Shown piece by piece: positions 1-64,000 of a stretch of DNA of 64,000 bases. This DNA is from an uncultured Opitutia bacterium (GTDB lineage: Bacteria; Verrucomicrobiota; Verrucomicrobiia; Opitutales; Opitutaceae). The notes under the pieces were generated by a model. The model saw only the letters and a program-made list of their open reading frames with translations. It was not told the DNA's origin and did no database searches. The stretch's first letter is position 1; each line of letters opens with the position of its first letter. The position numbers were made by a program, and so were the translations under genes. The DNA lies in NCBI GenBank assembly GCA_903839035.1, contig CAIMAQ010000079.1, positions 1 to 64,000 of the forward strand, written 5' to 3'.

Positions 1-1
1 G

Positions 2-1252
2 ACGATGAACGCCGCGTCGGCCCTCATCGCCATCGCGCGTCACCGCGGCTGCACCGTCCCGGAGTGCGCGCCGGCGCATTTCGGGCGGACGATCGATTAC
101 CTCCTGCACCTGCGCTCGCTGGCGCGGACCACCCTCTCGTTCCTCCCGCTGGGGGACAACATCGAGGGCGTGGGCTTCAATTTCATCAACAGCTCGCTCA
201 TGTTCTTCGCCAAGTACTACGGCGACCGCCACGCCCTCTGGCTCTGGCATAAATTCTTCGGCCACCGGCCCAATCCCCCCGGCAGCGACTTCTTCGGCAA
301 GAAAATCGCCGGTTCCTACGCCACCTCCGGGCTCAAGGATTTCCTGCTCTTTGTCGACGCCGAGCCCGTCCCGCCCTCGCTGCCGCCGGCAAAACACTTC
401 GAGGTGTGCGACCGCATCGTCCTCCGCACCGGCTCCGGCTACGGCGACCTGCTCTTTCTCTTCGAGGGCGGGCCGCAGACTTTTGACCACACGCACAATG
501 ACAAGGGCCAGTTCATCCTCGAGGCTTACGGCGAGCGCCTCGCAGCCGACCCCGGCGTCATCAAGTACCAGGACCCGCAGCACATTTATTTCAAGGACAC
601 CTCCCATCACAACCTGGTCACGCTCCGGGGCCGCAACCAGGACTACCGCGATCCCCAGCATGCCGTGGTCCTGGACCAGGTGACGTTCGGATCCGCCTGC
701 GACTATCTCTCCGCCGACCTCCGCAATTCCTACAAGGCCTTCCCGAAGTACCGCCGGCATGTGCTCTTCGTGCGGCCGTACTATTTCGTGATTCTCGAAG
801 ACGTCGAGGCGGACGAAACCGGGCTCGAGTGGAACTACCATTCGTGCGCGCCGATCCGGGAGATCGACCTCGCCCGGGGCCTCATCACGCTGCGCGGGGA
901 AAAGGCGGGCCTGACCCTGGCCATCGGGTGCCCGCAGGCCCTGTCCGCCGCCACCGGCGCCTACCAATCGGAGGGCGTCGTGCTGACCCACAACCTCGTG
1001 CTCACCCCTGTCACGCCCGCCAAGTCGCTGCAGCTCGCCGCCTTGCTCCTGCCCTACCCGCTGGCCGGCAACCCCGCCGGCAGCCCGGCAGTGACGGTCG
1101 CGCATGAGCCCGGCGCGGCGGTGTTCACCGTCACGCATGCCGGTGGCACCGACCAGGTGCGCTGCAACCTCGGCGACTCCATCGCCCCCGCCATCCAAGT
1201 CACCCGCCGCCAGGCCGGCCGCGAGGAAGACGTGTTCCCCGGCCCCGGCTGA
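2..1252 (+). CDS. Heparinase II/III-type polysaccharide lyase, 5' truncated by window edge
   Basis: C-terminal part of a heparinase II/III-like protein (about 416 residues visible). The reading frame is open to the window edge, so the ATG at position 5 is probably internal and the N-terminal alpha-toroid lies outside. The family's C-terminal beta-sandwich is recognisable from FDHTHNDKGQF at about residues 160-170 (counted from that ATG) and HHNLVTL at about 201-207, followed by long beta-rich stretches. Such enzymes cleave uronic-acid polysaccharides by beta-elimination, usually in the periplasm. The substrate cannot be told from this fragment. It ends 10 bp from the stop of the convergent AsmA-like gene. 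Confidence 0.75.
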   Translation, partial: TMNAASALIAIARHRGCTVPECAPAHFGRTIDYLLHLRSLARTTLSFLPLGDNIEGVGFNFINSSLMFFAKYYGDRHALWLWHKFFGHRPNPPGSDFFGKKIAGSYATSGLKDFLLFVDAEPVPPSLPPAKHFEVCDRIVLRTGSGYGDLLFLFEGGPQTFDHTHNDKGQFILEAYGERLAADPGVIKYQDPQHIYFKDTSHHNLVTLRGRNQDYRDPQHAVVLDQVTFGSACDYLSADLRNSYKAFPKYRRHVLFVRPYYFVILEDVEADETGLEWNYHSCAPIREIDLARGLITLRGEKAGLTLAIGCPQALSAATGAYQSEGVVLTHNLVLTPVTPAKSLQLAALLLPYPLAGNPAGSPAVTVAHEPGAAVFTVTHAGGTDQVRCNLGDSIAPAIQVTRRQAGREEDVFPGPG

Positions 1253-1261
1253 GTCATCTGT

Positions 1262-4200
1262 TCAATCCTTCGAGCCGCCCGCGCCGGCTCCCTGCCCGCG
1301 GGAATTTCGCCGCGACGGCCGCGATTGGTCCTCCGGTTCTTTGGGTTCCTTCGGTTCTTTCGCTTCGTCTCCCGCCGCCGGTTTCGCGTTCGCGGCCTTG
1401 ACGAGCAGGTCGTGCCACATGCTCCGGTCAATTTTTTCCAAGGTGCCGCCGAAGCGGAGCGGCGTTGTGAGATTGGTAAAGCCGTCGGAATCCTTCGTCC
1501 CGGCCAGCAAGCCGGCCTTCGCGAAGATCTCCGTCAGTTGGCCGCGCACGCCCAGCGTCAGATCGAGGCTGAGCGGTCCCGCACTATAAGGCTGGCCGGC
1601 GGCCGCGGCAATCCGCCCGCTGCCCTGCAGGCGTTCCTCCTGGGCCGTCACCTTGACTCCGGTCAGCCGGACCTCGCCGGTCGCGTCGCGTTCGCCGGTG
1701 ATCGTGAGCGTGTCGTAGAAAATCCCGGCGACGCGGTTGGTGATATCGATCACGTTTTCCGCCGTCCGGCCGACGGTTCGCACACCCGAGCCCCCCTTGG
1801 CGCCGAACAGCTTTCCGAACAGCGAGCCGACCCCGGCGACCGTTTCCCCGACCGCCGATGGCTGTGAGTCCTGCGGCAGGCCGTCCGAGATGTCGGTCTT
1901 CAGGATGCGGATCATGCCGCGCGTGCCGGCCAGCTTGAATTCCATGCGCGTGTTCCCGGTCAGCTCGCCGAGGCCGGTCCCGCGGCCGGTGAGCGTGCCG
2001 GTGAGCGAAAACCGGCCTTCCAACAACGCATCCTCCTCCACGGGCGCCGGCGGCAGCAGCGTCGCAGCATCCACCTCGCCAAAGTCAACGCTGGCTGTCA
2101 GCTGATACGGCGACTCCGCCTTCGGCTCGAAAGCCAGGGCGCCGTCGAACTGCAGCGGCGGTTTTTGCGGCACCGCGCCCCGGCCGTGCGCCAGGCGCAG
2201 CTCGCCGGGGGCGAACTCAATCGAGCCCCCCACGCGCTGGTAGATTTTGTCCCCGGCTTGCAGCTGGTCGAAATCAAACACCACCGAGCCCGCACCCGAG
2301 CCCCAGAACGGCGTGCGATCCGGCTCCGGACGCGGCCGCGCGGACCGGCCTGCGCTTGTCGCAAATCCCGCCGGCATGCGCCAGCCGGCCAGCATCGCCA
2401 CCGGTCCGGCCAAGAGGCGCAAATGATCGAGGTCCACCTTTTCGCCGGTCAATCGGACGTAACTCAGGCCCCCTGCCGCCGGATCGCTCCAGGTGCCTTC
2501 GGCGGAAAAGTCCGAGACGCGCGGACCGAACTCCATCCGGACCGGGATGTGAAACGTGGCCTTGCCCGCGGATTCCTGCACCCAGCTGACGCTTGTCGTG
2601 AGCGTGTGCTTGGGATCGTGCCCGGTCAGCGTGACCTTTCCGTCCAGTTCGCTCAGGTCACCGAGATTTGCCGTGAATTCGACGTTCGCAGAGCGCGCCG
2701 CGCACTTCATCTCCGCCGGCCACTCCGGCACCGCGGCCAGCGCCTCAAGATCAACGCTGCCCCGGCCCTCGACCGCCGTGGCGCGGTCCGCGCCGGTCCG
2801 ACGGCTGGCCTTGACCTCCAGCGTCGCCAGCGCCCGGCCCGCCCGGCTCACCACCAGCGACGCCACCTGCACGCGCCAGCCGGCGGCATCGATGTCCGCC
2901 TGCCAAGGCAGCGACACCGCGAGCGCGCGGGCGAGCACCCGGCCCTGCCGTTGCAGGGTGATGCCGTTAACGAGCAAGGGAGTCCCGGGGCGCACGGCAA
3001 ATCCGCCCTTGGCCGCGAGAACCGCGAAGTCCGCATTCACGTTTTCACCCGAGAGGACGAGCCCGCCCGGCAACGCCGGCAGCCAAGCCAGCGGCCAGTC
3101 GCGGAGCGAGCCTTCCAGCCATTCGCCCGCGGGATCCGCCGGCTTCAAACCGCCGGTCTGTTCGTTGAACTCGAAGGGTCCACGGGCGTGCAGTACGAGC
3201 ATCGGGCCGGCGCCGCTGAGCGTGGCTTGCAACTCGTCGAATCGGATGACTCCGTCCGTCCGCTCCAGGCTGAACTGCGTCGCCAGCGTGACCGTCCCGT
3301 GCCCGGCCAGCAGCGGCACCGAAACACCCGCCAAGTCCGAAGCCACCTCCAGCCGGCCGTTCACGCGCACGCGCGCCATGGCTGGATCCGTTTCGAATTG
3401 TCCGCCACCGGCCGCCGTCCCGGCGGGCCAGACAAAATCGGCCGGCTGCCAGGGCAGGTCCGAACTTTTCAAATCCACCTGCCACGTGCCCGCCAGCCGG
3501 CGGGTCGCATCCGGCTGCTGCATCCGGAGGCCGATCAGGTGCCGGCCTTCCCGGTTCAGGTCCACGGCATAAGTCTGCTCCGCCTTGCCCCGGGCCACCT
3601 CGATGACCGTCGTCGCCGCGATATCCGCGGGCAAAACCGGACCGCGCAGCCAGATGTCCGCGGTCAGCGCGAGTCGATCCAACCGGCGCGCCGATTTCGG
3701 CGTCAGGGTGAGCTGGCCGTGCAGCGTCGCTTGCCGGAGGCCCGGCCAGGGCGCCAGCGCCTCGGCCTCAACGGCGAAGCGGCCGGTTTGAACTGCGGTC
3801 AGGCCGCCGCCTTGGATGACGACGTGGATTTTGACCGCATCCTGGTTGGGCGGGGCGACGATGACATCGCCCTCCACATCGATGCCATCCAGCGAAAGAT
3901 CGTAGGCCAGCGCCTGGCCGCCGACGAGACCGCGCAGTTGTTGCAGGACCGCCCGCACCGCCGCCTCGGCCGCGGTCCGGCTCGCGGCTGTCGCGGTCGT
4001 GGCAACTTGCGCCGGGGCCACGGCGGGCGCAGACGCCGAGGACGCAGCCGGCGGCGTTTCCTGCGGCCGGCTCAAGTCAATCGTCCAGCCTTTCGCCACG
4101 AGGCTGTGCAATTGGATTTTCCCGTCCCAGACCGCGGCCTTGACGGGCAGCGTGGCCTGCAGCGAGGGCACGTCTATGATCGCGTCGCCGGTTTCAAGAT

Positions 4201-4393
4201 GGAGCTCAGTGGCCTCGACCCGCTGCCATCCCGCCGACAAGGCGCCGATCGTGCCGCGGACGCCCGGCTGGGCATCGAGCCGCTTCTGCGCATACCACGT
4301 CTGCACCTCCGGGATGAACGCCGCGCCCGCCAGCATGCCCAAAAGCACGATCACGAGCCCCAATCCAATTAGACTGCGCCGAAGAAATTTCAC
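1262..4393 (-). CDS. AsmA/TamB-like large membrane-anchored protein
   Basis: About 1043 residues. One N-terminal membrane segment (about residues 6-26, rich in Leu, Val, Gly) is followed by a very long beta-rich periplasmic region with many short repeats of hydrophobic strands, the look of AsmA-like proteins that bridge inner and outer membranes and are linked to phospholipid transport. The C-terminal third has the AsmA-like pattern of a Gly/Thr-rich strand series ending in a conserved LRFGGTLEK-type motif. I chose the GTG at 4393 (MKFLRRSLIGL), which puts the membrane segment right at the start; a TTG at 4429 would add 12 residues. An Ala/Thr-rich linker lies near residues 110-145. Family assignment rests on architecture, not on a diagnostic motif. 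Confidence 0.6.
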   Translation of the reverse strand: MKFLRRSLIGLGLVIVLLGMLAGAAFIPEVQTWYAQKRLDAQPGVRGTIGALSAGWQRVEATELHLETGDAIIDVPSLQATLPVKAAVWDGKIQLHSLVAKGWTIDLSRPQETPPAASSASAPAVAPAQVATTATAASRTAAEAAVRAVLQQLRGLVGGQALAYDLSLDGIDVEGDVIVAPPNQDAVKIHVVIQGGGLTAVQTGRFAVEAEALAPWPGLRQATLHGQLTLTPKSARRLDRLALTADIWLRGPVLPADIAATTVIEVARGKAEQTYAVDLNREGRHLIGLRMQQPDATRRLAGTWQVDLKSSDLPWQPADFVWPAGTAAGGGQFETDPAMARVRVNGRLEVASDLAGVSVPLLAGHGTVTLATQFSLERTDGVIRFDELQATLSGAGPMLVLHARGPFEFNEQTGGLKPADPAGEWLEGSLRDWPLAWLPALPGGLVLSGENVNADFAVLAAKGGFAVRPGTPLLVNGITLQRQGRVLARALAVSLPWQADIDAAGWRVQVASLVVSRAGRALATLEVKASRRTGADRATAVEGRGSVDLEALAAVPEWPAEMKCAARSANVEFTANLGDLSELDGKVTLTGHDPKHTLTTSVSWVQESAGKATFHIPVRMEFGPRVSDFSAEGTWSDPAAGGLSYVRLTGEKVDLDHLRLLAGPVAMLAGWRMPAGFATSAGRSARPRPEPDRTPFWGSGAGSVVFDFDQLQAGDKIYQRVGGSIEFAPGELRLAHGRGAVPQKPPLQFDGALAFEPKAESPYQLTASVDFGEVDAATLLPPAPVEEDALLEGRFSLTGTLTGRGTGLGELTGNTRMEFKLAGTRGMIRILKTDISDGLPQDSQPSAVGETVAGVGSLFGKLFGAKGGSGVRTVGRTAENVIDITNRVAGIFYDTLTITGERDATGEVRLTGVKVTAQEERLQGSGRIAAAAGQPYSAGPLSLDLTLGVRGQLTEIFAKAGLLAGTKDSDGFTNLTTPLRFGGTLEKIDRSMWHDLLVKAANAKPAAGDEAKEPKEPKEPEDQSRPSRRNSRGQGAGAGGSKD

Positions 4394-4507
4394 CTGCTGG
4401 ACCAAGCTGCGACCCCGACCCGACGTCAAGGTGTCATCGAATCACCGCCCGCCTTCACTCCGTTCCGGCAAGAAACCTCGCCTTAGCCTTGCAAAGGCGT
4501 TGGCAAA

Positions 4508-4592
4508 TGGTGCCCGAGGGGGGACTCGAACCCCCACGCTTTTAGGCACAGGCTTCTGAGACCTGCGTGTCTACCAATTCCACCACCCGGGC
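4508..4592 (-). tRNA. tRNA-Leu (anticodon CAG)
   Basis: Read on the minus strand, the acceptor GCCCGGG pairs with CTCGGGC, followed by discriminator A and an encoded CCA (4508-4510). The D loop has AATTGGTAGAC. The anticodon arm is CAGGT-CTCAGAA-GCCTG, giving anticodon CAG. The long variable arm and GGTTCGAGTCC T-loop are those of a class II tRNA-Leu. Length is 85 nt including CCA. Confidence 0.97.
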
Positions 4593-4686
4593 AAATGAGC
4601 GGATGGTCAAGAGACACACCCAGCCGACCTCCGGCAAGAAAATTGATTTCCCCCCGCCCACCCCCGCTGCCACGCTGCCCGCCCCC

Positions 4687-5325
4687 ATGAACAAAGCCGC
4701 CGTCCTCACCAAGATCAAAGCCGAGAAGGTCATTGCCCTCATCCGGGCCGATTCCTCCGACGGGCTGCTCGACTGCGCCCGCGCCCTCGCCGCCGGCGGG
4801 CTCACCAGCATCGAGCTGACCATGACCACCCCGGGTGCCATCGCCATGCTCCGCCAGGCGACCGCCGCCCTGCCCGACTTCGTCTTCGGCCTCGGCACGG
4901 TCCTCGACGCCGCCACCGCCCGCGAGGGCATCGCCGCCGGCGCCCGCTTCATCGTCACCCCCGCCTTTCGCCCCGACGTGATCGTGGCCTGTCGCGAGGC
5001 CCAGGTGCCCATCTTCAGCGGCGCGCTCACCCCCACCGAGATCCTCAACACCTGGGACGCCGGCGCCGATGCCGTGAAGGTGTTCCCCGCCGAGTTCTTC
5101 GGCCCGGCCTACATCAAGTCCGTCCGCGCCCCCTTTCCCAACATCTCGCTCGTGCCGACCGGGGGCGTGAACGCCGAGAACGTCGGCGAGTTCATCAAGG
5201 CCGGCGCCTATGCCACCGCCGCCGGCAGCTCGCTGGTCGACGCCAAGACCCTGAAGGAAAAGAACTGGGCCGTCATCACCGCCCGCGCCAAGGCCTTCGT
5301 CGCCGCCGTCGCCGCCGTGAAATAA
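4687..5325 (+). CDS. eda: 2-dehydro-3-deoxyphosphogluconate aldolase (KDPG/KHG aldolase)
   Basis: 212 residues, the normal size for class I KDPG aldolase, which splits 2-keto-3-deoxy-6-phosphogluconate into pyruvate and glyceraldehyde-3-phosphate (Entner-Doudoroff pathway and uronate catabolism). The catalytic Glu lies in SIELTMTTP (E43) and the Schiff-base Lys in DAVKVFPAEFFG (K131). A phosphate-binding PTGGVN motif follows. The start at 4687 gives the typical N-terminus; an in-frame upstream start would run into the tRNA-Leu. It stands alone between the tRNA and a convergent gene. The nearby polysaccharide lyase fits a uronate-degrading lifestyle, but no other Entner-Doudoroff gene is in view. 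Confidence 0.93.
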   Translation: MNKAAVLTKIKAEKVIALIRADSSDGLLDCARALAAGGLTSIELTMTTPGAIAMLRQATAALPDFVFGLGTVLDAATAREGIAAGARFIVTPAFRPDVIVACREAQVPIFSGALTPTEILNTWDAGADAVKVFPAEFFGPAYIKSVRAPFPNISLVPTGGVNAENVGEFIKAGAYATAAGSSLVDAKTLKEKNWAVITARAKAFVAAVAAVK

Positions 5326-5363
5326 AGTCGGGCGCGGTTTGGCGGAGGCGTTACGGCGCCAGC

Positions 5364-6128
5364 TCAGGCCGGCAACGGCGGCAGGAACTTCGCGATGTCG
5401 GGGATCTTCTTTTCCCGGCGCTGCGCCATGTCGCGGACGAAGTAGGGATCCACTGCCGCGGTGACCTCGACCTCCTCCTCGCCCTCGCTCTCCTCGTCCT
5501 CCTCGATCTCGTCGCCCTCGGAGTCCGTGAAAACCCAGTCCTGCTCCGCATCAAACGCGTGCGACATCCGGCGCGCCAGCGGGTCGAGCACGAGCGCGGG
5601 ATTCTTCACCCGGCCGCCCTTCACCAGCTCGAACAGGCAGGGATAAAACTGTCCGTCGAAGTGCGCGCGGAACTCGCTCAGCCACTTGTTGCCGACGCCC
5701 TCGCGGCGCGTCAGCAGCACGACGTCGGAAAAATGCACGCAGGCCTCGTACCACGCGAGCAGCGGCGGGTGCTGCTCCGCCAGCGCGCAGTTCACCACAC
5801 AGAAGATGCGGCCGAGTTCGGCGCCCTGCGCCTCGAGCCAGGCCTTGCCCGCCTCCAGCTGGTCCACCGGATTGCGCCGGCCGTCGGTCACGAAAAACAC
5901 GTGCGTCGCCTCCGCCGGCAGCCGCCCGTCAATGCTGTCGCCGGTCCAGGTCCAGCGCCCGAGCCCGGGCAGTTTCGCGTCAAAGTCATCCGGCGCTTCG
6001 GTGTCGGCCAGCAGCACCGCCGCGCGATCCTCCGCGCCCAGACCGTCCGTGATCAGGTCGGCCAGGATCTCGCGCCGGCCGGAACCGGCCGCGCCGAGGA
6101 GGATGTAAACGAGGGGTTGGTCGGCCAT
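5364..6128 (-). CDS. P-loop NTPase-like protein with degenerate Walker A (CobW/G3E-like fold suspected)
   Basis: 254 residues. The N-terminus YILLGAAGSGRREIL looks like a Walker A loop, but the canonical Lys-Ser/Thr is Arg-Arg. Later VNCAL and VVLLTRREGVGNKW resemble the switch and NKxD regions of CobW-type GTPases. Near residues 200-225 is a strongly acidic stretch of Asp and Glu, and the tail is short and Pro-rich. The start at 6128 (MADQPLVYILLG) places the loop at the N-terminus. The stop lies 39 bp from the convergent eda stop. Function is unknown; whether it binds a nucleotide is doubtful given the loop changes. Confidence 0.65.
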   Translation of the reverse strand: MADQPLVYILLGAAGSGRREILADLITDGLGAEDRAAVLLADTEAPDDFDAKLPGLGRWTWTGDSIDGRLPAEATHVFFVTDGRRNPVDQLEAGKAWLEAQGAELGRIFCVVNCALAEQHPPLLAWYEACVHFSDVVLLTRREGVGNKWLSEFRAHFDGQFYPCLFELVKGGRVKNPALVLDPLARRMSHAFDAEQDWVFTDSEGDEIEEDEESEGEEEVEVTAAVDPYFVRDMAQRREKKIPDIAKFLPPLPA

Positions 6129-6136
6129 GAAGAGGT

Positions 6137-6208
6137 CACCACGAAAAACACGAATTTCCCGAAAGGGCAAATCTCCCGCCTTTCGGGTGTTTCGGGTTTG
6201 GCGTGGTG
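6137..6208. repeat. Inverted repeat of the CACGAAAAACACG type (family D)
   Basis: The spacer between aroC and the upstream P-loop-like gene is one imperfect inverted repeat: CACCACGAAAAACACGAA at the left, and a right arm ending in GTTTGGCGTGGTG, with internal CCCGAAAGG and CCTTTCGGG arms. A related element, CCCACGGAATACACGG, sits at 12523-12600. Confidence 0.6.
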
Positions 6209-6210
6209 GA

Positions 6211-7308
6211 TTAGAACTTGAACGTCCGGTTCTGCGCCGACTGGCGCAGCCAGTGGTCCACCAGCACCAGCGCCGCCATCGCCTCGACGATCGGCACCGC
6301 GCGCGGGAGCACACAGGGGTCATGCCGGCCCTTGGCGGCGAGTTCCGTCGCCTGGCCGTGCACATCCACCGTCTGCTGCGGCTGCAGGATCGTCGCGGTG
6401 GGCTTGAACGCCGTGCGAAAGACAATCTCCTCGCCGTTGCTGATGCCGCCCTGCACGCCGCCGGAGCGGTTCGTCACGGTGCGCACGCGGCCGTCGCGCG
6501 GCTCGAACGCGTCGTTGTGCTCCGAGCCCTTCAGCCGCGTGCCGGCAAAACCGCTGCCGATTTCAAAGCCCTTCGTCGCGGGCAGCGAGAGCATCGCCTT
6601 GGCGAGGTCCGCCTCCAGCCGGTCAAACACCGGCTCGCCCAACCCGGGCGGCACGCCGCGCACGCGGCACTCAATCACGCCGCCAACGGAATCGCCCGCG
6701 CTGCGCGCGGCCTTGATGCGCTCGATCATCGCCGCGGCCGTCGCCGGGTGCGGGCAGCGCACCGCGGTCGCCTCGACCTCGGCCAAAGTCGGAAATTTTT
6801 CCAGGGCGGCGGCCGGAACTGTGATGTCATGCACCGCCGTGAGGAACGCCCGGATCTCCACGTTGCCGGCCAGCGCCAGGATCTTCTTGGCAATGGCCCC
6901 CGCCGCCACGCGGCCGATAGTCTCGCGCGCGGAACTGCGCCCGCCACCGCGGTGATCGCGCACGCCGAACTTGGCCTGATAGGTGTAGTCGGCGTGCGAC
7001 GGCCGGAACTTCTCCTTCATGTCATCGTAGGCGCCGGGTCGCTGGTCGGTATTGTGAACGACCAGAGAAATGGGCGTGCCCATGGTCCGGCCCTCGAAGA
7101 TTCCGGCAAGGAACTCGACCCGGTCGGCCTCCTTGCGGGGGGTCACAATGTCGCTCTGACCCGGCCGGCGGCGGTCCAGCTCGGTCTGGATCTCTTCCAC
7201 GGTCAGTGGCAGGTTCGGCGGGCAGCCGTCGATGACGACGCCCACGGCCGCCCCGTGGCTTTCGCCCCAGGTGGTAATCGTAAAAAGTTTTCCAAAACTG
7301 TTCGGCAT
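6211..7308 (-). CDS. aroC: Chorismate synthase
   Basis: 365 residues, full length. It converts 5-enolpyruvylshikimate-3-phosphate to chorismate, the last shared step of aromatic amino-acid synthesis, with reduced FMN as cofactor; cytosolic. The family signatures are present: GESHGAAVG near residue 15, [15 protein letters not shown], and [16 protein letters not shown] near residue 125, plus QGGISNGE further on. The start at 7308 ([19 protein letters not shown]) is the standard N-terminus of the family. It lies on the minus strand and shares a 173-bp divergent region with gspD. Confidence 0.97.
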
Positions 7309-7481
7309 CGGGTGCCGGAGCGTTGGGTGCACCCTCCAGCCCGGCAAGCGACAAATCCGCCCGGGCGGGCAACTTTCACCGGAACCGGCCGTCATAGCAC
7401 AAGACCGTTTACATACCGGTGGCTTTCACCTTTCATCTGCGCCCCGGGCTCGGCCCGCCAACCTTCCTACGCTTTCCCTGC

Positions 7482-9521
7482 ATGAGCCTGCGATTAATCC
7501 GCCTGATCCTCGCCACCTGTTTCGTGTCCGTCGTCCTGGCCGACCCCACCCCGCTGCCCACGCCTATGCCCGTGCCGGAAGGCGCCGCGGCCCCCGTCTC
7601 GTCCCCGGTCCCCGATGACCTGGTCAGCCTCAAGCTGGCGGATGCGGACATCGACACCGTGCTCAGCACGATCGAAATCTACACCGGCCGGACCATTCTC
7701 CGCCCGCAGGCGCTGCCCGCGGCCACCTACTCGATCAGGATCGTCAAACCCGTCCCAAAGACGGAGGCGGTCCTCGCCCTAGAAACTCTGCTCGCCCTCA
7801 ACGGCGTCGGCGTCGCCCCGCTCGGCGATAAATTCCTCAAGGTCGTCGCCCTCACCCAGGTCAAGAACGAGGCGCCGGAATTGATCGAGGGCTCCACCCT
7901 CGGGCTGCCCCCCAGCGGCCGGATCGCGACCAAGCTCTTCCAGTTCGAATTCCTCCGCGCCAGCGAGTTCATCCCGCAGATCAACCCACTGATGTCCCCC
8001 GGCATCGCCAACGGCATCGTCACCCTCGACAAGGCCAACGCCGCGCTCATCACCGACTCGATCAGCAACCTCCAGCGCGTCGAGAATCTCCTCCGCCTGC
8101 TCGACCGGCCCTCGTCCAACGGCCTCACGCCGAAGTTCTACACCCTCCACAACGGCGCCAAGGCCAGCGACCTGGTCAACCGGCTCCGCACCATGTTCCA
8201 GGGCCCGCTCGCGTCCCAGCTCGGCAGTGCCACATCCTACAGCGCCGACGACCGCACCAACCAAGTCATCCTCCTCGCCGACCCGCGCCAGTACCCGCTG
8301 TTCGACGAACTGGTTGAGAAGCTCGACGTCAAGGCCGACCCCAACACCCGCAACGAGGTCATCTACCTCAAGCACGCCACCGCCAAGGACGTCGCCACCC
8401 TGCTCAGCTCGCTCGTGTCCGGCCAGAACGCCGCGCAAAAATCCAGCGACTCCGCCCGGCCCAACGCGCTGCAGCCGGCCCTGCCCGCCGCGCCCAACTC
8501 CCCGAACGTCCCCGCCCCCGCCGCGCCGGCCATCGTCACCCTGGGCGAGGGCACCACGAATTTCAGCGGCCTCGTCACCATCCTCGCCGACGACCGCAGC
8601 AACGCCGTCGTCGTCTCCGGCACCGTCGACGACATCCGCCTGATCCGCGACCTGGTGGACAAGATCGACATCGTCCTGGCCCAGGTCCGCATCGAGGTCA
8701 TCATCGCCGAGGTCACGCTCACCGACACCGACAAGAGCGGCATCTCCGCCCTCAACCTCACCGTCGGCCCAAACCCCAAGACCGGCGGGCTGCAGATCAC
8801 CAATTTCACCGGCAGCGTCGCGGGCTGGAACGTGAGCGCCGGCGTCGTCAACCCGCTGTCGTTCGCCGCCGCCATGACCGACGCCGGCAGCCGGCACAAG
8901 GTGAAGATCCTCTCCGCCCCGACCATCGTCACCACCCACAACAAGCAGGCGCAGTTCGCCGTCACCCAGCAGCAGCCCATCATCACGGGCACCACCTCCA
9001 CGCCGACCTCCGGCTCGAGCTCCACCGGCTTCTCCACCAACTCCTCGGTCACCTACAAGGACATCGGCATCACCCTCAAGGTCACCCCGCTCATCGGCGA
9101 CGACGGCAGCATCCAGCTGCAGATCGACCAGGTCGTGGATGACGTAATCAGCAACGTCACCATCGACAACAACCAGCAGCCCGTCATCGGCCACCGCGAG
9201 GCCAACTCCTTCGTCAACGTCAACGACGGCCAGATGATCGTCCTCGGCGGGCTGCAGCGCAGCTCCACCTCCGCCGACCGCACCAAGCTCGGGTTCCTCC
9301 ACGAGATCCCGATCATCAGTCACCTCTTCGGCGGCCGGACCAATGAGGTCGACCGCACCGAGCTGCTGCTCTTCATCCGGCCGCACGTGCTGCGGCCCGA
9401 GGAGGGCTCGGCCGACACGACCAGGAAAATCGATGAGCTTTCGAACAAGGGGCAGGTCCAGCAGTTCCTGGCCGACCCGGCCAAGCCCGCGAAGGAAAGC
9501 CTGACCGAGAAGCTCAAGTAG
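7482..9521 (+). CDS. gspD: Type II secretion system secretin GspD
   Basis: 679 residues with a cleavable signal peptide (start chosen at MSLRLIRLILATCF, cleavage after VVLA). The outer-membrane secretin forms the exit pore of the T2SS. The N0/STN domain starts near residue 46 (VSLKLADADIDTVLS), then N1-N3 KH-like domains (about 120-390) with an Ala/Pro/Asn-rich insert at about 330-360. The secretin core begins near residue 400 (VRIEVIIAEVTLTDTD) and ends with the conserved TELLLFIRPHVLRP near 625. No pilotin-binding S domain is obvious in the short tail. gspE follows 11 bp later, so they are probably cotranscribed. Confidence 0.95.
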   Translation: MSLRLIRLILATCFVSVVLADPTPLPTPMPVPEGAAAPVSSPVPDDLVSLKLADADIDTVLSTIEIYTGRTILRPQALPAATYSIRIVKPVPKTEAVLALETLLALNGVGVAPLGDKFLKVVALTQVKNEAPELIEGSTLGLPPSGRIATKLFQFEFLRASEFIPQINPLMSPGIANGIVTLDKANAALITDSISNLQRVENLLRLLDRPSSNGLTPKFYTLHNGAKASDLVNRLRTMFQGPLASQLGSATSYSADDRTNQVILLADPRQYPLFDELVEKLDVKADPNTRNEVIYLKHATAKDVATLLSSLVSGQNAAQKSSDSARPNALQPALPAAPNSPNVPAPAAPAIVTLGEGTTNFSGLVTILADDRSNAVVVSGTVDDIRLIRDLVDKIDIVLAQVRIEVIIAEVTLTDTDKSGISALNLTVGPNPKTGGLQITNFTGSVAGWNVSAGVVNPLSFAAAMTDAGSRHKVKILSAPTIVTTHNKQAQFAVTQQQPIITGTTSTPTSGSSSTGFSTNSSVTYKDIGITLKVTPLIGDDGSIQLQIDQVVDDVISNVTIDNNQQPVIGHREANSFVNVNDGQMIVLGGLQRSSTSADRTKLGFLHEIPIISHLFGGRTNEVDRTELLLFIRPHVLRPEEGSADTTRKIDELSNKGQVQQFLADPAKPAKESLTEKLK

Positions 9522-9532
9522 GCCGCACCGCC

Positions 9533-11242
9533 ATGATTGCGTCCGCACCTGCGACCCTGCCCGCCACCCTCGCCGCGCGCCTCGACGACCCCCAGCGCCA
9601 GGCCCTCCTCGAAGCCCCGCGCGAAAAGCGGCTCGCCGTCCTCGCCGCCGCCCTCGCGCTCACCGAGCCCGAGGCGCTCTCCGCCCTCGCCTCGGCCGCC
9701 GGCCTCGCCACCGCCAGCAACCTCGAGCCCGACCCCGCCGCCCGCGGCCTCCTGCCCGCCCGGCTCGTTCACGATTACCAGATCATCCCGATCCGCTTCG
9801 GCGAACCCGCCGAGTCCGGCCCGACCCCGCCGCCGCTGCACCTTGCCTCCGCCTGGCTGCCCGACGAGGTCATGAACGACTGGCTGCGCACCTTCACCCC
9901 CCGCCCGCCCGTCTGGCACCTCGCCGTGCCCGAGCGCGTCCACCAGCTCATCATCGAGAACTACGGCGTCGGCTCCGGCTCGCTCGAGGACGGCGACGAC
10001 TCCTATGTCGCGCCGGAAACCCCGACGCAGAACGAGGAGGTCGTGGACGAAGACGCCGCCGTCGTGCGTTTTGTCACCGACGTGATCTCCCAGGCCGTCG
10101 AGGACCAGGCGACCGACATCCACTGGGAGCCGCAGGAGGGCCAGCTCCGCATCCGCTACCGCGTAGACGGCCTGCTCGTGCCCGTGCCCGTGCCGGAAAA
10201 TCTCCTGCGCTTCCAGGACGCCATCATCTCGCGCCTCAAGATCATGGCGCGCCTCAACATCTCCGAACGCCGCCTCCCGCAGGACGGCCGCATCAACTTC
10301 AAGGCCAACGGCACCACCCTCGACATCCGCGTCTCCACCATCCCGACGATCTACGCCGAATCCATCTCGCTCCGCCTCCTCAACCAGAAGAAGGAAGCCT
10401 ACACGATGGACCGCCTCGGCATGAGCGCCGAGGAACAGGCGCAGATCACGTCGATCCTCGACTACCCGCACGGCATCATCCTGGTCACCGGCCCGACCGG
10501 CTCGGGCAAGTCCACCTCGCTCAACGCCTTCCTGCGGAAGATCAATTCCACCGACCTGCGCATCATCACCATCGAGGACCCGATCGAGTACGAGGTGCCC
10601 GGAGTGAACCAGATGCAGGTGCGGCCCGAGATCGGCCTCAGCTTCGCGGACGCCCTCCGCCACGTGCTGCGCCAGGATCCTGACGTCATCATGGTCGGTG
10701 AAATCCGCGACAAGGACACCGCCGAGATCGCCATCCGCGCCTCCCTCACGGGTCACCTCGTCTTTTCCACGCTGCACACCAACGACGCGCCCGGCGCCAT
10801 CACGCGCCTCGTGGACATGGGCATCGAGCCCTTCCTCGTCGCCTCGGCCATCGAGCTCGTCATCGCCCAGCGCCTCGTGCGCCGCCTCTGTTCCCAATGC
10901 TCGCGCCCGGCGCCCGTCACCCGGATTAAACTCGTCGAGAGCCTCGCCATCCTCGGCTGCAACGCCGCCGAGGCCGAGCTGATCACCGAGCTCAAGGCCC
11001 CGGTCGGCTGCGACCGCTGCCGCGGTACCGGCTACCGCGGCCGCATCGGCATCTTCGAGATCTTCCGGCTCAACGAGGAGATGCACGAGCTCGTCCTGAA
11101 GCGCGAAAGCACCCGCACCCTCGCCGAATCCGCCCGCAAGCACGGCATGCGCACCCTGGGCCAGAGCGGCTGGGAAAAGGTCAAGGCCGGCTACACGACG
11201 CTGGATGAGGTGCTCCGGGTCATAACCGTCGCAGAGAAGTAA
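9533..11242 (+). CDS. gspE: Type II secretion ATPase GspE
   Basis: 569 residues. The cytoplasmic hexameric ATPase powers pseudopilus assembly. An N-terminal GspE/PilB domain (1-160) is followed by the NTPase core with Walker A GPTGSGKST near residues 320-328, an Asp box around IITIEDPIEYE, Walker B DVIMVGEIRD, and a His box LVFSTLHTNDAPG. The tetra-Cys zinc site CSQC (about 452) and CDRC (about 492) is characteristic of GspE/PilB and absent from PilT. The gene sits between gspD (11 bp) and gspF (46 bp), in the order D-E-F. Confidence 0.95.
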   Translation: MIASAPATLPATLAARLDDPQRQALLEAPREKRLAVLAAALALTEPEALSALASAAGLATASNLEPDPAARGLLPARLVHDYQIIPIRFGEPAESGPTPPPLHLASAWLPDEVMNDWLRTFTPRPPVWHLAVPERVHQLIIENYGVGSGSLEDGDDSYVAPETPTQNEEVVDEDAAVVRFVTDVISQAVEDQATDIHWEPQEGQLRIRYRVDGLLVPVPVPENLLRFQDAIISRLKIMARLNISERRLPQDGRINFKANGTTLDIRVSTIPTIYAESISLRLLNQKKEAYTMDRLGMSAEEQAQITSILDYPHGIILVTGPTGSGKSTSLNAFLRKINSTDLRIITIEDPIEYEVPGVNQMQVRPEIGLSFADALRHVLRQDPDVIMVGEIRDKDTAEIAIRASLTGHLVFSTLHTNDAPGAITRLVDMGIEPFLVASAIELVIAQRLVRRLCSQCSRPAPVTRIKLVESLAILGCNAAEAELITELKAPVGCDRCRGTGYRGRIGIFEIFRLNEEMHELVLKRESTRTLAESARKHGMRTLGQSGWEKVKAGYTTLDEVLRVITVAEK

Positions 11243-11249
11243 GATTCAA

Positions 11250-11268
11250 GAGTTAAGATTCTTAACTC
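11250..11268. repeat. Palindrome GAGTTAAGA-T-TCTTAACTC (family E)
   Basis: A perfect 9-bp inverted repeat with a 1-nt centre in the short AT-rich gap between gspE and gspF. Related AT-rich elements lie at 22212-22276 and 26883-26963. It contrasts with the GC-rich surroundings. Confidence 0.6.
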
Positions 11269-11288
11269 CCAAATCATAATTTTCACCC

Positions 11289-12518
11289 ATGCCTCGTTTT
11301 TCCTACAGCGCCCGTGACCGTGCCGGCAAGGCCGTCACCGACACGCTCGAGGCGCCGAGCCGCAAGGACGCTCTTCGGCTCCTCGCCGCGCGCGGGTTGC
11401 AGGTCTCCGCGGTGAATGAAACCGGCGCGGGCGCGGGTCCGGCGCGGCAGGTGGTGACCGTCGACACCCGCGTCATCACCCTCAGCCGAAAACAGCGGCT
11501 GCCCTTTCTCGAGGCCCTGCGCGACCTTGTCACCAGCGGCATGTCCGCCGGCGAGGCCGTGCGCCTCCTCTCGGTCCGCATCAAGGACCCCGGGCTGCGG
11601 CTGCTCAGCGTGGGCCTCTGGGAGCGACTCAGCGAGGGCGCCCCGCTCTCGCGGGCGATGGCGGCGTTCCCGGCGGTGTTCGACTCCTCGACCATCAGCC
11701 TGATCCAGGCGGGCGAGGCCACGGGCTCGCTGGCCGACACGCTGGAGCGCCTGATTGCGCATCTCAACGAGCAGCGGGACCTCCGCACCCAGCTGCTGAC
11801 CGCGCTCGCCTATCCGTGCCTGCTGATGGTTGTGGCCGGCGGCCTCGTGCTGTTCTTCCTGTTCTTCCTGCTGCCGCGGTTGCAGGCGCTGTTCAACTCC
11901 CTCCACGGCGAACTCCCGCTCTCCACGCGCCTGCTCGTCGCCGGCTCCAGCTTTGCCCTGCATTTCGGCATTTTCATCGTGATCGCCGCGGTGCTGGGCG
12001 CCATCTCGCTCTGGCGCTGGCGGCAGACGGACGCCGGCCGCGAGGCGACCGACGCGTGGCTGCTCCGTGTGCCGCTTGCCGGGCCGTTCGCGGTTTCGCA
12101 GACCGTCCTGGCGTTCAGCCAGACGCTCGGTGTGCTGCTGGCCAACGGCATCACGGCAGCCGACGCTCTGCGCATGACCGAGCGCCAGATCGGCAACCGG
12201 GTGCACCGCCGGGCGTTCCATGACGCGACCGACCGCGTGCTCGAGGGCGAGGCGCTTTCCACGGCCCTCGCGCGCACGGGCTGCTTTCCCGACCTGGTCC
12301 TCGACCGTCTCGCCGTCGGCGAGAACACCGGCAACATCGTGCCGAGCCTCCGCGAGATCGCCCGCAACTATCAGCGCATCATCTCCAGCCAGCTGAACCT
12401 CTTCGTGAAGGTCATCGCGACCGTCGTGCTGCTGGCCGTGTTCGTCATCGTGGGCTTCATCGCCTTCGCGATCGTCAGCGCCGTCTTCAAGGTCAGCGCG
12501 AGCTTCAAGCTCGGTTAA
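11289..12518 (+). CDS. gspF: Type II secretion inner-membrane platform protein GspF
   Basis: 409 residues, normal for GspF/PilC. Two repeated cytoplasmic T2SSF domains (about 65-190 and 270-390) are separated by membrane segments near residues 170-200 (LLMVVAGGLVLFFLFFLLP) and 220-245, with a last one near 375-400. The N-terminus FSYSARDRAGKAVTDTLEA and the LIQAGEATGSLADTLERL motif are family hallmarks. It anchors the ATPase and pseudopilus at the inner membrane. It is last of the gspD-E-F block, with its stop 95 bp from the stop of the convergent gspM. Confidence 0.95.
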   Translation: MPRFSYSARDRAGKAVTDTLEAPSRKDALRLLAARGLQVSAVNETGAGAGPARQVVTVDTRVITLSRKQRLPFLEALRDLVTSGMSAGEAVRLLSVRIKDPGLRLLSVGLWERLSEGAPLSRAMAAFPAVFDSSTISLIQAGEATGSLADTLERLIAHLNEQRDLRTQLLTALAYPCLLMVVAGGLVLFFLFFLLPRLQALFNSLHGELPLSTRLLVAGSSFALHFGIFIVIAAVLGAISLWRWRQTDAGREATDAWLLRVPLAGPFAVSQTVLAFSQTLGVLLANGITAADALRMTERQIGNRVHRRAFHDATDRVLEGEALSTALARTGCFPDLVLDRLAVGENTGNIVPSLREIARNYQRIISSQLNLFVKVIATVVLLAVFVIVGFIAFAIVSAVFKVSASFKLG

Positions 12519-12522
12519 TTGA

Positions 12523-12600
12523 CCCACGGAATACACGGAAAGCAGAATTCCGTCTCCGGCATTATCGGATCGATTCCGTGTCGTCCGTGTGTTCCGTGGG
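12523..12600. repeat. Inverted repeat between convergent gspF and gspM (family D)
   Basis: Left arm CCCACGGAATACACGG (12523-12538) pairs with CCGTGTGTTCCGTGGG (12585-12600), 15 of 16 positions complementary. It fills the gap between two converging T2SS blocks, where a bidirectional transcription stop would be expected, although no T-run follows. A related element lies at 6137-6208. Confidence 0.65.
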
Positions 12601-12613
12601 CAATCGCCCGGCC

Positions 12614-13144
12614 TCAATGCACGATCTCGACTGACGACACCCGTAGCGACGCGTTCAGCACCGCCGGGTTCGCCCGCTCCGACTGCAGCGAGAACTGCTC
12701 GATGCCGATGTAGGGCGAGCGCTTGGTCAGCTCGAGGTAGAACCGCTTCAGCCCATCCCAGTCCATCTTCAGCAAATTGAACTGGGCCGTGTGCACCGCA
12801 AACTGGCCGCTGCGCTCCGTGCGCGGCGTGTCGCTGGTGAACTTCAGCCCCTGCGCCCGCGCCAGCCCGTTGAGTTCGCCGACCAGCTGCGTGTCATCGA
12901 GCGTCTTCGCCGGGTCGAGGTTCTTCACCGCCTGACCCGCCCCCGCCTCGATGGTTCCGCGGTTCGCAAGCCACTGCTGCTGGTCGGCCAAGGCTACTGT
13001 CGTCGCCCGCTGCGTCCGCCAGGCCCGCGCCACGCGGCCGCTGAAATTCGACAGCAGCGTCAGCGCCACCAGGAGTGCAATCACCACGAGGAGCAGCTTC
13101 TCGCGCAACAGCCGGCTGAGGAAAAAGACCTTGAGCGCGTTCAT
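12614..13144 (-). CDS. gspM: GspM-like type II secretion protein
   Basis: 176 residues with the GspM/PilO plan: a short cytoplasmic N-terminus, one membrane segment at about residues 18-36, then a coiled-coil-prone stretch and a small alpha/beta periplasmic domain. In this family it pairs with GspL in the inner-membrane platform. Sequence alone is weakly conserved, so the call leans on topology and position: its ATG overlaps the gspL stop by 4 bp (ATGA), making it last of the G-to-M block. Confidence 0.75.
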   Translation of the reverse strand: MNALKVFFLSRLLREKLLLVVIALLVALTLLSNFSGRVARAWRTQRATTVALADQQQWLANRGTIEAGAGQAVKNLDPAKTLDDTQLVGELNGLARAQGLKFTSDTPRTERSGQFAVHTAQFNLLKMDWDGLKRFYLELTKRSPYIGIEQFSLQSERANPAVLNASLRVSSVEIVH

Positions 13145-14283
13145 GAGGATGCGGCGGGCTTCAGCGCCTCGGGTCGGAAAGTGATGACGAGGGTGAACGT
13201 CATGAGGTTGTCGCGGGTGCGCTGGTCGCGCACCTCGACGGCCGCGCAGGCCGGCTGCTCGCCGAGGGCCGAGCGAAAGGCCGCCACGTCGCCGGGCGAG
13301 GTCGTCTGGGCGTCCACTGTCAGGGTGTAGAGCCCGCTGGTCGTCGCCCGGAGGAACTGGATCGTCGCGGGCTTCCGCTCACTGGCGGCCGAGAGCATTT
13401 CCAGCGGCAGGAGCCGCTGGGTGGAGAGTTCGTTGGTCCGCGTCGCCAGGCTTTGCGCCGTCATGATCTGGTCCACGACCGGCTGCTGCGCCGCGACCTT
13501 CGCCTCGCGGGTCCGTTGCCACACGCCTTCGCCCAGGAGGGCCACCAGACCCAGCAGCATCAAGCCCACGGCCGCGAAGCTGCCGATAAACAGCCGCCAG
13601 AGCAGCAGGTCGCGCCCCTGCGCCCGCCGCAGCGCCGCCAGCTCAGTCTTGTCGCGCACATCCATCGCGGCGGCCCGGCTGGCGGGCAGGCGCGATGCCA
13701 GCGCTTCGGCGTGAAACACAAATTCATCCCCGCCGCGCGCCATCGCCTCGGCCACCGGCGCTTCGGCCAGCTCCACCACCTGCTTGCTGCCGCCCGCCAG
13801 GCGCAACAACTCGTCCTTCACTTTGGCCTGGTCGGACTCGGTCGCCTCAGGTGGTAGCGCCCGGAAAAACACCCCCGCCGGCACCGGCCCGTTCTCCCAA
13901 TGCACCGCCGTGAGTCCACCGGCCGACGGCACCAACAGCGTCGTCGCGGGCTTGACCTCGAGTCCCAGCAGCGCGGCAAAGGCCGGCAGCACCAGCGCCG
14001 CGCGGTCCCACTCCGCGAGCTGCTCGCGTGTGAACCGCCGGCGATAGGCCGCAAAGACCAGCACGCGTTCCGCCCCGGGCGCCCAGAAAAATCCGTGATA
14101 GAGCTGCCCGGCGGGAAACGGCGAAATCCCCTCCAGCGCCAGCTCGGCCTGCATTGCCACCTCCGCCGGAGTCGCCCCGGCGGACACGGGAAACGCCCGC
14201 GTGAAAAACAGCGCGTCGGGCAGCAGCACCACCTTGGGTGCCCTTGCGCCGGTTGGGAGGAGTTTAAGGGACGGCGGGATCAT
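13141..14283 (-). CDS. gspL: GspL-like type II secretion protein (PilM/PilN-like)
   Basis: 380 residues. The cytoplasmic part (1-220) resembles the actin-like fold of GspL/PilM in length and layout. A single membrane segment lies at about 226-252, followed by a coiled-coil stretch and a ferredoxin-like periplasmic domain (about 310-380). GspL recruits the GspE ATPase to the membrane and pairs with GspM. The start ATG overlaps the gspK stop by 4 bp and the gspM start overlaps its own stop by 4 bp, so the three genes are translationally coupled. Confidence 0.78.
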   Translation of the reverse strand: MIPPSLKLLPTGARAPKVVLLPDALFFTRAFPVSAGATPAEVAMQAELALEGISPFPAGQLYHGFFWAPGAERVLVFAAYRRRFTREQLAEWDRAALVLPAFAALLGLEVKPATTLLVPSAGGLTAVHWENGPVPAGVFFRALPPEATESDQAKVKDELLRLAGGSKQVVELAEAPVAEAMARGGDEFVFHAEALASRLPASRAAAMDVRDKTELAALRRAQGRDLLLWRLFIGSFAAVGLMLLGLVALLGEGVWQRTREAKVAAQQPVVDQIMTAQSLATRTNELSTQRLLPLEMLSAASERKPATIQFLRATTSGLYTLTVDAQTTSPGDVAAFRSALGEQPACAAVEVRDQRTRDNLMTFTLVITFRPEALKPAASS

Positions 14284-15512
14284 GCGGCGGGCGGTGGAAC
14301 AGGTGACATGTCGGCATTTTCCCTAATTTCCAAGAGTGTAAATGGGGAGTTGAGCCGCGCAGCTGGAGTCACCGGGGCCACGGTGGGTCCGGTGGGCGCC
14401 GCCGAAGGAGGAGTGGTGCCATTGCCAGACGCGGCCTCGGTGGCGGAAGTTGCGGTCGATTTGACGATTGTCGCCCCGCCCGACGGCGCCACCACCGCGG
14501 TCAGCCGAAACTCCGAGCGGCCCTCGTGGATCGTGATGTTCACCCGCAGCGCCCGGATCTGCGCGCCGGCCAGCGGCGGCAGCGCACCCGAGCCCAGCAC
14601 AGCGGAGATGTCGCCGGTGGAGTTGAACCAGCGCGGCCCCTGCGACACGTACGCCCCGGTTCCGGCCAGGTAGTCGCTCACGCGCTGCTGTTGTGTGACA
14701 TCCGAGAACCCGAGCGCCAGGAACACATCCGGCGACGCGGCGTTCAGGTTGACCTGCGAAAAGTTGTAGAGGGAAAACGTCGCCTCAAACCGGCGGCCAA
14801 GGTCGCTGAGCCGCCCCTGGTCGTCGTAAAACACCTCGCGCGCGTAATCGATCGCCGCCAGCTCGGAGAAGGAGCGCAGTGAACGGCCGGGCGCGTTGTA
14901 CGGGATCGTCACCTGATCGTAGTCCGTCGGCTGGCCCGACGCCGGCACGTAGTCCTTCCGCATCCAGCCCAGCAGCGCGTCGGCCAGCCGCTGTGCGTCC
15001 GCCGGCGCCAGTTGCCACGCGTCGAACAGGTTCACCAGCGTCGCCGCATCCACGCGCGTCAGCGGGAGCTTGCCGCTCTCGTCCACCAGCGTGACCTCCG
15101 CCGTGCAACCCTCGCGCGGCGTCCAGCCGGCAAATCCCAGCGGATCACCCCATCCTTCCGCCGGGCTGTGCAAGCCGTTGTCGGCCTGACCGAAGCTCTG
15201 CAGCGTCGCGAGGGTGACCTCCAAGGCCGAGTAGGCCTCCTGCCGCAGGCGTTTCGCCGACGCGGCCCGCGCCTCGACCAGCAGGTCGCTGCTCGCCTGC
15301 TCGATGAACGCCACCAGCGCCACCGACGTGAACAACAGTGTGACCAGTACAATCACCAGCACGGAGGCCCGGTTGATACAGGCCGGTCGGGCGTGGGTTG
15401 CACGCTCGCGCGCAACGTTGCGTGCGAGCACGCAACCCACATCGGGAGAAATCGCCCCAGGGGTCCGTCCCCGGACGTCCCGTCGTCCGTAGTCTGCCTG
15501 AAGTCCCTTCAT
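14280..15512 (-). CDS. gspK: Type II secretion minor pseudopilin GspK
   Basis: 410 residues from the ATG at 15512, which follows the gspJ stop by one base. The hydrophobic prepilin helix (SVLVIVLVTLLFTSVALVAF) begins near residue 50, and the GspK alpha-domain insertion is visible (LNAASPDVFLALG). GspK caps the pseudopilus tip with GspI and GspJ. The leader of about 48 residues is encoded by a dispersed palindrome (15393-15440), so the true start may be a GTG nearer the helix. An Ala/Pro/Thr-rich tail ends the protein. It overlaps gspL by 4 bp. Confidence 0.85.
   Translation of the reverse strand: MKGLQADYGRRDVRGRTPGAISPDVGCVLARNVARERATHARPACINRASVLVIVLVTLLFTSVALVAFIEQASSDLLVEARAASAKRLRQEAYSALEVTLATLQSFGQADNGLHSPAEGWGDPLGFAGWTPREGCTAEVTLVDESGKLPLTRVDAATLVNLFDAWQLAPADAQRLADALLGWMRKDYVPASGQPTDYDQVTIPYNAPGRSLRSFSELAAIDYAREVFYDDQGRLSDLGRRFEATFSLYNFSQVNLNAASPDVFLALGFSDVTQQQRVSDYLAGTGAYVSQGPRWFNSTGDISAVLGSGALPPLAGAQIRALRVNITIHEGRSEFRLTAVVAPSGGATIVKSTATSATEAASGNGTTPPSAAPTGPTVAPVTPAARLNSPFTLLEIRENADMSPVPPPAA
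15393..15440. repeat. Dispersed palindrome, family B, copy 1 (inside gspK leader)
   Basis: Arms GTGGGTTGCACGCTCGCGCGC and GCGTGCGAGCACGCAACCCAC flank a central AACGTT. A second copy with the same outer arms GTGGGTTGC and GCAACCCAC and the same AACGTT centre is at 59363-59411, in intergenic DNA. The copy here encodes part of the gspK leader. Confidence 0.75.
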
Positions 15513-15513
15513 G

Positions 15514-16368
15514 CTAAAAATTCGGCAGCCCCTCCGTCGGCGTGGGCAGGGTGATGACGCTCTCCCGTTTCAATTTTCCGTAGGCAAACTTCAGCCGCAG
15601 CCGCTGCGGGGTCTGCAGCTGGCCGGACGCGTCCTTCCGGATAACCGGCTCCGTCTTCCAGGTCTTGAAATCAGCATCGTAATAGTCGTACGCCAGCGCG
15701 GTCACCAGCGGCGTGATGACCGTCTCGCGCGGCGGGTCGTCGTTGAACTTCGTCTCGAGCCGCGAGTGCCACAGCAGCACAAGCCCGTCGCGGTCCCGCG
15801 CCTGCAGCGAGCAGACCACCTCCGGCAGCGGCCGGTCGGGCCACACCAAGAGCCGGCTGCCGGCGGGCAGTTCGAAGGTAAGCAGGTTGTCCGTCGCACC
15901 GTTGAGCGGCTTGATTTCCTGCGGTGTGATCGGCGCGGTCCCGGCGGACGCCGCGGGTGGCAGGGCCGCGGCGTGCAGCTCCTGGTCGAGGTAACGCGTG
16001 ACCGCCCGCACATGCCGGTCGAACAGCCGCACGTCCGTGTTGCGCCCCCACAGCTCGCCCATCGAGAACACAAAGACATTGAGCGAAACCAGCACGAGCG
16101 CCGTCAGCGCCAGGGCGAGGAGGATTTCGAGCAACGTGAATCCGTTGCTCGCCACGCCGAAGCCAAACGGGCGCAGGCGGGCCAGCAGGGTACCTTTGTC
16201 GAGGTGGAGCGTGTTGCCCTCAACGCGGTTGCCTTGTGAAGGTAAAAATGGGGCTGGGGCGCCCTCGCCCCGTCTTAGCTCCAACCGCGGCGAGGGCGCC
16301 GCGGCCCCACCAAAACGCGTTGAGGGTACCGTATTCCACCCCGCAAAAATGGCCGGCTGCGCTTTCAT
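15514..16368 (-). CDS. gspJ: Type II secretion minor pseudopilin GspJ
   Basis: 284 residues. The prepilin cleavage motif NG|FTLLEILLALALTAL marks a pseudopilin, and the long beta-rich body (DPPRETVITPL, then a C-terminal LRLKFAYGKLKRE strand) fits GspJ, which sits at the pseudopilus tip. The start ATG at 16368 overlaps the gspI stop as ATGA, but it gives an unusually long 76-residue leader that contains a family A palindrome. A GTG at 16155 would give a five-residue leader (VASNG). The membrane helix follows the cleavage site directly. Confidence 0.85.
   Translation of the reverse strand: MKAQPAIFAGWNTVPSTRFGGAAAPSPRLELRRGEGAPAPFLPSQGNRVEGNTLHLDKGTLLARLRPFGFGVASNGFTLLEILLALALTALVLVSLNVFVFSMGELWGRNTDVRLFDRHVRAVTRYLDQELHAAALPPAASAGTAPITPQEIKPLNGATDNLLTFELPAGSRLLVWPDRPLPEVVCSLQARDRDGLVLLWHSRLETKFNDDPPRETVITPLVTALAYDYYDADFKTWKTEPVIRKDASGQLQTPQRLRLKFAYGKLKRESVITLPTPTEGLPNF
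16250..16308. repeat. Dispersed palindrome, family A, copy 1 (inside gspJ leader)
   Basis: Left arm GGGGCTGGGGCGCCCTCGCC (16250-16269) and right arm GGCGAGGGCGCCGCGGCCCC (16289-16308) are imperfect inverted repeats around CCGTCTTAGCTCCAACCGC. Other copies are at 17459-17517 and, in altered form, 47841-47897. Confidence 0.8.
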
Positions 16369-16931
16369 TGCGGCTTGTCCTTCCCCTGCAGCTTCGCAAT
16401 CCGGTCCTGCGCGTCCTGCTTCAGCTTGGTGTTCTCCGTCGGATCCGCCCAGGTCGGGCGCAGCACCGTGAAATTTTCCGTCACCGTCCGCGTCCCACCT
16501 CCGCTCGCGGACTCCGCCGCCAGCTCGCAGACAAACGTCACCGTGAAGAGGTCGGCCGTCGCCGTGGACGCGATTGTGGCGTGCCACCGCACCTGGCGTC
16601 CGCCCGGGGCCACAAAATCCCCGCCTTTCTCCGCCGTGTCGTGGTCGGGCTCGGCGAGCAGTTGCGCGCGGGCGAAGCGGACGTCCTCGTCGACCTGGTT
16701 GCCGCGCGCAGCCGTCTCGTAAGCGTTGAGGACATTCACATACGCCGAGCCGAGCACGACCGCCGCGAGCGCGAAAATCGCCAGCGCCACGATGACCTCC
16801 AGGAGTGTGAAGGCGCACCTCGCCACGCCATTCCGCCCTCTGTCGTTTCGCCCTGCGGAACGACAGAGAAAGTCCCGTCCAGCGGGACGAAGGTGGGCCG
16901 GCCCTACGAAGCCTTGGCGAAGGAGGGGCAT
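16365..16931 (-). CDS. gspI: Type II secretion minor pseudopilin GspI
   Basis: 188 residues from the ATG at 16931, one base after the gspH stop. The cleavage motif is CA|FTLLEVIVALAIFALAAVV, with Ala rather than Gly at position -1. The size and the conserved YVNVLNAYETAA after the helix fit GspI. The 40-residue leader is made of palindromic repeat DNA (16838-16926); a GTG at 16826 would give the five-residue leader VARCA. The stop overlaps the gspJ start by 4 bp. Confidence 0.83.
   Translation of the reverse strand: MPLLRQGFVGPAHLRPAGRDFLCRSAGRNDRGRNGVARCAFTLLEVIVALAIFALAAVVLGSAYVNVLNAYETAARGNQVDEDVRFARAQLLAEPDHDTAEKGGDFVAPGGRQVRWHATIASTATADLFTVTFVCELAAESASGGGTRTVTENFTVLRPTWADPTENTKLKQDAQDRIAKLQGKDKPQ
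16838..16926. repeat. Composite palindromes plus family C repeat (inside gspI leader)
   Basis: Three pieces in a row: a perfect 10-bp inverted repeat CTCTGTCGTT / AACGACAGAG (16838-16868), a 6-bp hairpin GTCCCG-TCCAG-CGGGAC (16872-16888), and the family C core CGAAGCCTTGGCGAAGGAGG (16907-16926), which recurs at 18017-18036 with one change. Confidence 0.75.
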
Positions 16932-16932
16932 G

Positions 16933-17571
16933 TCAGGGGTTCGCCTCCACGCGTGGGAGCACTTGCGCGCACGTCCATGGGTCAATGCTGAGCACCTTGG
17001 CCGCTCCGCCAGCCCGGAACTGCGCCCGGAACGGCGAGACCGTGCCGTCGGGATAAAACGTCACCGCCGGCACGGTCTTCGTGTCCACGAGTTCGCCTCC
17101 GATGAGCACCGAACTCTGGCCGGGCTGCGCCGACAGAAAATCCACCGTCAGGTCGCGCAGCGCCGGCACCGGGAGGGCCAGTGGCGAGGCCCCGTCATCC
17201 AGCACGAAGGCCTGTTGCTTGGGATCAAAGCTCAGCCGCACCTCGCGCTCGGCCGTGAGCGCCGCGGTGCGGGACTGCTGCACCGCCTGCCAGAAAACGG
17301 CCTCCGGTGTCGCTGGCTTGTCGCTGAGCAGGTTGACCGACCCCGTCACCAGCACCGCCGCGAGCAACCCCATCAGTGCGATGGCGAGCAGGATTTCCAG
17401 CAGCGTGAACGCGCGTTCGAGGTGGGGCGCGTTGTTCCGCACTCGCTGGTATACCTTTGGGGACGGGCCGCCCCCGCCCCGTCTAAGGCCCAACCGCGGC
17501 GAGGGCGCCGCGGCCCCATCCCCACCCAACGAGGGCCGAAAACGTGTCTCCACGGGGAGGAAGCCTACCAA
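16933..17571 (-). CDS. gspH: Type II secretion minor pseudopilin GspH
   Basis: 212 residues. The helix follows RA|FTLLEILLAIALMGLLAAVL; again Ala precedes Phe. The body (TAALTAEREVRLSFDPKQ, then GGAAKVLSIDPWTC) has the GspH/FimT pattern. The furthest start is a TTG at 17571 overlapping the gspG stop, giving a 54-residue leader that includes the family A palindrome at 17459-17517. A GTG at 17553 or at 17442 (leader VRNNAPHLERA) is also possible. GspH joins the pseudopilus shaft to its tip complex. Confidence 0.82.
   Translation of the reverse strand: MVGFLPVETRFRPSLGGDGAAAPSPRLGLRRGGGGPSPKVYQRVRNNAPHLERAFTLLEILLAIALMGLLAAVLVTGSVNLLSDKPATPEAVFWQAVQQSRTAALTAEREVRLSFDPKQQAFVLDDGASPLALPVPALRDLTVDFLSAQPGQSSVLIGGELVDTKTVPAVTFYPDGTVSPFRAQFRAGGAAKVLSIDPWTCAQVLPRVEANP
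17459..17517. repeat. Dispersed palindrome, family A, copy 2 (inside gspH leader)
   Basis: Right arm GGCGAGGGCGCCGCGGCCCC (17498-17517) is identical to that of copy 1. The left arm (17459-17478) is diverged but still complementary in its GC-rich core, and the centre CCGTCTAAGGCCCAACCGC matches copy 1 at most positions. Confidence 0.78.
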
Positions 17572-18119
17572 TTCCCAATATCGTCCGCCGTCCCGTCCTG
17601 CTTGTCGGGTCCCTTGGAATAAATGTCGTAGCCCTTGGGGTTATGCACGCCGGGGTACTTGTAAACGTACGGCTCACCCCAGGGATCGACCGGGAGCTTC
17701 GGATCGCTGAAATACGGCCCGCGCCATGACTCGGCCTTGCTCGCCGGCGCGGTGATCAACGCCTGCAGCCCCTCCGCCGTCGAGGGATAGTCGCCCATCG
17801 CGATGCGGTAGCTGCTGAGCGGCAGCTTGATGGATTCGCTCACGAACAGCTTGGCTGTCGTGCCCTGCGCGTTGCCAAAGATCGTGTCGAGATTGGTGAC
17901 CGCCAGCCCCACCAGCAGCGCCAGGATCGCCAGCGCGATCATGATCTCCAGCAGGGTGAACGCCCTGCTGGCCACGCTGGAGTTCCGCCAAACGGTTTGA
18001 GGGCGACCGTGCCCTCCGAAGCCTTGGCGGAGGAGGAAGGTGGGGCTGTTGGGGATATTGGAGTCCCGAAACCGTTTTGAAATCATCATGGCAGGCAAAA
18101 GGTTGGCGTCGCCGGGCAT
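17565..18119 (-). CDS. gspG: Type II secretion major pseudopilin GspG
   Basis: 184 residues from the ATG at 18119; a TTG at 18146, ATGs at 18089 and 18086, and a GTG at 17975 (leader VASRA) are alternatives. The cleavage motif is RA|FTLLEIMIALAILALLVGLAV. GspG hallmarks follow: YPSTAEGLQALITAP, WRGPYFSDPKLPVDPWG, and the C-terminal calcium-site region YDIYSKGPDKQDGTADDIGNW (quoted only as landmarks). It forms the pseudopilus shaft and is the first gene of the G-H-I-J-K-L-M block. The leader contains a family C repeat. Confidence 0.93.
   Translation of the reverse strand: MPGDANLLPAMMISKRFRDSNIPNSPTFLLRQGFGGHGRPQTVWRNSSVASRAFTLLEIMIALAILALLVGLAVTNLDTIFGNAQGTTAKLFVSESIKLPLSSYRIAMGDYPSTAEGLQALITAPASKAESWRGPYFSDPKLPVDPWGEPYVYKYPGVHNPKGYDIYSKGPDKQDGTADDIGNW
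18017..18036. repeat. Family C repeat, copy 2 (inside gspG leader)
   Basis: CGAAGCCTTGGCGGAGGAGG, differing at one position from the copy at 16907-16926. It encodes the LLRQGFGG part of the gspG leader; the gspI leader has LLRQGFVG from the other copy. Confidence 0.7.
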
Positions 18120-18178
18120 GGATGTCGAGACGCCCGCTGTGGCCAAAAGTTGCCCGGATGAGGAACGTCCAAGGGCGT

Positions 18179-18373
18179 TCAGGCACTTATCCGCAGCTGA
18201 TCGGGCAGCAACTCTCGTTCGGCCGTCTCCCAGTAACCGCAGGCCACATCGTGCTCCTGCAGCCGGGCCAGTTCATCCGCGCGGCGCGCAATTCTGAGCT
18301 GCAGCCGGACCAGATCGTCCAAGGGGAAGTCGATGACGGCCGCAGGATCGATTGCGGGTGAAGTGAGGTTCAT
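18179..18373 (-). CDS. Small DUF2934-like protein
   Basis: 64 residues from the ATG at 18373. The core IARRADELARLQEH, then CGYWETAERELL, resembles DUF2934, a short helical domain of unknown function with a conserved Ala-rich helix and a W-x-x-AE-x-EL motif. A second, clearer member lies at 24927-25274. It is flanked by the Moco fusion gene upstream and gspG downstream on the same strand. No catalytic residues are apparent. Confidence 0.5.
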   Translation of the reverse strand: MNLTSPAIDPAAVIDFPLDDLVRLQLRIARRADELARLQEHDVACGYWETAERELLPDQLRISA

Positions 18374-18478
18374 GGTGGTGGCGGGGCTCATCCCCCAGCT
18401 TGCCGCCATTCTCTCGGCCCACAACCCGCCCCCGGTTAAAAACAGGCAACGAAACGCTGCCCCGCACCCCGTTTGCTC

Positions 18479-19996
18479 TCAACGCCCGGGCCGAATCGCC
18501 GGCAGTGCTCCCGCCAGCGCATGGAGGTTGGGCAGGCCCTCCGCCCGGAGCACCCGCGCCAGGGCCACACTGCGCAAGCCGTGACGGCAGGTCAGGACGG
18601 TCGGGCCCTGGCTCGCGAGTTCGCGGAGGCGACCGAGATCGGCCATCGCGATGGCAATCGTGTTCGCCGGGGCGGACGCGACGTCGAGGGTCTCGCCAGG
18701 TTCGAGGAGGGCGATCGTTTGGACCGGGCCGAAGAGGGCGAATTGCTCCGCGGTCAGGACCACGGAGTCATTTAACGCATTAAGTGAAAACGACCCATCT
18801 CCTGCGGCGGAGGACGCGACCACTTTGGCGCAGACCGGACAGGATGGATCGGCGGGCCGCGCCAGCGACTGGGTCGAAGCGTCCAGGAGGTTGACCAGGC
18901 GCGTGGAAGTAAGATCGGCGGGGGTCGAGAGGCCGAGGATCAGTTTCAGTGTCTCGGCGGCTTGCATCACGCCAAGCAGGCCGACCGTCGGCGCAAACAC
19001 CGGGCCGCCGTCGCAGTTGGCGGCGGTTTCCAGGCTGAGGGCCGGCTTGCCCGACCAGAGGCAGTGCAGGCAGCCGGGTTGGTGGGGCGTGAACACGTTC
19101 AGCTCGCCTTCAAAACGGTACACGGCGGCGGAGACGAGCGGCACCCCGGCGGAACGGCAGGCGTCGTGCAGGAGAAAACGCGTCGCGAAATTGTCTGTGC
19201 AGTCCAGTACCGCCGTCCGGCCCGTCACGAGCGCGCGCACGTTCGCCGGCGTCACGTCGGATGCGTGGGCCTCGATTTTCACCAGCGGGTTTTGCGCGCG
19301 CAGCCGCGCCGCGGCCACGGTCGCCTTCGCTGCGCCCACGTCGTCCGCCGTGAACAGGATCTGCCGGTGCAAATTCGACACCTCTACTTTTCCGGCGTCG
19401 GCGAGCGTCAGCCGCCCCACCCCGGACGTCGCCAGGTACAACGCCGCCGGACACCCCAGGCCACCCGCGCCCACCACCAATACGCTGGCCTCGGCGAGGC
19501 ACACCTGCCCGGTTGCCCCCACCTCGGGCAACGAAGTCTGGCGCGCATAATAGTTTTCCGGGGCAAGCCGGCCGGCGACGGACTCCGTCGTGCAGTTGAC
19601 CCACTCCGCGAGGTTGCCGGAGTGATGCTCCTTCTTCCACACGGGCAGCCGGCGCTTGATCTCCTCGATCACCTGCCGGCACGCGAGGAACGCTGCGTGG
19701 CGGTGCGGCGAGACCACCCCGATCCACACCGCGAGTTCGCCAACCCCGAGCGAGCCCGTGCGGTGCACGCAGAGCACCGTGCAGCCGGGATGTTCCTGCT
19801 CCGCCTCCGCCGTGATCGCCTCACCCTCGAGCCGGGCCAGCTCGTCGAACGCCTCGTACTCGAGCCGCGAGACGGGTTTCCCGGCGTGGTGATTCCGCAC
19901 CCAGCCTTCAAACACGACACACGCCCCGGCGTCGGGCCGCGCCAGCCCCGCGCGCAGCGCGGTGGAATCGATGGGCTGGTCGGTCAGTTCAAACAT
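18479..19996 (-). CDS. MoaE-MoeB-rhodanese fusion (molybdopterin synthase large subunit plus MoaD-activating enzyme)
   Basis: 505 residues with three parts. Residues 1-140 are MoaE: RTGSLGVGE, SPHRHAAF and the catalytic Lys region PVWKKEHHSG near 118-127. Residues 150-390 are a MoeB/ThiF-type E1: nucleotide loop GAGGLG near 176-181, SNLHRQILF, the Asp of DCTDNFATR near 268, and zinc Cys pairs CLHC (309-312) and CPVC (386-389). Residues 410-505 resemble a rhodanese domain with the sulfur-carrying Cys in TCRHGLRS (C470). MoaE makes molybdopterin with MoaD; MoeB adenylates MoaD's C-terminus; a rhodanese can supply sulfur. moaD lies 3 bp upstream. Fusion of all three is unusual; separate MoaE and MoeB proteins are the norm. 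Confidence 0.88.
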   Translation of the reverse strand: MFELTDQPIDSTALRAGLARPDAGACVVFEGWVRNHHAGKPVSRLEYEAFDELARLEGEAITAEAEQEHPGCTVLCVHRTGSLGVGELAVWIGVVSPHRHAAFLACRQVIEEIKRRLPVWKKEHHSGNLAEWVNCTTESVAGRLAPENYYARQTSLPEVGATGQVCLAEASVLVVGAGGLGCPAALYLATSGVGRLTLADAGKVEVSNLHRQILFTADDVGAAKATVAAARLRAQNPLVKIEAHASDVTPANVRALVTGRTAVLDCTDNFATRFLLHDACRSAGVPLVSAAVYRFEGELNVFTPHQPGCLHCLWSGKPALSLETAANCDGGPVFAPTVGLLGVMQAAETLKLILGLSTPADLTSTRLVNLLDASTQSLARPADPSCPVCAKVVASSAAGDGSFSLNALNDSVVLTAEQFALFGPVQTIALLEPGETLDVASAPANTIAIAMADLGRLRELASQGPTVLTCRHGLRSVALARVLRAEGLPNLHALAGALPAIRPGR

Positions 19997-19999
19997 GGG

Positions 20000-20251
20000 T
20001 CAGCCTCCGGCCACCGGCGGGATGAACACTACGCGGTCGCCCGGCGCGAGCGGGGTGTCCATCGTGGCGTACCGGTCGTTGATCGCGACGCGGAGCAGCG
20101 CCGCGGGCAGCGTCAGCCCGCGTGTCGCCACCAGCTCCGCATACAGCTCCGCCGGCGTGCGGGCGGTGGTGGTCACGGCCAGCGTGGACACGCCGGCCTG
20201 CTCGCGGAGCACCGCGAAGAACTTGATGTGCAGCTGGCAGGATGCGGTCAT
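20000..20251 (-). CDS. moaD: Molybdopterin synthase sulfur carrier subunit MoaD
   Basis: 83 residues, ubiquitin-like. The C-terminus PPVAGG carries the Gly-Gly that is adenylated by MoeB and thiocarboxylated before donating sulfur to the molybdopterin precursor. Central motif LRVAINDRYA and APGDRVVFIPP are typical. It starts 7 bp after moaA and ends 3 bp before the MoaE-MoeB fusion, its expected partner. Confidence 0.92.
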   Translation of the reverse strand: MTASCQLHIKFFAVLREQAGVSTLAVTTTARTPAELYAELVATRGLTLPAALLRVAINDRYATMDTPLAPGDRVVFIPPVAGG

Positions 20252-20257
20252 GGCGGT

Positions 20258-21235
20258 TCAGCCCCCGATCTCCGACATGCCGCGCGTGGGGATCACGTGC
20301 TGCTCGAGTCCATGGCCCCACGGCTTGTCGAGCACGGCCGCGCGGATGCGGTCGGTCAGCGCCGCGTCGTCCGCCCCGCCCCGCAGCAGCCCGCGCAGGT
20401 CCATCTCGTTGTCGCGCAGCAGGCAGAGGTGCAGCCGGCCTTCCGCCGTCAGGCGCATCCGCGTGCAGTCGGCACAAAACGGTTTCGACACCGGGCTGAT
20501 GAAGCCGATGCAGCCGGCGGCGCCCGCGATCCGGTAGAGCCGCGCCTCGCCGTCGAGCCGGCCGTTGTTGACCAGCTCGAGCGGGCCATACGCCTCGGCC
20601 AGGACCCCGCGCAGCTCATCCTCGCTCACCGTGCTCGGGATCTGAAACTCGGAATTGTTGCCAAATGGCATCTGCTCGATGAACCGCACCTGCCACGGCT
20701 GCGCCAGGGTGTAACGCGCGAGCGCCACGACGTCGGCGCGGTCATTCCGGCCGCGCGATACGACGGCGTTGAGTTTCACCCGCAGCCCCGCGTCCGCCGC
20801 GGCGTCGAGGCCAGCCAGGACCCTGTCGAGCTGGCCCCAGCGGGTGATCTGCTTGAATTTTTCCGGATCCAGCGTGTCCAGCGAGATGTTGACCGAACGC
20901 AGCCCGGCCGCGCGCAACGGCTCCGCCAGGTCGGCGAGCAGGATGCCGTTCGTGGTCAGCCCGATCGTCTCGATGCCCGGCGTGCGCGCCGCGGTGGCCA
21001 CGAGGTCCACCAGCCCGGCCCGCAGCGTAGGTTCGCCGCCGGTGAAGCGGATCTTCCGAAACCCCACCGCGGCAAACAGTCCGATGAGCCGGTGCAGCTC
21101 AGCATCGGAAAGGAGTTCGTCACGCGGGCGGAACGTCATTTTCTCCGGCATGCAGTACACGCAGCGGAGATTGCAGGCATCCGTGAGCGAGATGCGGAGG
21201 TAGCTGATGTCACGGTTGAAGCGGTCGAAGGGCAT
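20258..21235 (-). CDS. moaA: GTP 3',8-cyclase MoaA
   Basis: 325 residues, full length. This radical SAM enzyme starts molybdopterin synthesis by cyclising GTP. The N-terminal cluster motif is CNLRCVYC near residue 20-27 and the C-terminal cluster region is FCADCTRMRL with a third Cys in HLCLL. The protein ends in the conserved Gly-Gly needed for activity (MSEIGG). The start at 21235 (MPFDRFNRDISYLRIS) fits the family. It follows mog by 1 bp. Confidence 0.95.
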   Translation of the reverse strand: MPFDRFNRDISYLRISLTDACNLRCVYCMPEKMTFRPRDELLSDAELHRLIGLFAAVGFRKIRFTGGEPTLRAGLVDLVATAARTPGIETIGLTTNGILLADLAEPLRAAGLRSVNISLDTLDPEKFKQITRWGQLDRVLAGLDAAADAGLRVKLNAVVSRGRNDRADVVALARYTLAQPWQVRFIEQMPFGNNSEFQIPSTVSEDELRGVLAEAYGPLELVNNGRLDGEARLYRIAGAAGCIGFISPVSKPFCADCTRMRLTAEGRLHLCLLRDNEMDLRGLLRGGADDAALTDRIRAAVLDKPWGHGLEQHVIPTRGMSEIGG

Positions 21236-21236
21236 T

Positions 21237-21727
21237 TCAGGTGGGTCGCAGCGCGGGGCGGAAGCCGGCGACGTGGTCCAGCGCCTCGGCAATCGCCGGC
21301 AGCAGGAGCGGCAGGCACTCGGCGACGGCGGTGGGACGGCCGGGAAGGTTGATGATCAGCGAACGGCCGCGGATGCCGGCGGTGGCGCGGGAAAGGATCG
21401 CGGTCTTCACCTTCGCGTAATTGGTCAGCCGCATGATCTCGCCAAAACCAGGCAGCTCCCGTTCCAGCACGGCGCGCGTGGCCTCGGGCGTGAAATCGCG
21501 GGCGGAAGGCCCCGTGCCACCCGCGGTGAGGATGAGCGGGCAATGCTCCTCGTCGACCAGGCGACGCAGGGTTTTTTCCAGCTCGGCACGGTCGTCGGGC
21601 AGCAGCACGCGCGTCCACTCGAGCGGTTCGGCAAACGCCGACTCGACGATGCGCTCGATCTCCGGGCCGCTGGCGTCGGGATACACGCCGGCGGCGGCGC
21701 GGTCGCTGAGTTTGATGCGGGCTATTT

Positions 21728-21731
<4 letters not shown>
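21237..21731 (-). CDS. mog: Molybdopterin adenylyltransferase (MogA/MoaB family)
   Basis: 164 residues. The MoCF-binding fold is shown by LILTAGGTGPSARDFTPEAT and the later INLPGRPTAVAECL. It adenylates molybdopterin before molybdate insertion. The start at 21731 overlaps the moaC stop as ATGA, supporting translational coupling; a start at 21794 would extend into moaC. MogA and MoaB cannot be told apart by sequence alone. moeA, the usual next step, is not in the window. Confidence 0.88.
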
Positions 21732-22198
<467 letters not shown>

Positions 22199-22211
22199 GG
22201 AACCAGGAAAG

Positions 22212-22276
22212 AGGAGTTATGATTTATAAGTGATGAATCACGGCTGAAGGCATTCGTTTTCTAATTCTTAACTCCT
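22212..22276. repeat. AT-rich inverted repeat between modC and moaC (family E)
   Basis: AGGAGTTATGATTTATAAG at the left is complementary in part to CTAATTCTTAACTCCT at the right. The sequence TTCTTAACTCC also occurs at 11259-11269. It is the only sizeable gap in the mod-moa run and could separate or attenuate the two parts. Confidence 0.5.
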
Positions 22277-22281
22277 AAATC

Positions 22282-22995
22282 CTAATTGCCTTTAGCCAGC
22301 ACGTGATGCGGGCGGGGGCTGGTGGTGAACAACTCCGCCGGTGGTCCGCGCCGCACGCAGCGGCCGCAGTCCAGGACCAGCACCTCGTCGCAGAGCGCCA
22401 CCATCTCGTCGGCATCATGGCTGACCATGAGCATCGGAATTTGAAACTCGTCCCGGATCTTTTTGAGGTACGGCAGGATCTGGTCCTTCAGCCCGGCATC
22501 GAGGTTGGCCAGCGGCTCGTCGAGCAGCAGCAACCGTGGCGCCGCGAGCAGTGCCCGGCCGAAGGCGACGCGCTGCTTTTCCCCACCGGAGAGCGAGCCG
22601 ATGCGCCGCGCCGCCAGCGGGCCGATGTTCAGGATCTCCACCACATGGTCGTAACCCAACCCGGGCCGGGACCCGGGGCCGCTCGCGCGCTGGCTGTAAC
22701 AGAGGTTTTCGTGCACCGAGAGGTGCGTGAACAGCGCACCGTCCTGCGGCACATAGCCGATCCCGCGCTGCTCCGGGGCGCGGAAGATGTCCGCGGCCAC
22801 ATCCGTAAGCGCCTCGCCGTCGAGGACAATGCGGCCCTCGGCCGGGCGGCGGAGGCCGGCGATGGCTTCCAGCAGGGAGGTCTTGCCCGCGCCCGACGCG
22901 CCGAACAGTCCCGTCATGCGCGCGGTCAGCCGCGCCTCGAGTTCCAACTCAAACGTGGCCAGCGGGAGCCACAAACCGGAGATTTCCAGGTTCAT
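22282..22995 (-). CDS. modC: Molybdate ABC transporter ATPase ModC, without C-terminal Mop domain
   Basis: 237 residues: Walker A GASGAGKTS near 32-40, signature SLSGGEKQR, Walker B LLLLDEPLANLD and switch His in SHDADE. It powers molybdate import. E. coli ModC has about 350 residues because of a C-terminal Mop/TOBE domain that senses oxyanion; here the protein stops at the end of the nucleotide-binding domain. Its start overlaps modB by 4 bp. Confidence 0.9.
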   Translation of the reverse strand: MNLEISGLWLPLATFELELEARLTARMTGLFGASGAGKTSLLEAIAGLRRPAEGRIVLDGEALTDVAADIFRAPEQRGIGYVPQDGALFTHLSVHENLCYSQRASGPGSRPGLGYDHVVEILNIGPLAARRIGSLSGGEKQRVAFGRALLAAPRLLLLDEPLANLDAGLKDQILPYLKKIRDEFQIPMLMVSHDADEMVALCDEVLVLDCGRCVRRGPPAELFTTSPRPHHVLAKGN

Positions 22996-23660
22996 GCGGG
23001 GATCCTCCGCAGCAGGCGCTCGCTGAACCAGACCGCGCCGAAGGCCAGCGCGACGGCAATTGCCAGCAGCACCAGCGCCTCACGGTCGCGGCCGAGTTGG
23101 ACGAGGTGATAAATCGAGAGGGAGAGCGTTTCCGTTTTTCCCGGGATGAAGCCCGCCAGCATCACCGTCGCGCCGAACTCGCCGAGCGCGCGGGCAAAGG
23201 CCAGCACCGCACCGGCAATCACCCCCGGGCGGGCAAGCGGCAGAGTAATCGTCCAGAACACGCGCCACGGCCCGGCGCCCAACGTGCGGGCGACGTGCTC
23301 CACCCGCGGATTGACGCTTTCAAACGCCACCCGGGCCGTCCGGACCAGCAGCGGGAACGACATCACCGCCGCCGCGACCACCACCGCCTTCCACGTGAAC
23401 ACGATCTCGAGGCCCAGGCTGGTCTCGAGCCAGTGTCCGATCACCCCCCGCCGGCCGAGCAGCTTCAGCAGCAGCAGACCGGTCGCGACCGGCGGAATCA
23501 CCAGCGGCAGGGCCACCAGCGTTTCCACCACGGACTTTCCCGGCCAGTCGCGCCGCGCCAGCAGCCAGGCCAGCGCGAGGCCCGGCGGCAGGATGCAGAG
23601 CGTGCTCACGACCGCGACCCATGCGGTAAACCAGGTGATCTGCCAGGCGTCGGTGGACAT
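22992..23660 (-). CDS. modB: Molybdate ABC transporter permease ModB
   Basis: 222 residues with about five membrane segments. The EAA loop that docks to the ATPase is RTLGAGPWRVFWTITLPLARPG (landmark only), preceding GALGEFGA-type Gly-rich helix residues (RALGEFGATVM). The start MSTDAWQITWFTAW at 23660 matches the usual ModB N-terminus. A 4-bp overlap with modC and a 2-bp gap from modA indicate one operon. Confidence 0.93.
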   Translation of the reverse strand: MSTDAWQITWFTAWVAVVSTLCILPPGLALAWLLARRDWPGKSVVETLVALPLVIPPVATGLLLLKLLGRRGVIGHWLETSLGLEIVFTWKAVVVAAAVMSFPLLVRTARVAFESVNPRVEHVARTLGAGPWRVFWTITLPLARPGVIAGAVLAFARALGEFGATVMLAGFIPGKTETLSLSIYHLVQLGRDREALVLLAIAVALAFGAVWFSERLLRRIPA

Positions 23661-23662
23661 GG

Positions 23663-24430
23663 TCAGGGCAGCGGGGTGAAACCGTACCTGGCGAATACCG
23701 CCCGGCCCTCCGTCGACGTCAGACAGGCGAGAAACAACGCCGCGCCGGCGGGATTTTTTCCACCCTTCACGAGCGCCACGGGATAGGAAATGTGCGGGGC
23801 GTCGGCGCCGGTGACCTGGAAGGCGATCTTCACCTTCTGGGAGATCAGGGCGTCGGTCTGGTAAACGATGCCGGCATCGGCGTTGCCGCTTTCGACGGCG
23901 GCCAGGGCGGCGCGCACGTTTTCCGTCGACACCACCCGGGCCGCGACCGCGTCCCAGATTTTCGTTTTCTGCAGGTATTGTTGGGCGTAAATGCCCGCGG
24001 GTACCGTCGCGGTCTCGGCGAGGGCGAGGTGCCTCACCGTGGGGCCGGCGAGGTCGGCCGCCGTGCCCAGCGCCAGCTTGCTGTCGAGCGGTACGACGAT
24101 CACGAGGCGGTTGCCCAGCAGGCTCCGCCGGCTGGCGGCGGCAATGAGCCCGGCCTTCGCCAGGTCGTTCATCTTGGCCTCGTCGGCGGATAAAAAGAGG
24201 TCGGCGGGCGCGCCCTCCTTGATCTGGCGGGCCAACAGGCTGGACGCGGCGAGATTGAGCCGGACGGTATTCCCGGTCGCTTGCTGGTAGGACGCGGCGA
24301 TTTCCTTCAGCGCATCGGCCAGGCTGGCGGCGGCGAACACGCTGAGCTCCGCCGCGGCGGCGGCGGACGACAGGCCGAGCAGCCCGAGGGTCAGGCCGAG
24401 CGGCAGCAGGAAGCGGCGGAAAAAGCGCAT
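23663..24430 (-). CDS. modA: Molybdate-binding periplasmic protein ModA
   Basis: 255 residues with a signal peptide (start MRFFRRFLLPLGL at 24430; cleavage after about AAAA-E, residue 27). The mature part opens with ELSVFAAASLADALKEIA, the family hallmark, whose Ser binds the oxyanion; AASSLLARQIKEGAPADLF and DAGIVYQTDA are also typical. It delivers molybdate or tungstate to ModBC. It is the first gene of the operon, facing the palindrome at 24455-24488. Confidence 0.95.
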   Translation of the reverse strand: MRFFRRFLLPLGLTLGLLGLSSAAAAAELSVFAAASLADALKEIAASYQQATGNTVRLNLAASSLLARQIKEGAPADLFLSADEAKMNDLAKAGLIAAASRRSLLGNRLVIVVPLDSKLALGTAADLAGPTVRHLALAETATVPAGIYAQQYLQKTKIWDAVAARVVSTENVRAALAAVESGNADAGIVYQTDALISQKVKIAFQVTGADAPHISYPVALVKGGKNPAGAALFLACLTSTEGRAVFARYGFTPLP

Positions 24431-24454
24431 GCGGGAGGGGCATTTTCTGGCCAA

Positions 24455-24488
24455 GTTTCCGACCTATTCAAGTGAATAGGTCGGAAAC
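24455..24488. promoter_or_regulatory. Perfect 16-bp palindrome between modA and modE, candidate operator
   Basis: Arms GTTTCCGACCTATTCA and TGAATAGGTCGGAAAC around a 2-bp AG spacer, perfect on both sides. It is 25 bp upstream of the modA start and 63 bp upstream of the ModE-like gene, which diverge from it. It is the best candidate operator for that regulator. The sequence differs from the E. coli ModE site, which is built on TATA-rich half-sites. Confidence 0.7.
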
Positions 24489-24550
24489 CGGCCGCTCCCG
24501 GATCAGACAATTCTATTGCATGCCCGCGCCCGCCCAGCTTCATCGCCGGA

Positions 24551-24910
24551 ATGCCCGCCCCGGCCAGATCGCTCACGATTGTGCCCAGCATCCGCCTGTA
24601 TCGCGGGCGGATCTTCGCCTTCGGGCCGGGCAAGGCGGCGCTGCTCGAGCACATCGGCCTCACCGGCTCGATCAGCGAGGCCGCCAAGGCGATGGAGATG
24701 TCCTATATGAAGGCGTGGAAGCTCGTGAAGAGCATGGAGCGCGGTTTCGCCGAACCCCTCGTGCGCAAGACCCGCGGCGGTTCGACCCGCGGTGGCGCCA
24801 CCATCTCCCCCACCGGCCGGAAGGTCCTCACCCTCTACCGGGAAATGGAATCCGCCAGTCAGGCCGTCATCCGCCGTGTCACCCCGCGGCTCAGCCGCCT
24901 GCTCAAGTAG
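24551..24910 (+). CDS. modE: ModE-type molybdenum regulator, DNA-binding domain only
   Basis: 119 residues. The winged-helix ModE N-terminal domain is clear: GPGKAALLEHIGLTGSIS (landmark), AAKAMEMSYMKAWKLV as recognition helix, and the wing GGSTRGGATISPTGRKVL. ModE binds DNA upstream of mod genes. E. coli ModE has about 262 residues, the second half being two Mop domains that bind molybdate; none is present here, so how the metal is sensed is open. It diverges from modA across the palindrome. Confidence 0.87.
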   Translation: MPAPARSLTIVPSIRLYRGRIFAFGPGKAALLEHIGLTGSISEAAKAMEMSYMKAWKLVKSMERGFAEPLVRKTRGGSTRGGATISPTGRKVLTLYREMESASQAVIRRVTPRLSRLLK

Positions 24911-24926
24911 CCGCCAGGCCCCCGGC

Positions 24927-25274
24927 CTAAGCCCGGGGCTTGGCCTGCGGCCGCAGGGACCCGCCGAAATGGCGCCCGCGGATCCGCTGCGGGGCTTCGC
25001 CCGCGGCCACATTCACCCGGTCGTCGTGAACGGTAGCCGGCGAATGGTAATGGTGTGACGGATCGCTCATGTTCGCTGCCACCGTCATCCGGATGGTGTG
25101 ATGGGCGGGTTCCACCACCCGGGCGGCGGCCCGCTGCTGCAAGCGTTCCGCTTCCAGCCAATGCGCCTGGTGTTGTCCGCGGGGACAACCGTGATCGAGC
25201 CAGAGAAAGTAGGCCCGGGTGCGGATCTCTTCCGCGGATTCAAACTTGATCGGATGGACGTGACCTTGGTTCAT
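24927..25274 (-). CDS. DUF2934 domain protein
   Basis: 115 residues from ATG at 25274. The core EEIRTRAYFLWLDHG, then HWLEAERLQQ, is a clear DUF2934 pattern (helical, unknown function). The C-terminal part is His/Arg-rich with no recognisable motif. An in-frame ATG at 25394 would add 40 residues that lack domain character. Convergent with modE (16 bp between stops). Confidence 0.65.
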   Translation of the reverse strand: MNQGHVHPIKFESAEEIRTRAYFLWLDHGCPRGQHQAHWLEAERLQQRAAARVVEPAHHTIRMTVAANMSDPSHHYHSPATVHDDRVNVAAGEAPQRIRGRHFGGSLRPQAKPRA

Positions 25275-25446
25275 GGTGGGATGGGGTTGAGGCCAAAACG
25301 TACTCCCATTGACCGGCCAGCGCTGCGCATCCCTTGGTATTTGCCGGGCCCGTTTTGCCCACCCCACAGGACCCATGGCCGATGTTCCAGCCACCCCAAA
25401 GCCCTGGCCGTGTTCTGCGAAATTCCGTCCGGAGCGAAGCAGGGAA

Positions 25447-25519
25447 TGCCCCCGTCCGGAATTGAACCGGAATATGCCGTTTAGGAAACGGCCGCTCTAT
25501 CCATTTGAGCTACGGGGAC
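25447..25519 (-). tRNA. tRNA-Arg (anticodon CCT)
   Basis: On the minus strand: acceptor GTCCCCG pairing with CGGGGGC, discriminator A, no encoded CCA. D arm TAGCTCAAATGGATAGAGC; anticodon arm GCCGT-TTCCTAA-ACGGC gives CCT; T arm TCCGG-TTCAATT-CCGGA. Length 73 nt. It reads the rare codon AGG. Confidence 0.95.
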
Positions 25520-25621
25520 GTACCAAGGATGAAGATGGGTCGAAAACCACCGGTTTTGCATCCCAAAAATGCGGGTTGACACCCCTCTTTCGAAATCCAC
25601 TGTCTCCCCTCCCTTTCCGCC

Positions 25622-25816
25622 ATGAGCACCACCGAAAACACGCAGCAGACTCCCACGCCCGCCGAGCTCCCGTTCACGAACCCCTCAGCGATGAAGCTGT
25701 TCGTCACCGACACGGGTAAGATCCTCCCGCGCAAGTACACGCACCTGACGGCCCGCCACCAGCGCGCCATCACCAAGACCATCAAGCACTCGCGCAACAT
25801 GCTGCTCGCCCAGTAA
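25622..25816 (+). CDS. rpsR: 30S ribosomal protein S18 (bS18)
   Basis: 64 residues. The bS18 signature is present: LFVTDTGKILPRKYTHLTARHQRAITKTIK (landmark region, residues about 26-55), with an Asn/Thr/Pro-rich N-terminus. It binds 16S rRNA and the S6 protein. In many bacteria rpsR sits with rpsF and ssb; here it stands alone between tRNA-Arg and tsaC, followed by a strong terminator. Confidence 0.94.
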   Translation: MSTTENTQQTPTPAELPFTNPSAMKLFVTDTGKILPRKYTHLTARHQRAITKTIKHSRNMLLAQ

Positions 25817-25837
25817 GCTGGGTTGACCCATTTCAAC

Positions 25838-25867
25838 GGCCGGAGTCTTTGGGCTCCGGCCTTTTTT
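25838..25867 (+). terminator. Rho-independent terminator after rpsR
   Basis: Stem GGCCGGAG / CTCCGGCC with an 8-nt loop, followed by six T (25862-25867). It ends 5 bp before the tsaC start, so tsaC either reads through or has its own promoter within this hairpin region. Confidence 0.9.
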
Positions 25868-25872
25868 GTGCC

Positions 25873-26871
25873 ATGACGGCTAAATCCACCGCCCGCCTCC
25901 TCCGCGGCACCCCCTCCACCCTCGCCCGGCTCGCCCGCCGGTTGCGCGCCGGTGACCTCGTGGCGGTGCCCACCGAGACGGTCTACGGCCTCGCCGCCAA
26001 CGCCCTCGATGCCCGCGCCTGCCGCAAGATTTTCACCGCCAAGGGCCGCCCAGCCAACGATCCGCTCATCGTTCACATCCACGCCCTCGCCCAGCTCAGC
26101 CAGGTCGCCGAGATCAACGCCGCCGCGCTCAAGCTGGCGAAAAAATTCTGGCCCGGCCCGCTGACCCTCGTCCTGCCGAAAAAACCCATCGTCCCGTCGC
26201 TGGTGTCCGCCGGCCTGCCCAGCGTCGCCGTGCGCATGCCCAGCCACCCGCTTTTCCGCCGCCTGCTCAAGCTGACCGGCCTGCCCCTCGCCGCGCCCAG
26301 TGCCAACCGTTTCGGCTACGTCAGCCCGACCACCGCCGAGCACGTCCGCGCCGGACTTGGAAATAAGATCAAGTCCATCCTCGACGGCGGCCCCTGCACC
26401 ATCGGCCTGGAATCCACTATTGTGGACCTCCGCGATCCGCGTCACCCCCGCCTGCTGCGTCCCGGCGTCATCACCCGCGCCCAGCTCGAGCGCACGCTGG
26501 GCGTCCGCGTGCTCGCCGCCCCCTCCGCCGCCAAGGCAAAAACCGGCGCCCAGCTCGCCCCCGGCCTGCTCGCCCGCCACTACAGCCCGCGCACGCCGGT
26601 CACCTTGCACGCCAAGCTCTCCCGAGCCGCCGCACAGCGCAGCCCGGCCGGCGAGGCGTGGGTTTTTCTCGCCCAGCCGCGGGTCGTCGCCGGCAAGAAC
26701 ATCTTCTGGCTCGATGCCAACGGCGATCTCCCCGGCGTCGCCCGCCGCCTGTTCGCCACGATGCGCCGCGTGGACGCCCTGCGCTTCACCCGCATCCACG
26801 TCGAACTCGCGCGCGGCAAGGGCCTAGCCGACGCGATCAACGACCGCCTGCGCCGCGCGAGCGCGGTGTAA
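25873..26871 (+). CDS. tsaC: Threonylcarbamoyl-AMP synthase, Sua5 type
   Basis: 332 residues. The YrdC domain (about 15-200) carries VPTETVYGLAANA, the KGRPANDPLIVHI motif, and the PSANRFGYVSPT region that binds nucleotide. The extra C-terminal Sua5 domain (about 235-332) makes it the long form. It makes threonylcarbamoyl-AMP from Thr, bicarbonate and ATP for the t6A modification of tRNAs reading ANN codons. It lies directly after the rpsR terminator. Confidence 0.93.
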   Translation: MTAKSTARLLRGTPSTLARLARRLRAGDLVAVPTETVYGLAANALDARACRKIFTAKGRPANDPLIVHIHALAQLSQVAEINAAALKLAKKFWPGPLTLVLPKKPIVPSLVSAGLPSVAVRMPSHPLFRRLLKLTGLPLAAPSANRFGYVSPTTAEHVRAGLGNKIKSILDGGPCTIGLESTIVDLRDPRHPRLLRPGVITRAQLERTLGVRVLAAPSAAKAKTGAQLAPGLLARHYSPRTPVTLHAKLSRAAAQRSPAGEAWVFLAQPRVVAGKNIFWLDANGDLPGVARRLFATMRRVDALRFTRIHVELARGKGLADAINDRLRRASAV

Positions 26872-26882
26872 GCGGGATGAAC

Positions 26883-26963
26883 GTTAAAAGCGGAGGGTTG
26901 AATGCCCGGCAGCCGGATCAAGTCCGTGCCCGGTCTTTCAACTTTCAACTCCTTACTTTTAAC
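26883..26963. repeat. AT-rich inverted repeat between convergent tsaC and hisC (family E-like)
   Basis: GTTAAAAG (26883-26890) and CTTTTAAC (26956-26963) are perfect inverted repeats; further GGGTTGAA and TTTCAACT pairs lie inside. It fills the convergent gap and could fold as a two-way transcription stop. Confidence 0.5.
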
Positions 26964-26974
26964 TGCGGAGCGAC

Positions 26975-28093
26975 TCAGCCCCGCACCGCATCCAGCTCCG
27001 CCAGCAGCCGCTCGTTCTGCGCGCGCGTGCCGACCGTGATGCGCAGCCACTCGGGCATGCCATAGGATTTCATCGGGCGCACAATCACGCCCCGCCGCTG
27101 CAGGGCGTCGAAGATCCGTGCACCCGCCACCAGCCCCGAGCTCGTCGAAGGGTCGCCCACCTTCACCAGGATGAAATTCGCCACGCTCGGCACCCATTCG
27201 AGCTTCCGGGCCGTGAACCCCTGCTCCAGCTGGACCATGCCCGCCCGGTTTTCGCGCACGCACTTGGCCGTGAACTCCGTGTCGTCCAGCGCCGCCACCG
27301 CCGCCGCCTGCGCGATGGCGTTCACGTTGAACGGCTGCCGCATGCGGTTGAGCAGCGCGATGATGTCCGCCGTCGCATAACCGTAGCCCACGCGCAGCGC
27401 CGCGAGCCCGTAGATCTTCGAGAACGTCCGCAGGCAGACAACCTTGCGGCCCTCGCGGATCAGCGGACGCAGATCCGGCGCCGAGGCATCGTACTCTGCA
27501 TAGGCCTCGTCGAACACCCCCACCACGTGGTCCGGCAGCGCGCGGGCAAAGGCCAGCAGGTCCGACTCCGTGTTGGCCGTGCCCGTCGGGTTGTTCGGGC
27601 TGCAGACATAGACCAGCTTCGTCCTCGGCGTGATCGCCGCGGCGAGCTGCTTGAGATCGTGCCGGTGGTTGACGAGCGGGATCTCGATCGCGTTCGCGCC
27701 GAAAACCAGCGTCACCAGCTTGTAGACCACGAAGGCCGGCGCGGCCATGACGACGTCGTCGCCGGGCCCGAGCAGCGCGTGGCCGAGCAGCTCGATGATT
27801 TCGTTGGAGCCGTTGCCGACGATGAACTGGTCCGCGCCGAGCCCGCGCACCGCCGCGAGTTTCTGCCGCAGCGCAAAACAGCCGCCGTCAGGGTAAAGCG
27901 CGCCGTGCCGCAGGGCGTGCTGCGCCGCCGCGAGCGCCTTGGGCGACGGGCCAAAGGGGTTTTCGTTCGAGGCCAGCTTGATGATGCCGTCCGGCTGGAG
28001 CCCGAGCTCGCGCGCGACCTCCTCGATCGGCTTGCCCGGCTCATAGACGGGCTGCGTCAGCACTGCGGGTTTGACCAGTGACTCGAACTTCAT
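26975..28093 (-). CDS. hisC: Histidinol-phosphate aminotransferase with a small in-frame insert
   Basis: 372 residues, PLP-dependent class I/II aminotransferase of histidine synthesis. Landmarks: ASNENPFGPSPKA, the phosphate-binding region, CSPNNPTGT, DEAYAEY, and the PLP Lys in FSKIYGLAALRVGY near residue 224. The C-terminal RRGVIVRPMKSYGMPEWLRITVGT is typical HisC. Between NFILVKVG and ARIFDAL is an extra DPSTSSGLVAG encoded by a palindromic element (27133-27153). The start MKFESL is at 28093. Aromatic transaminase activity is possible too. Confidence 0.92.
   Translation of the reverse strand: MKFESLVKPAVLTQPVYEPGKPIEEVARELGLQPDGIIKLASNENPFGPSPKALAAAQHALRHGALYPDGGCFALRQKLAAVRGLGADQFIVGNGSNEIIELLGHALLGPGDDVVMAAPAFVVYKLVTLVFGANAIEIPLVNHRHDLKQLAAAITPRTKLVYVCSPNNPTGTANTESDLLAFARALPDHVVGVFDEAYAEYDASAPDLRPLIREGRKVVCLRTFSKIYGLAALRVGYGYATADIIALLNRMRQPFNVNAIAQAAAVAALDDTEFTAKCVRENRAGMVQLEQGFTARKLEWVPSVANFILVKVGDPSTSSGLVAGARIFDALQRRGVIVRPMKSYGMPEWLRITVGTRAQNERLLAELDAVRG
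27133..27153. repeat. In-frame palindromic repeat element inside hisC
   Basis: The 20 bases GCCCCGAGCTCGTCGAAGGG and the next base look like a dispersed short palindrome of the class CCCTTCGACGAGCTCGGG. It encodes the residues PSTSSG, which interrupt a loop before ARIFDAL without breaking the frame. Only one copy is in this window. Confidence 0.55.
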
Positions 28094-28132
28094 CCGGCCA
28101 GCAGAACACAAATTCCCGGTCCCGCGAAACCC

Positions 28133-28726
28133 TTAAATTTTCCGGCTCACCACGCGGACGACCTGCATCCCCGCCGCCAGCGCGCCCTGGATGCCGGGCT
28201 CGGCGTCCTCAAACACGAGGCACTGCCCGGGCGCCACGCCCAACTGCTCCGCGGCGAGCAGGAACATGTCGGGCGACGGCTTGCCGTGCTTCACGTCGTC
28301 CGCCGTTACCACGGCGCGAAACATCGGCCGCAATCCCGTGATCTCCAGCGAGCGCTCCACGATCACCCGCGGGCCGCCCGAGGCGATGGCCATCGGGTGC
28401 GTGGCGTGCATGCGCCGCGCGTAATCCACCACCGGCTGGATCAGTTTCACGTCCTTCTGCAATTCCGCGAACAGCGTCTCCTTGGCATGGAAGACCAGGT
28501 CCGGGTCCAGCTTGAGGCCATAGCGCTCGCCAAACATCTCCGCCACGCGCCGTGTCGGCACGCCTCCCAGCGAATAGAAATAATCCTCGTCCAGGGCATG
28601 TGGCAGCCCGGCCGCCTGCATCGCGGCATCCCAGGCGCGGTAGTGCAGCGGCATGGTGTCGATCAGCGTGCCGTCGAGGTCGAAGATGTACCCGGCGAAG
28701 TCGCCGGCGGGAATGTCGAGTTGCAT
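28133..28726 (-). CDS. HAD-superfamily hydrolase (sugar-phosphate phosphatase or beta-phosphoglucomutase-like)
   Basis: 197 residues. HAD motif I is FDLDGTLIDTMPLHYRAWD near residues 15-33 with the nucleophile Asp; motif III is KHGKPSPDMF and motif IV FEDAEPGIQGA. A small helical cap between motif I and II puts it in the beta-phosphoglucomutase/YqaB group, which hydrolyses sugar phosphates. The start at 28726 (MQLDIPAGDFAGYIFD) fits; a longer frame lacks domain character. It is on the same strand as arsN but 46 bp away, and its substrate is not indicated. Confidence 0.8.
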   Translation of the reverse strand: MQLDIPAGDFAGYIFDLDGTLIDTMPLHYRAWDAAMQAAGLPHALDEDYFYSLGGVPTRRVAEMFGERYGLKLDPDLVFHAKETLFAELQKDVKLIQPVVDYARRMHATHPMAIASGGPRVIVERSLEITGLRPMFRAVVTADDVKHGKPSPDMFLLAAEQLGVAPGQCLVFEDAEPGIQGALAAGMQVVRVVSRKI

Positions 28727-28772
28727 GAACCGCCCACGCCACGGCCAAACCTCCGGCACGGCAACGGCAAAT

Positions 28773-29300
28773 TCAACTCCGCCCCGCCACGCTGCTGCGC
28801 CGCTCCAGCAGCACGGTGTCGCGCCACTGCCCCGCCAGCGGGCCATGCGCCATCTTGCCAATGCGCTCCCGCCGACCCACCTCGCGGAAACCATTCCGCA
28901 CATGCAGCGCAATGCTCGACTTGTTCTCCGGGAAAATCCCCGCCTGCAGGGTCCAGACCCCGAGGATTTCCGACCGCGCGATGAGGTCGCGGATCAGCGT
29001 GTCGCCCACGCCGCGACCGCGGGCGGACTGCGCCACATACACGCTCACCTCGGCGACGCCGACATAGACGCACCGGTCCGAGACCGGCGACAGGCAGGCC
29101 CAGCCGAGCACCAGCCCGGCACTGTCGCGGGCAATCAGGCTGCACCCCACCATCTTGCCGTTGCTCCACTCGGCAAAGGACGCCGGGGGCTCGCTCGCGA
29201 ACGTCGCATGGCCCGTCGCGATGCCTTCGCGGTAAATCTCCGCCACGACCGGCCAGTCGGCCGCACTCATTGCCGCGATCTGAATCCCGGGTGCGCTCAT
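28773..29300 (-). CDS. arsN: GNAT acetyltransferase of the phosphinothricin/arsinothricin type (ArsN-like)
   Basis: 175 residues. The acetyl-CoA motif is SARGRGVGDTLIRDLI near 90-105, followed by GVWTLQAGIFPENKSS and GFREVGRRERIGKM with the C-terminal WRDTVLLERRS, a pattern of phosphinothricin-type acetyltransferases. It is 7 bp downstream of acr3 in an arsenic operon. ArsN1 enzymes in such operons acetylate the arsenical antibiotic arsinothricin, but this is inference from family and context; other amine substrates are possible. Confidence 0.75.
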   Translation of the reverse strand: MSAPGIQIAAMSAADWPVVAEIYREGIATGHATFASEPPASFAEWSNGKMVGCSLIARDSAGLVLGWACLSPVSDRCVYVGVAEVSVYVAQSARGRGVGDTLIRDLIARSEILGVWTLQAGIFPENKSSIALHVRNGFREVGRRERIGKMAHGPLAGQWRDTVLLERRSSVAGRS

Positions 29301-29307
29301 GCGACCG

Positions 29308-30363
29308 TCAGCTTGGACGACCCAGCCGCCGTTTCCAAGCCAGCGCTACGCTGACCAGCGCGATGAGTGCGGGCACCTCCACCAGGGGCCCGACCACGGC
29401 GGCAAAGGCCGCACCCGACGCGAGTCCGAACACCCCCACCGCCACCGCGATCGCCAGCTCGAAGTTGTTGCCCGACGCAGTGAACGCGAGGGTGGCCGCC
29501 CGGGCGTAATCCGTGCCGGCCCGGATGCTCATCCAGAAGGTGGCGAAGAACATGATGGCGAAATAAACCACCAGCGGCAGTGCGATCCGCAGCACGTCGA
29601 GCGGGATGCGCAGCACCGTGTCGCCCTTCAGGCTGAACATCACAAAGATCGTGAACAGCAGCGCAGCCAGCGTCAGTGGGCTGATCGCCGGGGCAAACTT
29701 CCCGTCATACCACGCCACCCGCGCCCCGCGGCGCAGGGCCAGCCGGGTCAGCCAGCCCGTCAGGAACGGAATCCCGAGGTAAATGAAGACGCTTTTCGCC
29801 ACGCTCGCGATGGTGATGCTCGTCAGGTCGAGCGCCCCGGTGTGCACGCCGACGAGCGGCGGCAGCACGCGGAGAAACAGCCAGGCCAGCGGCGCGTAGA
29901 AAAACACCTGGAACAGCGCATTGAAGGCCACGAGTCCCGCGCAGTACTCGCGGCTGCCGCCCGCGAGGTCGTTCCACACGATCACCATCGCGATGCAACG
30001 CGCCAGTCCGATCATCACCAGGCCCGCGAAATATTCCGGCCGGTCGCGGAGGAAAATCACCGCCAAAACAAACATCAGCACCGGGCCCACCAGCCAGTTT
30101 TGCACGAGGGACAGCGCCAGGACCTTCTTGTCGCGGAACACGTCGCCCAGTTCCTCGTAACGCACCTTCGCCAGCGGCGGGTACATCATCACGATCAGCC
30201 CGATCGCAATCGGGATCGAGGTGGTCCCGACGCTCCAGGCGGTCAGCGCGGCCGGGATCGCCGGCAGCCAGCGTCCGGCCAGCACGCCCGCGAGCATCGC
30301 GAGGAATATCCAGACGGTGAGATAACGGTCGAGGAACGACAGGCGGGCGGAGATGGGATTCAT
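29308..30363 (-). CDS. acr3: Arsenite efflux pump Acr3
   Basis: 351 residues with about ten membrane helices. The essential Cys is in [12 protein letters not shown] (C123) and the family helix [16 protein letters not shown] is conserved. Acr3 exports arsenite using the proton gradient. It lies in the operon order arsR-arsC-acr3-arsN, 26 bp downstream of arsC. It belongs to the BART superfamily, not the ArsB type. Confidence 0.95.
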
Positions 30364-30389
30364 GGCGGGTTGAGCGACGGGCTACGGCC

Positions 30390-30902
30390 TCAGGTGTTCA
30401 TTGCCGACTCGCCGGGCAGTTTGAATTGCTCGCCCACGCTGCGCACCGCCACTGCGTCGAGCAGCTTGTCGTCGGGAAACGCACAGAACAGGTCCACGCG
30501 CCGCGCAATCTGGGACGCCACGTTCACGAAGCAGCGGTATTTCTCGTCCTCGGTGCCCTCCGCCCCGGCCGGGTCGGGCGAACCCCAGTGCGCGATCATC
30601 GGCTGACCGGGCCAGACCGGGCAGGCTTCCTTCGCGTTGTCGCAGACGGTGATGACAAAATCGAACTTCACCCCCTTGAACTCGTCCCACGACTTCGAAC
30701 GCGCGTCGCTGGCGTCCAGGCTGTACTTCTCCCGCAGCGTGCGCACCGCGAGCGGATTCACCCGGCCGGTGGGATGCGAGCCCGCGCTGAACACCTCGAA
30801 GCGACCCCGCCCCTTCGCGCGGAGCAGGTATTCGCCGAGGACGGAGCGGGCGGAATTGCCGGTGCAGAGGATCAGGACCTTGTACGGTGCTTTTTGGCTC
30901 AT
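30390..30902 (-). CDS. arsC: Arsenate reductase, low-molecular-weight phosphatase fold, thioredoxin-coupled type
   Basis: 170 residues. The phosphatase loop is CTGNSARS (C13-x5-R19), and two later cysteines in VCDNAKEACP (C87 and C94, six residues apart) match the three-Cys relay of the thioredoxin-linked family (as in S. aureus). It reduces arsenate to arsenite for export. It follows arsR by 6 bp. Confidence 0.93.
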   Translation of the reverse strand: MSQKAPYKVLILCTGNSARSVLGEYLLRAKGRGRFEVFSAGSHPTGRVNPLAVRTLREKYSLDASDARSKSWDEFKGVKFDFVITVCDNAKEACPVWPGQPMIAHWGSPDPAGAEGTEDEKYRCFVNVASQIARRVDLFCAFPDDKLLDAVAVRSVGEQFKLPGESAMNT

Positions 30903-30908
30903 GGAAAA

Positions 30909-31277
30909 TCAGCGGGATTTGGCCGGCGCGCAGCAGGCCGGTCCGGTGGCGGAGAGTTTCGGCGCCAGCTGCCTCAGCCGGGCAAGGTCCTGCCGGAAAA
31001 CGGGGTCCTCCCCCGTGCAGTCCTGCAGGCAGGCGAGATTGGTCCGAAGCTCGCGCGACGGCTTGGCCGGCAGCGCGTAGACCATCCAGTTGCCGTCCCG
31101 CTCGCACTGCACCAGCCCGCGCGCCTTCAGGTAGGCGAGATGCTTGGAAATCTTCACCTGCGGCTCCCGCAGGACCGCCTGGAAGTGACAGACGCAGAGC
31201 GGGCCCTGCGCCAGCACGTGGAGCAGCCGCAGCCGCGTCGGGTCACAGAGGCACTCGTAGATCGAAATCAGCTTCAC
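30909..31277 (-). CDS. arsR: ArsR-family arsenic-responsive repressor
   Basis: 122 residues, winged helix. The metal-binding motif is LCVCHF (C28, C30), with further cysteines at 9, 11 and near the C-terminal CC; the recognition helix lies in VKISKHLAYLKARGLVQ. On binding As(III) it would release the operon promoter upstream of 31277. It is the first gene of the operon. No clear inverted operator was resolved in the 76-bp upstream gap. Confidence 0.9.
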   Translation of the reverse strand: MKLISIYECLCDPTRLRLLHVLAQGPLCVCHFQAVLREPQVKISKHLAYLKARGLVQCERDGNWMVYALPAKPSRELRTNLACLQDCTGEDPVFRQDLARLRQLAPKLSATGPACCAPAKSR

Positions 31278-31353
31278 CGCCCTTCCATATACCTAGGCAG
31301 GAATATAGATCAAGCCGGAAGACCCGGGTGGGCGTCAATGCCGGGTCAACCGC

Positions 31354-32820
31354 TCAATGCCCCGCGCGCGGGTTCTGTTTCTCGATCCGCTTCATCTCCG
31401 CGAGGCTGCGCGTCTTCAGGCGCGCGGCGCCGCGGGTGACCTTCGTCTTGAGGAGCTTGCCCTTCGCCAGGCGCTTCTTGGCGGCGGCGATGGCGCGTTT
31501 GTAGCGGGGCAGCCAGGGCGCCTGCGCCACGAGCATCTCGTCCACCATCTGCCAGATTTCGGGCGGGTTGCAGACCGCGCCAGTGAGCGGGTCCATCATG
31601 AAGGCCTGGCGCAGGAGGGTGTCGTCGCCGGCCACCGCCGCCTCGACGCCGAGGCGCTGGACCGAGATCGAGGCGTTGCACACTGCGGCACAGCCGAGCG
31701 GCAGGTCGCCCACCTGGATCATGCTGATGCCATGGCGGTCCACGAAGCCGGGGGCCTCGATGATCGCGTCCGGCGCGAGATTGGTGATGGTGCCGCCGTT
31801 CGGCAGGTTGAAGTGGCCGCGGTAGACGCGGCCCGTCTCCAGCGCCTCGAGGATGCGGCTGCCGTGTTCCTCGCTGCGGTTTTCCTGGGTGTAGCGCAGG
31901 GGCTCGTGCTTTTTTTTGCCGCCAAACTCCGCCTCGAACCAGTTCCGGCCCTCGGTGCAGACGCGCAGATAGCCGCCCGTCTCGCCGCCGATCCAGACGT
32001 TCAGGTTGCTCCACCGCTTGATCTCGTTGGTGCGCTTGCGGTACCACGGCACGTATTCGCTGAGGTGGCCGTTCGACTCGGTCGAGTAATAGCCAAAGCG
32101 CCGCAGCATATCGATGCGCACCTTCTCCTCCTGCGGGTAAACGGGATGCTTCTCAAACGCCGCCAGCAGCTCCGGCGTGCGCTCCTGGCCGTCGGTCTTG
32201 ACCGAGATGAACCAGGTCTGGTGGTTGATGCCGGCGCAGATGATGTCCACCTCGGACTTCTTCTTGCCCAGCACCTCCGCGATCTGGAAGTGCCCGTGCT
32301 GCACGCCGTGGCACAGGCCCACGCAGCGGACGCCGCCGTACTTGTTCACGGCCCACGTCATCATCGCCATCGGGTTGGCGTAGTTCAGGAGCAGGCAGTC
32401 CGGCGCGGCGACCTCGCGGATGTCCTTGCAGAAATCCAGCAGCGCCGAGATGCCGCGCTGCGCGTACATGATGCCGCCCGCGCAGAGCGTGTCGCCCACG
32501 CACTGGTCCACGCCGTACTTCAGCGGGATGTCCACGTCGGTCGCGAAGGCCTCCAGCCCGCCGATACGCACCACGGTGAAGATGTATTTCGCCCCGCGCA
32601 GTGCGTCGCGGCGGTTCGTGGTCGCGGTGATCTTCGTCGTCAGGCCGTTGGCGGCGATGTCCTGCCGGCACAAGTCCGTGACCATTTTCAGGTTGCGGGC
32701 GTTGATGTCGGTGAAGGCGAACTCGACGTCCGCGAACTCCGGCACCGCGAGCAGGTCGGCGAGCAGGCGGCGGGTGAAGCCGATCGAGCCGGCGCCAATG
32801 AAGGTGATCTTGAAGGGCAT
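31354..32820 (-). CDS. melA: GH4 alpha-galactosidase/alpha-glucosidase (MelA type)
   Basis: 488 residues. The NAD-binding N-terminus GAGSIGFTRRLLADLL and metal/NAD motifs LLNYANPMAMMTWAVNK, CHGVQHGHFQIAE (Cys and His bind Mn) and GINHQTWF are GH4 features. These enzymes need NAD and Mn and cleave glycosides by an oxidation-elimination route in the cytosol. Its sugar (alpha-galactoside versus alpha-glucoside) is not decided by sequence here. Upstream is a 159-bp gap with the terminator of the peroxiredoxin gene. Confidence 0.9.
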   Translation of the reverse strand: MPFKITFIGAGSIGFTRRLLADLLAVPEFADVEFAFTDINARNLKMVTDLCRQDIAANGLTTKITATTNRRDALRGAKYIFTVVRIGGLEAFATDVDIPLKYGVDQCVGDTLCAGGIMYAQRGISALLDFCKDIREVAAPDCLLLNYANPMAMMTWAVNKYGGVRCVGLCHGVQHGHFQIAEVLGKKKSEVDIICAGINHQTWFISVKTDGQERTPELLAAFEKHPVYPQEEKVRIDMLRRFGYYSTESNGHLSEYVPWYRKRTNEIKRWSNLNVWIGGETGGYLRVCTEGRNWFEAEFGGKKKHEPLRYTQENRSEEHGSRILEALETGRVYRGHFNLPNGGTITNLAPDAIIEAPGFVDRHGISMIQVGDLPLGCAAVCNASISVQRLGVEAAVAGDDTLLRQAFMMDPLTGAVCNPPEIWQMVDEMLVAQAPWLPRYKRAIAAAKKRLAKGKLLKTKVTRGAARLKTRSLAEMKRIEKQNPRAGH

Positions 32821-32925
32821 GGTGAGGGGTTAAATTCGCGCGCAGGTTGCGAAGGTTCGGACCGGCTGGCGATGTCGAAAATACCGGCGAATGGGTCCGG
32901 CCGGTTGCCGGCGCCGTCCGGACAC

Positions 32926-32961
32926 AAAAACGCCCCGGACCGGGATCGGCCGCGGGGCGTG
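32926..32961 (-). terminator. Rho-independent terminator after the peroxiredoxin gene
   Basis: Read on the minus strand: stem ACGCCCCGCGGCC pairs with GGTCCGGGGCGT around a GATCCC loop, followed by five T. It begins 18 bp after the peroxiredoxin stop. Confidence 0.85.
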
Positions 32962-32979
32962 ATTCAGGCGAAGGCCGGC

Positions 32980-33615
32980 TCAGTTCTTGGCCAGGTACTC
33001 GGCGACGCCCTTGTTGGTCGCCTTCATGCCGCTCTTACCCGGGGTCCAGTTGGCCGGGCAGACCTCGCCGTGCTTCTCGAAGAACTGCAGGGCGTCCACG
33101 ATGCGCAGCGTCTCGGCGACGTCGCGGCCGAGCGGCAGGTCGTTCACCAGCGCGTGGCGCACGATGCCCTTGCGGTCGATCAGGAAGAGGCCGCGGTAGG
33201 CAATCAGGTCACCCTTCGCGGTGAACGGCGCGTCCGGCGTTGCCCCGGGGACGAGTTCGCCGACGAGCACACCGTAGGCGGACGCGATCGTCTTGTTGGT
33301 GTCGGCCACGATGGGATAGGTCACGCCGCCGATGCCGCCCTGGTTCTTCGGCACCTGGAGCCAGCCCCAGTGGGACTGCTCGGTATCGGTGGAGCAGGCC
33401 ACGACCGCCGTGCCGCGGGACTCGAAGTCCTTCAGTGCGGCCTGGAAGGCGTGCAACTCGCTGGGGCAGACGAACGTGAAATCCTTCGGGTAGAAGAACA
33501 GCACGACATGCTGCTTGCCGAGGTAGCGCGTCAGCGAGAAGTCACTCACGACCTCACCATTGACGACGGCGTTGGCGTTGAAGAGCGGGGCGGGTTTTCC
33601 GACGAGGGTGGACAT
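32980..33615 (-). CDS. Typical 2-Cys peroxiredoxin (AhpC/Prx1 family)
   Basis: 211 residues. The peroxidatic Cys is C50 in FYPKDFTFVCPSE; the resolving Cys is in the C-terminal EVCPANW near residue 186. The middle has the STDTEQSHWGW motif. It reduces hydrogen peroxide and organic peroxides, recharged by thioredoxin or AhpF. The start MSTLVGKPAPLFN at 33615 is typical. Next to the helicase gene but probably a single transcription unit with its own terminator. Confidence 0.94.
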   Translation of the reverse strand: MSTLVGKPAPLFNANAVVNGEVVSDFSLTRYLGKQHVVLFFYPKDFTFVCPSELHAFQAALKDFESRGTAVVACSTDTEQSHWGWLQVPKNQGGIGGVTYPIVADTNKTIASAYGVLVGELVPGATPDAPFTAKGDLIAYRGLFLIDRKGIVRHALVNDLPLGRDVAETLRIVDALQFFEKHGEVCPANWTPGKSGMKATNKGVAEYLAKN

Positions 33616-33709
33616 AGTGCTTTGAAAATAGAGCAATCACCGCGCCAGACAAGGGCCTAGCGCATTGTTCGCATGAAAAAACAATCCGTGAACAAGCCCC
33701 GGGCGCGCC

Positions 33710-35356
33710 TCAGCGGCGGGCGCCGCGATGGAGCCGGCTGGTGGGCTTGACCGCGGCTGCCACCTCTTCCGCCAGCGCCTTCTCGTCGAAGAGCGCGGAG
33801 TAGATGTAAGGGAAACCTTCGATCTTCTTCCGTTCCACGGCCATGCCCATGTACCGCTCGATGCTGCGTGCGTCGCGCACGTCATCCTCGGTCACGAGCG
33901 TGAAGGCGTCGCCCGAGGCGTGCGCGCGGCCCGTGCGGCCGATGCGGTGCACGTAATCCTCGGCGTTTTCCGGCACGTCGTAGTTCACCACGTGCGAGAC
34001 ACCCGCGATGTCGAGGCCGCGCGCCGCGATGTCCGTCGCCACGAGCACTTCGAACTTGCCGGTCTTGAAACCGTCGAGCGCCTCGATGCGCTCGCGCTGA
34101 CTGCGGTCGGAGTGCATCACGCCCACGGTGTGACCCTTGGCCTGCAGGCGGTGGGCGATGCGGTCCGCGCCCATGCGGGTGCGGGAGAAGATGATCACGC
34201 TCTTGAAGTCGGTCTGCTCCAGCAGCAGCTGCAACAGGTCGAACTTCTGCGACGCCACCACGGGGTAGAACGCGTGCGAGACCGTCTCCGCCGGCGAACG
34301 CTGGCGGCCGATCTCGACCTTCACGGGGTTCCTCAGCGCCCAGGCCGCGAGGGACGCGATCTCGGGCGGCAGTGTGGCGGTGAAAAACAGCGTCTGGCGC
34401 GTGGCGGGCGTCTTTTGGACGATGCGCTTCACGTCGGGCAGGAAGCCCATGTCGAGCATCCGGTCGACCTCGTCGAGCACCAGGATGTCGACGTCCTTCA
34501 GGGAGACATTGCCCTGCTCCATGTGGTCGAGCAGCCGGCCCGGCGTCGCCGCCAGGATGTCCATGCCGCGTTTCAGATCCTCAAGCTGCTTCCCATAACC
34601 CACGCCGCCGTAGACGATGGTGACGTTGAGGTCGGTGAACTTGGCAAATTTCTGGAACGCCTCCTCAACCTGCAGCGCGAGTTCGCGCGTGGGCTCGAGG
34701 ATGAGGACGCGCAGTTTGCCGTGCGACCCCAGGCGCTGGATGATCGGCAGCGCAAACGCCGCGGTCTTGCCCGTGCCGGTCTGGGCCGAGCCGATGACGT
34801 CGCCGCCCTGCAGCACGACCGGGATGGCCTGCGCCTGGATCGGCGTCGGGGTCACGTAGCCCATCTCTTGCACGGCAAAGGCGAGCGCATCGCACAGGCC
34901 GAGCTTGGTAAATTCCGTGTCCATCTTCGGCACATCCACCTTGATCGCCGGTTTCACCGGGGCGGAGCGCGGATGATCAAAGGTCTTGTCGATCATCGGC
35001 CGTTCGCGCTCACCGCGCGGACCACCCGGGCCACCACCGGAGCGGGAATGCAGGCCCCGGCCGCCGCCTTGCGCGGAGCCACCATGGGAAGAGCTGCCGT
35101 GGGAACCAGCAGCACCGCCGCGGCTGCCACGTCCGTCCGACTCCTGGCGCGGACCGCGATCATCGCGGCGCGGGCGCGATTCATGCGAACCGTGCGAACC
35201 GTGCGCGCCGGGCTGCTGCGGCTGGCCATGGTGCGGGCCGGAACCGCGCTCAGGGCGCGGCGTGGAATGGGACCTGGCCGGGGCGGCGGGCGCGGGCGAG
35301 GAGGAACGGGAAGGCGCGATCGATTGGCGCAGCTTCGACAGAAATTTCTTCAGCAT
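33710..35356 (-). CDS. DEAD-box RNA helicase with long disordered N-terminus and DEVD box
   Basis: 548 residues. The helicase core (about 145-530) has the Q motif FTKLGL...TPTPIQAQAIP, Walker A AQTGTGKT, LEPTRELA, a DEVDRML box (Val instead of Ala), FTATLP in place of SAT, and HRIGRTGRA. It probably unwinds RNA in ribosome assembly or cold adaptation, as RhlE/DeaD proteins do. The first 140 residues are Gly, Ser, Arg and His-rich and disordered; in most relatives such a tail is C-terminal. A typical RhlE core tail is absent. Upstream is an unrelated lipoprotein. Confidence 0.92.
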   Translation of the reverse strand: MLKKFLSKLRQSIAPSRSSSPAPAAPARSHSTPRPERGSGPHHGQPQQPGAHGSHGSHESRPRRDDRGPRQESDGRGSRGGAAGSHGSSSHGGSAQGGGRGLHSRSGGGPGGPRGERERPMIDKTFDHPRSAPVKPAIKVDVPKMDTEFTKLGLCDALAFAVQEMGYVTPTPIQAQAIPVVLQGGDVIGSAQTGTGKTAAFALPIIQRLGSHGKLRVLILEPTRELALQVEEAFQKFAKFTDLNVTIVYGGVGYGKQLEDLKRGMDILAATPGRLLDHMEQGNVSLKDVDILVLDEVDRMLDMGFLPDVKRIVQKTPATRQTLFFTATLPPEIASLAAWALRNPVKVEIGRQRSPAETVSHAFYPVVASQKFDLLQLLLEQTDFKSVIIFSRTRMGADRIAHRLQAKGHTVGVMHSDRSQRERIEALDGFKTGKFEVLVATDIAARGLDIAGVSHVVNYDVPENAEDYVHRIGRTGRAHASGDAFTLVTEDDVRDARSIERYMGMAVERKKIEGFPYIYSALFDEKALAEEVAAAVKPTSRLHRGARR

Positions 35357-35444
35357 TGGCGGGAGTTAAAGGGTCACCGTCAGCGAAAGGGCCCCGTTTG
35401 GCAACCCCGGAAACCGGCTGCCCGCCTCCCCTCCCCGGCACCAA

Positions 35445-35846
35445 TCAGAGGTTCGACTTAATCTTGTCCAGAATCGCCAACGACAGCGACTGGTCGCCGA
35501 ACGTGTCGACCCGGATGGTCACCTTCGTCAGGTTATCGCCCGTGCGCTCCAACGTGATCTTGATCTTCTTATTGACGGCGTTGTTCACCTTGATGACGGC
35601 GATCAGTGCATCCTTGGACTCGCTGACCTTGGTGAATTCCAGCTGCTGCACCGCCCGCTCGGTCGCCCGAACGCTCCGGTCGAAGCTGGCATCGAGATTG
35701 GCAGTAAGGTCCCCCGTCACATAGGCCACGCCCGCGGCGCCGGCACCCGCCGCCGCCGCAATGCAACCGGAGAACAGGGTGAGGGCGGACAAGCCGAGAA
35801 CAAGGGAGGACAAAATGGCGGCCCGGGAGAGGATGGAGTGCTTCAT
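35445..35846 (-). CDS. DUF3568-like lipoprotein
   Basis: 133 residues. The signal peptide ends in the lipobox LTLFSGC (Cys28), followed by an Ala/Gly-rich stretch and a beta-rich domain with GDNLTKVTIRVDTFGDQ, which fits the DUF3568 family of small outer-membrane or periplasmic lipoproteins of unknown function. The start at 35846 puts the signal peptide at the N-terminus. Confidence 0.7.
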   Translation of the reverse strand: MKHSILSRAAILSSLVLGLSALTLFSGCIAAAAGAGAAGVAYVTGDLTANLDASFDRSVRATERAVQQLEFTKVSESKDALIAVIKVNNAVNKKIKITLERTGDNLTKVTIRVDTFGDQSLSLAILDKIKSNL

Positions 35847-35960
35847 ATGGGAGGATTTATGACCCATGGACCCCGGCCGCGTAAAGTGGTTTCCCACCTT
35901 CGCGCTTGGCTTGTCCGCCGGTCGTTGCCTGACTTGCCCCATCCCCCTCACTTCTCCCGC

Positions 35961-37385
35961 ATGACCAACGACGTACTCTGGCTTGTCCGCCTTGGCCTCG
36001 ACCAGGGCCTTTTCAGCCGCGAACACGCCACCGCCGTCCGGTCCGCGGTCGGGAATGACGCGGATATCGGCACTTTTGCGCAACGCCTCGTCGACGAGGG
36101 GTATGTCGAGGACGTCGACACCCTCGAGAAGGTCGCGAGCCTGGCCATGAACAAGGGCCCGAAGGGCCCGCCGTTCGGCGACCCGTTCGCTGGCAGCGGC
36201 ACCGAGCCGCCCTTCGCGGAAGCCCCCGCCGCCGCGAAGGTTGAAGTGGAAACGAAAAAGAGCGGCGCCGGGCCGGCGCCCAAGTTCCCCTTCGACACCA
36301 TCGGCATCCTGGACGATGCGGGACTTGCCTCGGCGTTCCGCGGCCTCCTCCGCCAGACCTCGGACTTCGGCGCCAGCGACCTCCATCTTTCCACCGGCTC
36401 ACGGCCCTTCATCCGCAAGAGCCGGGCGCTCATGTTCCTGTCGGACTATGTCCTCACCGCCGACGATGCCCTCCGGCTGAACACCGCGCTCCTGTCCGAC
36501 GGGCAGAAAAAAACCTTCCTCGACTGCAAGGACTACGACTACGCCCTCGCCCTCAGCGGCACCGACCGGTACCGCGTGAACCTGATGTTCCACAAGCGCG
36601 GCGTGGCGGGCTCCTATCGCATGGTGCCGGACAAGTTGCCCTCGCTTGGCAACCTCGGTTTCTCGGCCCACCTGGAGACAATCAAGAAGCTCCTTTCCTA
36701 CCACAACGGCCTGATCCTCATCACCGGCCCCGTCGGCTCCGGCAAGACCACCACGCTCGCCGCGATGGTTGACTACCTCAACTCGACCCGCACCGACCAC
36801 ATCATCACGGTGGAGGATCCCATCGAGGTCGTGCAGCCGGCCAAGGGCTGCAATGTCACCCAGCGCGAGATCGGCCAGCACACCAAGACGTTCGCCAGTG
36901 CGCTCAAGGGCGCCCTCCGCGAGGACCCTGACGTCATCATCATCGGCGAACTCCGCGACTTGGAGACCATCGAGATGGCCATCACCGCATCCGAGACCGG
37001 CCATCTGGTGATCGGCACCATGCACACGAGCGATGCCGCCACCACGCTCAACCGCGTGCTCGATGTCTTCCCTCCCGGCCAACTGCCGCAGATCCGCGCC
37101 AGCGTTGCCGAGAGTCTCCGCGGCGTGGTCTGCCAGCGCCTCCTCCCCGACGTCAAGGGCGGGCTCACGCTCGCCTGCGAGATCCTCATCAACAACGTCG
37201 CCATCCAGAATCTCATCCGCGAGGGCAAGTCCCAAGGCCTGCGCAACACCATGGAAACCGGCGTCCGCGAGGGCATGTGCCTGATGGACAATGTGGTCTT
37301 CGGCCTCTGGCAGGACCGGTCGATCACCGCCGAAACCGCCCTCGCCAACATCACCAACCGCGTCCTGCGGGCAAAGATCTCCTGA
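35961..37385 (+). CDS. PilT/PilU-type ATPase with long N-terminal extension
   Basis: 474 residues. The RecA core has Walker A GPVGSGKTTT near 255-262, the ASP box IITVEDPIE, Walker B DVIIIGELRD and His box GTMHTSDA. The N-terminal 130 residues, including a Pro/Ala/Lys-rich linker, are extra compared with standard PilT (about 350). No zinc-binding CxxC pairs exist, so it is the retraction type (PilT/PilU), not GspE/PilB. A second ATPase follows 2 bp later, forming a pair. Other type IV pilus genes are not in the window. Confidence 0.85.
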   Translation: MTNDVLWLVRLGLDQGLFSREHATAVRSAVGNDADIGTFAQRLVDEGYVEDVDTLEKVASLAMNKGPKGPPFGDPFAGSGTEPPFAEAPAAAKVEVETKKSGAGPAPKFPFDTIGILDDAGLASAFRGLLRQTSDFGASDLHLSTGSRPFIRKSRALMFLSDYVLTADDALRLNTALLSDGQKKTFLDCKDYDYALALSGTDRYRVNLMFHKRGVAGSYRMVPDKLPSLGNLGFSAHLETIKKLLSYHNGLILITGPVGSGKTTTLAAMVDYLNSTRTDHIITVEDPIEVVQPAKGCNVTQREIGQHTKTFASALKGALREDPDVIIIGELRDLETIEMAITASETGHLVIGTMHTSDAATTLNRVLDVFPPGQLPQIRASVAESLRGVVCQRLLPDVKGGLTLACEILINNVAIQNLIREGKSQGLRNTMETGVREGMCLMDNVVFGLWQDRSITAETALANITNRVLRAKIS

Positions 37386-37387
37386 CC

Positions 37388-38464
37388 ATGGCCCTCGTCG
37401 ACCAACTGCTCCGTACCATGCTCGACCAGAGCGGGTCCGACCTGCACCTCACCGTCGGTCTGCCCCCGAAGGCCCGCATCTCCGGCGCCCTCAAAGCCAT
37501 CGGCCCCGATCCGCTCGACGCGGCCACCATGGAGAAAATGCTCAAGGAGCTCGTCAGCGAGACGCGTTGGAAGGACTACCTCGAGCGCAAGGACCTCGAC
37601 CTCGCCCACGAGATCCCGGGCATCGCGCGCTTCCGCGCGAATTTCCTCTATAACCACACCGGCCAGGGGGCCGTCCTGCGCCAGATCCCCGTCAAGATCC
37701 GCTCATTCGACGAACTGAGGCTCCCCGAGGCGCTGAAGAAACTCTGCCACCTTAACGAGGGCCTCGTGGTCGTCACGGGCCCCACCGGCTCCGGCAAGTC
37801 GACCACGCTCGCGGCGATGATCGACTACATCAACACGCACCTCGCCAAGCACATCATCACGATCGAGGACCCGATCGAGTTCGTGCACCAGGCGAAGAAA
37901 TCCACCATCGTCCACCGCGAGGTCGGCGAGCACACGGAGTCGTTTGCCGCCGCCCTCAAGGGCGCGATGCGCCACGACCCCGACGTCGTCCTCATCGGCG
38001 AAATGCGCGAGATGGAGACCATCAAGCTCGCGCTGGGCTGCGCCTCCATGGGCATGCTCGTCTTCGGCACGCTGCACACCAACAACGCCCCAAAGACCGT
38101 CGACCGCATCATTAACACCTTTCCCGCCGACGAGCAGAACCAGGTGCGCGTCATGCTCTCGAGCTGCCTCGCCGGCGTCGTCTCCCAGCTCCTCTGCAAG
38201 GCCGTGTCCAAGGGCCGCTGCGCCGTGCACGAGATCCTGCTCACCCACGAGGCGCTGCCCAACACCATCCGCAGCGGGCAGATCGCCAACATCCGCGCCA
38301 TCATCGAGAGCGGCGGCAACGACGGCATGATCACGATGGACCAGAGCCTCATGGCCCGGGTGAAAGACAACACCATCGAGGCCAAGGAGGCCTACATGAA
38401 GGCCGCCAACAAGGGCCTCTTCCAGCCGCTGCTCAAGCCCGGCGACCTCGACAGCGCGCACTGA
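37388..38464 (+). CDS. pilT: Twitching-motility ATPase PilT
   Basis: 358 residues, the usual PilT size. N-terminal PAS-like domain (1-100) with MLDQSGSDLHLTVG, Walker A GPTGSGKST near 130-137, IITIEDPIEF, Walker B DVVLIGEMRE, His box GTLHTNNA and the C-terminal AIRNLIRE-like retraction motif region. PilT powers pilus retraction. Start at 37388, two bases after the preceding ATPase. Confidence 0.93.
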   Translation: MALVDQLLRTMLDQSGSDLHLTVGLPPKARISGALKAIGPDPLDAATMEKMLKELVSETRWKDYLERKDLDLAHEIPGIARFRANFLYNHTGQGAVLRQIPVKIRSFDELRLPEALKKLCHLNEGLVVVTGPTGSGKSTTLAAMIDYINTHLAKHIITIEDPIEFVHQAKKSTIVHREVGEHTESFAAALKGAMRHDPDVVLIGEMREMETIKLALGCASMGMLVFGTLHTNNAPKTVDRIINTFPADEQNQVRVMLSSCLAGVVSQLLCKAVSKGRCAVHEILLTHEALPNTIRSGQIANIRAIIESGGNDGMITMDQSLMARVKDNTIEAKEAYMKAANKGLFQPLLKPGDLDSAH

Positions 38465-38578
38465 GGCAAAGCCGCAACGGTCGGAGTAAGGAGAGTGTAG
38501 AAACGCCGGGGCCGGCTTGCGGGTTTGGAAACTCCGGGACTTCTTGTTTCTAGTTTTTCATCCTCACCCGTTCCTCCT

Positions 38579-39373
38579 TTGCCCTCCCCCACCTTCGCCC
38601 TCCGCCACGTCACGCTGGTCACCCGCGACGTCGGCCGGATCCTGCCGTTTTACCGGGACGCCCTTGGGCTCATTGCCCGCCAGCCCGACGCGCGCACGGT
38701 CACGCTGCATTTCTCGGCCGACGAACCCGCCATCATCACCTTTACCGCGGACCCGGCCGCGGTTGAGCCCACCGAACGCGTCGCGGGGCTGTTTCACCTC
38801 GCCCTCCTCGTGCCCGACCGCTCCACCCTCGCCGCCGTCCTGGCCCGCCTGATCGAGCACCGGCAGCAGATTGAGGGCCTCTCCGACCATGGCGTGAGCG
38901 AGGCCATCTATCTCGCCGACCCCGACGGCAACGGCATCGAGATCTACCGCGACCGGCCGCGCTCCGAGTGGCCCGTGGCGGGCGGCAAGGTGGCCATGTT
39001 CACCCGCGCGCTCGACCCCCGCGGCCTGCTCCGGGAGTTGCCCTCGCCGCCGCCAGCCGCACCACTCGCCCACGCCACCTTCGGCCATCTCCATCTCTCG
39101 GTTAGCGCCCTCGAACCGGCCAAAAAATTCTATACCAGTGAACTGGGTCTCGCCATCCGGCAGGACACCTACCCGGAGGCGCTCTTCCTCGCCGCCGACG
39201 ACTACCACCATCATATCGCCGTCAACACCTGGGGCCATCCGGCCCCGCGGGGCCCCGCCCGGCTCACGGGTCTCGCCGGTTTTTCCGCCGCGTCCAACCG
39301 GACCGCCGCGCCGCGCACGCTCACGGATCCCGACGGCACCCGCGTGACGCTGGAGCCGTTGAGTAGTCCATAG
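38579..39373 (+). CDS. VOC-superfamily dioxygenase/glyoxalase protein, two domains
   Basis: About 264 residues with two VOC modules (about 5-130 and 160-264). Each has the family's pattern: LRHVTLVTRDVGRILPFYRDALG and later LHLSVSALEPAKKFYTSELGL. Metal ligands (His, Glu) are plausible at HVT, H of the first helix and DPDGNGIEIY in the first module. It resembles Bacillus CatE-type extradiol dioxygenases, but the substrate is unknown. A TTG start at 38579 is the most credible; a TTG at 38525 would lengthen a non-conserved region. Confidence 0.75.
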   Translation: MPSPTFALRHVTLVTRDVGRILPFYRDALGLIARQPDARTVTLHFSADEPAIITFTADPAAVEPTERVAGLFHLALLVPDRSTLAAVLARLIEHRQQIEGLSDHGVSEAIYLADPDGNGIEIYRDRPRSEWPVAGGKVAMFTRALDPRGLLRELPSPPPAAPLAHATFGHLHLSVSALEPAKKFYTSELGLAIRQDTYPEALFLAADDYHHHIAVNTWGHPAPRGPARLTGLAGFSAASNRTAAPRTLTDPDGTRVTLEPLSSP

Positions 39374-39443
39374 TCCCGGCGTCCGGGTTGAACCAGCGGT
39401 TGACTTCGCCCTCCGGCTTGGCGAACTCCCCGGCACCGTTCGC

Positions 39444-40181
39444 ATGAAGAAAATCCCCCTGGCCCTGCAACTCTACTCCGTGCGCGGCGACACCGGCACT
39501 GACTTCGCGGGCACCGTCGCCGCCGTCGCCAAGATGGGCTACACCGGCGTGGAGCTGGCCGGCTACGGCAATCTCGACGCCAAGGGCGCCAAGGCGGCCC
39601 TCGATGCGGCCGGGCTCAAGGTCTCCGGCACGCACGCCGGCATCAACGCGCTTCGCAATGACTTTGATACGGTCGTGAACGATGCCCTGCTTTTCGGCAC
39701 CCGCCACGTCATCTGCCCGTGGTGGCACCCGGGGCAGTATCTCTCCGCCGCCGCCTGCTCGCGCATTGGCGAGGAACTGGGTGGCATCGGCGCCGCCCTG
39801 CGCGCATTCGGCCTGCAGCTGAGCTTTCACAACCACGCCAGCGAGCTGAAGGTGATCGAGGGCCGCACCGCGTTTGACTGGATGTTGTCGGCCGCCGCGC
39901 CCCGCGACCTCGCCGCCGAGCTGGATGTCTACTGGTCCCATGTCGGCGGCGTGCCGCCGGAAAAATTCCTGGCCGACCACGGCGCCCGCGTGCGCCTGCT
40001 GCACCTGAAGGATGAAAAGGAAATCGGCCTCGGGCCGGTCGACTTCACCAAGGTTTTCGCCGCCGCCGAGGCGATCGGTGCGGTCGAGTGGTACGTCGTC
40101 GAGCAGGAGTGGTACAACCACGCGCCGATGGAGAGCGTCCGCCGCTGCTTCGATCAGCTTAAGGCCTGGGGCAAGGCCTGA
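39444..40181 (+). CDS. Sugar phosphate isomerase/epimerase-like TIM-barrel protein
   Basis: 245 residues. The AP-endonuclease-2-like TIM barrel is shown by LALQLYSVRGDT, GYTGVELAGYG, SFHNHASELK (metal His-Asn-His), VELDVYWSHVGG-like LAAELDVYW, and VRLLHLKDEKE near the end. Such proteins isomerise or epimerise keto sugars; the precise substrate cannot be read. Position is 71 bp after the VOC gene. Confidence 0.8.
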   Translation: MKKIPLALQLYSVRGDTGTDFAGTVAAVAKMGYTGVELAGYGNLDAKGAKAALDAAGLKVSGTHAGINALRNDFDTVVNDALLFGTRHVICPWWHPGQYLSAAACSRIGEELGGIGAALRAFGLQLSFHNHASELKVIEGRTAFDWMLSAAAPRDLAAELDVYWSHVGGVPPEKFLADHGARVRLLHLKDEKEIGLGPVDFTKVFAAAEAIGAVEWYVVEQEWYNHAPMESVRRCFDQLKAWGKA

Positions 40182-40188
40182 CGCGCCG

Positions 40189-40638
40189 TCACTTCTCGGC
40201 CAGCGCCGCCTGCAGGACCTCGGATTCAAAGTCCGTCACGTGGTCCCGCGGCGCCTCGAGAAGGGCAAAAAATCCTGGCGCCGCGTTGGCGACACCTAAC
40301 ACGCCGCCAGCCGTCCCGGGGAGGGGGATCGTCATCAGTTCCTCCGCGCTCGAGTAACCCATGATCCGCGCCATCGCGGGGTTCGCCAGGCGGAATCCAC
40401 CCGCGGAGGTGTTCTCATAAATGCCCTCCACCGCGTCCTCAAACAGCCGGCGGAACTGGGCCTCCGAGGCGTGCAGCTCGCTCGTCCGGCGATGCAGCAA
40501 GCTGCGCAGATATAGGATCAACGCCGCCACCGCCACGAGATCCACCCCGATCTCCAATCCGATCGACGACCACTCCCAGGCGCCGGACGCCTCCACGGCC
40601 GCGGACAGGACCGCCCAGAAATGGGTGGATGGGGTCAT
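40189..40638 (-). CDS. Short membrane-anchored PAS-domain protein (orphan or truncated sensor)
   Basis: 149 residues from ATG at 40638. One membrane segment near 25-45 is followed by a short coiled coil (about 45-60) and one PAS domain (about 60-145; EGIYENTSAGGFRLANPAMARIMGY is the recognisable part). No kinase, GGDEF or EAL domain follows; the stop comes right after the PAS. It could be an orphan sensor or the 5' part of a broken histidine kinase, but no downstream kinase lies on this strand. Converges with the isomerase gene. Confidence 0.6.
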   Translation of the reverse strand: MTPSTHFWAVLSAAVEASGAWEWSSIGLEIGVDLVAVAALILYLRSLLHRRTSELHASEAQFRRLFEDAVEGIYENTSAGGFRLANPAMARIMGYSSAEELMTIPLPGTAGGVLGVANAAPGFFALLEAPRDHVTDFESEVLQAALAEK

Positions 40639-40761
40639 CAGGTGCTGTAGGCCGGCGCGAAAATGCCGGCGCCAGCCTAGCGGGACATGGAAATTTTTGC
40701 CGAGGGACAATCCCTCGCGCCGCTTGACTTTCCGCCGTCAAACGCCGCCCTGAGACGCATC

Positions 40762-41256
40762 ATGCCGCCCCGTATCCGACCCGCCACCCCCGCGGATCTG
40801 CCGCTCATCCTCCGCTTCATCCGCGCGCTCGCCACCTATGAAAAACTCCTCCCCGAGGTCGAGGCCACCGAGGAAAAACTCGGCGCCACACTCTTCGGAC
40901 CGCGGCCGGCCGCGGAGTGCGTGCTGGCCTTCGCCGACGGGGACACGCCGGCGGGCTTTGCCATATTTTTCCCCAATTACTCCACCTTCCTCGCCCGGCC
41001 CGGCCTGTACCTGGAGGATCTGTTCGTCAGTCCGGAGTTCCGCGGCCATGGCATCGGCAAGGCCCTGCTGCTGCACCTCGCGGGCCTCGCCCACCAGCGC
41101 GGCTGCGGCCGGATGGAGTGGAGCGTGCTCGACTGGAATCAACCCGCGATCGATTTTTACGAATCCCTCGGGGCCGAGCGCAAGACCGAGTGGACCATCT
41201 GCCGCCTGAGCGGCCCCGCCCTCGCGCAGTACGCCCCACCCGCCAACCTTGGGTGA
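40762..41256 (+). CDS. GNAT N-acetyltransferase, diamine/spermidine acetyltransferase-like
   Basis: 164 residues. The acetyl-CoA loop is EFRGHGIGKALLLHLA near 90-105, and DWNQPAIDFYESLGAE is the motif of the diamine acetyltransferase (SSAT-like) group. The N-terminus RIRPATPADLPLILRFIRALATYEK is typical. Substrate is probably an amine, not determined. Start ATG at 40762. Confidence 0.8.
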   Translation: MPPRIRPATPADLPLILRFIRALATYEKLLPEVEATEEKLGATLFGPRPAAECVLAFADGDTPAGFAIFFPNYSTFLARPGLYLEDLFVSPEFRGHGIGKALLLHLAGLAHQRGCGRMEWSVLDWNQPAIDFYESLGAERKTEWTICRLSGPALAQYAPPANLG

Positions 41257-41344
41257 ATTCGGCACCGCATACCCTGGAACTGCGCGAAATGTGCATCCAA
41301 GGCCCGCGCTCCAGCCGTAATGACTTAATGCCACTCTTTTTCCC

Positions 41345-42271
41345 ATGATACCCCGCCTATTCGCCTGCGCGTTTCCGTTCCGCCGATCCCTGACCGTTCT
41401 TCTGACCCTGCTCACCGCCGCGTCGGTGCTGCGCGCCCAGCCCGCGAGCGCCACCTTCCGCCCCTCACTGATCAATTCGTACTCGGGCGGATTCACCGCC
41501 TCCGGGAAAGGCCAGCTCACCCGCGGTGCAACCAGCGTGGGCGAGGCCTCGCTCACCCGCTTCGATTTCAGCGTCTCCGGGCGAGTGCCGGTTTCGGAGC
41601 ATATCCTCTTCCTCCCCGGCTTCGCCTACGAGCACACCACGTTCGACGCGTCCAGCGGCACCCCGCTGCCCGGTTCGGTCCAGGAAATCTCGGCCTCCCT
41701 CGGTTTCCGGGGCGTGCTCACCCCCACGTGGGCCTGGGGTGCGTTTCTCCGGCCCGGTTTCTACGGCGACTTCAAGCGACTCGGGAGCGACAGCTTCAAC
41801 GCCCCGCTCTTGCTCACCACCTTCTACACTCCGCACGACGGTCTGGTCTGGATCTTCGGGGTGAGCGTCAATGGCTTCAGCAACCAGCCCGTTCTGCCCG
41901 CCCTCGGGGTGCGGTGGAAGTTTGATCCCGCGTGGGAGCTTGAGGTCGGCTTCCCGCGCACCGGGTTGACCTATCACGCCTCTCCCCGGCTTGCCTGGCG
42001 GGCTGGCCTGACCATGGCGGGCGGAAACTACCGCATCACGGACAACCTCGGCGTCCCCGCCCCCGGGATCAGCCGGCTGGCCAACACCTATCTCGCCGTG
42101 ACCGAAGTGCGGGTCGGCGCCGGCGCTACCTACACCTTCGGCAACGGACTCGACCTCGACCTTGGGGCCGGCTTCACCACCCTCCGCCGTTTCGATTACC
42201 CCGACCGCAACTACCGGCTTAACGGCGCGGATGTCGGCTGGTTCAGCCTCGCCCTCAACCAGCGCCGGTAA
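41345..42271 (+). CDS. Outer-membrane beta-barrel-like protein (DUF6268-like)
   Basis: 308 residues. Signal peptide with membrane region at about 14-30 (cleavage near VLRAQP). The rest alternates hydrophobic and polar residues in many strands with Trp and Tyr near strand ends, ending SLALNQRR; this suggests a small outer-membrane beta-barrel. DUF6268 is my guess from the Verrucomicrobia and Bacteroidota members I know of. Function is unknown. Confidence 0.55.
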   Translation: MIPRLFACAFPFRRSLTVLLTLLTAASVLRAQPASATFRPSLINSYSGGFTASGKGQLTRGATSVGEASLTRFDFSVSGRVPVSEHILFLPGFAYEHTTFDASSGTPLPGSVQEISASLGFRGVLTPTWAWGAFLRPGFYGDFKRLGSDSFNAPLLLTTFYTPHDGLVWIFGVSVNGFSNQPVLPALGVRWKFDPAWELEVGFPRTGLTYHASPRLAWRAGLTMAGGNYRITDNLGVPAPGISRLANTYLAVTEVRVGAGATYTFGNGLDLDLGAGFTTLRRFDYPDRNYRLNGADVGWFSLALNQRR

Positions 42272-42393
42272 ATCTCCGGTCACCTCTGACCACCCGGCCC
42301 CGTCCGCCGCGGACTGAGCAAATTCTGCCTACCGCTTTGCCGGTAGGGAGAGGGATTGCAGTAAGCCCCGTTCCCCGTTTAGCCTATCCAACC

Positions 42394-42735
42394 ATGCCCC
42401 ACGTGCCGCCGCCCAACAGCGCCATTGCTGAGCTGGTCTCCGCCCTCGGCGAGGAGTCGGCCCGCGAACTGGCGGAGATGTTCCTGACCAGTTTCGAGGC
42501 GGTGTTCCGCGACCTGCACTCCCGTGATCACAGCGAGCGCAAGCGGGCGGCCCACAGCCTGAAAAGCAGTGCGCGCATCGTCGGCGCCAGCGACCTGTCC
42601 GGCCGGATGGCCGAGCTCGAGGCCCGGCTGACCAACACCACGGGCGATGTCACGCCGGAGGACATTGCCGCGACGCGCGCGGACTTCGAGCAGATCGCCG
42701 TCCCGCTGCGGGCCTATGCCCGCCAGGCCGGCTAG
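42394..42735 (+). CDS. Single-domain Hpt (histidine phosphotransfer) protein
   Basis: 113 residues, a four-helix Hpt domain. The phosphorylated His is in AAHSLKSSARIVGA (H54). It would relay phosphate from a hybrid kinase to a response regulator. The only regulator in view is the convergent gene whose stop overlaps this one by 4 bp. No sensor kinase is adjacent. Confidence 0.85.
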   Translation: MPHVPPPNSAIAELVSALGEESARELAEMFLTSFEAVFRDLHSRDHSERKRAAHSLKSSARIVGASDLSGRMAELEARLTNTTGDVTPEDIAATRADFEQIAVPLRAYARQAG

Positions 42736-43421
42736 TTTTTCACCAGGCCGGCCTGCACGCACCAGCGCACCAGGCTCGCCACCTCGCGCACGCCGATCTT
42801 TTCCATGATGTTCGCGCGGTGCTTTTCCACCGTACGCACGCTCAGGCTGAGACGAGACGCGATTTCCTTGGACGAAAAACCCTCCGCCACCAGCTGCACC
42901 ACCTCGATCTCGCGGCCGGAGAGCATCTGCACTGCCTCCAGCGACGGGGCGGGCGGGCCCGGTTTCACGGACGGCGGCGTCGGCGGCAGCGAAGCCGCGG
43001 CGGCCGCGGCGTCCCCGCCGACTTTCGGCGGCACGTTCGTCGCAAAAAACATCCCGCCGCCCATCACCACCTCGATGGCCTGCAGCACGTAGCTCAGCGG
43101 TTCGGCCTTGTCCACGAAGCCATGCACGCCCTGCGCAATCAGTCGCGCGGGCAGGTCGCCGTCCGGATGACCGGTGAGCACCAGGATGCGCGTCGCAGGT
43201 GACTTGGCCCGCATCTCACGCACCACGTCGAGGCCGTGCATGCCGGGGAGAAAAAGATCCAGCACGAGGAGCGCGGGGTTTTCCTTCAGACAAAATTCCA
43301 GACCGATCCGGCCGTCGCCAAATTCTCCGGCAACCGTGAGGCCGCGGACCCGGCTCAAAGCCATGCTGAGCATGTGCCGAAAAACCGACTCGTCCTCGAT
43401 GATGACAGCGCGAATGGCCAC
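42732..43421 (-). CDS. NarL/LuxR-family response regulator
   Basis: 229 residues from GTG at 43421. Receiver domain (1-120): IIEDESVFRHML, phosphoacceptor D55 in LLVLDLFLPGMHG, then GVHGFVDKAEP. An Ala/Pro-rich linker of about 30 residues precedes a LuxR HTH (about 165-225) with LSGREIEVVQLVAEGFSS and VRTVEKHRANIMEKIGV. It would bind DNA when phosphorylated. A GTG at 43472 is the only longer option. It converges on the Hpt gene. Confidence 0.85.
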   Translation of the reverse strand: MAIRAVIIEDESVFRHMLSMALSRVRGLTVAGEFGDGRIGLEFCLKENPALLVLDLFLPGMHGLDVVREMRAKSPATRILVLTGHPDGDLPARLIAQGVHGFVDKAEPLSYVLQAIEVVMGGGMFFATNVPPKVGGDAAAAAASLPPTPPSVKPGPPAPSLEAVQMLSGREIEVVQLVAEGFSSKEIASRLSLSVRTVEKHRANIMEKIGVREVASLVRWCVQAGLVKN

Positions 43422-43626
43422 GGGTTGATGACTCAAAGCCTGAGCGCGTTGGTTACAAGAACTATATCCCACAATAGGATAGGGTACAAACCCTGTCTAC
43501 GATTCCTCTATTTATACCGCAAAACCCCCGACGTAACCTCGCAGCGGGCTAGCCCTTTTCGACGGATTTCCGCCGGAATCAGATCGGATTTGCGCCACAT
43601 CCCCGACCCCGCATTCTGCGCCCGCT

Positions 43627-44547
43627 GTGACCTCCACCCCTGCCACTTCCCGCACCGCGGTGCTGCTATCATTCGCCGCCATCTACCTCATCTGGGGCAG
43701 CACCTACCTCGCCATCCGCGTGGCGGTGGAGACCTTGCCGCCGTTCCTTCTGGCCGCAGCCCGGTTTCTCTTGGCCGGGGGATTGCTTTACGCGTGGCTC
43801 GCCTACAAAGGCCGGGCGCAGGCCACGCCGAGGCAATGGCGCGACAACCTCATCATCGGCGCCCTGCTCCTCGTCGGGGGCAACGGCATGGTGGTATGGG
43901 CCGAGCAAAAGATTCCCTCGGGCATCACCACACTGCTGCTTTCGGTCAGCCCCCTGATCATTGTGCTGCTCGACTGGATGCTGCCCAAGGGCATGCGTCC
44001 GACATGGATCACGTTCCTTGGCCTGGCCCTCGGCATTGGCGGGCTCATGTTGCTCGTCGGGAGCAATCTGCCGGGGGGACCGGCGCTCGACCCTTGGCGG
44101 TGCGCCGGCCTGCTGTTCTCCTGCTTCACTTGGAGCGGCGGCTCGCTCTACTCGCGATACCTGCGGTATCCCGCCGAACCCATGATCGCGGCGACCATTC
44201 AAATGCTGCTGGGCGGCGCGCTACTGCTCATCGTGGCACTTGTCCGTGGCGAGGGGACGGATTTGCACGCAGCGGATCTGACCGGCCGCTCCCTCGCCGC
44301 ATGGGGTTACCTCGTGGTGGCAGGATCGCTGATCGCCTATCCTTGCTACGCCTACCTGATCAAACACACCACCCCCGCCCGCGTCTCCACCTACGCCTAC
44401 GTCAACCCCGTGGTCGCCGTCTTTCTGGGCTGGCTCATCCTCGGCGAGCCCGTGACCGGACGCACCCTCGTCGCCTCGGTGATCATCATCACCGCCGTCG
44501 CCATCATCACCACGCAGCGGACCAAGGCCGCCGTGAAAAAAGCCTGA
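43627..44547 (+). CDS. DMT/EamA-family transporter (YedA-like)
   Basis: 306 residues from GTG at 43627, ten membrane helices in two EamA halves (about 10-140 and 160-300). The N-terminal IYLIWGSTYLAIR and the second-half motif YAYVNPVVAVFLGWLILGEP are family hallmarks. The transporters export small metabolites such as amino acids; the substrate is not inferable. It is 205 bp from the divergent regulator and 1 bp before the next small ORF. Confidence 0.82.
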   Translation: MTSTPATSRTAVLLSFAAIYLIWGSTYLAIRVAVETLPPFLLAAARFLLAGGLLYAWLAYKGRAQATPRQWRDNLIIGALLLVGGNGMVVWAEQKIPSGITTLLLSVSPLIIVLLDWMLPKGMRPTWITFLGLALGIGGLMLLVGSNLPGGPALDPWRCAGLLFSCFTWSGGSLYSRYLRYPAEPMIAATIQMLLGGALLLIVALVRGEGTDLHAADLTGRSLAAWGYLVVAGSLIAYPCYAYLIKHTTPARVSTYAYVNPVVAVFLGWLILGEPVTGRTLVASVIIITAVAIITTQRTKAAVKKA

Positions 44548-44548
44548 C

Positions 44549-44764
44549 ATGACACCCGCGATTGCCCTTATCGGCGATTTTTTCCCGGACGTGACCGCGC
44601 ATCGCGCGATCCCGCGCGCACTCGAACTCGCCGCCGAGTTGCCGGAAAGCATTCATCCCATTCCCCTCGGCCCACTGTTCCAACCCGAGCGCGCCGCCCT
44701 GCGCGGCGAAACCCTGCCCCGGGCCCGCACGCTCGTGCGCGCCGCCGCCCAATTTTCCCCATGA
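44549..44764 (+). pseudogene. Head-and-tail remnant of a CTP-synthase-like glutamine amidotransferase
   Basis: 71 residues. The first half, IALIGDFFPDVTAHRAIPRALELAAEL, reads like the N-terminus of the CTP-synthase C-terminal-region-related amidotransferases, and the second half, LFQPERAALRGETLPRARTLVRAAA, like their extreme C-terminus. The middle of about 180 residues, including the catalytic Cys, is missing, and the frame is intact through the joint. The gene overlaps the next GNAT gene start by 4 bp and follows the transporter by 1 bp. It may still be translated but cannot be an enzyme. (These quotes are landmarks for comparison.). Confidence 0.6.
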
Positions 44765-45195
44765 ACTCCATCCACATCGCCCCCGCCGAGTCCGACGCCG
44801 ACATCCTGCGTTGCTTCCCCGTCATGGCCCAGTTGCGGCCGCATCTCGTGGAGACGGAATTTGTCGCCCGCGTGCGCCGCATGCAGGGCGAAGGGTTCCG
44901 CCTGGCCCGCCTCGAGGAGGATGGCACCGTGCGCGCCGTCGCCGGGTACCGGTTCCATGAAAAACTCTTCTCGGGCCGCAACCTCTACGTGGACGACCTC
45001 GTGAGCGACACCACGCGCCGCTCCCAGGGGCACGGGGCGCGGCTGCTTGCGTGGCTGGCGGAACAGGCCCGGGCGCGCGATTGCGATTTGCTCGAGCTCG
45101 ACTCCGGGGTGCAGCGCTTCGACGCCCACCGCTTCTATTTCCGCGAGCGGATGCGGATCGCCTCGTACCACTTCTCCCGCGCCCTCAAGGGTTGA
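44761..45195 (+). CDS. GNAT N-acetyltransferase
   Basis: 144 residues. The acetyl-CoA binding signature is RSQGHGARLLAWLAEQARA near 88-106, and ELDSGVQRFDAHRFYFRERM is the typical C-terminal region. N-terminus IAPAESDADILRCFPVMAQL. Substrate unknown. Start overlaps the preceding remnant's stop as ATGA, and its 3' end overlaps the convergent isomerase gene by 11 bp. Confidence 0.75.
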   Translation: MNSIHIAPAESDADILRCFPVMAQLRPHLVETEFVARVRRMQGEGFRLARLEEDGTVRAVAGYRFHEKLFSGRNLYVDDLVSDTTRRSQGHGARLLAWLAEQARARDCDLLELDSGVQRFDAHRFYFRERMRIASYHFSRALKG

Positions 45196-45949
45196 GCCAG
45201 CTTTTCAGCGTCGCGGCGTCGCGCAGGAAATTCGCCGGCGCATCACCCTCGACAAACTCGAGCATCGCATACCGGTCGCCCGGCGCCGTCACGGCCAGAT
45301 CGAGGAAACTCCGCCACCGCGCGGCCCCGTCCGCCAGCGGCAGCCGGTCCGTCGTGCCCGTCCGCCAATGGAAGACATGCACATGCGTCAGCCGCGGCAG
45401 CAGGCTCCGGAGATCACGCAGGCCCGCGGCCGGGTCCTGCTCCAGCGTCGGCTGCCAGTAGGTCGAAAGGTTGGGATGATCCACCTCGGCCAGCAGTTGG
45501 ACGGTCGAGGGGGCCGTGTCCGTCAGCGTGCCGTTGTGAAACTCCAGTGACACCCCGACGCGCGCCGCGGCCGCCAGCGCCGCGATCCGGCGCAAATCCG
45601 CCACCACCTGCGCCCGCAGCCCGGGGCTGGCGGAGGCCGAGCCGGCCGGGCCGGCCCAGACGCGAATGAGGGGCGTGCCGAGTTCGACCGCCGAGTCGAG
45701 GACGCTCGCAAACGACAGGCCCGCGGCCTCACTCGCCCCGGCTCGGTAGTAACTGCCATAGGCTGCGACCGCGAGGCCCGCCTCCTGGGTCAGCCCCCGC
45801 ACCTCGCGCGCGCAGGCCACGTTGCCATGCGGCACATGGACGTCGCCGCCCCACTCGATGCCGCGCAGCCCGGCCTGCCTCACCAGCGCGACGATTTTCG
45901 CCGGCGGGAGTTGGCGAAAGGTAATGGAAACCAACCCGGTCGAAATCAT
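45185..45949 (-). CDS. Sugar phosphate isomerase/epimerase-like TIM-barrel protein
   Basis: 254 residues. Motifs: GLVSITFRQLPP, GLRGIEWGGDVHVPHGN, SLEFHNGTLTD with metal His, and LPRLTHVHVFHWR near the end, a xylose-isomerase-like TIM barrel. Related to the gene at 39444 only in fold. The substrate cannot be named. Start ATG at 45949; the region upstream to 46053 is a divergent gap. Confidence 0.8.
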   Translation of the reverse strand: MISTGLVSITFRQLPPAKIVALVRQAGLRGIEWGGDVHVPHGNVACAREVRGLTQEAGLAVAAYGSYYRAGASEAAGLSFASVLDSAVELGTPLIRVWAGPAGSASASPGLRAQVVADLRRIAALAAAARVGVSLEFHNGTLTDTAPSTVQLLAEVDHPNLSTYWQPTLEQDPAAGLRDLRSLLPRLTHVHVFHWRTGTTDRLPLADGAARWRSFLDLAVTAPGDRYAMLEFVEGDAPANFLRDAATLKSWLNP

Positions 45950-46052
45950 CCGGGGAGCTTGGGCCGCGGGAGGGGCCGCGCCAAGCCCGCAACCGGCCCG
46001 TTTCTCACCGTTAGGTTTTGCGCCCGGCGGAGGGGCCCGGCAGACTGGACGC

Positions 46053-47834
46053 ATGCAAACTACCCCATCGTCTGCGCCCGCGGCGAAGCAGCTTTCGCCC
46101 CGCCGCAAAACCACCCAGGCCCGCTCCCTCCGCGGACTTGCCGAGGAACAGCTCGCCCATTTTCACATCGACCCCGCCTCGCCCGCCGGCGCCCCGCTCC
46201 TGCGCCTCGCCGAGAAGCTCTACGGCGCCCACGGCGACCTGACCGAGCTTTGGGACGCCACAACCCGCGAACTGCCGCGTCTCCCGCGCACCGACCGGGT
46301 CGCGCTGTTCAACGCCAAGAAGTTCCTCGCCTTCCAGCTGGCGAAGCTGCTCGACACGCTCCAAAATCCAACGCGCGCCGTGCACCAGGGCCTCGGTCAT
46401 TCCATGGCGACGTCCCTCGCGAAGGGCCCGTATCCGACGTTCGACAACGTCGCCGCGATTTTCTCCGCCAACCCCGTCATTACCCGCACCGCGACGTACA
46501 TCTTCGCGTGCACCGAGTGGATTGATGACGCATTCCAGGGCCGGGAGTTCCTCCACGAGATCTACTCGCGCCTGCTCAACCCCACCTCGATCTCCCTCGC
46601 CAACCACATCGTGGACATCGAGGCCGGCGCCATGTCCGGCGAGTACATGGCGTGGAATTTCAACAGCGGCATGGCGGCGATCGACGGCATCCTCTCCCAC
46701 CTCGTCGGCTACGAGGACGTCGTGCTGGCCTCGCGCAATGTCTACGGCGGCACTTACCAGCTCCTGCACGACTGGTTTGCCAAGAAATCCAACCTGAACG
46801 TCGGCGTGGAGTTCTTCGACGGCGCCACCGTGGCCGACTTCAACCGCGCCCTCGTCACCACCCGGGAAAAATATGCCGGCCGCCTCGCCGCCGGCCGGGA
46901 GATCTACGTTTTCCTGGAAAGCCCCTGCAATCCGCACGGGATCTTCCTCGACGTGCCGGCCATGTGCCGCTCCGCGCATGCCGCCGGGCTGACCGTGATG
47001 CTCGACGCCACCGTCGGCACGCCGTTCCTCATCCGCCCGCTCCAGCAGCCCGACCCGCTCGCGCGGCCGGATTACGTGATCCACAGCTACACCAAGGACC
47101 TCACCGGCAACGGCAACACCACCGCCGGCGTCGTCATCGGCCGCAACGCCGAGATGTTCATGCCCAAGGGCGAGCCGGGCTGGGACCATACGCTGTTCTG
47201 GAACGTGTACTACGTGAAGGGCGCGTTCCTCGACTCCGACAAGGCCTACGAGGTGCTCTCCGGCATGAAGACGCTCGAAATGCGCGTGCTGAAAAAGTGC
47301 ATCAACACCCTCATCCTCGCCCGCTGGCTCGCCGCCCATCCGCTCATCCATGTCAGCGGGCCCGTCAGCCCGTCCGATCCCAACCGCGAGATCTGCGACC
47401 GCCTCTCCTACCTCGGCCTGCCCGCCCCACTGTTCACCATTCACTTCGAATCGGCCGGCCTCGACCGCCTGACCTTCGAGCGGTTTTTTGACAGCCTCTC
47501 CCCGATGTTCGGCCACATGGTGTCACTCGGCCAGAGCAACACCGTGATCCTTTGTCCCGCGCTCACGTCCCACAGCGAACTGGACGCCGAAGCCCTCCAC
47601 GCCGCCGGCATTTCGCCCACCACCATCCGGATTTCCATCGGCGACGAAGAACCGCGCGAGCTCATCGCGGGCTTCCTGGCAACCGCGCGACTCGCCCTCG
47701 ACCCGATCAAGCCCGGCTTCAGTGCGCAATTTCCCCAGGGTGAGGCCGTGGACCGGCTCTGTGACGAGGTCTACCTCGACGTGCACAGCCGCCATGCCGC
47801 CGCCCGGCCACGGTTCGCGGCGTGCAGCGGCTGA
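46053..47834 (+). CDS. Large PLP-dependent enzyme of the Cys/Met metabolism family
   Basis: 593 residues, about 200 more than a standard cystathionine gamma-synthase. The PLP Lys lies in HSYTKDLTGNGNTTAG near residue 348, preceded by VMLDATVGTPF (Asp contacting the pyridine N) and ESPCNPHG. The N-terminal 170 residues are extra and contain no recognised domain. Exact reaction is unknown. Start ATG at 46053 (MQTTPSSAPAAKQ). Confidence 0.75.
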   Translation: MQTTPSSAPAAKQLSPRRKTTQARSLRGLAEEQLAHFHIDPASPAGAPLLRLAEKLYGAHGDLTELWDATTRELPRLPRTDRVALFNAKKFLAFQLAKLLDTLQNPTRAVHQGLGHSMATSLAKGPYPTFDNVAAIFSANPVITRTATYIFACTEWIDDAFQGREFLHEIYSRLLNPTSISLANHIVDIEAGAMSGEYMAWNFNSGMAAIDGILSHLVGYEDVVLASRNVYGGTYQLLHDWFAKKSNLNVGVEFFDGATVADFNRALVTTREKYAGRLAAGREIYVFLESPCNPHGIFLDVPAMCRSAHAAGLTVMLDATVGTPFLIRPLQQPDPLARPDYVIHSYTKDLTGNGNTTAGVVIGRNAEMFMPKGEPGWDHTLFWNVYYVKGAFLDSDKAYEVLSGMKTLEMRVLKKCINTLILARWLAAHPLIHVSGPVSPSDPNREICDRLSYLGLPAPLFTIHFESAGLDRLTFERFFDSLSPMFGHMVSLGQSNTVILCPALTSHSELDAEALHAAGISPTTIRISIGDEEPRELIAGFLATARLALDPIKPGFSAQFPQGEAVDRLCDEVYLDVHSRHAAARPRFAACSG

Positions 47835-47840
47835 TCGACA

Positions 47841-47897
47841 CGGCGAGGGCGCCGCATCCCCATCGCCAGGCTGGAGCCGTGGCGCCTTCGCCGCGGT
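47841..47897. repeat. Dispersed palindrome, family A, diverged copy 3 (convergent gap)
   Basis: Contains CGGCGAGGGCGCCGCATCCCC on the left and GGCGCCTTCGCCGCGG on the right, forming an imperfect inverted repeat. It resembles the family A copies in the gspJ and gspH leaders, but lies between two converging genes. Confidence 0.65.
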
Positions 47898-47906
47898 CCG
47901 GGAAAC

Positions 47907-50018
47907 TTACCCCCCGATTGCCAGCACGGCCTTGAAGAAGAGCAGGATCACACCGACGAACGCACAGCAGCCGAAAAAGCCCAGCGCGTCCGTGCGGTCC
48001 CACTTGGTAAACTCCCAGTTGGATTGCGGGAAAAGCTTGGTGTGGTCGAGCCGCGTGGGCTCGGCATAGCCGGCTTCGACGGCGACGGCGTCCTCCTCTA
48101 GGGTGGGCGCCACCGGGGTTTTCAAGCGCACGTAAAACCGGGCCACGCGCTTGGGATCCGTCGGTGACGTCAGCAGGCTGACCACAACTAGGATCACGAC
48201 CGGGAACAGGGCATCCACGACATAGCGCGTGGTCAGCAGACCCGCGGGCGCGAAGTTCGCCACCTCCACGCCGAACCGCGACAGGAGGTAAACCTCGACG
48301 CGGAAAAGGCCGCGGCCCGTCTTGGGCGAGCTGAGGTCCTTCGGGTTCACATGGACCACTCCCTCCTCGAAATATAGCGAAACGGGCTCGATCCGCTGCG
48401 TCTTGGTGATGAGCACGCCCTCCGTTGCCGCGCGGCCCTGGGCCACATCCGCGGCGCTGGCCTTGGTCTCGAAGCTGATCACGCGCTCCCGCGTCATGGC
48501 GGTCAGCCCGGCCGAGCGCGCCAGCGCCGGGATCGCCGGGACACCCCACGGGATGACCGCGACAAAGATCAGCGTGGCGATCACCTGGATGCGGACGGCC
48601 GTTTCCGTCAGCCGGCGCCAGAGGAACATCAGCGTGATCGGCACGCCCCAGATCACCAGCAGCACGATCGCGAATTTCAGCAGTGCGATCACGCTGTGCA
48701 GGTAGAGCGCGACGCCGATGCCCAGTACGAGGATCAGCGGCACGGTCAGCCGGGCGACGAACATGTAGTGTTTCTCGGACTTTCCCGGGAACAACGGCTC
48801 GTAGAGATTCTTCACGACCAGGCCGGACAGCACGACCGAGCCCGCACCCAGCAGGGCGAGTTTGCCACCGAGGATGCCGACGATCATCACGCCGATGAGG
48901 CCCACCGGGAGCAGGGCCTGCGTGAGCAGGCCCCAGGTTTGGTCGGGGTCGGATAGATTCGGACCGAAGAGCGCGATGGCGATGAGTCCGCAGAAGCACC
49001 ATGCGATCGTGACAAAGCGCTTGCTGAAGCCGCCCGTCACCGCGCCGATGCGCGCCGCGTATTCATTCTTGGCGGAACCCGCGATGGTCATGCTCGCCTG
49101 TGAGCCCACGATGCCGACGAACTGGACCAGCAGCAGTGCGCCAATGGAATACCAGGTGTACTCGCTGGCGTGGTCGCCGCCGAAGACGTTGAACGCCGCC
49201 GCGGGCAGCTTCGCGTGCAGCCCCGCCACCCCGCCAATCTTGGCGAGGCCGAACGGGATCAGGATCAGCGAAATGGTAATCACGAGCACGACCTGCAAGG
49301 CGTCCACCACGGCCGAGGCCTTCAACCCGCCGAGCACGACGAAGACCGCCACCAGCAGTGATGACACGATGTAGAACGTGACGGGCTGGAGATAGGAAAC
49401 GTACGGCTGGAGTTCGCCGCGGTCATAATAACCCTTGAGCTGTTCGTAGCGGGGCGAGCTCGGCGCCAGCGGCGACGCGAGGTGGTCCTTCCGCAGCTCG
49501 GAAAACTCGCGGTAATCCGTCACCATCTGCTGTTCCGTCACCGTGTAGGCCGAGGCCGGCTTCGTCATGAGCGGCTGCAGGGTTTTCAGTGCAACGACGT
49601 TGCCGCCGGCGATGCCCACGATGGCCATGAGGATGGTCGTGATCGCGTAGAGCGTGGCGAGGAAGCGCCGGCCAAACCGGTCCTCGAACAGGTCCGCCAT
49701 CGTCGTCAGCCGCACGCGCCGGAACCAGACGTTCGTGAACCAAAAATACGGCGTCAGGAACAGCGTGATGAGCGCGAGCCACGCGCCGCCGGCGCCCTGC
49801 CGGTACACCGAGCTCGCCGTGGTGGTGGCCTGACCCGGGTCGGTCATGTTGCCGAAGCTCAGGAAGAACTGGAACCACTTGCCCAGCGAGCGTCCGCCCA
49901 GGAAGAAGTCACTTTCGCCCTGCACCCCGCCGGAGTGCGCCTTGCCGATGAACAAAATCGCGATGACGTAGGCGATGAGGATGAGTGAATCGATCCAGTG
50001 CAGGCCGAACAGGGTCAT
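47907..50018 (-). CDS. Sodium:solute symporter family protein
   Basis: 703 residues, about 13-14 membrane helices (first at about 8-28). The SSS motif GIVGSQASMTIAGSAKNEYAARIG (region about 300-325) is present, and a long loop and extra hydrophilic segment of about 90 residues (about 500-590) precede the last helices. It imports a solute with sodium; the substrate is unknown. Confidence 0.85.
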   Translation of the reverse strand: MTLFGLHWIDSLILIAYVIAILFIGKAHSGGVQGESDFFLGGRSLGKWFQFFLSFGNMTDPGQATTTASSVYRQGAGGAWLALITLFLTPYFWFTNVWFRRVRLTTMADLFEDRFGRRFLATLYAITTILMAIVGIAGGNVVALKTLQPLMTKPASAYTVTEQQMVTDYREFSELRKDHLASPLAPSSPRYEQLKGYYDRGELQPYVSYLQPVTFYIVSSLLVAVFVVLGGLKASAVVDALQVVLVITISLILIPFGLAKIGGVAGLHAKLPAAAFNVFGGDHASEYTWYSIGALLLVQFVGIVGSQASMTIAGSAKNEYAARIGAVTGGFSKRFVTIAWCFCGLIAIALFGPNLSDPDQTWGLLTQALLPVGLIGVMIVGILGGKLALLGAGSVVLSGLVVKNLYEPLFPGKSEKHYMFVARLTVPLILVLGIGVALYLHSVIALLKFAIVLLVIWGVPITLMFLWRRLTETAVRIQVIATLIFVAVIPWGVPAIPALARSAGLTAMTRERVISFETKASAADVAQGRAATEGVLITKTQRIEPVSLYFEEGVVHVNPKDLSSPKTGRGLFRVEVYLLSRFGVEVANFAPAGLLTTRYVVDALFPVVILVVVSLLTSPTDPKRVARFYVRLKTPVAPTLEEDAVAVEAGYAEPTRLDHTKLFPQSNWEFTKWDRTDALGFFGCCAFVGVILLFFKAVLAIGG

Positions 50019-50109
50019 GGGGTAAAAGGGGCGAAAACGTGGGATAATTCCCGGGAAAGGGGCATTACGCCGGGTGACTTTGCCGCAAGCAAGCCCGGCT
50101 TGGGGAAAA

Positions 50110-51742
50110 CTAGTCGTTAAGACTTTTACCCTTCGTCTCCGGCACCCACACCAAGCTCACCAGTACCGACATCGCTGCGATGCCGATGGGATACCAGAGG
50201 CCGGCGTAGATGTTGCCGGTGTAAACCACGATGCTGGCTGCGATTAGCGGCAGGAAGCCGCCGAACCAGCCGTTGCCGATGTGATACGGCAGCGACATCG
50301 AGGTGTAGCGGATGTTTGTCGGAAACAGCTCGACGAGGAACGCCGCGATCGGTCCGTAAACCATGGCCACGTAGCTCATGAGCACGAACAGCAGGCCGAT
50401 CACCTTCAGCCGGTCGACGCGCGCCGGGTCGGCCGCCTTCGGATAACCCGCCGGGGCCAGCGCGGCTTCGTAGGCCTTGGCCTGAAATCCCTCCACGCTG
50501 CTTCCGCCCACCGTCAGGGTCAGCGGCGCGCCGGACGTCGCCGGCACCAGCTCAAACGGGATGCCGTGGTTGTTCAGGAAATTCCGGGCCAGGTCCGTCT
50601 CCGAGTGCACGTGCTTCATGCCGATAATCTTGCGGGCGGCGTCCGACGCGGCATCCACCGTCACATCAATCGTACCCTGGAATTCGCCCGTGTGCAGCTG
50701 GACCGGCGTCCGCGCCATCGCCTCGGCCAGCGCCGGGTTGGCGGCCAGGGTGAGCCCGTGAAAGATCGGCTGGTAGGTCAGCACCGCCAGCAGGCAGCCG
50801 GTGAGCATGATGAATTTGCGGCCGATGTGGTCGGACAGCCAGCCGAAGAAAATGAGCAGCGGCGCCCCGAGCAGCAGCGCCGCGCCGATCAACAGGTAGG
50901 TGTTCTCATAGTCGAGCCTCAGCGTCGTTGTGAGAAAATAGAGGGCGTAAAACTGGCCGGTGTACCACACAACGCCCTGCCCCGCCGTCGCGCCGAACAG
51001 CGCCATCAGCACCAGCTTCGCATTGCCCCAGCGCGCGAAACTTTCGGTCAGCGGCGCCTTCGAGGTCTTGCCCTGGGCCTTCATCTCGGCGAACACCGGC
51101 GATTCCTCGAGCTTGAGCCGGATGTAGATCGAGATCGCCAGCAGCAGCACCGACACGAGGAACGGCACCCGCCAGCCCCAGGCGCCAAAACTTTCCGCCG
51201 TCATCGCATGCCGCGTCAGGTAGATCACCGCGAGCGAGAGGAAGAAACCCAGCGTGGCCGTGAGCTGGATCCAGCTCGTGAACAGCCCGCGTTTACCCTC
51301 CGGGGCGTGCTCCGCCACGTACGTGGCCGCGCCGCCATATTCCCCGCCGAGCGCCAGGCCCTGTGCGAGCCGCAGCACAACGAGAATCACCGGCGCCCAG
51401 AAACCGATGGCCGCATACGTGGGCAACACGCCCACGAGCGCCGTCGCGAGGCCCATCACCACGATGGTGACCAGGAAGGTGTACTTCCGTCCGATCAGGT
51501 CGCCGATGCGGCCGAAGACCAGGGCGCCAAACGGCCGGACGGAAAAGCCCACGCCGAAGAGCGCGAGGCTGGAGAGGAACCCGGCAGTCTCATTGCCCGG
51601 CGGGAAAAACAGCTTTCCGAAAAAAGGCGGCGAGCGTGCCGTAGATGTAGAAATCGTACCACTCGAAGACCGTGCCCAGCGAAGAGGCGAAGACGACAAG
51701 CTTGTGTTTCCGATCGAGCGCAGCAGCAGAGAGGGAACTCAT
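50110..51742 (-). pseudogene. MHS-family MFS transporter, single-base frameshift
   Basis: About 543 residues when the frame is repaired. The N-terminus (ATG at 51742) reads MSSLSAAALDRKHKLVVFASSLGTVFEWYDFYIYG (landmark), the hallmark of MHS carboxylate transporters, then hits a stop one codon run later. The rest (GKLFFPPGNETAGF onward to the stop at 50110) is intact in the next frame, including the MFS signature GRIGDLIGRKYT. The joint is a run of six A (51620-51625); five would restore the frame. A large loop of about 110 residues lies before the last helices. It could be a real pseudogene or a base error. Confidence 0.8.
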
Positions 51743-51805
51743 AGATGCGGGACACTCAACGGTTTCGGCCGCGAAGGGCAAGCGTGGCGCTCAGCCGCTT
51801 TTGCG

Positions 51806-51857
51806 GGTCGGGGTTTATCCCCGACCTGGGCGGCAGGATATCGGGCGTAATGCCCGA
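51806..51857. repeat. Tandem small palindromes upstream of the MHS gene
   Basis: A perfect 8-bp hairpin GGTCGGGG-TTTAT-CCCCGACC (51806-51826), then TCGGGC-GTAAT-GCCCGA (51841-51857). Both share the CGGG/CCCG core. They lie in the 129-bp gap between gpsA and the MHS transporter gene. Confidence 0.65.
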
Positions 51858-51871
51858 CCCACCTCAACACC

Positions 51872-52879
51872 CTACTCCCGCTTCAGCCCGCGGGTCATCA
51901 GCGCCTTGATCGCGCTCGCCGGGACTTTCCCCTCGTACAGGATGGCGTACATCTCGCGCAGGATCGGGGCGTCAATCTTCCGCTCCACGCAGAGGCCGTG
52001 AAATGACTCCGTGGTCTTGTAGCCCTCGACGACCGTCTTGCGGTGGGCCATCAGCTCCGCGACGGTGCGGCCCTCGCCAATGGCAAAGCCGAACTGCCGG
52101 TTGCGGCTCCACGCGCCATGGCAGGTCGCGATCAGGTCGCCAAAGCCGCTCAGGCCGTAAAACGTCTCCGGCCGGGCGCCGAGCGCGACGCCGACGCGGA
52201 CCATCTCGGCCAGCGCCCGTGTGAGCAGCGCGGCGCGGGAATTGTCGCCGAGCTTCAGCCCGTCGCAGCAGCCCGCGGCGATCGCGTAGATGTTTTTCAA
52301 GCAGCCGCCGAATTCCACGCCGGGCAGGTCATCACTGGTGTAAACCCGCAGCGTGGCCCCGCTGAGCGCCGCCTGCACGTCCGCCACGGCCGTCGCCACG
52401 GCCGTCGCCGTGGCCGGCGCGGCCAGCACCATCGCCGCGGGCAGGCCGCGGGCGACCTCGGCGGCGTTGGTCGGGCCGGTGAGCGAGGCGACAGAAATCC
52501 CCGGCAGCACCTCGGCGATGACCTGCGACGGCCGCAAATGCGTGCCCAGTTCCAAGCCCTTGGCGAGGCTGACCACGAGTTGGGGGTTTGTCGTCCCCAG
52601 CGCGGTGCGGACGCGCGCCCCGGTTTCGCGCAAGGCCTGCGAAGGACACGCCAGCAGCACGACCTCCGCCCCGGCGAGCGCGGCCTCCAAACTGGCGTCA
52701 ACGTACAGCTCGAGCGGCAGCGCCACCCCCGGCAGATAGTCGGTGTTTTCCCGCGAGGCCGTGAGGCTGAGCGCCTGCTCGGCCCGGCGTGGCACCAGCG
52801 TGACAGCCTGCCCGGCCCGCGCCAGGTGCAGCGCAAAGGCCGTGCCCCAGGCGCCGGCTCCAACAACCACAAATTTCAT
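51872..52879 (-). CDS. gpsA: Glycerol-3-phosphate dehydrogenase (NAD(P)+)
   Basis: 335 residues, standard. Rossmann motif GAGAWGTAFALHLARAG near residue 7, the LAKGLELGTHLRPS and LTGPTNAAEVARGLP regions, the catalytic-Lys motif FGGCLKNIYAIAAG, and GLSGFGDLIATC. It makes sn-glycerol-3-phosphate for phospholipids in the cytosol. It is on the minus strand, 225 bp from the lysA stop region across repeat-rich DNA. Confidence 0.96.
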   Translation of the reverse strand: MKFVVVGAGAWGTAFALHLARAGQAVTLVPRRAEQALSLTASRENTDYLPGVALPLELYVDASLEAALAGAEVVLLACPSQALRETGARVRTALGTTNPQLVVSLAKGLELGTHLRPSQVIAEVLPGISVASLTGPTNAAEVARGLPAAMVLAAPATATAVATAVADVQAALSGATLRVYTSDDLPGVEFGGCLKNIYAIAAGCCDGLKLGDNSRAALLTRALAEMVRVGVALGARPETFYGLSGFGDLIATCHGAWSRNRQFGFAIGEGRTVAELMAHRKTVVEGYKTTESFHGLCVERKIDAPILREMYAILYEGKVPASAIKALMTRGLKRE

Positions 52880-52949
52880 GGGGACGGTTTAACCACGGAT
52901 TGCGGGATTCGGCACGGCAATTTTTGTGCGAAGGCCGGATTACGAATGC

Positions 52950-52980
52950 TTGTCATTCTGAGCGCAGCGAAGAATGACAA
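52950..52980. repeat. Short dispersed palindrome TTGTCATTCT-N11-AGAATGACAA
   Basis: Perfect 10-bp arms around an 11-nt loop. The unit TTGTCATTCTGAGCGCAGCG is of a type I know as a common dispersed repeat in bacterial genomes. Lies in the gpsA-lysA gap. Confidence 0.65.
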
Positions 52981-52984
52981 GGTC

Positions 52985-53086
52985 GGCGGGCACGTCCCGG
53001 TGCCCGCATTCGCGAAGCAAGTCCGCCAGAATGACACGCAGGCTCTGATCGGGCGTGGCAAACGCGGACACCGGGACGTGCCCGCC
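52985..53086. repeat. Perfect 18-bp inverted repeat with 66-bp spacer, gpsA-lysA gap
   Basis: GGCGGGCACGTCCCGGTG (52985-53002) is the exact reverse complement of CACCGGGACGTGCCCGCC (53069-53086). The spacer also contains a smaller GGCAC-type hairpin. The right arm ends 18 bp before the lysA stop. Confidence 0.75.
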
Positions 53087-53104
53087 CACCTCAAGATCAC
53101 GGCC

Positions 53105-54409
53105 TTACTTCAAAAACGCCGGGATCTTCTCGCCCGCGGTCATGGACTCGAAGGTTTCGCGGACGTTCACGAGCTCGAAGGCGCTGCCGTTTACCATCAC
53201 TTCGGCGGGCATGCCGCGGGTGTTGTAGCGGCTGGCCATGACGTAGCCGTAGGCCCCCGCGCTCATGAGCGCGACGAGCTCGCCCTCGCCCACCTCCTGG
53301 ATGGACCGGTCTTTGGCGAAGCAGTCGCCGCTCTCGCAGATCGGGCCGACGATGTCCGCCACCAGCGCGCGCCGCGAACTGTCGCGGTGCACCGGGACGA
53401 TTTCGTGGAAGGACTCGTACATCGCGGGCCGCACGAGGTCGTTCATCGCCGCATCGACGATGAGGAAGTTCTTGCCCGCGCCACGCTTGAGGTGCTCGAC
53501 CCGCGCAAGGAGGACGCCGGCGTTGCCGACCATGAAGCGGCCGTGCTCGAGAAGGATCTTCAGCCCGAGCGGGACCAGCAGCGGCGTGAGGGTCGCGCCG
53601 TAAAGTTCGGGCGTGAGCGGGCGCTTGTCGGCCGGCTGCGCGTCCCACCAGGACTGCGGGCCGCTCGCGAGGGCGTCGCGGTAGACGATGCCCATGCCAC
53701 CGCCGATGGAGAAATACTCGATGCCATACGCGGCCTTCAGTTCGGCGACAAAGCCGGCGACCTTCTTCACCGCCTCGACAAACGGCCCGACCTCGGTGAG
53801 CTGCGAGCCGATGTGCATCTGCACCCCGCGGATGCGGAGGTTCTTCAGCTTGGCCGCGGCCTCGTAGGCGGCGGCGGCGTGCTTCAGGGGGATGCCAAAC
53901 TTGTTGTCACTCTTGCCCGTGGTGATCTTGGCGTGCGTGTGCGCATCCACGTCCGGGTTGATGCGGATGGCGATGGGCGCCTTGACGCCCAGCTGGCCGG
54001 CCACGTGGTTGATGCGGGCGAGTTCGGGCTCGCTCTCCACGTGGAAGGCGTAAATGCCGTTTTCCAGGGCCAGCTTGATCTCGCCCTCGGTCTTGCCGAC
54101 GCCGGCGAAGACACTGGTGTTCACCTTCGCGCCCGCCGCGAGGACCCGGCGCAGCTCGCCGCCGGAAACGAGGTCAAAGCCCGCCCCGAGGTTAGCGAAG
54201 TGCCGGATCACGGCCAGGTTGGAGTTGGCCTTCATCGCGTAGCAGATCTGCAGGTCGAGGCCACTCAGGTTGCGCTGCAGGCGGTGGTAATTGTCCGCCA
54301 TGGTGGCCGCGCTGTAGACGTAAGTCGGCGTCCCGTAGAGCTTGGCGATGGCCGCGAGGTCGGCCGATTCACAGTGCAGATCCTGTCCGGAGTAGTGGAA
54401 GTGGTGCAT
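53105..54409 (-). CDS. lysA: Diaminopimelate decarboxylase
   Basis: 434 residues. Final lysine-synthesis step, PLP enzyme. The PLP Lys is in CYAMKANSN near residue 60; IGGGMG and CESGDCFAKDR motifs and the C-terminal GAYGYVMASRYN are typical. The usual EPGR motif, which binds PLP phosphate, reads EHGRFMVG. All other landmarks are intact, so function is expected. Start ATG at 54409. Confidence 0.94.
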   Translation of the reverse strand: MHHFHYSGQDLHCESADLAAIAKLYGTPTYVYSAATMADNYHRLQRNLSGLDLQICYAMKANSNLAVIRHFANLGAGFDLVSGGELRRVLAAGAKVNTSVFAGVGKTEGEIKLALENGIYAFHVESEPELARINHVAGQLGVKAPIAIRINPDVDAHTHAKITTGKSDNKFGIPLKHAAAAYEAAAKLKNLRIRGVQMHIGSQLTEVGPFVEAVKKVAGFVAELKAAYGIEYFSIGGGMGIVYRDALASGPQSWWDAQPADKRPLTPELYGATLTPLLVPLGLKILLEHGRFMVGNAGVLLARVEHLKRGAGKNFLIVDAAMNDLVRPAMYESFHEIVPVHRDSSRRALVADIVGPICESGDCFAKDRSIQEVGEGELVALMSAGAYGYVMASRYNTRGMPAEVMVNGSAFELVNVRETFESMTAGEKIPAFLK

Positions 54410-54498
54410 GGGAGCGTGGAAAAAATTCGTGAAAGACCGACCTTAGCGGGTTTCCCCTTGAAAAAACCACCCCTAATTTCGGTGATGACATCCCCATC

Positions 54499-54753
54499 AT
54501 GTTGCGCGCCGTCCAGCATCTTTTCCACCGTCCCGCCATCCGGCTGGGCGTCATGGACGGGCCGCGGGGTCTCTGCCGCAACCAGCGGTTCGCGAGCTTC
54601 CTGGTCGAGTGCAACCGGAAGCCGCTCGACACCCATTTTCACGACACCGTGCAGCGCGGGCGCAAGCTGCTGCGGCAGGCCCTCATGGTCGGGCTGGTCG
54701 GGAGCGGGGTCTGGATCGCGTTCGAGAGCGCCCGGGCCTTGTCGGTGTTCTGA
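54499..54753 (+). CDS. Small hypothetical protein with one C-terminal membrane segment
   Basis: 84 residues from ATG at 54499. One hydrophobic helix near 62-80 (LMVGLVGSGVWIAFESA) and an Arg-rich N-terminal half with no known motif. It is divergent from lysA (89 bp). I do not recognise a family. Confidence 0.4.
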   Translation: MLRAVQHLFHRPAIRLGVMDGPRGLCRNQRFASFLVECNRKPLDTHFHDTVQRGRKLLRQALMVGLVGSGVWIAFESARALSVF

Positions 54754-54820
54754 GCGCCGGCCGGGTCAATCTCGGCGGTCTTGCACTTTCGGGACCGGCT
54801 GCCATCCGTTGGCGCATCCC

Positions 54821-55291
54821 ATGAAAACGGCCTCCCTCCTCCTTGGTTTCCTGCTCGTCGCGTGCGTTCTGCTGGCCGGTTGCGCCACCCCGCCCAAGGC
54901 CACCGGCGTCGCCGTCACCGTGACCGGCTTCCGCGACGCCGAGGGCTCCCCGCAGAACCGCGCGATCATGACCCTGCATTTTACGAGCGAGAATGTGACC
55001 GCGGTCGGATTCACCCGCACCGTCCACGAGCTTTACCTCAACGACCGCTTTGTCGGCAAGGTGGAGAACCTGACGCCGGTGGGCGTGCCGCCGATGGGCA
55101 GCGTCAACCTGGATGTGCCCATCACCCTCGAAAATCCGGGCGTGGTGCGGCAGATCCTGTCCTTCTTGGACAAGTCCCCCTACCGCCTGGTGACCGTGCT
55201 GCATTACACCGACGGCGACGACAAGGTGCAGATCAAGGTCACCGCCGAGGGCAAGGTCGAGCTGCTCGGGCTCGAGCAAGCGGCCCGCTGA
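54821..55291 (+). CDS. LEA14-like lipoprotein
   Basis: 156 residues. Signal peptide with lipobox VLLAGC (Cys about 21), then a single LEA14/WHy-type beta-sandwich (VTVTGFRDAEGSPQN, VHELYLNDRFVGKVENL, PPMGSVNLDVPITL). These domains occur in small envelope lipoproteins of unknown function. Followed by a hairpin at 55295-55331. Confidence 0.65.
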   Translation: MKTASLLLGFLLVACVLLAGCATPPKATGVAVTVTGFRDAEGSPQNRAIMTLHFTSENVTAVGFTRTVHELYLNDRFVGKVENLTPVGVPPMGSVNLDVPITLENPGVVRQILSFLDKSPYRLVTVLHYTDGDDKVQIKVTAEGKVELLGLEQAAR

Positions 55292-55294
55292 AAA

Positions 55295-55331
55295 CGAAAA
55301 GACGGCCCACGCCAGAGGCGGGGACCGTCTT
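55295..55331 (-). terminator. Hairpin between converging 54821 and 55352 genes
   Basis: AAGACGG and CCGTCTT arms with a GC-rich inner stem. Read on the minus strand it is followed by TTTTCGTTTT, so it best serves the small gene at 55352-55573; it may also stop the lipoprotein gene. Confidence 0.65.
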
Positions 55332-55351
55332 CCAATGCGAGCCGGCGGTGA

Positions 55352-55573
55352 TCAGGCCGCCAGTTCGAAAACCGTCGCCCGGCGGGCGGGCCGGGGAAAC
55401 TGCGTCACCATCGCGCGGGCTTCCAGCGGCTTGATCGTGCGGGTGCAATCCGCGAGGAAGATGCTGAGGAGGCAGGCGCCGAAAACCAGCGAGCCGGCGA
55501 GGGCAAGTGATTGGAAGAAAAGAACAAACGCGACGAGCGCGGCGAGGGCGAGGAGAGCGGTAAGGGTTTTCAT
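55352..55573 (-). CDS. Small hypothetical membrane protein
   Basis: 73 residues from ATG at 55573. Two hydrophobic stretches (about 3-22 and 26-44) and a short basic tail. No family recognised. It lies between two hairpins and may be a small membrane peptide. Confidence 0.4.
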   Translation of the reverse strand: MKTLTALLALAALVAFVLFFQSLALAGSLVFGACLLSIFLADCTRTIKPLEARAMVTQFPRPARRATVFELAA

Positions 55574-55623
55574 GGTGTTCAAATTGTTGATGCCCTGAAA
55601 ACACGGAGGTCTCCGGAAAGTTA

Positions 55624-55652
55624 CAAAAAAACACCGCCCCAGGATAGGGCGG
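55624..55652 (-). terminator. Rho-independent terminator after sdhB
   Basis: On the minus strand CCGCCC-TATCCTG-GGGCGG forms the stem (55634-55652), followed by TGTTTTTTT. It lies 38 bp after the sdhB stop and ends the sdhCAB operon. Confidence 0.9.
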
Positions 55653-55689
55653 CGGGATAAAATCGCCTAACTATCTCCAATGTTTTGAC

Positions 55690-56499
55690 TTAGCCGGACC
55701 CGCCGGCGGCCGAGGAGACGGGCTTGAAAGCGGAGCGGACACTGGCCTTCAGGTAGTCCCGGTTCAGGCGCGCGATAAAATCGTGGCTGATGGTCTTTGG
55801 GCAGGCGGCGCTGCACTCGTACTGGTTGGTGCAGCTGCCGAAGCCAAGGGCGTCCATCGTGTTCACCATGGCCAGCACACGCGAATCGCGTTCCGGCTGG
55901 CCCTGCGGGAGCAGGCCGAGTTGCGAGACCTTGGCGGCAACAAAGAGCATCGCGGAGGCGTTCTTGCACGCGGCGACACAGGCGCCGCAGCCGATGCAGG
56001 CCGCCGCGTCCATCGCGAGGTCGGCGTCGGTCTTCGGCACGGGAATGGAATTGGCATCGGGCGCGGCACCCGTGCGCACGCTGATGAACCCGCCGGCCTG
56101 GATGATCCGGTCGAAGGCCGACCGGTCCACCACGAGGTCCTTGACCAGCGGAAACGCCTTCGCGCGGAACGGCTCGACCACAATCACTTCGCCGTCACGG
56201 AAGGCGCGCATGTAGATCTGGCAGGTGGCGACCCCATGGCCGGGCCCGTGGGCCTTGCCGTTGATCGTGCACGAGCAGGTGCCGCAGATGCCCTCGCGGC
56301 AGTCGTGGGCGAACGCGATGGGTTCCTCGCCCTTCAGCGTCAGCCCGTCGTTCACCACGTCGAGCATCTCGAGGAACGACATGTGCGTGCTCAGGTTGGC
56401 CGCGGGATAGTCGACAAATTTTCCGGGCGCATCCGGCCCCGCCTGCCGCCAGACGCGGAGGGTGATGCTAATCGTGTTGCTGTTGGTTTCGGCGACCAT
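55690..56499 (-). CDS. sdhB: Succinate dehydrogenase/fumarate reductase iron-sulfur subunit
   Basis: 269 residues. Three Fe-S clusters: the 2Fe-2S motif [11 protein letters not shown], the 4Fe-4S motif [11 protein letters not shown] and the 3Fe-4S motif [13 protein letters not shown]. It transfers electrons from the flavin to the quinone in the membrane. Start ATG at 56499, 11 bp after sdhA. Confidence 0.94.
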
Positions 56500-56510
56500 C
56501 GGGGTGGAAG

Positions 56511-58433
56511 TTACTTGTAGTTGCGGACGCTCATCTTCGTGAACTCGTAATTGAGCGGTTCGATGTTGCGGAGCGGCGGCTTGCCCGCCCCCTGGAATTC
56601 CCACGCGGCGACGTGCGCGAACTTCTCGTCATCCCGTTTGCACTCGCCGTCGGGATACTGGTATTCCTCGCGGAAATGGCCGCCACAGCTCTCCTCGCGC
56701 GTAAGCGCGTCGAGGCAGAGCAGTTCGCCCAGCTCGAAAAAGTCCGCCACGCGGCCCGCCTGCTCCAGCGACTGGTTGAGCGTGGCCGCGGAACCCGGCA
56801 CGGTGACGTTCGCCCAGAACTCGTCGCGCAGCGCCGGGATCAGCTTCAGCGCCTGCTCGAGGCTGGCGCGCGTGCGCGCCATGCCGCAGTGCTCCCACAG
56901 GATCTTGCCGAGCCGCTTGTGGTAATGACTGACGGTCTCCTTGCCCTTGATCTGCAGGAAGCGTTCCGTCATCGCGCGGATGTTTTCCGCCGCGGCCTTG
57001 AACTCCGGGGCGTCAACCGACGGGCGCGCGCCGGGCTTCTGGCCGGCGAGATAGTCGCCGATCGTGTAGGGAATGACAAAATAGCCGTCGGCGAGGCCCT
57101 GCATCAGCGCGGAGGCGCCGAGCCGGTTCGCGCCGTGGTCGGAGAAGTTCGCCTCGCCGAGCACGAAGAGCCCGGGGACGTTCGACATCAGGTTATAATC
57201 CACCCACAGGCCGCCCATGGTGTAGTGCACCGCCGGGAAGATGCGCATCGGCTGCTGGTAGGCGCTCTCCGCGGTGATCTCGTGGTAGATGTCGAAGAGG
57301 TTGCCGTAGCGCTCGCGGACGACGGGTTCGCCGAGCCGGTTGATCGCGTCGGCAAAATCGAGGTAAACCCCCAGGCCGGTCTCCCCGACGCCGCGACCCT
57401 CGTCGCACACGCGCTTGGCGGCGCGCGAGGCGATGTCCCGCGGCGCGAGGTTGCCGAAGCTCGGATACATCCGCTCGAGATAATAGTCGCGATCCGCCTC
57501 GGGGATGCTCGCCGGCGGCTTGAGGCGGTCAGCCTTGTTCTTCGGCGCCCAGATGCGGCCGTCGTTGCGCAGCGACTCCGACATGAGCGTGAGCTTCGAC
57601 TGGTAGTCGCCGGTGACCGGGATGCACGTCGGGTGGATCTGCGTGTAGCACGGGTTCGCGAAGCACGCGCCGCGCTTGTAGGCGCGCCAGCTGGCGGTGA
57701 CGTTGGAGCCGCGCGCGTAGGTGGAAAGGTTGAAGACGTTGCCGTAGCCGCCGGTCGCGAGGATGACCGCGTCGGCGGCGTAGCGCTCGATCTCGCCGGT
57801 GATGAGGTTGCGAACGATGATGCCCTTCGCGTGGCCGTCCACGACGACGAGGTCGAGCATCTCGCTGTTCGTGTGCTGCTCCACCCCGCCCGCCGCAATC
57901 ATGCGCGAAAGGGCGGAATAGGCGCCCAGCAGCAGTTGCTGGCCAGTCTGGCCGCGGGCGTAAAACGTACGGCTCACCTGCGCGCCACCGAACGAGCGGT
58001 TGGCGAGCAGGCCGCCGTATTCGCGCGCGAACGGCACGCCCTGCGCGACGCACTGGTCGATGATGTTGACCGAGACCTCGGCGAGGCGGTGGACATTCGC
58101 CTCGCGGGAGCGGTAGTCACCGCCCTTGAGGGTGTCGTAGAACAGCCGGTGCACCGAGTCGCCGTCGTTCTGGTAATTCTTCGCCGCGTTGATCCCGCCC
58201 TGCGCGGCGATGGAGTGGGCCCGGCGCGGGCTGTCGTGGAAGACGAAATTCTTCACCTTGTAGCCGAGCTCCGCGAGCGTGGCCGAGGCCGAGGCGCCCG
58301 CGAGACCGGCGCCGACGACGATGATCTCGTATTTCCGCTTGTTGGCCGGGTTGACGAGCTTGATCTCCGTCTTGTGGCGGCGCCACTTGTCGGCGAGCGG
58401 ACCGGCGGGAATCTTGGAATCAAGTTTGGCCAT
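56511..58433 (-). CDS. sdhA: Succinate dehydrogenase/fumarate reductase flavoprotein subunit
   Basis: 640 residues. FAD-binding [17 protein letters not shown], and the covalent-flavin region [11 protein letters not shown] with its His near residue 77. Oxidises succinate to fumarate. The length and sequence style match the B-type enzymes of Bacteroidota and Verrucomicrobia. Located between sdhC and sdhB in the order C-A-B. Confidence 0.95.
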
Positions 58434-58441
58434 GGCGGGAA

Positions 58442-59209
58442 TTAGGGGCGGGCGGCGGCGCGGGCGGGCTCAGCCACCGGGATTTTGCCGAGCAGCACCG
58501 CGCCCGGGATGGCGAGGTTGCCGAGGAAGTAGATGGCGCAGAAAACGATGACGAGCTTGCGCAGCGCCCCCGCCCATTTCTGCGAGCGCCAACCGAAGGT
58601 CTGGAACAGGCTGTCGGCGCCGTGCAGCAGGTGGAAGCTGAGCAGCCCCACCGCCACGATGTAGAACAGGGCAACCACGGGTTGCTGAAAGCCGAGGATG
58701 ACCATGCTGCGCACGTCGAGCACCTGGGTGCCGCTCTTGACGGCGAGGAAGCCCGCGACGCGATAGTCGCCGACCATGGTGTAGAGCGGGAGGTTTTCCT
58801 TGTACGTCGCGACCGAGGTGAACCCGAGGGTGAAATGCGCCAGATGGTAAAGCAGGAAGGCCAGGACCACCACGCCGGTCCAGCGCATCATCCGCGACGC
58901 CAGCGTCGCCTGGATGGTGTGCTTCACGCCATACTTGATCTGCCGGGCCGCATGGTTTTCCAGCGTCAGCACCGTGGCCGCCCAGATGTGGAGGATGACG
59001 CTCCCGAGCAGCACGATCCGCGCGACCCAGAGCAACGGCCCAAGCTGGTGGAGAAACGCTCCGTAGCCGTTGAGGCGGTCGGCCTCCTCGAAGATCTGCA
59101 GGTTGCCCACGAGGTGGCCGATGACGAATCCGATCAGGATCACGCCCGTGGCCGCGATGATGATTTTCCGGCCGATGGTGGAACCGAAGATGCTGCCGGC
59201 AAGATTCAT
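58442..59209 (-). CDS. sdhC: Succinate dehydrogenase cytochrome b subunit (B-type)
   Basis: 255 residues with five membrane helices. Heme-ligand histidines are in [35 protein letters not shown] and [12 protein letters not shown]-type enzymes use two hemes and menaquinone, with one membrane subunit. First gene of the operon. Confidence 0.9.
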
Positions 59210-59307
59210 GACAAGGACGTGGTGAAGAAGGGGTTCAGGCGCCCAGACGCTCGGCTACCCTCCCCGGGAAGTAAAGTTTATCGGTGGCGGCCGCGAACTT
59301 CGTTTGG

Positions 59308-59317
59308 GCTTATAAGC
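59308..59317 (-). promoter_or_regulatory. Possible sdhCAB promoter element near GCTTATAAGC
   Basis: In an AT-rich patch about 100 bp upstream of the sdhC start, the minus strand reads TATAAG (a -10-like hexamer) within the palindrome GCTTATAAGC. A TTCTTA about 17 bp upstream would be a weak -35. Suggestive only. Confidence 0.3.
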
Positions 59318-59362
59318 GAGCCTAACCTTTTTAAGAAGCCGTGGGCGCCGCGTCTGATTGAC

Positions 59363-59411
59363 GTGGGTTGCGAGCTTGTCGCGCAACGTTGGGTGCCAGC
59401 ACGCAACCCAC
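59363..59411. repeat. Dispersed palindrome, family B, copy 2
   Basis: GTGGGTTGCGAGCTTG... and ...GCACGCAACCCAC around AACGTT, matching copy 1 at 15393-15440 at the arm ends and centre. It lies upstream of sdhC and is followed by a second hairpin. Confidence 0.75.
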
Positions 59412-59434
59412 AGGGCGGGTCAGAGACCCGCCCT
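59412..59434. repeat. Perfect hairpin AGGGCGGGTC-AGA-GACCCGCCCT
   Basis: Ten-bp perfect arms with a 3-nt loop immediately after family B copy 2. Located just downstream of the PaaK-like gene stop (minus strand), it could act as a terminator hairpin but lacks a T-run. Confidence 0.65.
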
Positions 59435-59441
59435 ACCTCCC

Positions 59442-60704
59442 CTACCGCACCAGCGGCTTGAGGAGGGCGAACTTGCCGCTCGCGGCGGGCGCAAGCACGC
59501 GGCGCCGGAACGCATTCACGCGCACGCCCGCACCCAACACGGCTGCGATCGCCGATTCCACCTCGCGATGGTCCGCGTTTTCTTCGGCGACATAGTGAAA
59601 ATCCCAGCGGTCGGCCGCCGTCTGCACGAGCGAGTAGTGCCAGCAGGCGAAATTCGCCGGCAGGGCCGCGTCAATGTCCGTGGTCGACACCAGCGAGCCG
59701 TCGGGCCGGAAATACAGGTTGCCCTCGCGGCCCAGCAGGCGGAAGCCCGCCGGGAATTGCTGCACGATGTCGCCGGTGTGGTAGCGCAGCAGCGGCATCG
59801 CCACCCGGTCGCGCGTCGTCACGTGGATCTGGAACACGCCCGGTAATTCCGCGCGCCACGGCACAAGCTCGATGAAGGCGTTGGCGCCGATCGCCTGGGA
59901 ATTGTCCTTGAACGCCTCGCCGACGAAAATGTACCCCGCCTCGGTTGAGCCGTAGAGGTCCACCTGCGGCGCGGGAAAGACCTCCGCGATGCGCCGGCCA
60001 TGCTGGGTGCTCGCCTTGCCGTAGGTCAGGATCACGGCCTTGATGCTCGGCACCTTGACGCCGCGCTTTTGTACCGCGCGCGCCAGGAGCGAGAGATAAA
60101 CCGGCTCGCCCTCGATCACCTCGGGCTTCGTTGCCTGCAGCTCGAGCACGATGCGATCCCACTCCGCCTCGGGGAACGCGAACGGGTCGCTGGAGAGGTT
60201 CAGGTAGACCGTGCCGTTGAAATAGCGGTGAGGAAACGGGTGGTCCTCGTACGGACAAAGGTTGCTGGAGCAGCCCACCGGCGCGAGGACGCACTTGCGG
60301 TAGGGCCGGCCCACGAACTGGCGCAGGATCGGCGAGGCGCGGTAGGCGTTCTCGGTCTGGCGGTCCCACCAGCCCTCTTCCATGATCACGGTCATCGGCG
60401 ACTGGGTCGTCCCACCCGTGCTCTCGTACTCAAAGCGTTTCGTCAGCAGGCCGCGGTCCACGTCCGCGTAGTCGGCGAAGAACGCCTGATGCCCCTGGTC
60501 GATGATCTCCTTTTTCGACAGCGCCGGGATCTCGCTGTAGCAGGACCATTTCAACGGGTCCGGGTGCAGCGGGAAGCGCCGGCCGTACAATGGGCTCCGT
60601 TCGTAAATCTTGCGGATCTCCCTCTCCAGCAAGGCCGGCACCTGGCCACCCGGGGTGGCGGGTCCGAGGGTCTCGGGCAGGTTGGCAAATTGGGGGGCGG
60701 ACAT
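59442..60704 (-). CDS. PaaK-like adenylate-forming enzyme
   Basis: 420 residues, near the usual length of phenylacetate-CoA-ligase-like proteins. Motifs: phosphate-binding YESTGGTTQSPMTV near 93-106, YGSTEAGYIFVG (adenine-binding motif), and the LRYHTGD region. It probably activates a carboxylate as an acyl-AMP or acyl-CoA. No partner thioesterase or CoA-pathway genes are adjacent, so substrate is unknown. Start at 60704. Confidence 0.75.
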   Translation of the reverse strand: MSAPQFANLPETLGPATPGGQVPALLEREIRKIYERSPLYGRRFPLHPDPLKWSCYSEIPALSKKEIIDQGHQAFFADYADVDRGLLTKRFEYESTGGTTQSPMTVIMEEGWWDRQTENAYRASPILRQFVGRPYRKCVLAPVGCSSNLCPYEDHPFPHRYFNGTVYLNLSSDPFAFPEAEWDRIVLELQATKPEVIEGEPVYLSLLARAVQKRGVKVPSIKAVILTYGKASTQHGRRIAEVFPAPQVDLYGSTEAGYIFVGEAFKDNSQAIGANAFIELVPWRAELPGVFQIHVTTRDRVAMPLLRYHTGDIVQQFPAGFRLLGREGNLYFRPDGSLVSTTDIDAALPANFACWHYSLVQTAADRWDFHYVAEENADHREVESAIAAVLGAGVRVNAFRRRVLAPAASGKFALLKPLVR

Positions 60705-60788
60705 GGTGGCGGGGCGAGCGTCAGGTAAGCGGGGGGCGGGGTTTAGTCAAATGCCGGAGGGAAAGAGGATTATCGTCACCTTTCCGTC

Positions 60789-61358
60789 TCAGGGTTTCAT
60801 CTTCTGCCAGAGCGGCTCGAAATAAAACAGCGCATCCAGTACCAGCCCGTGGGTAATCTTGCCCGCCCGCGCGAGCGCGAGCACCTCGTCCACCGGCTGC
60901 GTCGTAACCGCGATTTCCTCGTCCGTGTCCCACTCCTGTGCCGCCGAGGCGACGGCGTTCTCCACCAGCACAAAATGGCAGCGGTTACTTTGGATCGCGG
61001 GATTGGGGTGCACGCTGCCGAGCAGCCGCGCGGACGTCCCGACAAACCCCGTCTCCTCGCGCAGCTCGCGCAGTCCCGTGGCCACCGGTTCCTCGCCCGG
61101 CTCCATCATGCCGCCCGGAATCTCGAGCGAGAAGCTGTCGATGCCAAAACGAAACTGTTTCACCAGCACGAGCTGGTGGTCGGGCGTGAGGGCGAGGACG
61201 TTCACCCAGTCCGGCGGGCGGATGACCACGAAGTCGCGCTCCCCCGCGCGCCCCGGATGTCGGAAGCGCGTGCTCTGCAGGTCGAACACCCGCGTCGTGG
61301 CGAGCGTCGTGCTGGTGAGTTTTTCCCAGCGCGCGAGCCCGGGGTGGGACGGATTCAT
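60789..61358 (-). CDS. Nudix hydrolase (ADP-ribose pyrophosphatase-like)
   Basis: 189 residues. The Nudix box GGMMEPGEEPVATGLRELREETG starts near residue 92 and carries the catalytic RE-x-x-EE-x-G residues. N-terminal domain motif RDFVVIRPPDWVNVLAL suggests the ADP-ribose/sugar-nucleotide group. Start ATG at 61358. Confidence 0.88.
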   Translation of the reverse strand: MNPSHPGLARWEKLTSTTLATTRVFDLQSTRFRHPGRAGERDFVVIRPPDWVNVLALTPDHQLVLVKQFRFGIDSFSLEIPGGMMEPGEEPVATGLRELREETGFVGTSARLLGSVHPNPAIQSNRCHFVLVENAVASAAQEWDTDEEIAVTTQPVDEVLALARAGKITHGLVLDALFYFEPLWQKMKP

Positions 61359-61424
61359 GAGGGCGAAAAAAATGCCTCCTGACCACAAGGGCGAGGAGGC
61401 ACAAATTTTAAGCGAAGCCGCGGA

Positions 61425-61943
61425 TCACTTCTTCTGCGGCAGCTTGATCTTCTGGCCGACCTTCAGCTTGCTCGGGTTCACATCGGGGTTGACCGAGGCG
61501 ACTTCCGCGCCGGAGAAACCACCGTTGGCCTTGCCAATCTTGCTGAACGTGTCGCCCGCCTTGATCACGTATTCACCGGGACCGGCGACGACGGGACCGT
61601 GGGCACCCTTGCCGGCGGCGGCGGGCTTCTTCGCGGCTTCCTCGAGCTTGGTGAGGGAGGCGTGGATGTTGCCGAGATCCGCGGCGACCGTGTTGAAGGC
61701 CTCCTGCGTGGTGCGGGAAAGGGAACCGATGTCCTTCGCGGATTTGTCGGCGGTGGCGGACACGGAGCCGAGTTGGGACTCGAGACCGTCAATCTTGGCG
61801 ACCTTTTCCTCCTGCGCGTCGACTTTCTTTTGAAGGCTCGAGGCCTTGATGGCGCCGTAGCCACCGATGGCCAGAGCGATCACGCCGACGATGACTCCAC
61901 CGATCGGCAGCATGCTGTTATTTTCGCGGGAAATGGTATCCAT
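61425..61943 (-). CDS. LysM-domain membrane protein
   Basis: 172 residues from ATG at 61943. One N-terminal membrane helix (about 10-28), an extended coiled-coil region (about 32-95) and a C-terminal LysM (YVIKAGDTFSKIGKANGG ... PDVNPSKLKVGQKIKLP). It would bind peptidoglycan from the inner membrane. It lies near tRNA-Pro and the Nudix gene. Confidence 0.85.
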   Translation of the reverse strand: MDTISRENNSMLPIGGVIVGVIALAIGGYGAIKASSLQKKVDAQEEKVAKIDGLESQLGSVSATADKSAKDIGSLSRTTQEAFNTVAADLGNIHASLTKLEEAAKKPAAAGKGAHGPVVAGPGEYVIKAGDTFSKIGKANGGFSGAEVASVNPDVNPSKLKVGQKIKLPQKK

Positions 61944-62200
61944 AGATAAGAGGTTAGGTGCCGACAAGTAGCGGAATCAGGGGGTGTGGCAAGCAGAGAT
62001 TATTAACAATCGGAAGGGCCATTTCAGGGCTAACCCCCCTACCGCACGCTGAGTTGTGTGACACCAGCCCCCTTCGGGCTGATTCGCGAATGTGACTTTA
62101 ACCGTCACAAACTCGTCACCGGCCACTGGTCCCCCGCCACTTCGGGAGATAGCATTGACACTCTGGGGTGTCAGGCGTCCCCTGTCGCCCTTCTTGCGTA

Positions 62201-62277
62201 CGGGGTGTAGCTTAGCCTGGTAGAGCGCCTGGTTTGGGACCAGGAGGTCGCAGGTTCGAATCCTGTCGCCCCGACCA
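62201..62277 (+). tRNA. tRNA-Pro (anticodon TGG)
   Basis: 77 nt with CCA encoded (62275-62277). Acceptor CGGGGTG pairs with CGCCCCG; D arm TAGCTTAGCCTGGTAGAGC; anticodon arm CCTGG-TTTGGGA-CCAGG gives TGG; T arm GCAGG-TTCGAAT-CCTGT. It reads CCA, CCG and others by wobble. Confidence 0.97.
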
Positions 62278-62333
62278 ATTTGCCGGATGCGGCCGCGGGT
62301 GCGTCGCCCATCCAACGGCAACGAACGCAGGTT

Positions 62334-63062
62334 TTATTTCCCCGGGGCGGGGAACTTCACCGCCGGCGTGGCGCTGACCGGAGCCGCGGCGAGCGGCTGG
62401 CTCGCGCGGAGCAGCAGCGTGCGCTGCAGCCAGGGGCTCGTGGGGTCGATCGCCATCACCTGGTCGGAATATTTCTTCACGTCGTCGGACCGGCCGGCGA
62501 CACTGGCGAGGCTCGCCAGCTGGTAGTTGGCTTCGACGCGGACGCCCTTCGTCTCGGTGGCATCGGACGCGAGCTGTTTCAGCGCCGCCTCCCCTTCCGC
62601 CGTCTTGCCGCCCTGAAGCTTGGCCATCGCGAGGCCGAGCCGGGCCCGGCTGGCCAGCGGACCCGTCTGCAGGGCGGGAATGGCATCCTCGTAACCGTAA
62701 ATGGCCTCGGTGGACTTGCCCGCCGCATAGTCTTCATCGGCGAGCCGGAGCCGCGCGATGCCGGCGAGCACATGGCCGGGATGCGCCGCGGCGAAGGTCT
62801 TGAGCTGCGCGGGCGTGGTGGCCGCGGCGTAATCCTGCTGCAGTTCCACTTCCTTCTGCGCCGCGCGATAGTCCCACGCGCCCTTGGCCACGATGGCGAG
62901 CAGCACGAGCACCACGAGGGCGAGCACGGACTTGCCGTTCTTCTTCCAGAAAATCCGCAGCCGGTCCTCGAAGGTCAGGGCGACGTAGTTTTCGTCCACG
63001 GCGACCAGGTTGCGGTCGTCACCGGCGGATTTCGGAGCGGAAGGAGCGGTCGGCTTGGTCAT
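62334..63062 (-). CDS. YfgM-like TPR protein, membrane-anchored
   Basis: 242 residues from ATG at 63062; a GTG at 63068 is a longer option. One membrane helix at about 44-64, followed by alpha-helical repeats (about 75-220) with TPR-like spacing: VLAGIARLRLADEDYAAGK, ARLGLAMAKLQGG, VEANYQLASLA. In E. coli YfgM such proteins associate with the Sec translocon and BamB. Position near tRNA-Pro and purU. Tail is Ala/Pro-rich. Confidence 0.75.
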   Translation of the reverse strand: MTKPTAPSAPKSAGDDRNLVAVDENYVALTFEDRLRIFWKKNGKSVLALVVLVLLAIVAKGAWDYRAAQKEVELQQDYAAATTPAQLKTFAAAHPGHVLAGIARLRLADEDYAAGKSTEAIYGYEDAIPALQTGPLASRARLGLAMAKLQGGKTAEGEAALKQLASDATETKGVRVEANYQLASLASVAGRSDDVKKYSDQVMAIDPTSPWLQRTLLLRASQPLAAAPVSATPAVKFPAPGK

Positions 63063-63146
63063 GGGCACAGGGGTGGCGGGAATGGAACATGTACGAGAGC
63101 AAAACCCGCTCCGCGTGTAAAGGCCGCGTTAGGCCGCGTTGCGGCC

Positions 63147-63253
63147 GGAGCAGGGGGCAGGGAGCAGGAAGGTCGGATCCAAGCATATGCTCATGCCTGG
63201 TTGAATCCCGCATAGGCCGACTTGAAATAATCCTGCCCCTTGCTCCCTGCTCC
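63147..63253. repeat. Long imperfect inverted repeat of AGCAGGG-type units (family F)
   Basis: Left GGAGCAGGGGGCAGGGAGC (63147-63165) and right, ending in TTGCTCCCTGCTCC (63240-63253), are largely complementary, separated by about 70 bp. Just upstream is a 10-bp tandem repeat AGGCCGCGTT (63121-63140). Next to purU stop is a GCCGAGC-TCC-GCTCGGC hairpin (63255-63271). Confidence 0.6.
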
Positions 63254-63254
63254 C

Positions 63255-63271
63255 GCCGAGCTCCGCTCGGC
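63255..63271 (-). terminator. Short hairpin at the purU stop
   Basis: GCCGAGC-TCC-GCTCGGC, seven-bp perfect stem, directly after the purU stop codon. No T-run follows on the minus strand, so termination is uncertain. Confidence 0.35.
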
Positions 63272-64000
63272 CTAGTCGAACACGACGGTCTTGTGCCCGT
63301 AAACCAGCACGCGGCCGCCGAGGTGCCAGCGGACGGCTTGGGCGAGCACGGTCTTCTCGAGGTCGCGACCCTTGCGAATGAGGTCGTCGACGCCGTGGCG
63401 GTGCGTCACGCGGGCGACGTCCTGGTGGATGATCGGGCCTTCGTCCAGGTCGCGCGTCGCGTAATGCGCCGTGGCGCCGATGAGTTTCACGCCGCGGGCG
63501 TGGGCCTGGTGGTAAGGCTTGCCGCCGGCGAACGCGGGCAGGAAGGAGTGATGGATGTTGATCACGGGCCGGCCGATTTTTTCCAGGAAATCCGCGGACA
63601 GCACCTGCATGTAGCGCGCGAGCACCACGAGTTCGGCGCCGAGTTCGTGCAGCAGCGCCAGCTGCTTCGCCTCGGCGGCGGCCTTGGTTTCCGCGGTGAC
63701 GGGAATGTGATGGAACGGCAGTCCGTAGGTCTTCGCCACCTCCGCGAGGTCGGCGTGGTTGCCGATGACCGCGACCAGCTCGCCGGCAAATTCACCCTCC
63801 CGCCAGCGCAGCGCGAGGTCGTGGAAGCAGTGTTCCGCCTTCGACACAAACATGACCACCTTCGGCCGGCTGGCCGACGACGTGACCTGCACCGCCATGC
63901 CCAGCCCGGCGGCAAAAATGCGGAACGCCGCGGCGTCCGCCACCTCGGTCCCGGCCTTGGGTTCCCACTCGATGCGCTGAAAGAAGATGCCCGCCTCCCG
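63272..64000 (-). CDS. purU: Formyltetrahydrofolate deformylase (purU), 5' truncated by window edge
   Basis: About 243 residues visible; the frame runs to the window edge, where RIEWEPK is the link from the N-terminal ACT domain. The catalytic region INIHHSFLPAFAGGKPYHQAHARG contains Asn-His and the later GATAHYATRDLDEGPII the Asp, all formyltransferase-fold residues. PurU hydrolyses 10-formyl-THF to formate and THF, supplying formate for PurT. Upstream regulatory ACT domain is outside the window. Confidence 0.93.
   Translation of the reverse strand, partial: REAGIFFQRIEWEPKAGTEVADAAAFRIFAAGLGMAVQVTSSASRPKVVMFVSKAEHCFHDLALRWREGEFAGELVAVIGNHADLAEVAKTYGLPFHHIPVTAETKAAAEAKQLALLHELGAELVVLARYMQVLSADFLEKIGRPVINIHHSFLPAFAGGKPYHQAHARGVKLIGATAHYATRDLDEGPIIHQDVARVTHRHGVDDLIRKGRDLEKTVLAQAVRWHLGGRVLVYGHKTVVFD

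What the first reader, a model, noticed from the sequence alone, without database searches (positions are those of the whole stretch)
15393..18119. All five pseudopilin genes begin with repeat-containing leaders
gspG, H, I, J and K each have an extended region between the furthest start and the A|F or G|F cleavage site (40 to 76 codons, about 48 in gspK) containing a palindromic repeat: family C in gspG and gspI, family A in gspH and gspJ, family B in gspK. All stay open in frame. The gspI, gspJ and gspK starts touch the previous stop by overlap or one base. For four genes a GTG also exists right before the cleavage site (17975, 17442, 16826, 16155), giving short leaders of 5-11 residues. Either translation runs through the repeats and peptidase removes a long leader, or the repeats are untranslated linkers.
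Basis: partly seen in the sequence, partly recalled or inferred. Interest (0 to 1): 0.65.

Follow-up and report, generated by a model that had tools for sequence, protein, structure and literature searches.

The report
Mobile palindromes lengthening pseudopilin leader peptides
In a freshwater Opitutaceae bacterium, small palindromic DNA repeats have landed in the part of five secretion-system genes that encodes the disposable front end of the protein, making leaders of about 40 to 76 amino acids; comparison with relatives indicates these leaders are really translated, because length changes keep the reading frame.

Summary
The type II secretion operon gspGHIJK (window - strand, 18.1 to 14.3 kb) carries a palindromic repeat in each leader: C in G and I, A in H and J, B in K. 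They are dispersed genomic repeats (about 36 near-core copies in 3.39 Mb; 5 lie in this 2.7-kb operon, 0.03 expected). Comparison with about 50 relatives favours translation. The gspJ start overlaps the gspI stop (NTGA) and is in frame with the cleavage site in 38 of 38 cases, with leaders of 5 to 118 codons. ATGs beside the gspJ stop are in frame with gspK in 29 of 29. Linkers over 60 nt before gspJ and gspK hold no core-frame stop, against 60 in the other two frames. In gspI the repeat sits between an ancestral ATG (4-residue leader in most genus relatives) and the cleavage site, as an insert of 36, 40 or 20 codons. Leader residues drift nearly neutrally while mature pseudopilins are conserved. 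This is coding-palindrome insertion (like Rickettsia RPE and intragenic REPs of Opitutus terrae) into class III signal peptides: known ingredients, apparently undescribed combination. Actual protein starts remain unmeasured.

The parts
17961..18089 (-). gspG leader-coding region, from conserved ATGATG to the A|F cleavage site (43/42 codons; 15-20 in most relatives)
   Evidence: In-frame ATG after a conserved upstream motif in 16 genomes; alignment
17985..18036 (-). family C repeat in the gspG leader (core 18011-18032)
   Evidence: 1 mismatch to core; other copies in genome; fold z -2.8
17565..17960 (-). gspG mature pseudopilin region
   Evidence: Pfam T2SSG 6e-28, N_methyl
17410..17553 (-). 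gspH leader-coding region from GTG 17553 (48 codons); TTG 17571 is the alternative start
   Evidence: Same linker length and frame in L042, which lacks the GTG at -11
17458..17519 (-). family A palindrome in the gspH leader
   Evidence: 24-nt core identical to the gspJ copy; shared with L042
16933..17409 (-). gspH mature pseudopilin region
   Evidence: Pfam GspH 3e-4, N_methyl
16812..16931 (-). gspI leader-coding region, ATG 16931 to A|F (40 codons; 4-5 in most genus relatives)
   Evidence: Empty site in L042, L040, L043, L055, L050; inserts of 36, 40, 20 codons in window, L039, L041
16901..16922 (-). family C repeat core in the gspI leader
   Evidence: 1 mismatch
16838..16892 (-). two further hairpins in the gspI leader: the D unit at 16871-16892 and a 14+14-nt hairpin at 16838-16868
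16365..16811 (-). gspI mature pseudopilin region
   Evidence: N_methyl; operon position and tblastn in relatives
16141..16368 (-). gspJ leader-coding region, ATG 16368 (ATGA overlap with gspI stop) to G|F (76 codons)
   Evidence: NTGA start in frame in 38 of 38 relatives
16249..16309 (-). family A palindrome in the gspJ leader
   Evidence: fold z -4.7; copies elsewhere in genome
16195..16348 (-). larger unit around A: outer inverted arms 16195-16230 and 16313-16348
   Evidence: pair I2 (36 nt, 72% complementary)
15514..16140 (-). gspJ mature pseudopilin region
   Evidence: N_methyl; tblastn in relatives
15366..15512 (-). gspK leader-coding region, ATG 15512 to the RA|S site (49 codons)
   Evidence: ATGs beside the gspJ stop in frame in 29 of 29 cases
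15393..15440 (-). family B palindrome in the gspK leader
   Evidence: fold z -6.2; shared with L039; copies elsewhere in genome
14280..15365 (-). gspK mature region
   Evidence: Pfam T2SSK_1st 3e-8
17973..17975 (-). GTG 5 codons before the gspG cleavage site; probably an internal Val codon
   Evidence: Replaced by ATG in L039, absent in most relatives
16153..16155 (-). GTG 5 codons before the gspJ cleavage site; same position found only in L039 and L042 among the genus relatives aligned
   Evidence: No Shine-Dalgarno-like match here, AAGGA precedes ATG 16368

Best explanation
Small dispersed palindromic elements have inserted into the leader-coding segments of all five pseudopilin genes of a type II secretion operon, between the original start codon (coupled to the previous gene's stop in I, J and K) and the prepilin-peptidase site. 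Insertions and later indels that keep the frame and carry no stop survive. The prepseudopilins are then translated with hydrophilic, Arg-rich leaders of about 40 to 76 residues, which should stay in the cytoplasm and be cut off by the one prepilin peptidase found. The mature proteins are unchanged, so leader residues drift almost freely. Shown by sequence: insertion position (most clearly in gspI), frame and stop constraint, near-neutral drift, dispersal of the repeats. Inferred: translation in the cell, cleavage of the long leader, mobility of the elements.
For: gspJ: NTGA start in frame in 38 of 38 genomes (20 of 20 with linkers over 60 nt); ATGs near the upstream stop in frame: J 33/33, K 29/29, I 26/27, H 15/17. 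Leader lengths vary yet stay in frame: 30 distinct in J, 22 in K. Stops in linkers over 60 nt: core frame 0 in J and 0 in K (1637 codons) against 14+15 and 8+23 in the other frames. Clean empty site for gspI in relatives (TGACATG, two codons, Gly/Ala, then F-T-L-L-E) with 36-, 40- and 20-codon inserts after ATG in window, L039 and L041. Leaders pN/pS about 0.4-1.0, mature parts of G, H, I, J about 0.06-0.16. Copies of C lie in frame in TatD, MnmA, RsmB and a MenE-like ligase, and of A in a SpoU methylase, in the same genome. Repeats at the same leader sites occur in independent MAGs L042 and L039. Other N_methyl genes in the genome mostly have ordinary leaders. A Peptidase_A24 gene is present.
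Against: No ribosome or peptide data. Relatives share ancestry, so the 38 and 29 cases are not independent, though the lengths differ. pN close to pS alone would also fit untranslated DNA. The gspH start is uncertain in the window (no ATG) and H is the weakest case (4 core-frame stops against 23 and 30). Shine-Dalgarno-like matches are only modestly enriched at I and J starts and not at K. GTGs near the cleavage site in I and H have weak SD-like matches, so a second short isoform is not excluded.
Confidence: 0.86

Rival explanations
1. The repeats are untranslated inter-cistronic linkers of the ordinary REP kind; translation starts at GTG codons 5-11 residues before the cleavage site.
For: GTGs exist in four genes; SD-like AAGG and GAGG precede those of H and I; A and B copies elsewhere are mostly intergenic; Di Nocera et al. 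2013 (PMC3733652) warn that many N-terminal REPs may be untranslated.
Against: Upstream starts in frame across many leader lengths, with no core-frame stops in J and K. GTG missing in L042 gspH; 15 of 30 long leaders have no start within 24 codons of the cleavage site. gspK has no such GTG.
Confidence: 0.07
2. Two start sites are used: a long form through the repeat and a short form from the internal GTG, as in Geobacter PilA (10- and 29-residue leaders, PMC6201914).
For: Both starts are in frame in G, H, I and J of the window; weak SD-like matches at the H and I GTGs; precedent in Geobacter.
Against: The internal GTG is not conserved: absent from most relatives and ATG in L039 gspG; in G and J it belongs to a stretch shared by only three of the aligned genomes.
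Confidence: 0.05
3. The hairpins are kept by selection as RNA elements that tune expression of the five cistrons; longer leaders are a by-product.
For: Strong hairpins in A and B sit at cistron borders; five elements in one operon against 0.03 expected.
Against: Element type and presence are not conserved: most genus relatives have a 4-residue gspI leader, several have 8-residue gspK leaders, and other relatives carry other repeats. Translating ribosomes would melt the hairpins.
Confidence: 0.06
4. Assembly artefact: repeats misplaced by metagenome assembly.
For: The genus-level sequences here are MAGs and repeats are prone to misassembly.
Against: The same repeats at the same sites in independent MAGs: A in gspH of L042, B in gspK of L039, C in gspI of L039.
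Confidence: 0.02

Closest known systems
Rickettsia palindromic elements (RPE), protein-coding palindromes
   Same: Palindromic repeats inserted in frame in protein genes and translated (reviewed in PMC2229807)
   Different: No sequence relation was tested; here several elements occupy the same cleaved leader in five consecutive genes
[quoted passage not shown] 2013, PMC3733652)
   Same: Short palindromes in coding genes, in the same bacterial family; many N-terminal
   Different: That paper could not tell whether many N-terminal copies are translated; no GTAG tag seen at the ends of A, B or C; secretion leaders are not mentioned in the passages read
Class III signal peptides of type IV pilins and T2SS pseudopilins
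   Same: Hydrophilic leader ending in G/A before F-T-L-L-E, N_methyl motif
   Different: T4a leaders 6-7, T4b 15-30 residues (PMC4376143); here 40-76 and largely repeat-derived
Geobacter sulfurreducens PilA with short and long leader isoforms
   Same: A prepilin with two candidate starts and a longer leader that is still cleaved (PMC6201914)
   Different: 10 and 29 residues; no repeats mentioned in the passage read; a short form here is not supported by conservation

Membership tests
T2SS pseudopilins GspG-GspK | N_methyl motif plus GspG/H/K domains in operon order | tested here: met
   Pfam; K lacks N_methyl but has T2SSK_1st; same order in relatives
T2SS pseudopilins GspG-GspK | Prepilin peptidase in the genome | tested here: met
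   One Peptidase_A24 match, 58.7 bits
T2SS pseudopilins GspG-GspK | Leader cleaved at G/A|F | not testable with these tools
   Site conserved in sequence; cleavage needs an experiment
Protein-coding palindromic elements (RPE-like) | Dispersed palindromic repeat with copies in frame inside conserved protein genes | tested here: met
   Own-genome copies; C in TatD, MnmA, RsmB, MenE-like; A in SpoU methylase; B seen in frame only in gspK
Protein-coding palindromic elements (RPE-like) | Homology to Rickettsia RPE families | not tested
   No RPE sequence was compared; Rfam hits in the window are tRNAs only
REP elements mobilised by RAYT transposases | Y1_Tnp gene flanked by the same palindromes | tested here: not met
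   Two Y1_Tnp genes exist, but no A, B or C copy at up to 3 mismatches lies next to them; nearest is B, 6 kb away
GTAG/CGTC REP superfamilies | GTAG or CGTC tag at one end of the palindrome | tested here: inconclusive
   No GTAG tag seen at the ends of A, B or C by eye; element borders were not defined precisely

The most novel reading that the evidence does not exclude
The T2SS pseudopilin leaders of Opitutaceae are a preferred landing site for palindromic elements, and elongated leaders have acquired a role, for example setting the rate of membrane insertion, peptidase processing or the ratio of the five pseudopilins.
Probability: 0.12. Interest if true: 0.75.

Novelty: new variant of a known kind. 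Interest (0 to 1): 0.56.

Why it matters
It gives a clear case where the question 'are repeats at the N-terminus of a gene translated?' can be answered by comparison, because start codons are pinned to the upstream stop and the cleavage site is fixed. It suggests that cleaved class III leaders are disposable coding space in which selfish palindromes can accumulate without touching the mature protein, and that prepilin peptidase and membrane targeting tolerate leaders several times the usual length, which is directly testable. It also warns against automatic start-site annotation in such operons.

Tried and rejected
A home-made codon-usage gene caller was only used to sort copies into genic and intergenic; it misjudges some loci, for example L204 is intergenic on inspection. 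RAYT linkage: not found. D unit as a dispersed family: only one other weak copy in the genome, so it looks local to the pseudopilin leaders, perhaps spread by recombination. Shine-Dalgarno matches: modest for I and J, none for K, not decisive. pN/pS as proof of translation: rejected, because near-neutral values do not separate translated from untranslated. Comparison with other phyla: the linker median is 26 nt against 73 nt in Opitutaceae, but gene pairs were picked by motif only, so this is a rough control. No structure prediction was run, since an unconstrained leader would not give a useful model.
Full report
What is there. The window is contig C79 of a 3.39-Mb genome with 126 contigs; its relatives are freshwater Opitutae MAGs. 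On the - strand, gspG, H, I, J and K follow one another between 18.1 and 14.3 kb. B and the gspJ copy of A fold as strong hairpins; the gspH copy of A is not unusual against shuffles.

The repeats are dispersed. At up to 3 mismatches to a 22-25-nt core, A has 14 places, B 13 rows (two of them the same palindrome read on both strands) and C 11 in the genome, with no match for the reversed control pattern. About 36 distinct copies would give 0.03 expected in the 2.7-kb operon; five are there. Outside the operon A and B are mostly intergenic, while C is often within genes. In the same genome C lies in frame within TatD, MnmA, RsmB and a MenE-like ligase, and A within a SpoU methylase. The C core occurs in 43 of 95 searched relatives, with up to 42 matches in one genome. 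Leader stretches of related genomes also contain dispersed repeats of those genomes, most clearly A in gspJ of L041 and B in gspK of L039.

Are the repeats translated? The useful feature is that both ends are fixed: the start codon sits at the stop of the upstream gene, and the cleavage site starts the conserved F-T-L-L-E helix. For gspJ, a start codon overlapping the gspI TGA (NTGA) occurs in 38 genomes, and in all 38 it is in frame with the cleavage site, although leaders range from 5 to 118 codons with 30 different lengths among 40 genomes. For gspK, all 29 ATGs near the upstream stop are in frame. For gspI it is 26 of 27 and for gspH 15 of 17. In linkers longer than 60 nt, the core frame of J and K has no stop in 1637 codons, while the two other frames have 60. 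Relatives are not independent, but the differing lengths mean many separate frame-keeping changes.

The gspI border gives the clearest empty site. In L042, L040, L043, L055 and L050 the sequence reads TGACATG, two codons, Gly or Ala, then F-T-L-L-E: a four-residue leader. In the window, L039 and L041 the same TGACATG is followed by 108, 120 and 60 extra bases before the same site. The insert is therefore downstream of the ancestral start codon and a multiple of three each time. In gspG a conserved motif (GCGGGCGTCTCGACATC) precedes an in-frame ATG in all 16 genomes in which it was found, with 15-20 codons to the site in 13 of them and 36-43 in the window, L039 and L042.

The nearby GTGs. They exist, but gspH of L042 lacks its GTG, gspG of L039 has ATG there, and 15 of 30 long I, J and K leaders in the family have no start codon within 24 codons of the cleavage site. 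In the window the gspJ ATG has AAGGA nine bases upstream and its GTG has none; gspI has SD-like matches at both. A minor short form cannot be excluded.

How the leaders evolve. Leader pN/pS is about 0.4-1.0 in seven pairwise comparisons, against about 0.06-0.16 for the mature parts of G, H, I and J and about 0.37 for K. So residues are nearly free while frame and absence of stops are kept, as expected for a segment that is translated and then discarded. In gspJ of L039 and L042 a relic 'RG-FT' stretch precedes a further unit that ends at the present site; in L039 the unit is flanked by a 13-base near-identical direct repeat, suggesting that one insertion landed in the cleavage-site codons and regenerated the site. 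The other N_methyl genes of the genome mostly have leaders of 7-20 residues without these repeats.

Mechanism and context. Class III leaders stay in the cytoplasm, vary in length and are cut by prepilin peptidase (PMC10191384); the genome has one such peptidase match. Published lengths are 6-7 for T4a, 15-30 for T4b (PMC4376143), and 10 and 29 for Geobacter PilA (PMC6201914). In-frame palindromes are known from Rickettsia (PMC2229807) and as intragenic REPs, with the highest number of GTAG copies in Opitutus terrae; for many N-terminal copies in other species translation was doubtful (PMC3733652). My literature searches found no report of such elements filling pseudopilin leaders, but the library is partial. 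How A, B and C move is unknown: two Y1 transposase genes exist but are not flanked by them.

What remains open. Direct proof of the translation starts, the gspH start, and why so many elements are concentrated in this operon: tolerance explains survival but not the excess over ordinary intergenic DNA.

Noticed in passing
L201, L203, L207, L208 (family C) and L176 (family A): Palindromic repeats lie in frame inside TatD DNase, a MenE-like ligase, RsmB, MnmA and a SpoU rRNA methylase of the same genome, as RPE-like coding palindromes.
   Followed up: partly
window 18121-18137 (- strand), and 15 relatives: A conserved motif GCGGGCGTCTCGACATC lies upstream of gspG, 87 to 171 nt before the cleavage site; perhaps promoter or 5' UTR.
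   Followed up: partly
gspJ leaders of L039 and L042, and window 16141-16205: A relic of a cleavage-site coding stretch (RG-FT) precedes a further unit, with a 13-base near-identical direct repeat in L039, as if an insertion had duplicated the site.
   Followed up: partly
G000:C70:5990-6322 and G000:C57:25688-25909 (L212, L213): Two Y1_Tnp (IS200-like/RAYT-type) transposase genes, not flanked by families A, B or C.
   Followed up: partly
L043 and L055 gspH and gspJ leaders: Leaders contain tandem-like repeats such as SAVSDQRSAI and IQSKIQNPKSKI, and a VILNEVKNP unit; other repeat kinds also fill these leaders.
   Followed up: no
window 11289-12518 (+): A gspF-like gene (T2SSF) lies on the opposite strand beyond gspM, facing the operon.
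   Followed up: no
L202 and L209: Family C copies appear to abut the 3' ends of tRNA genes (judged by eye, not tested with a tRNA finder).
   Followed up: no
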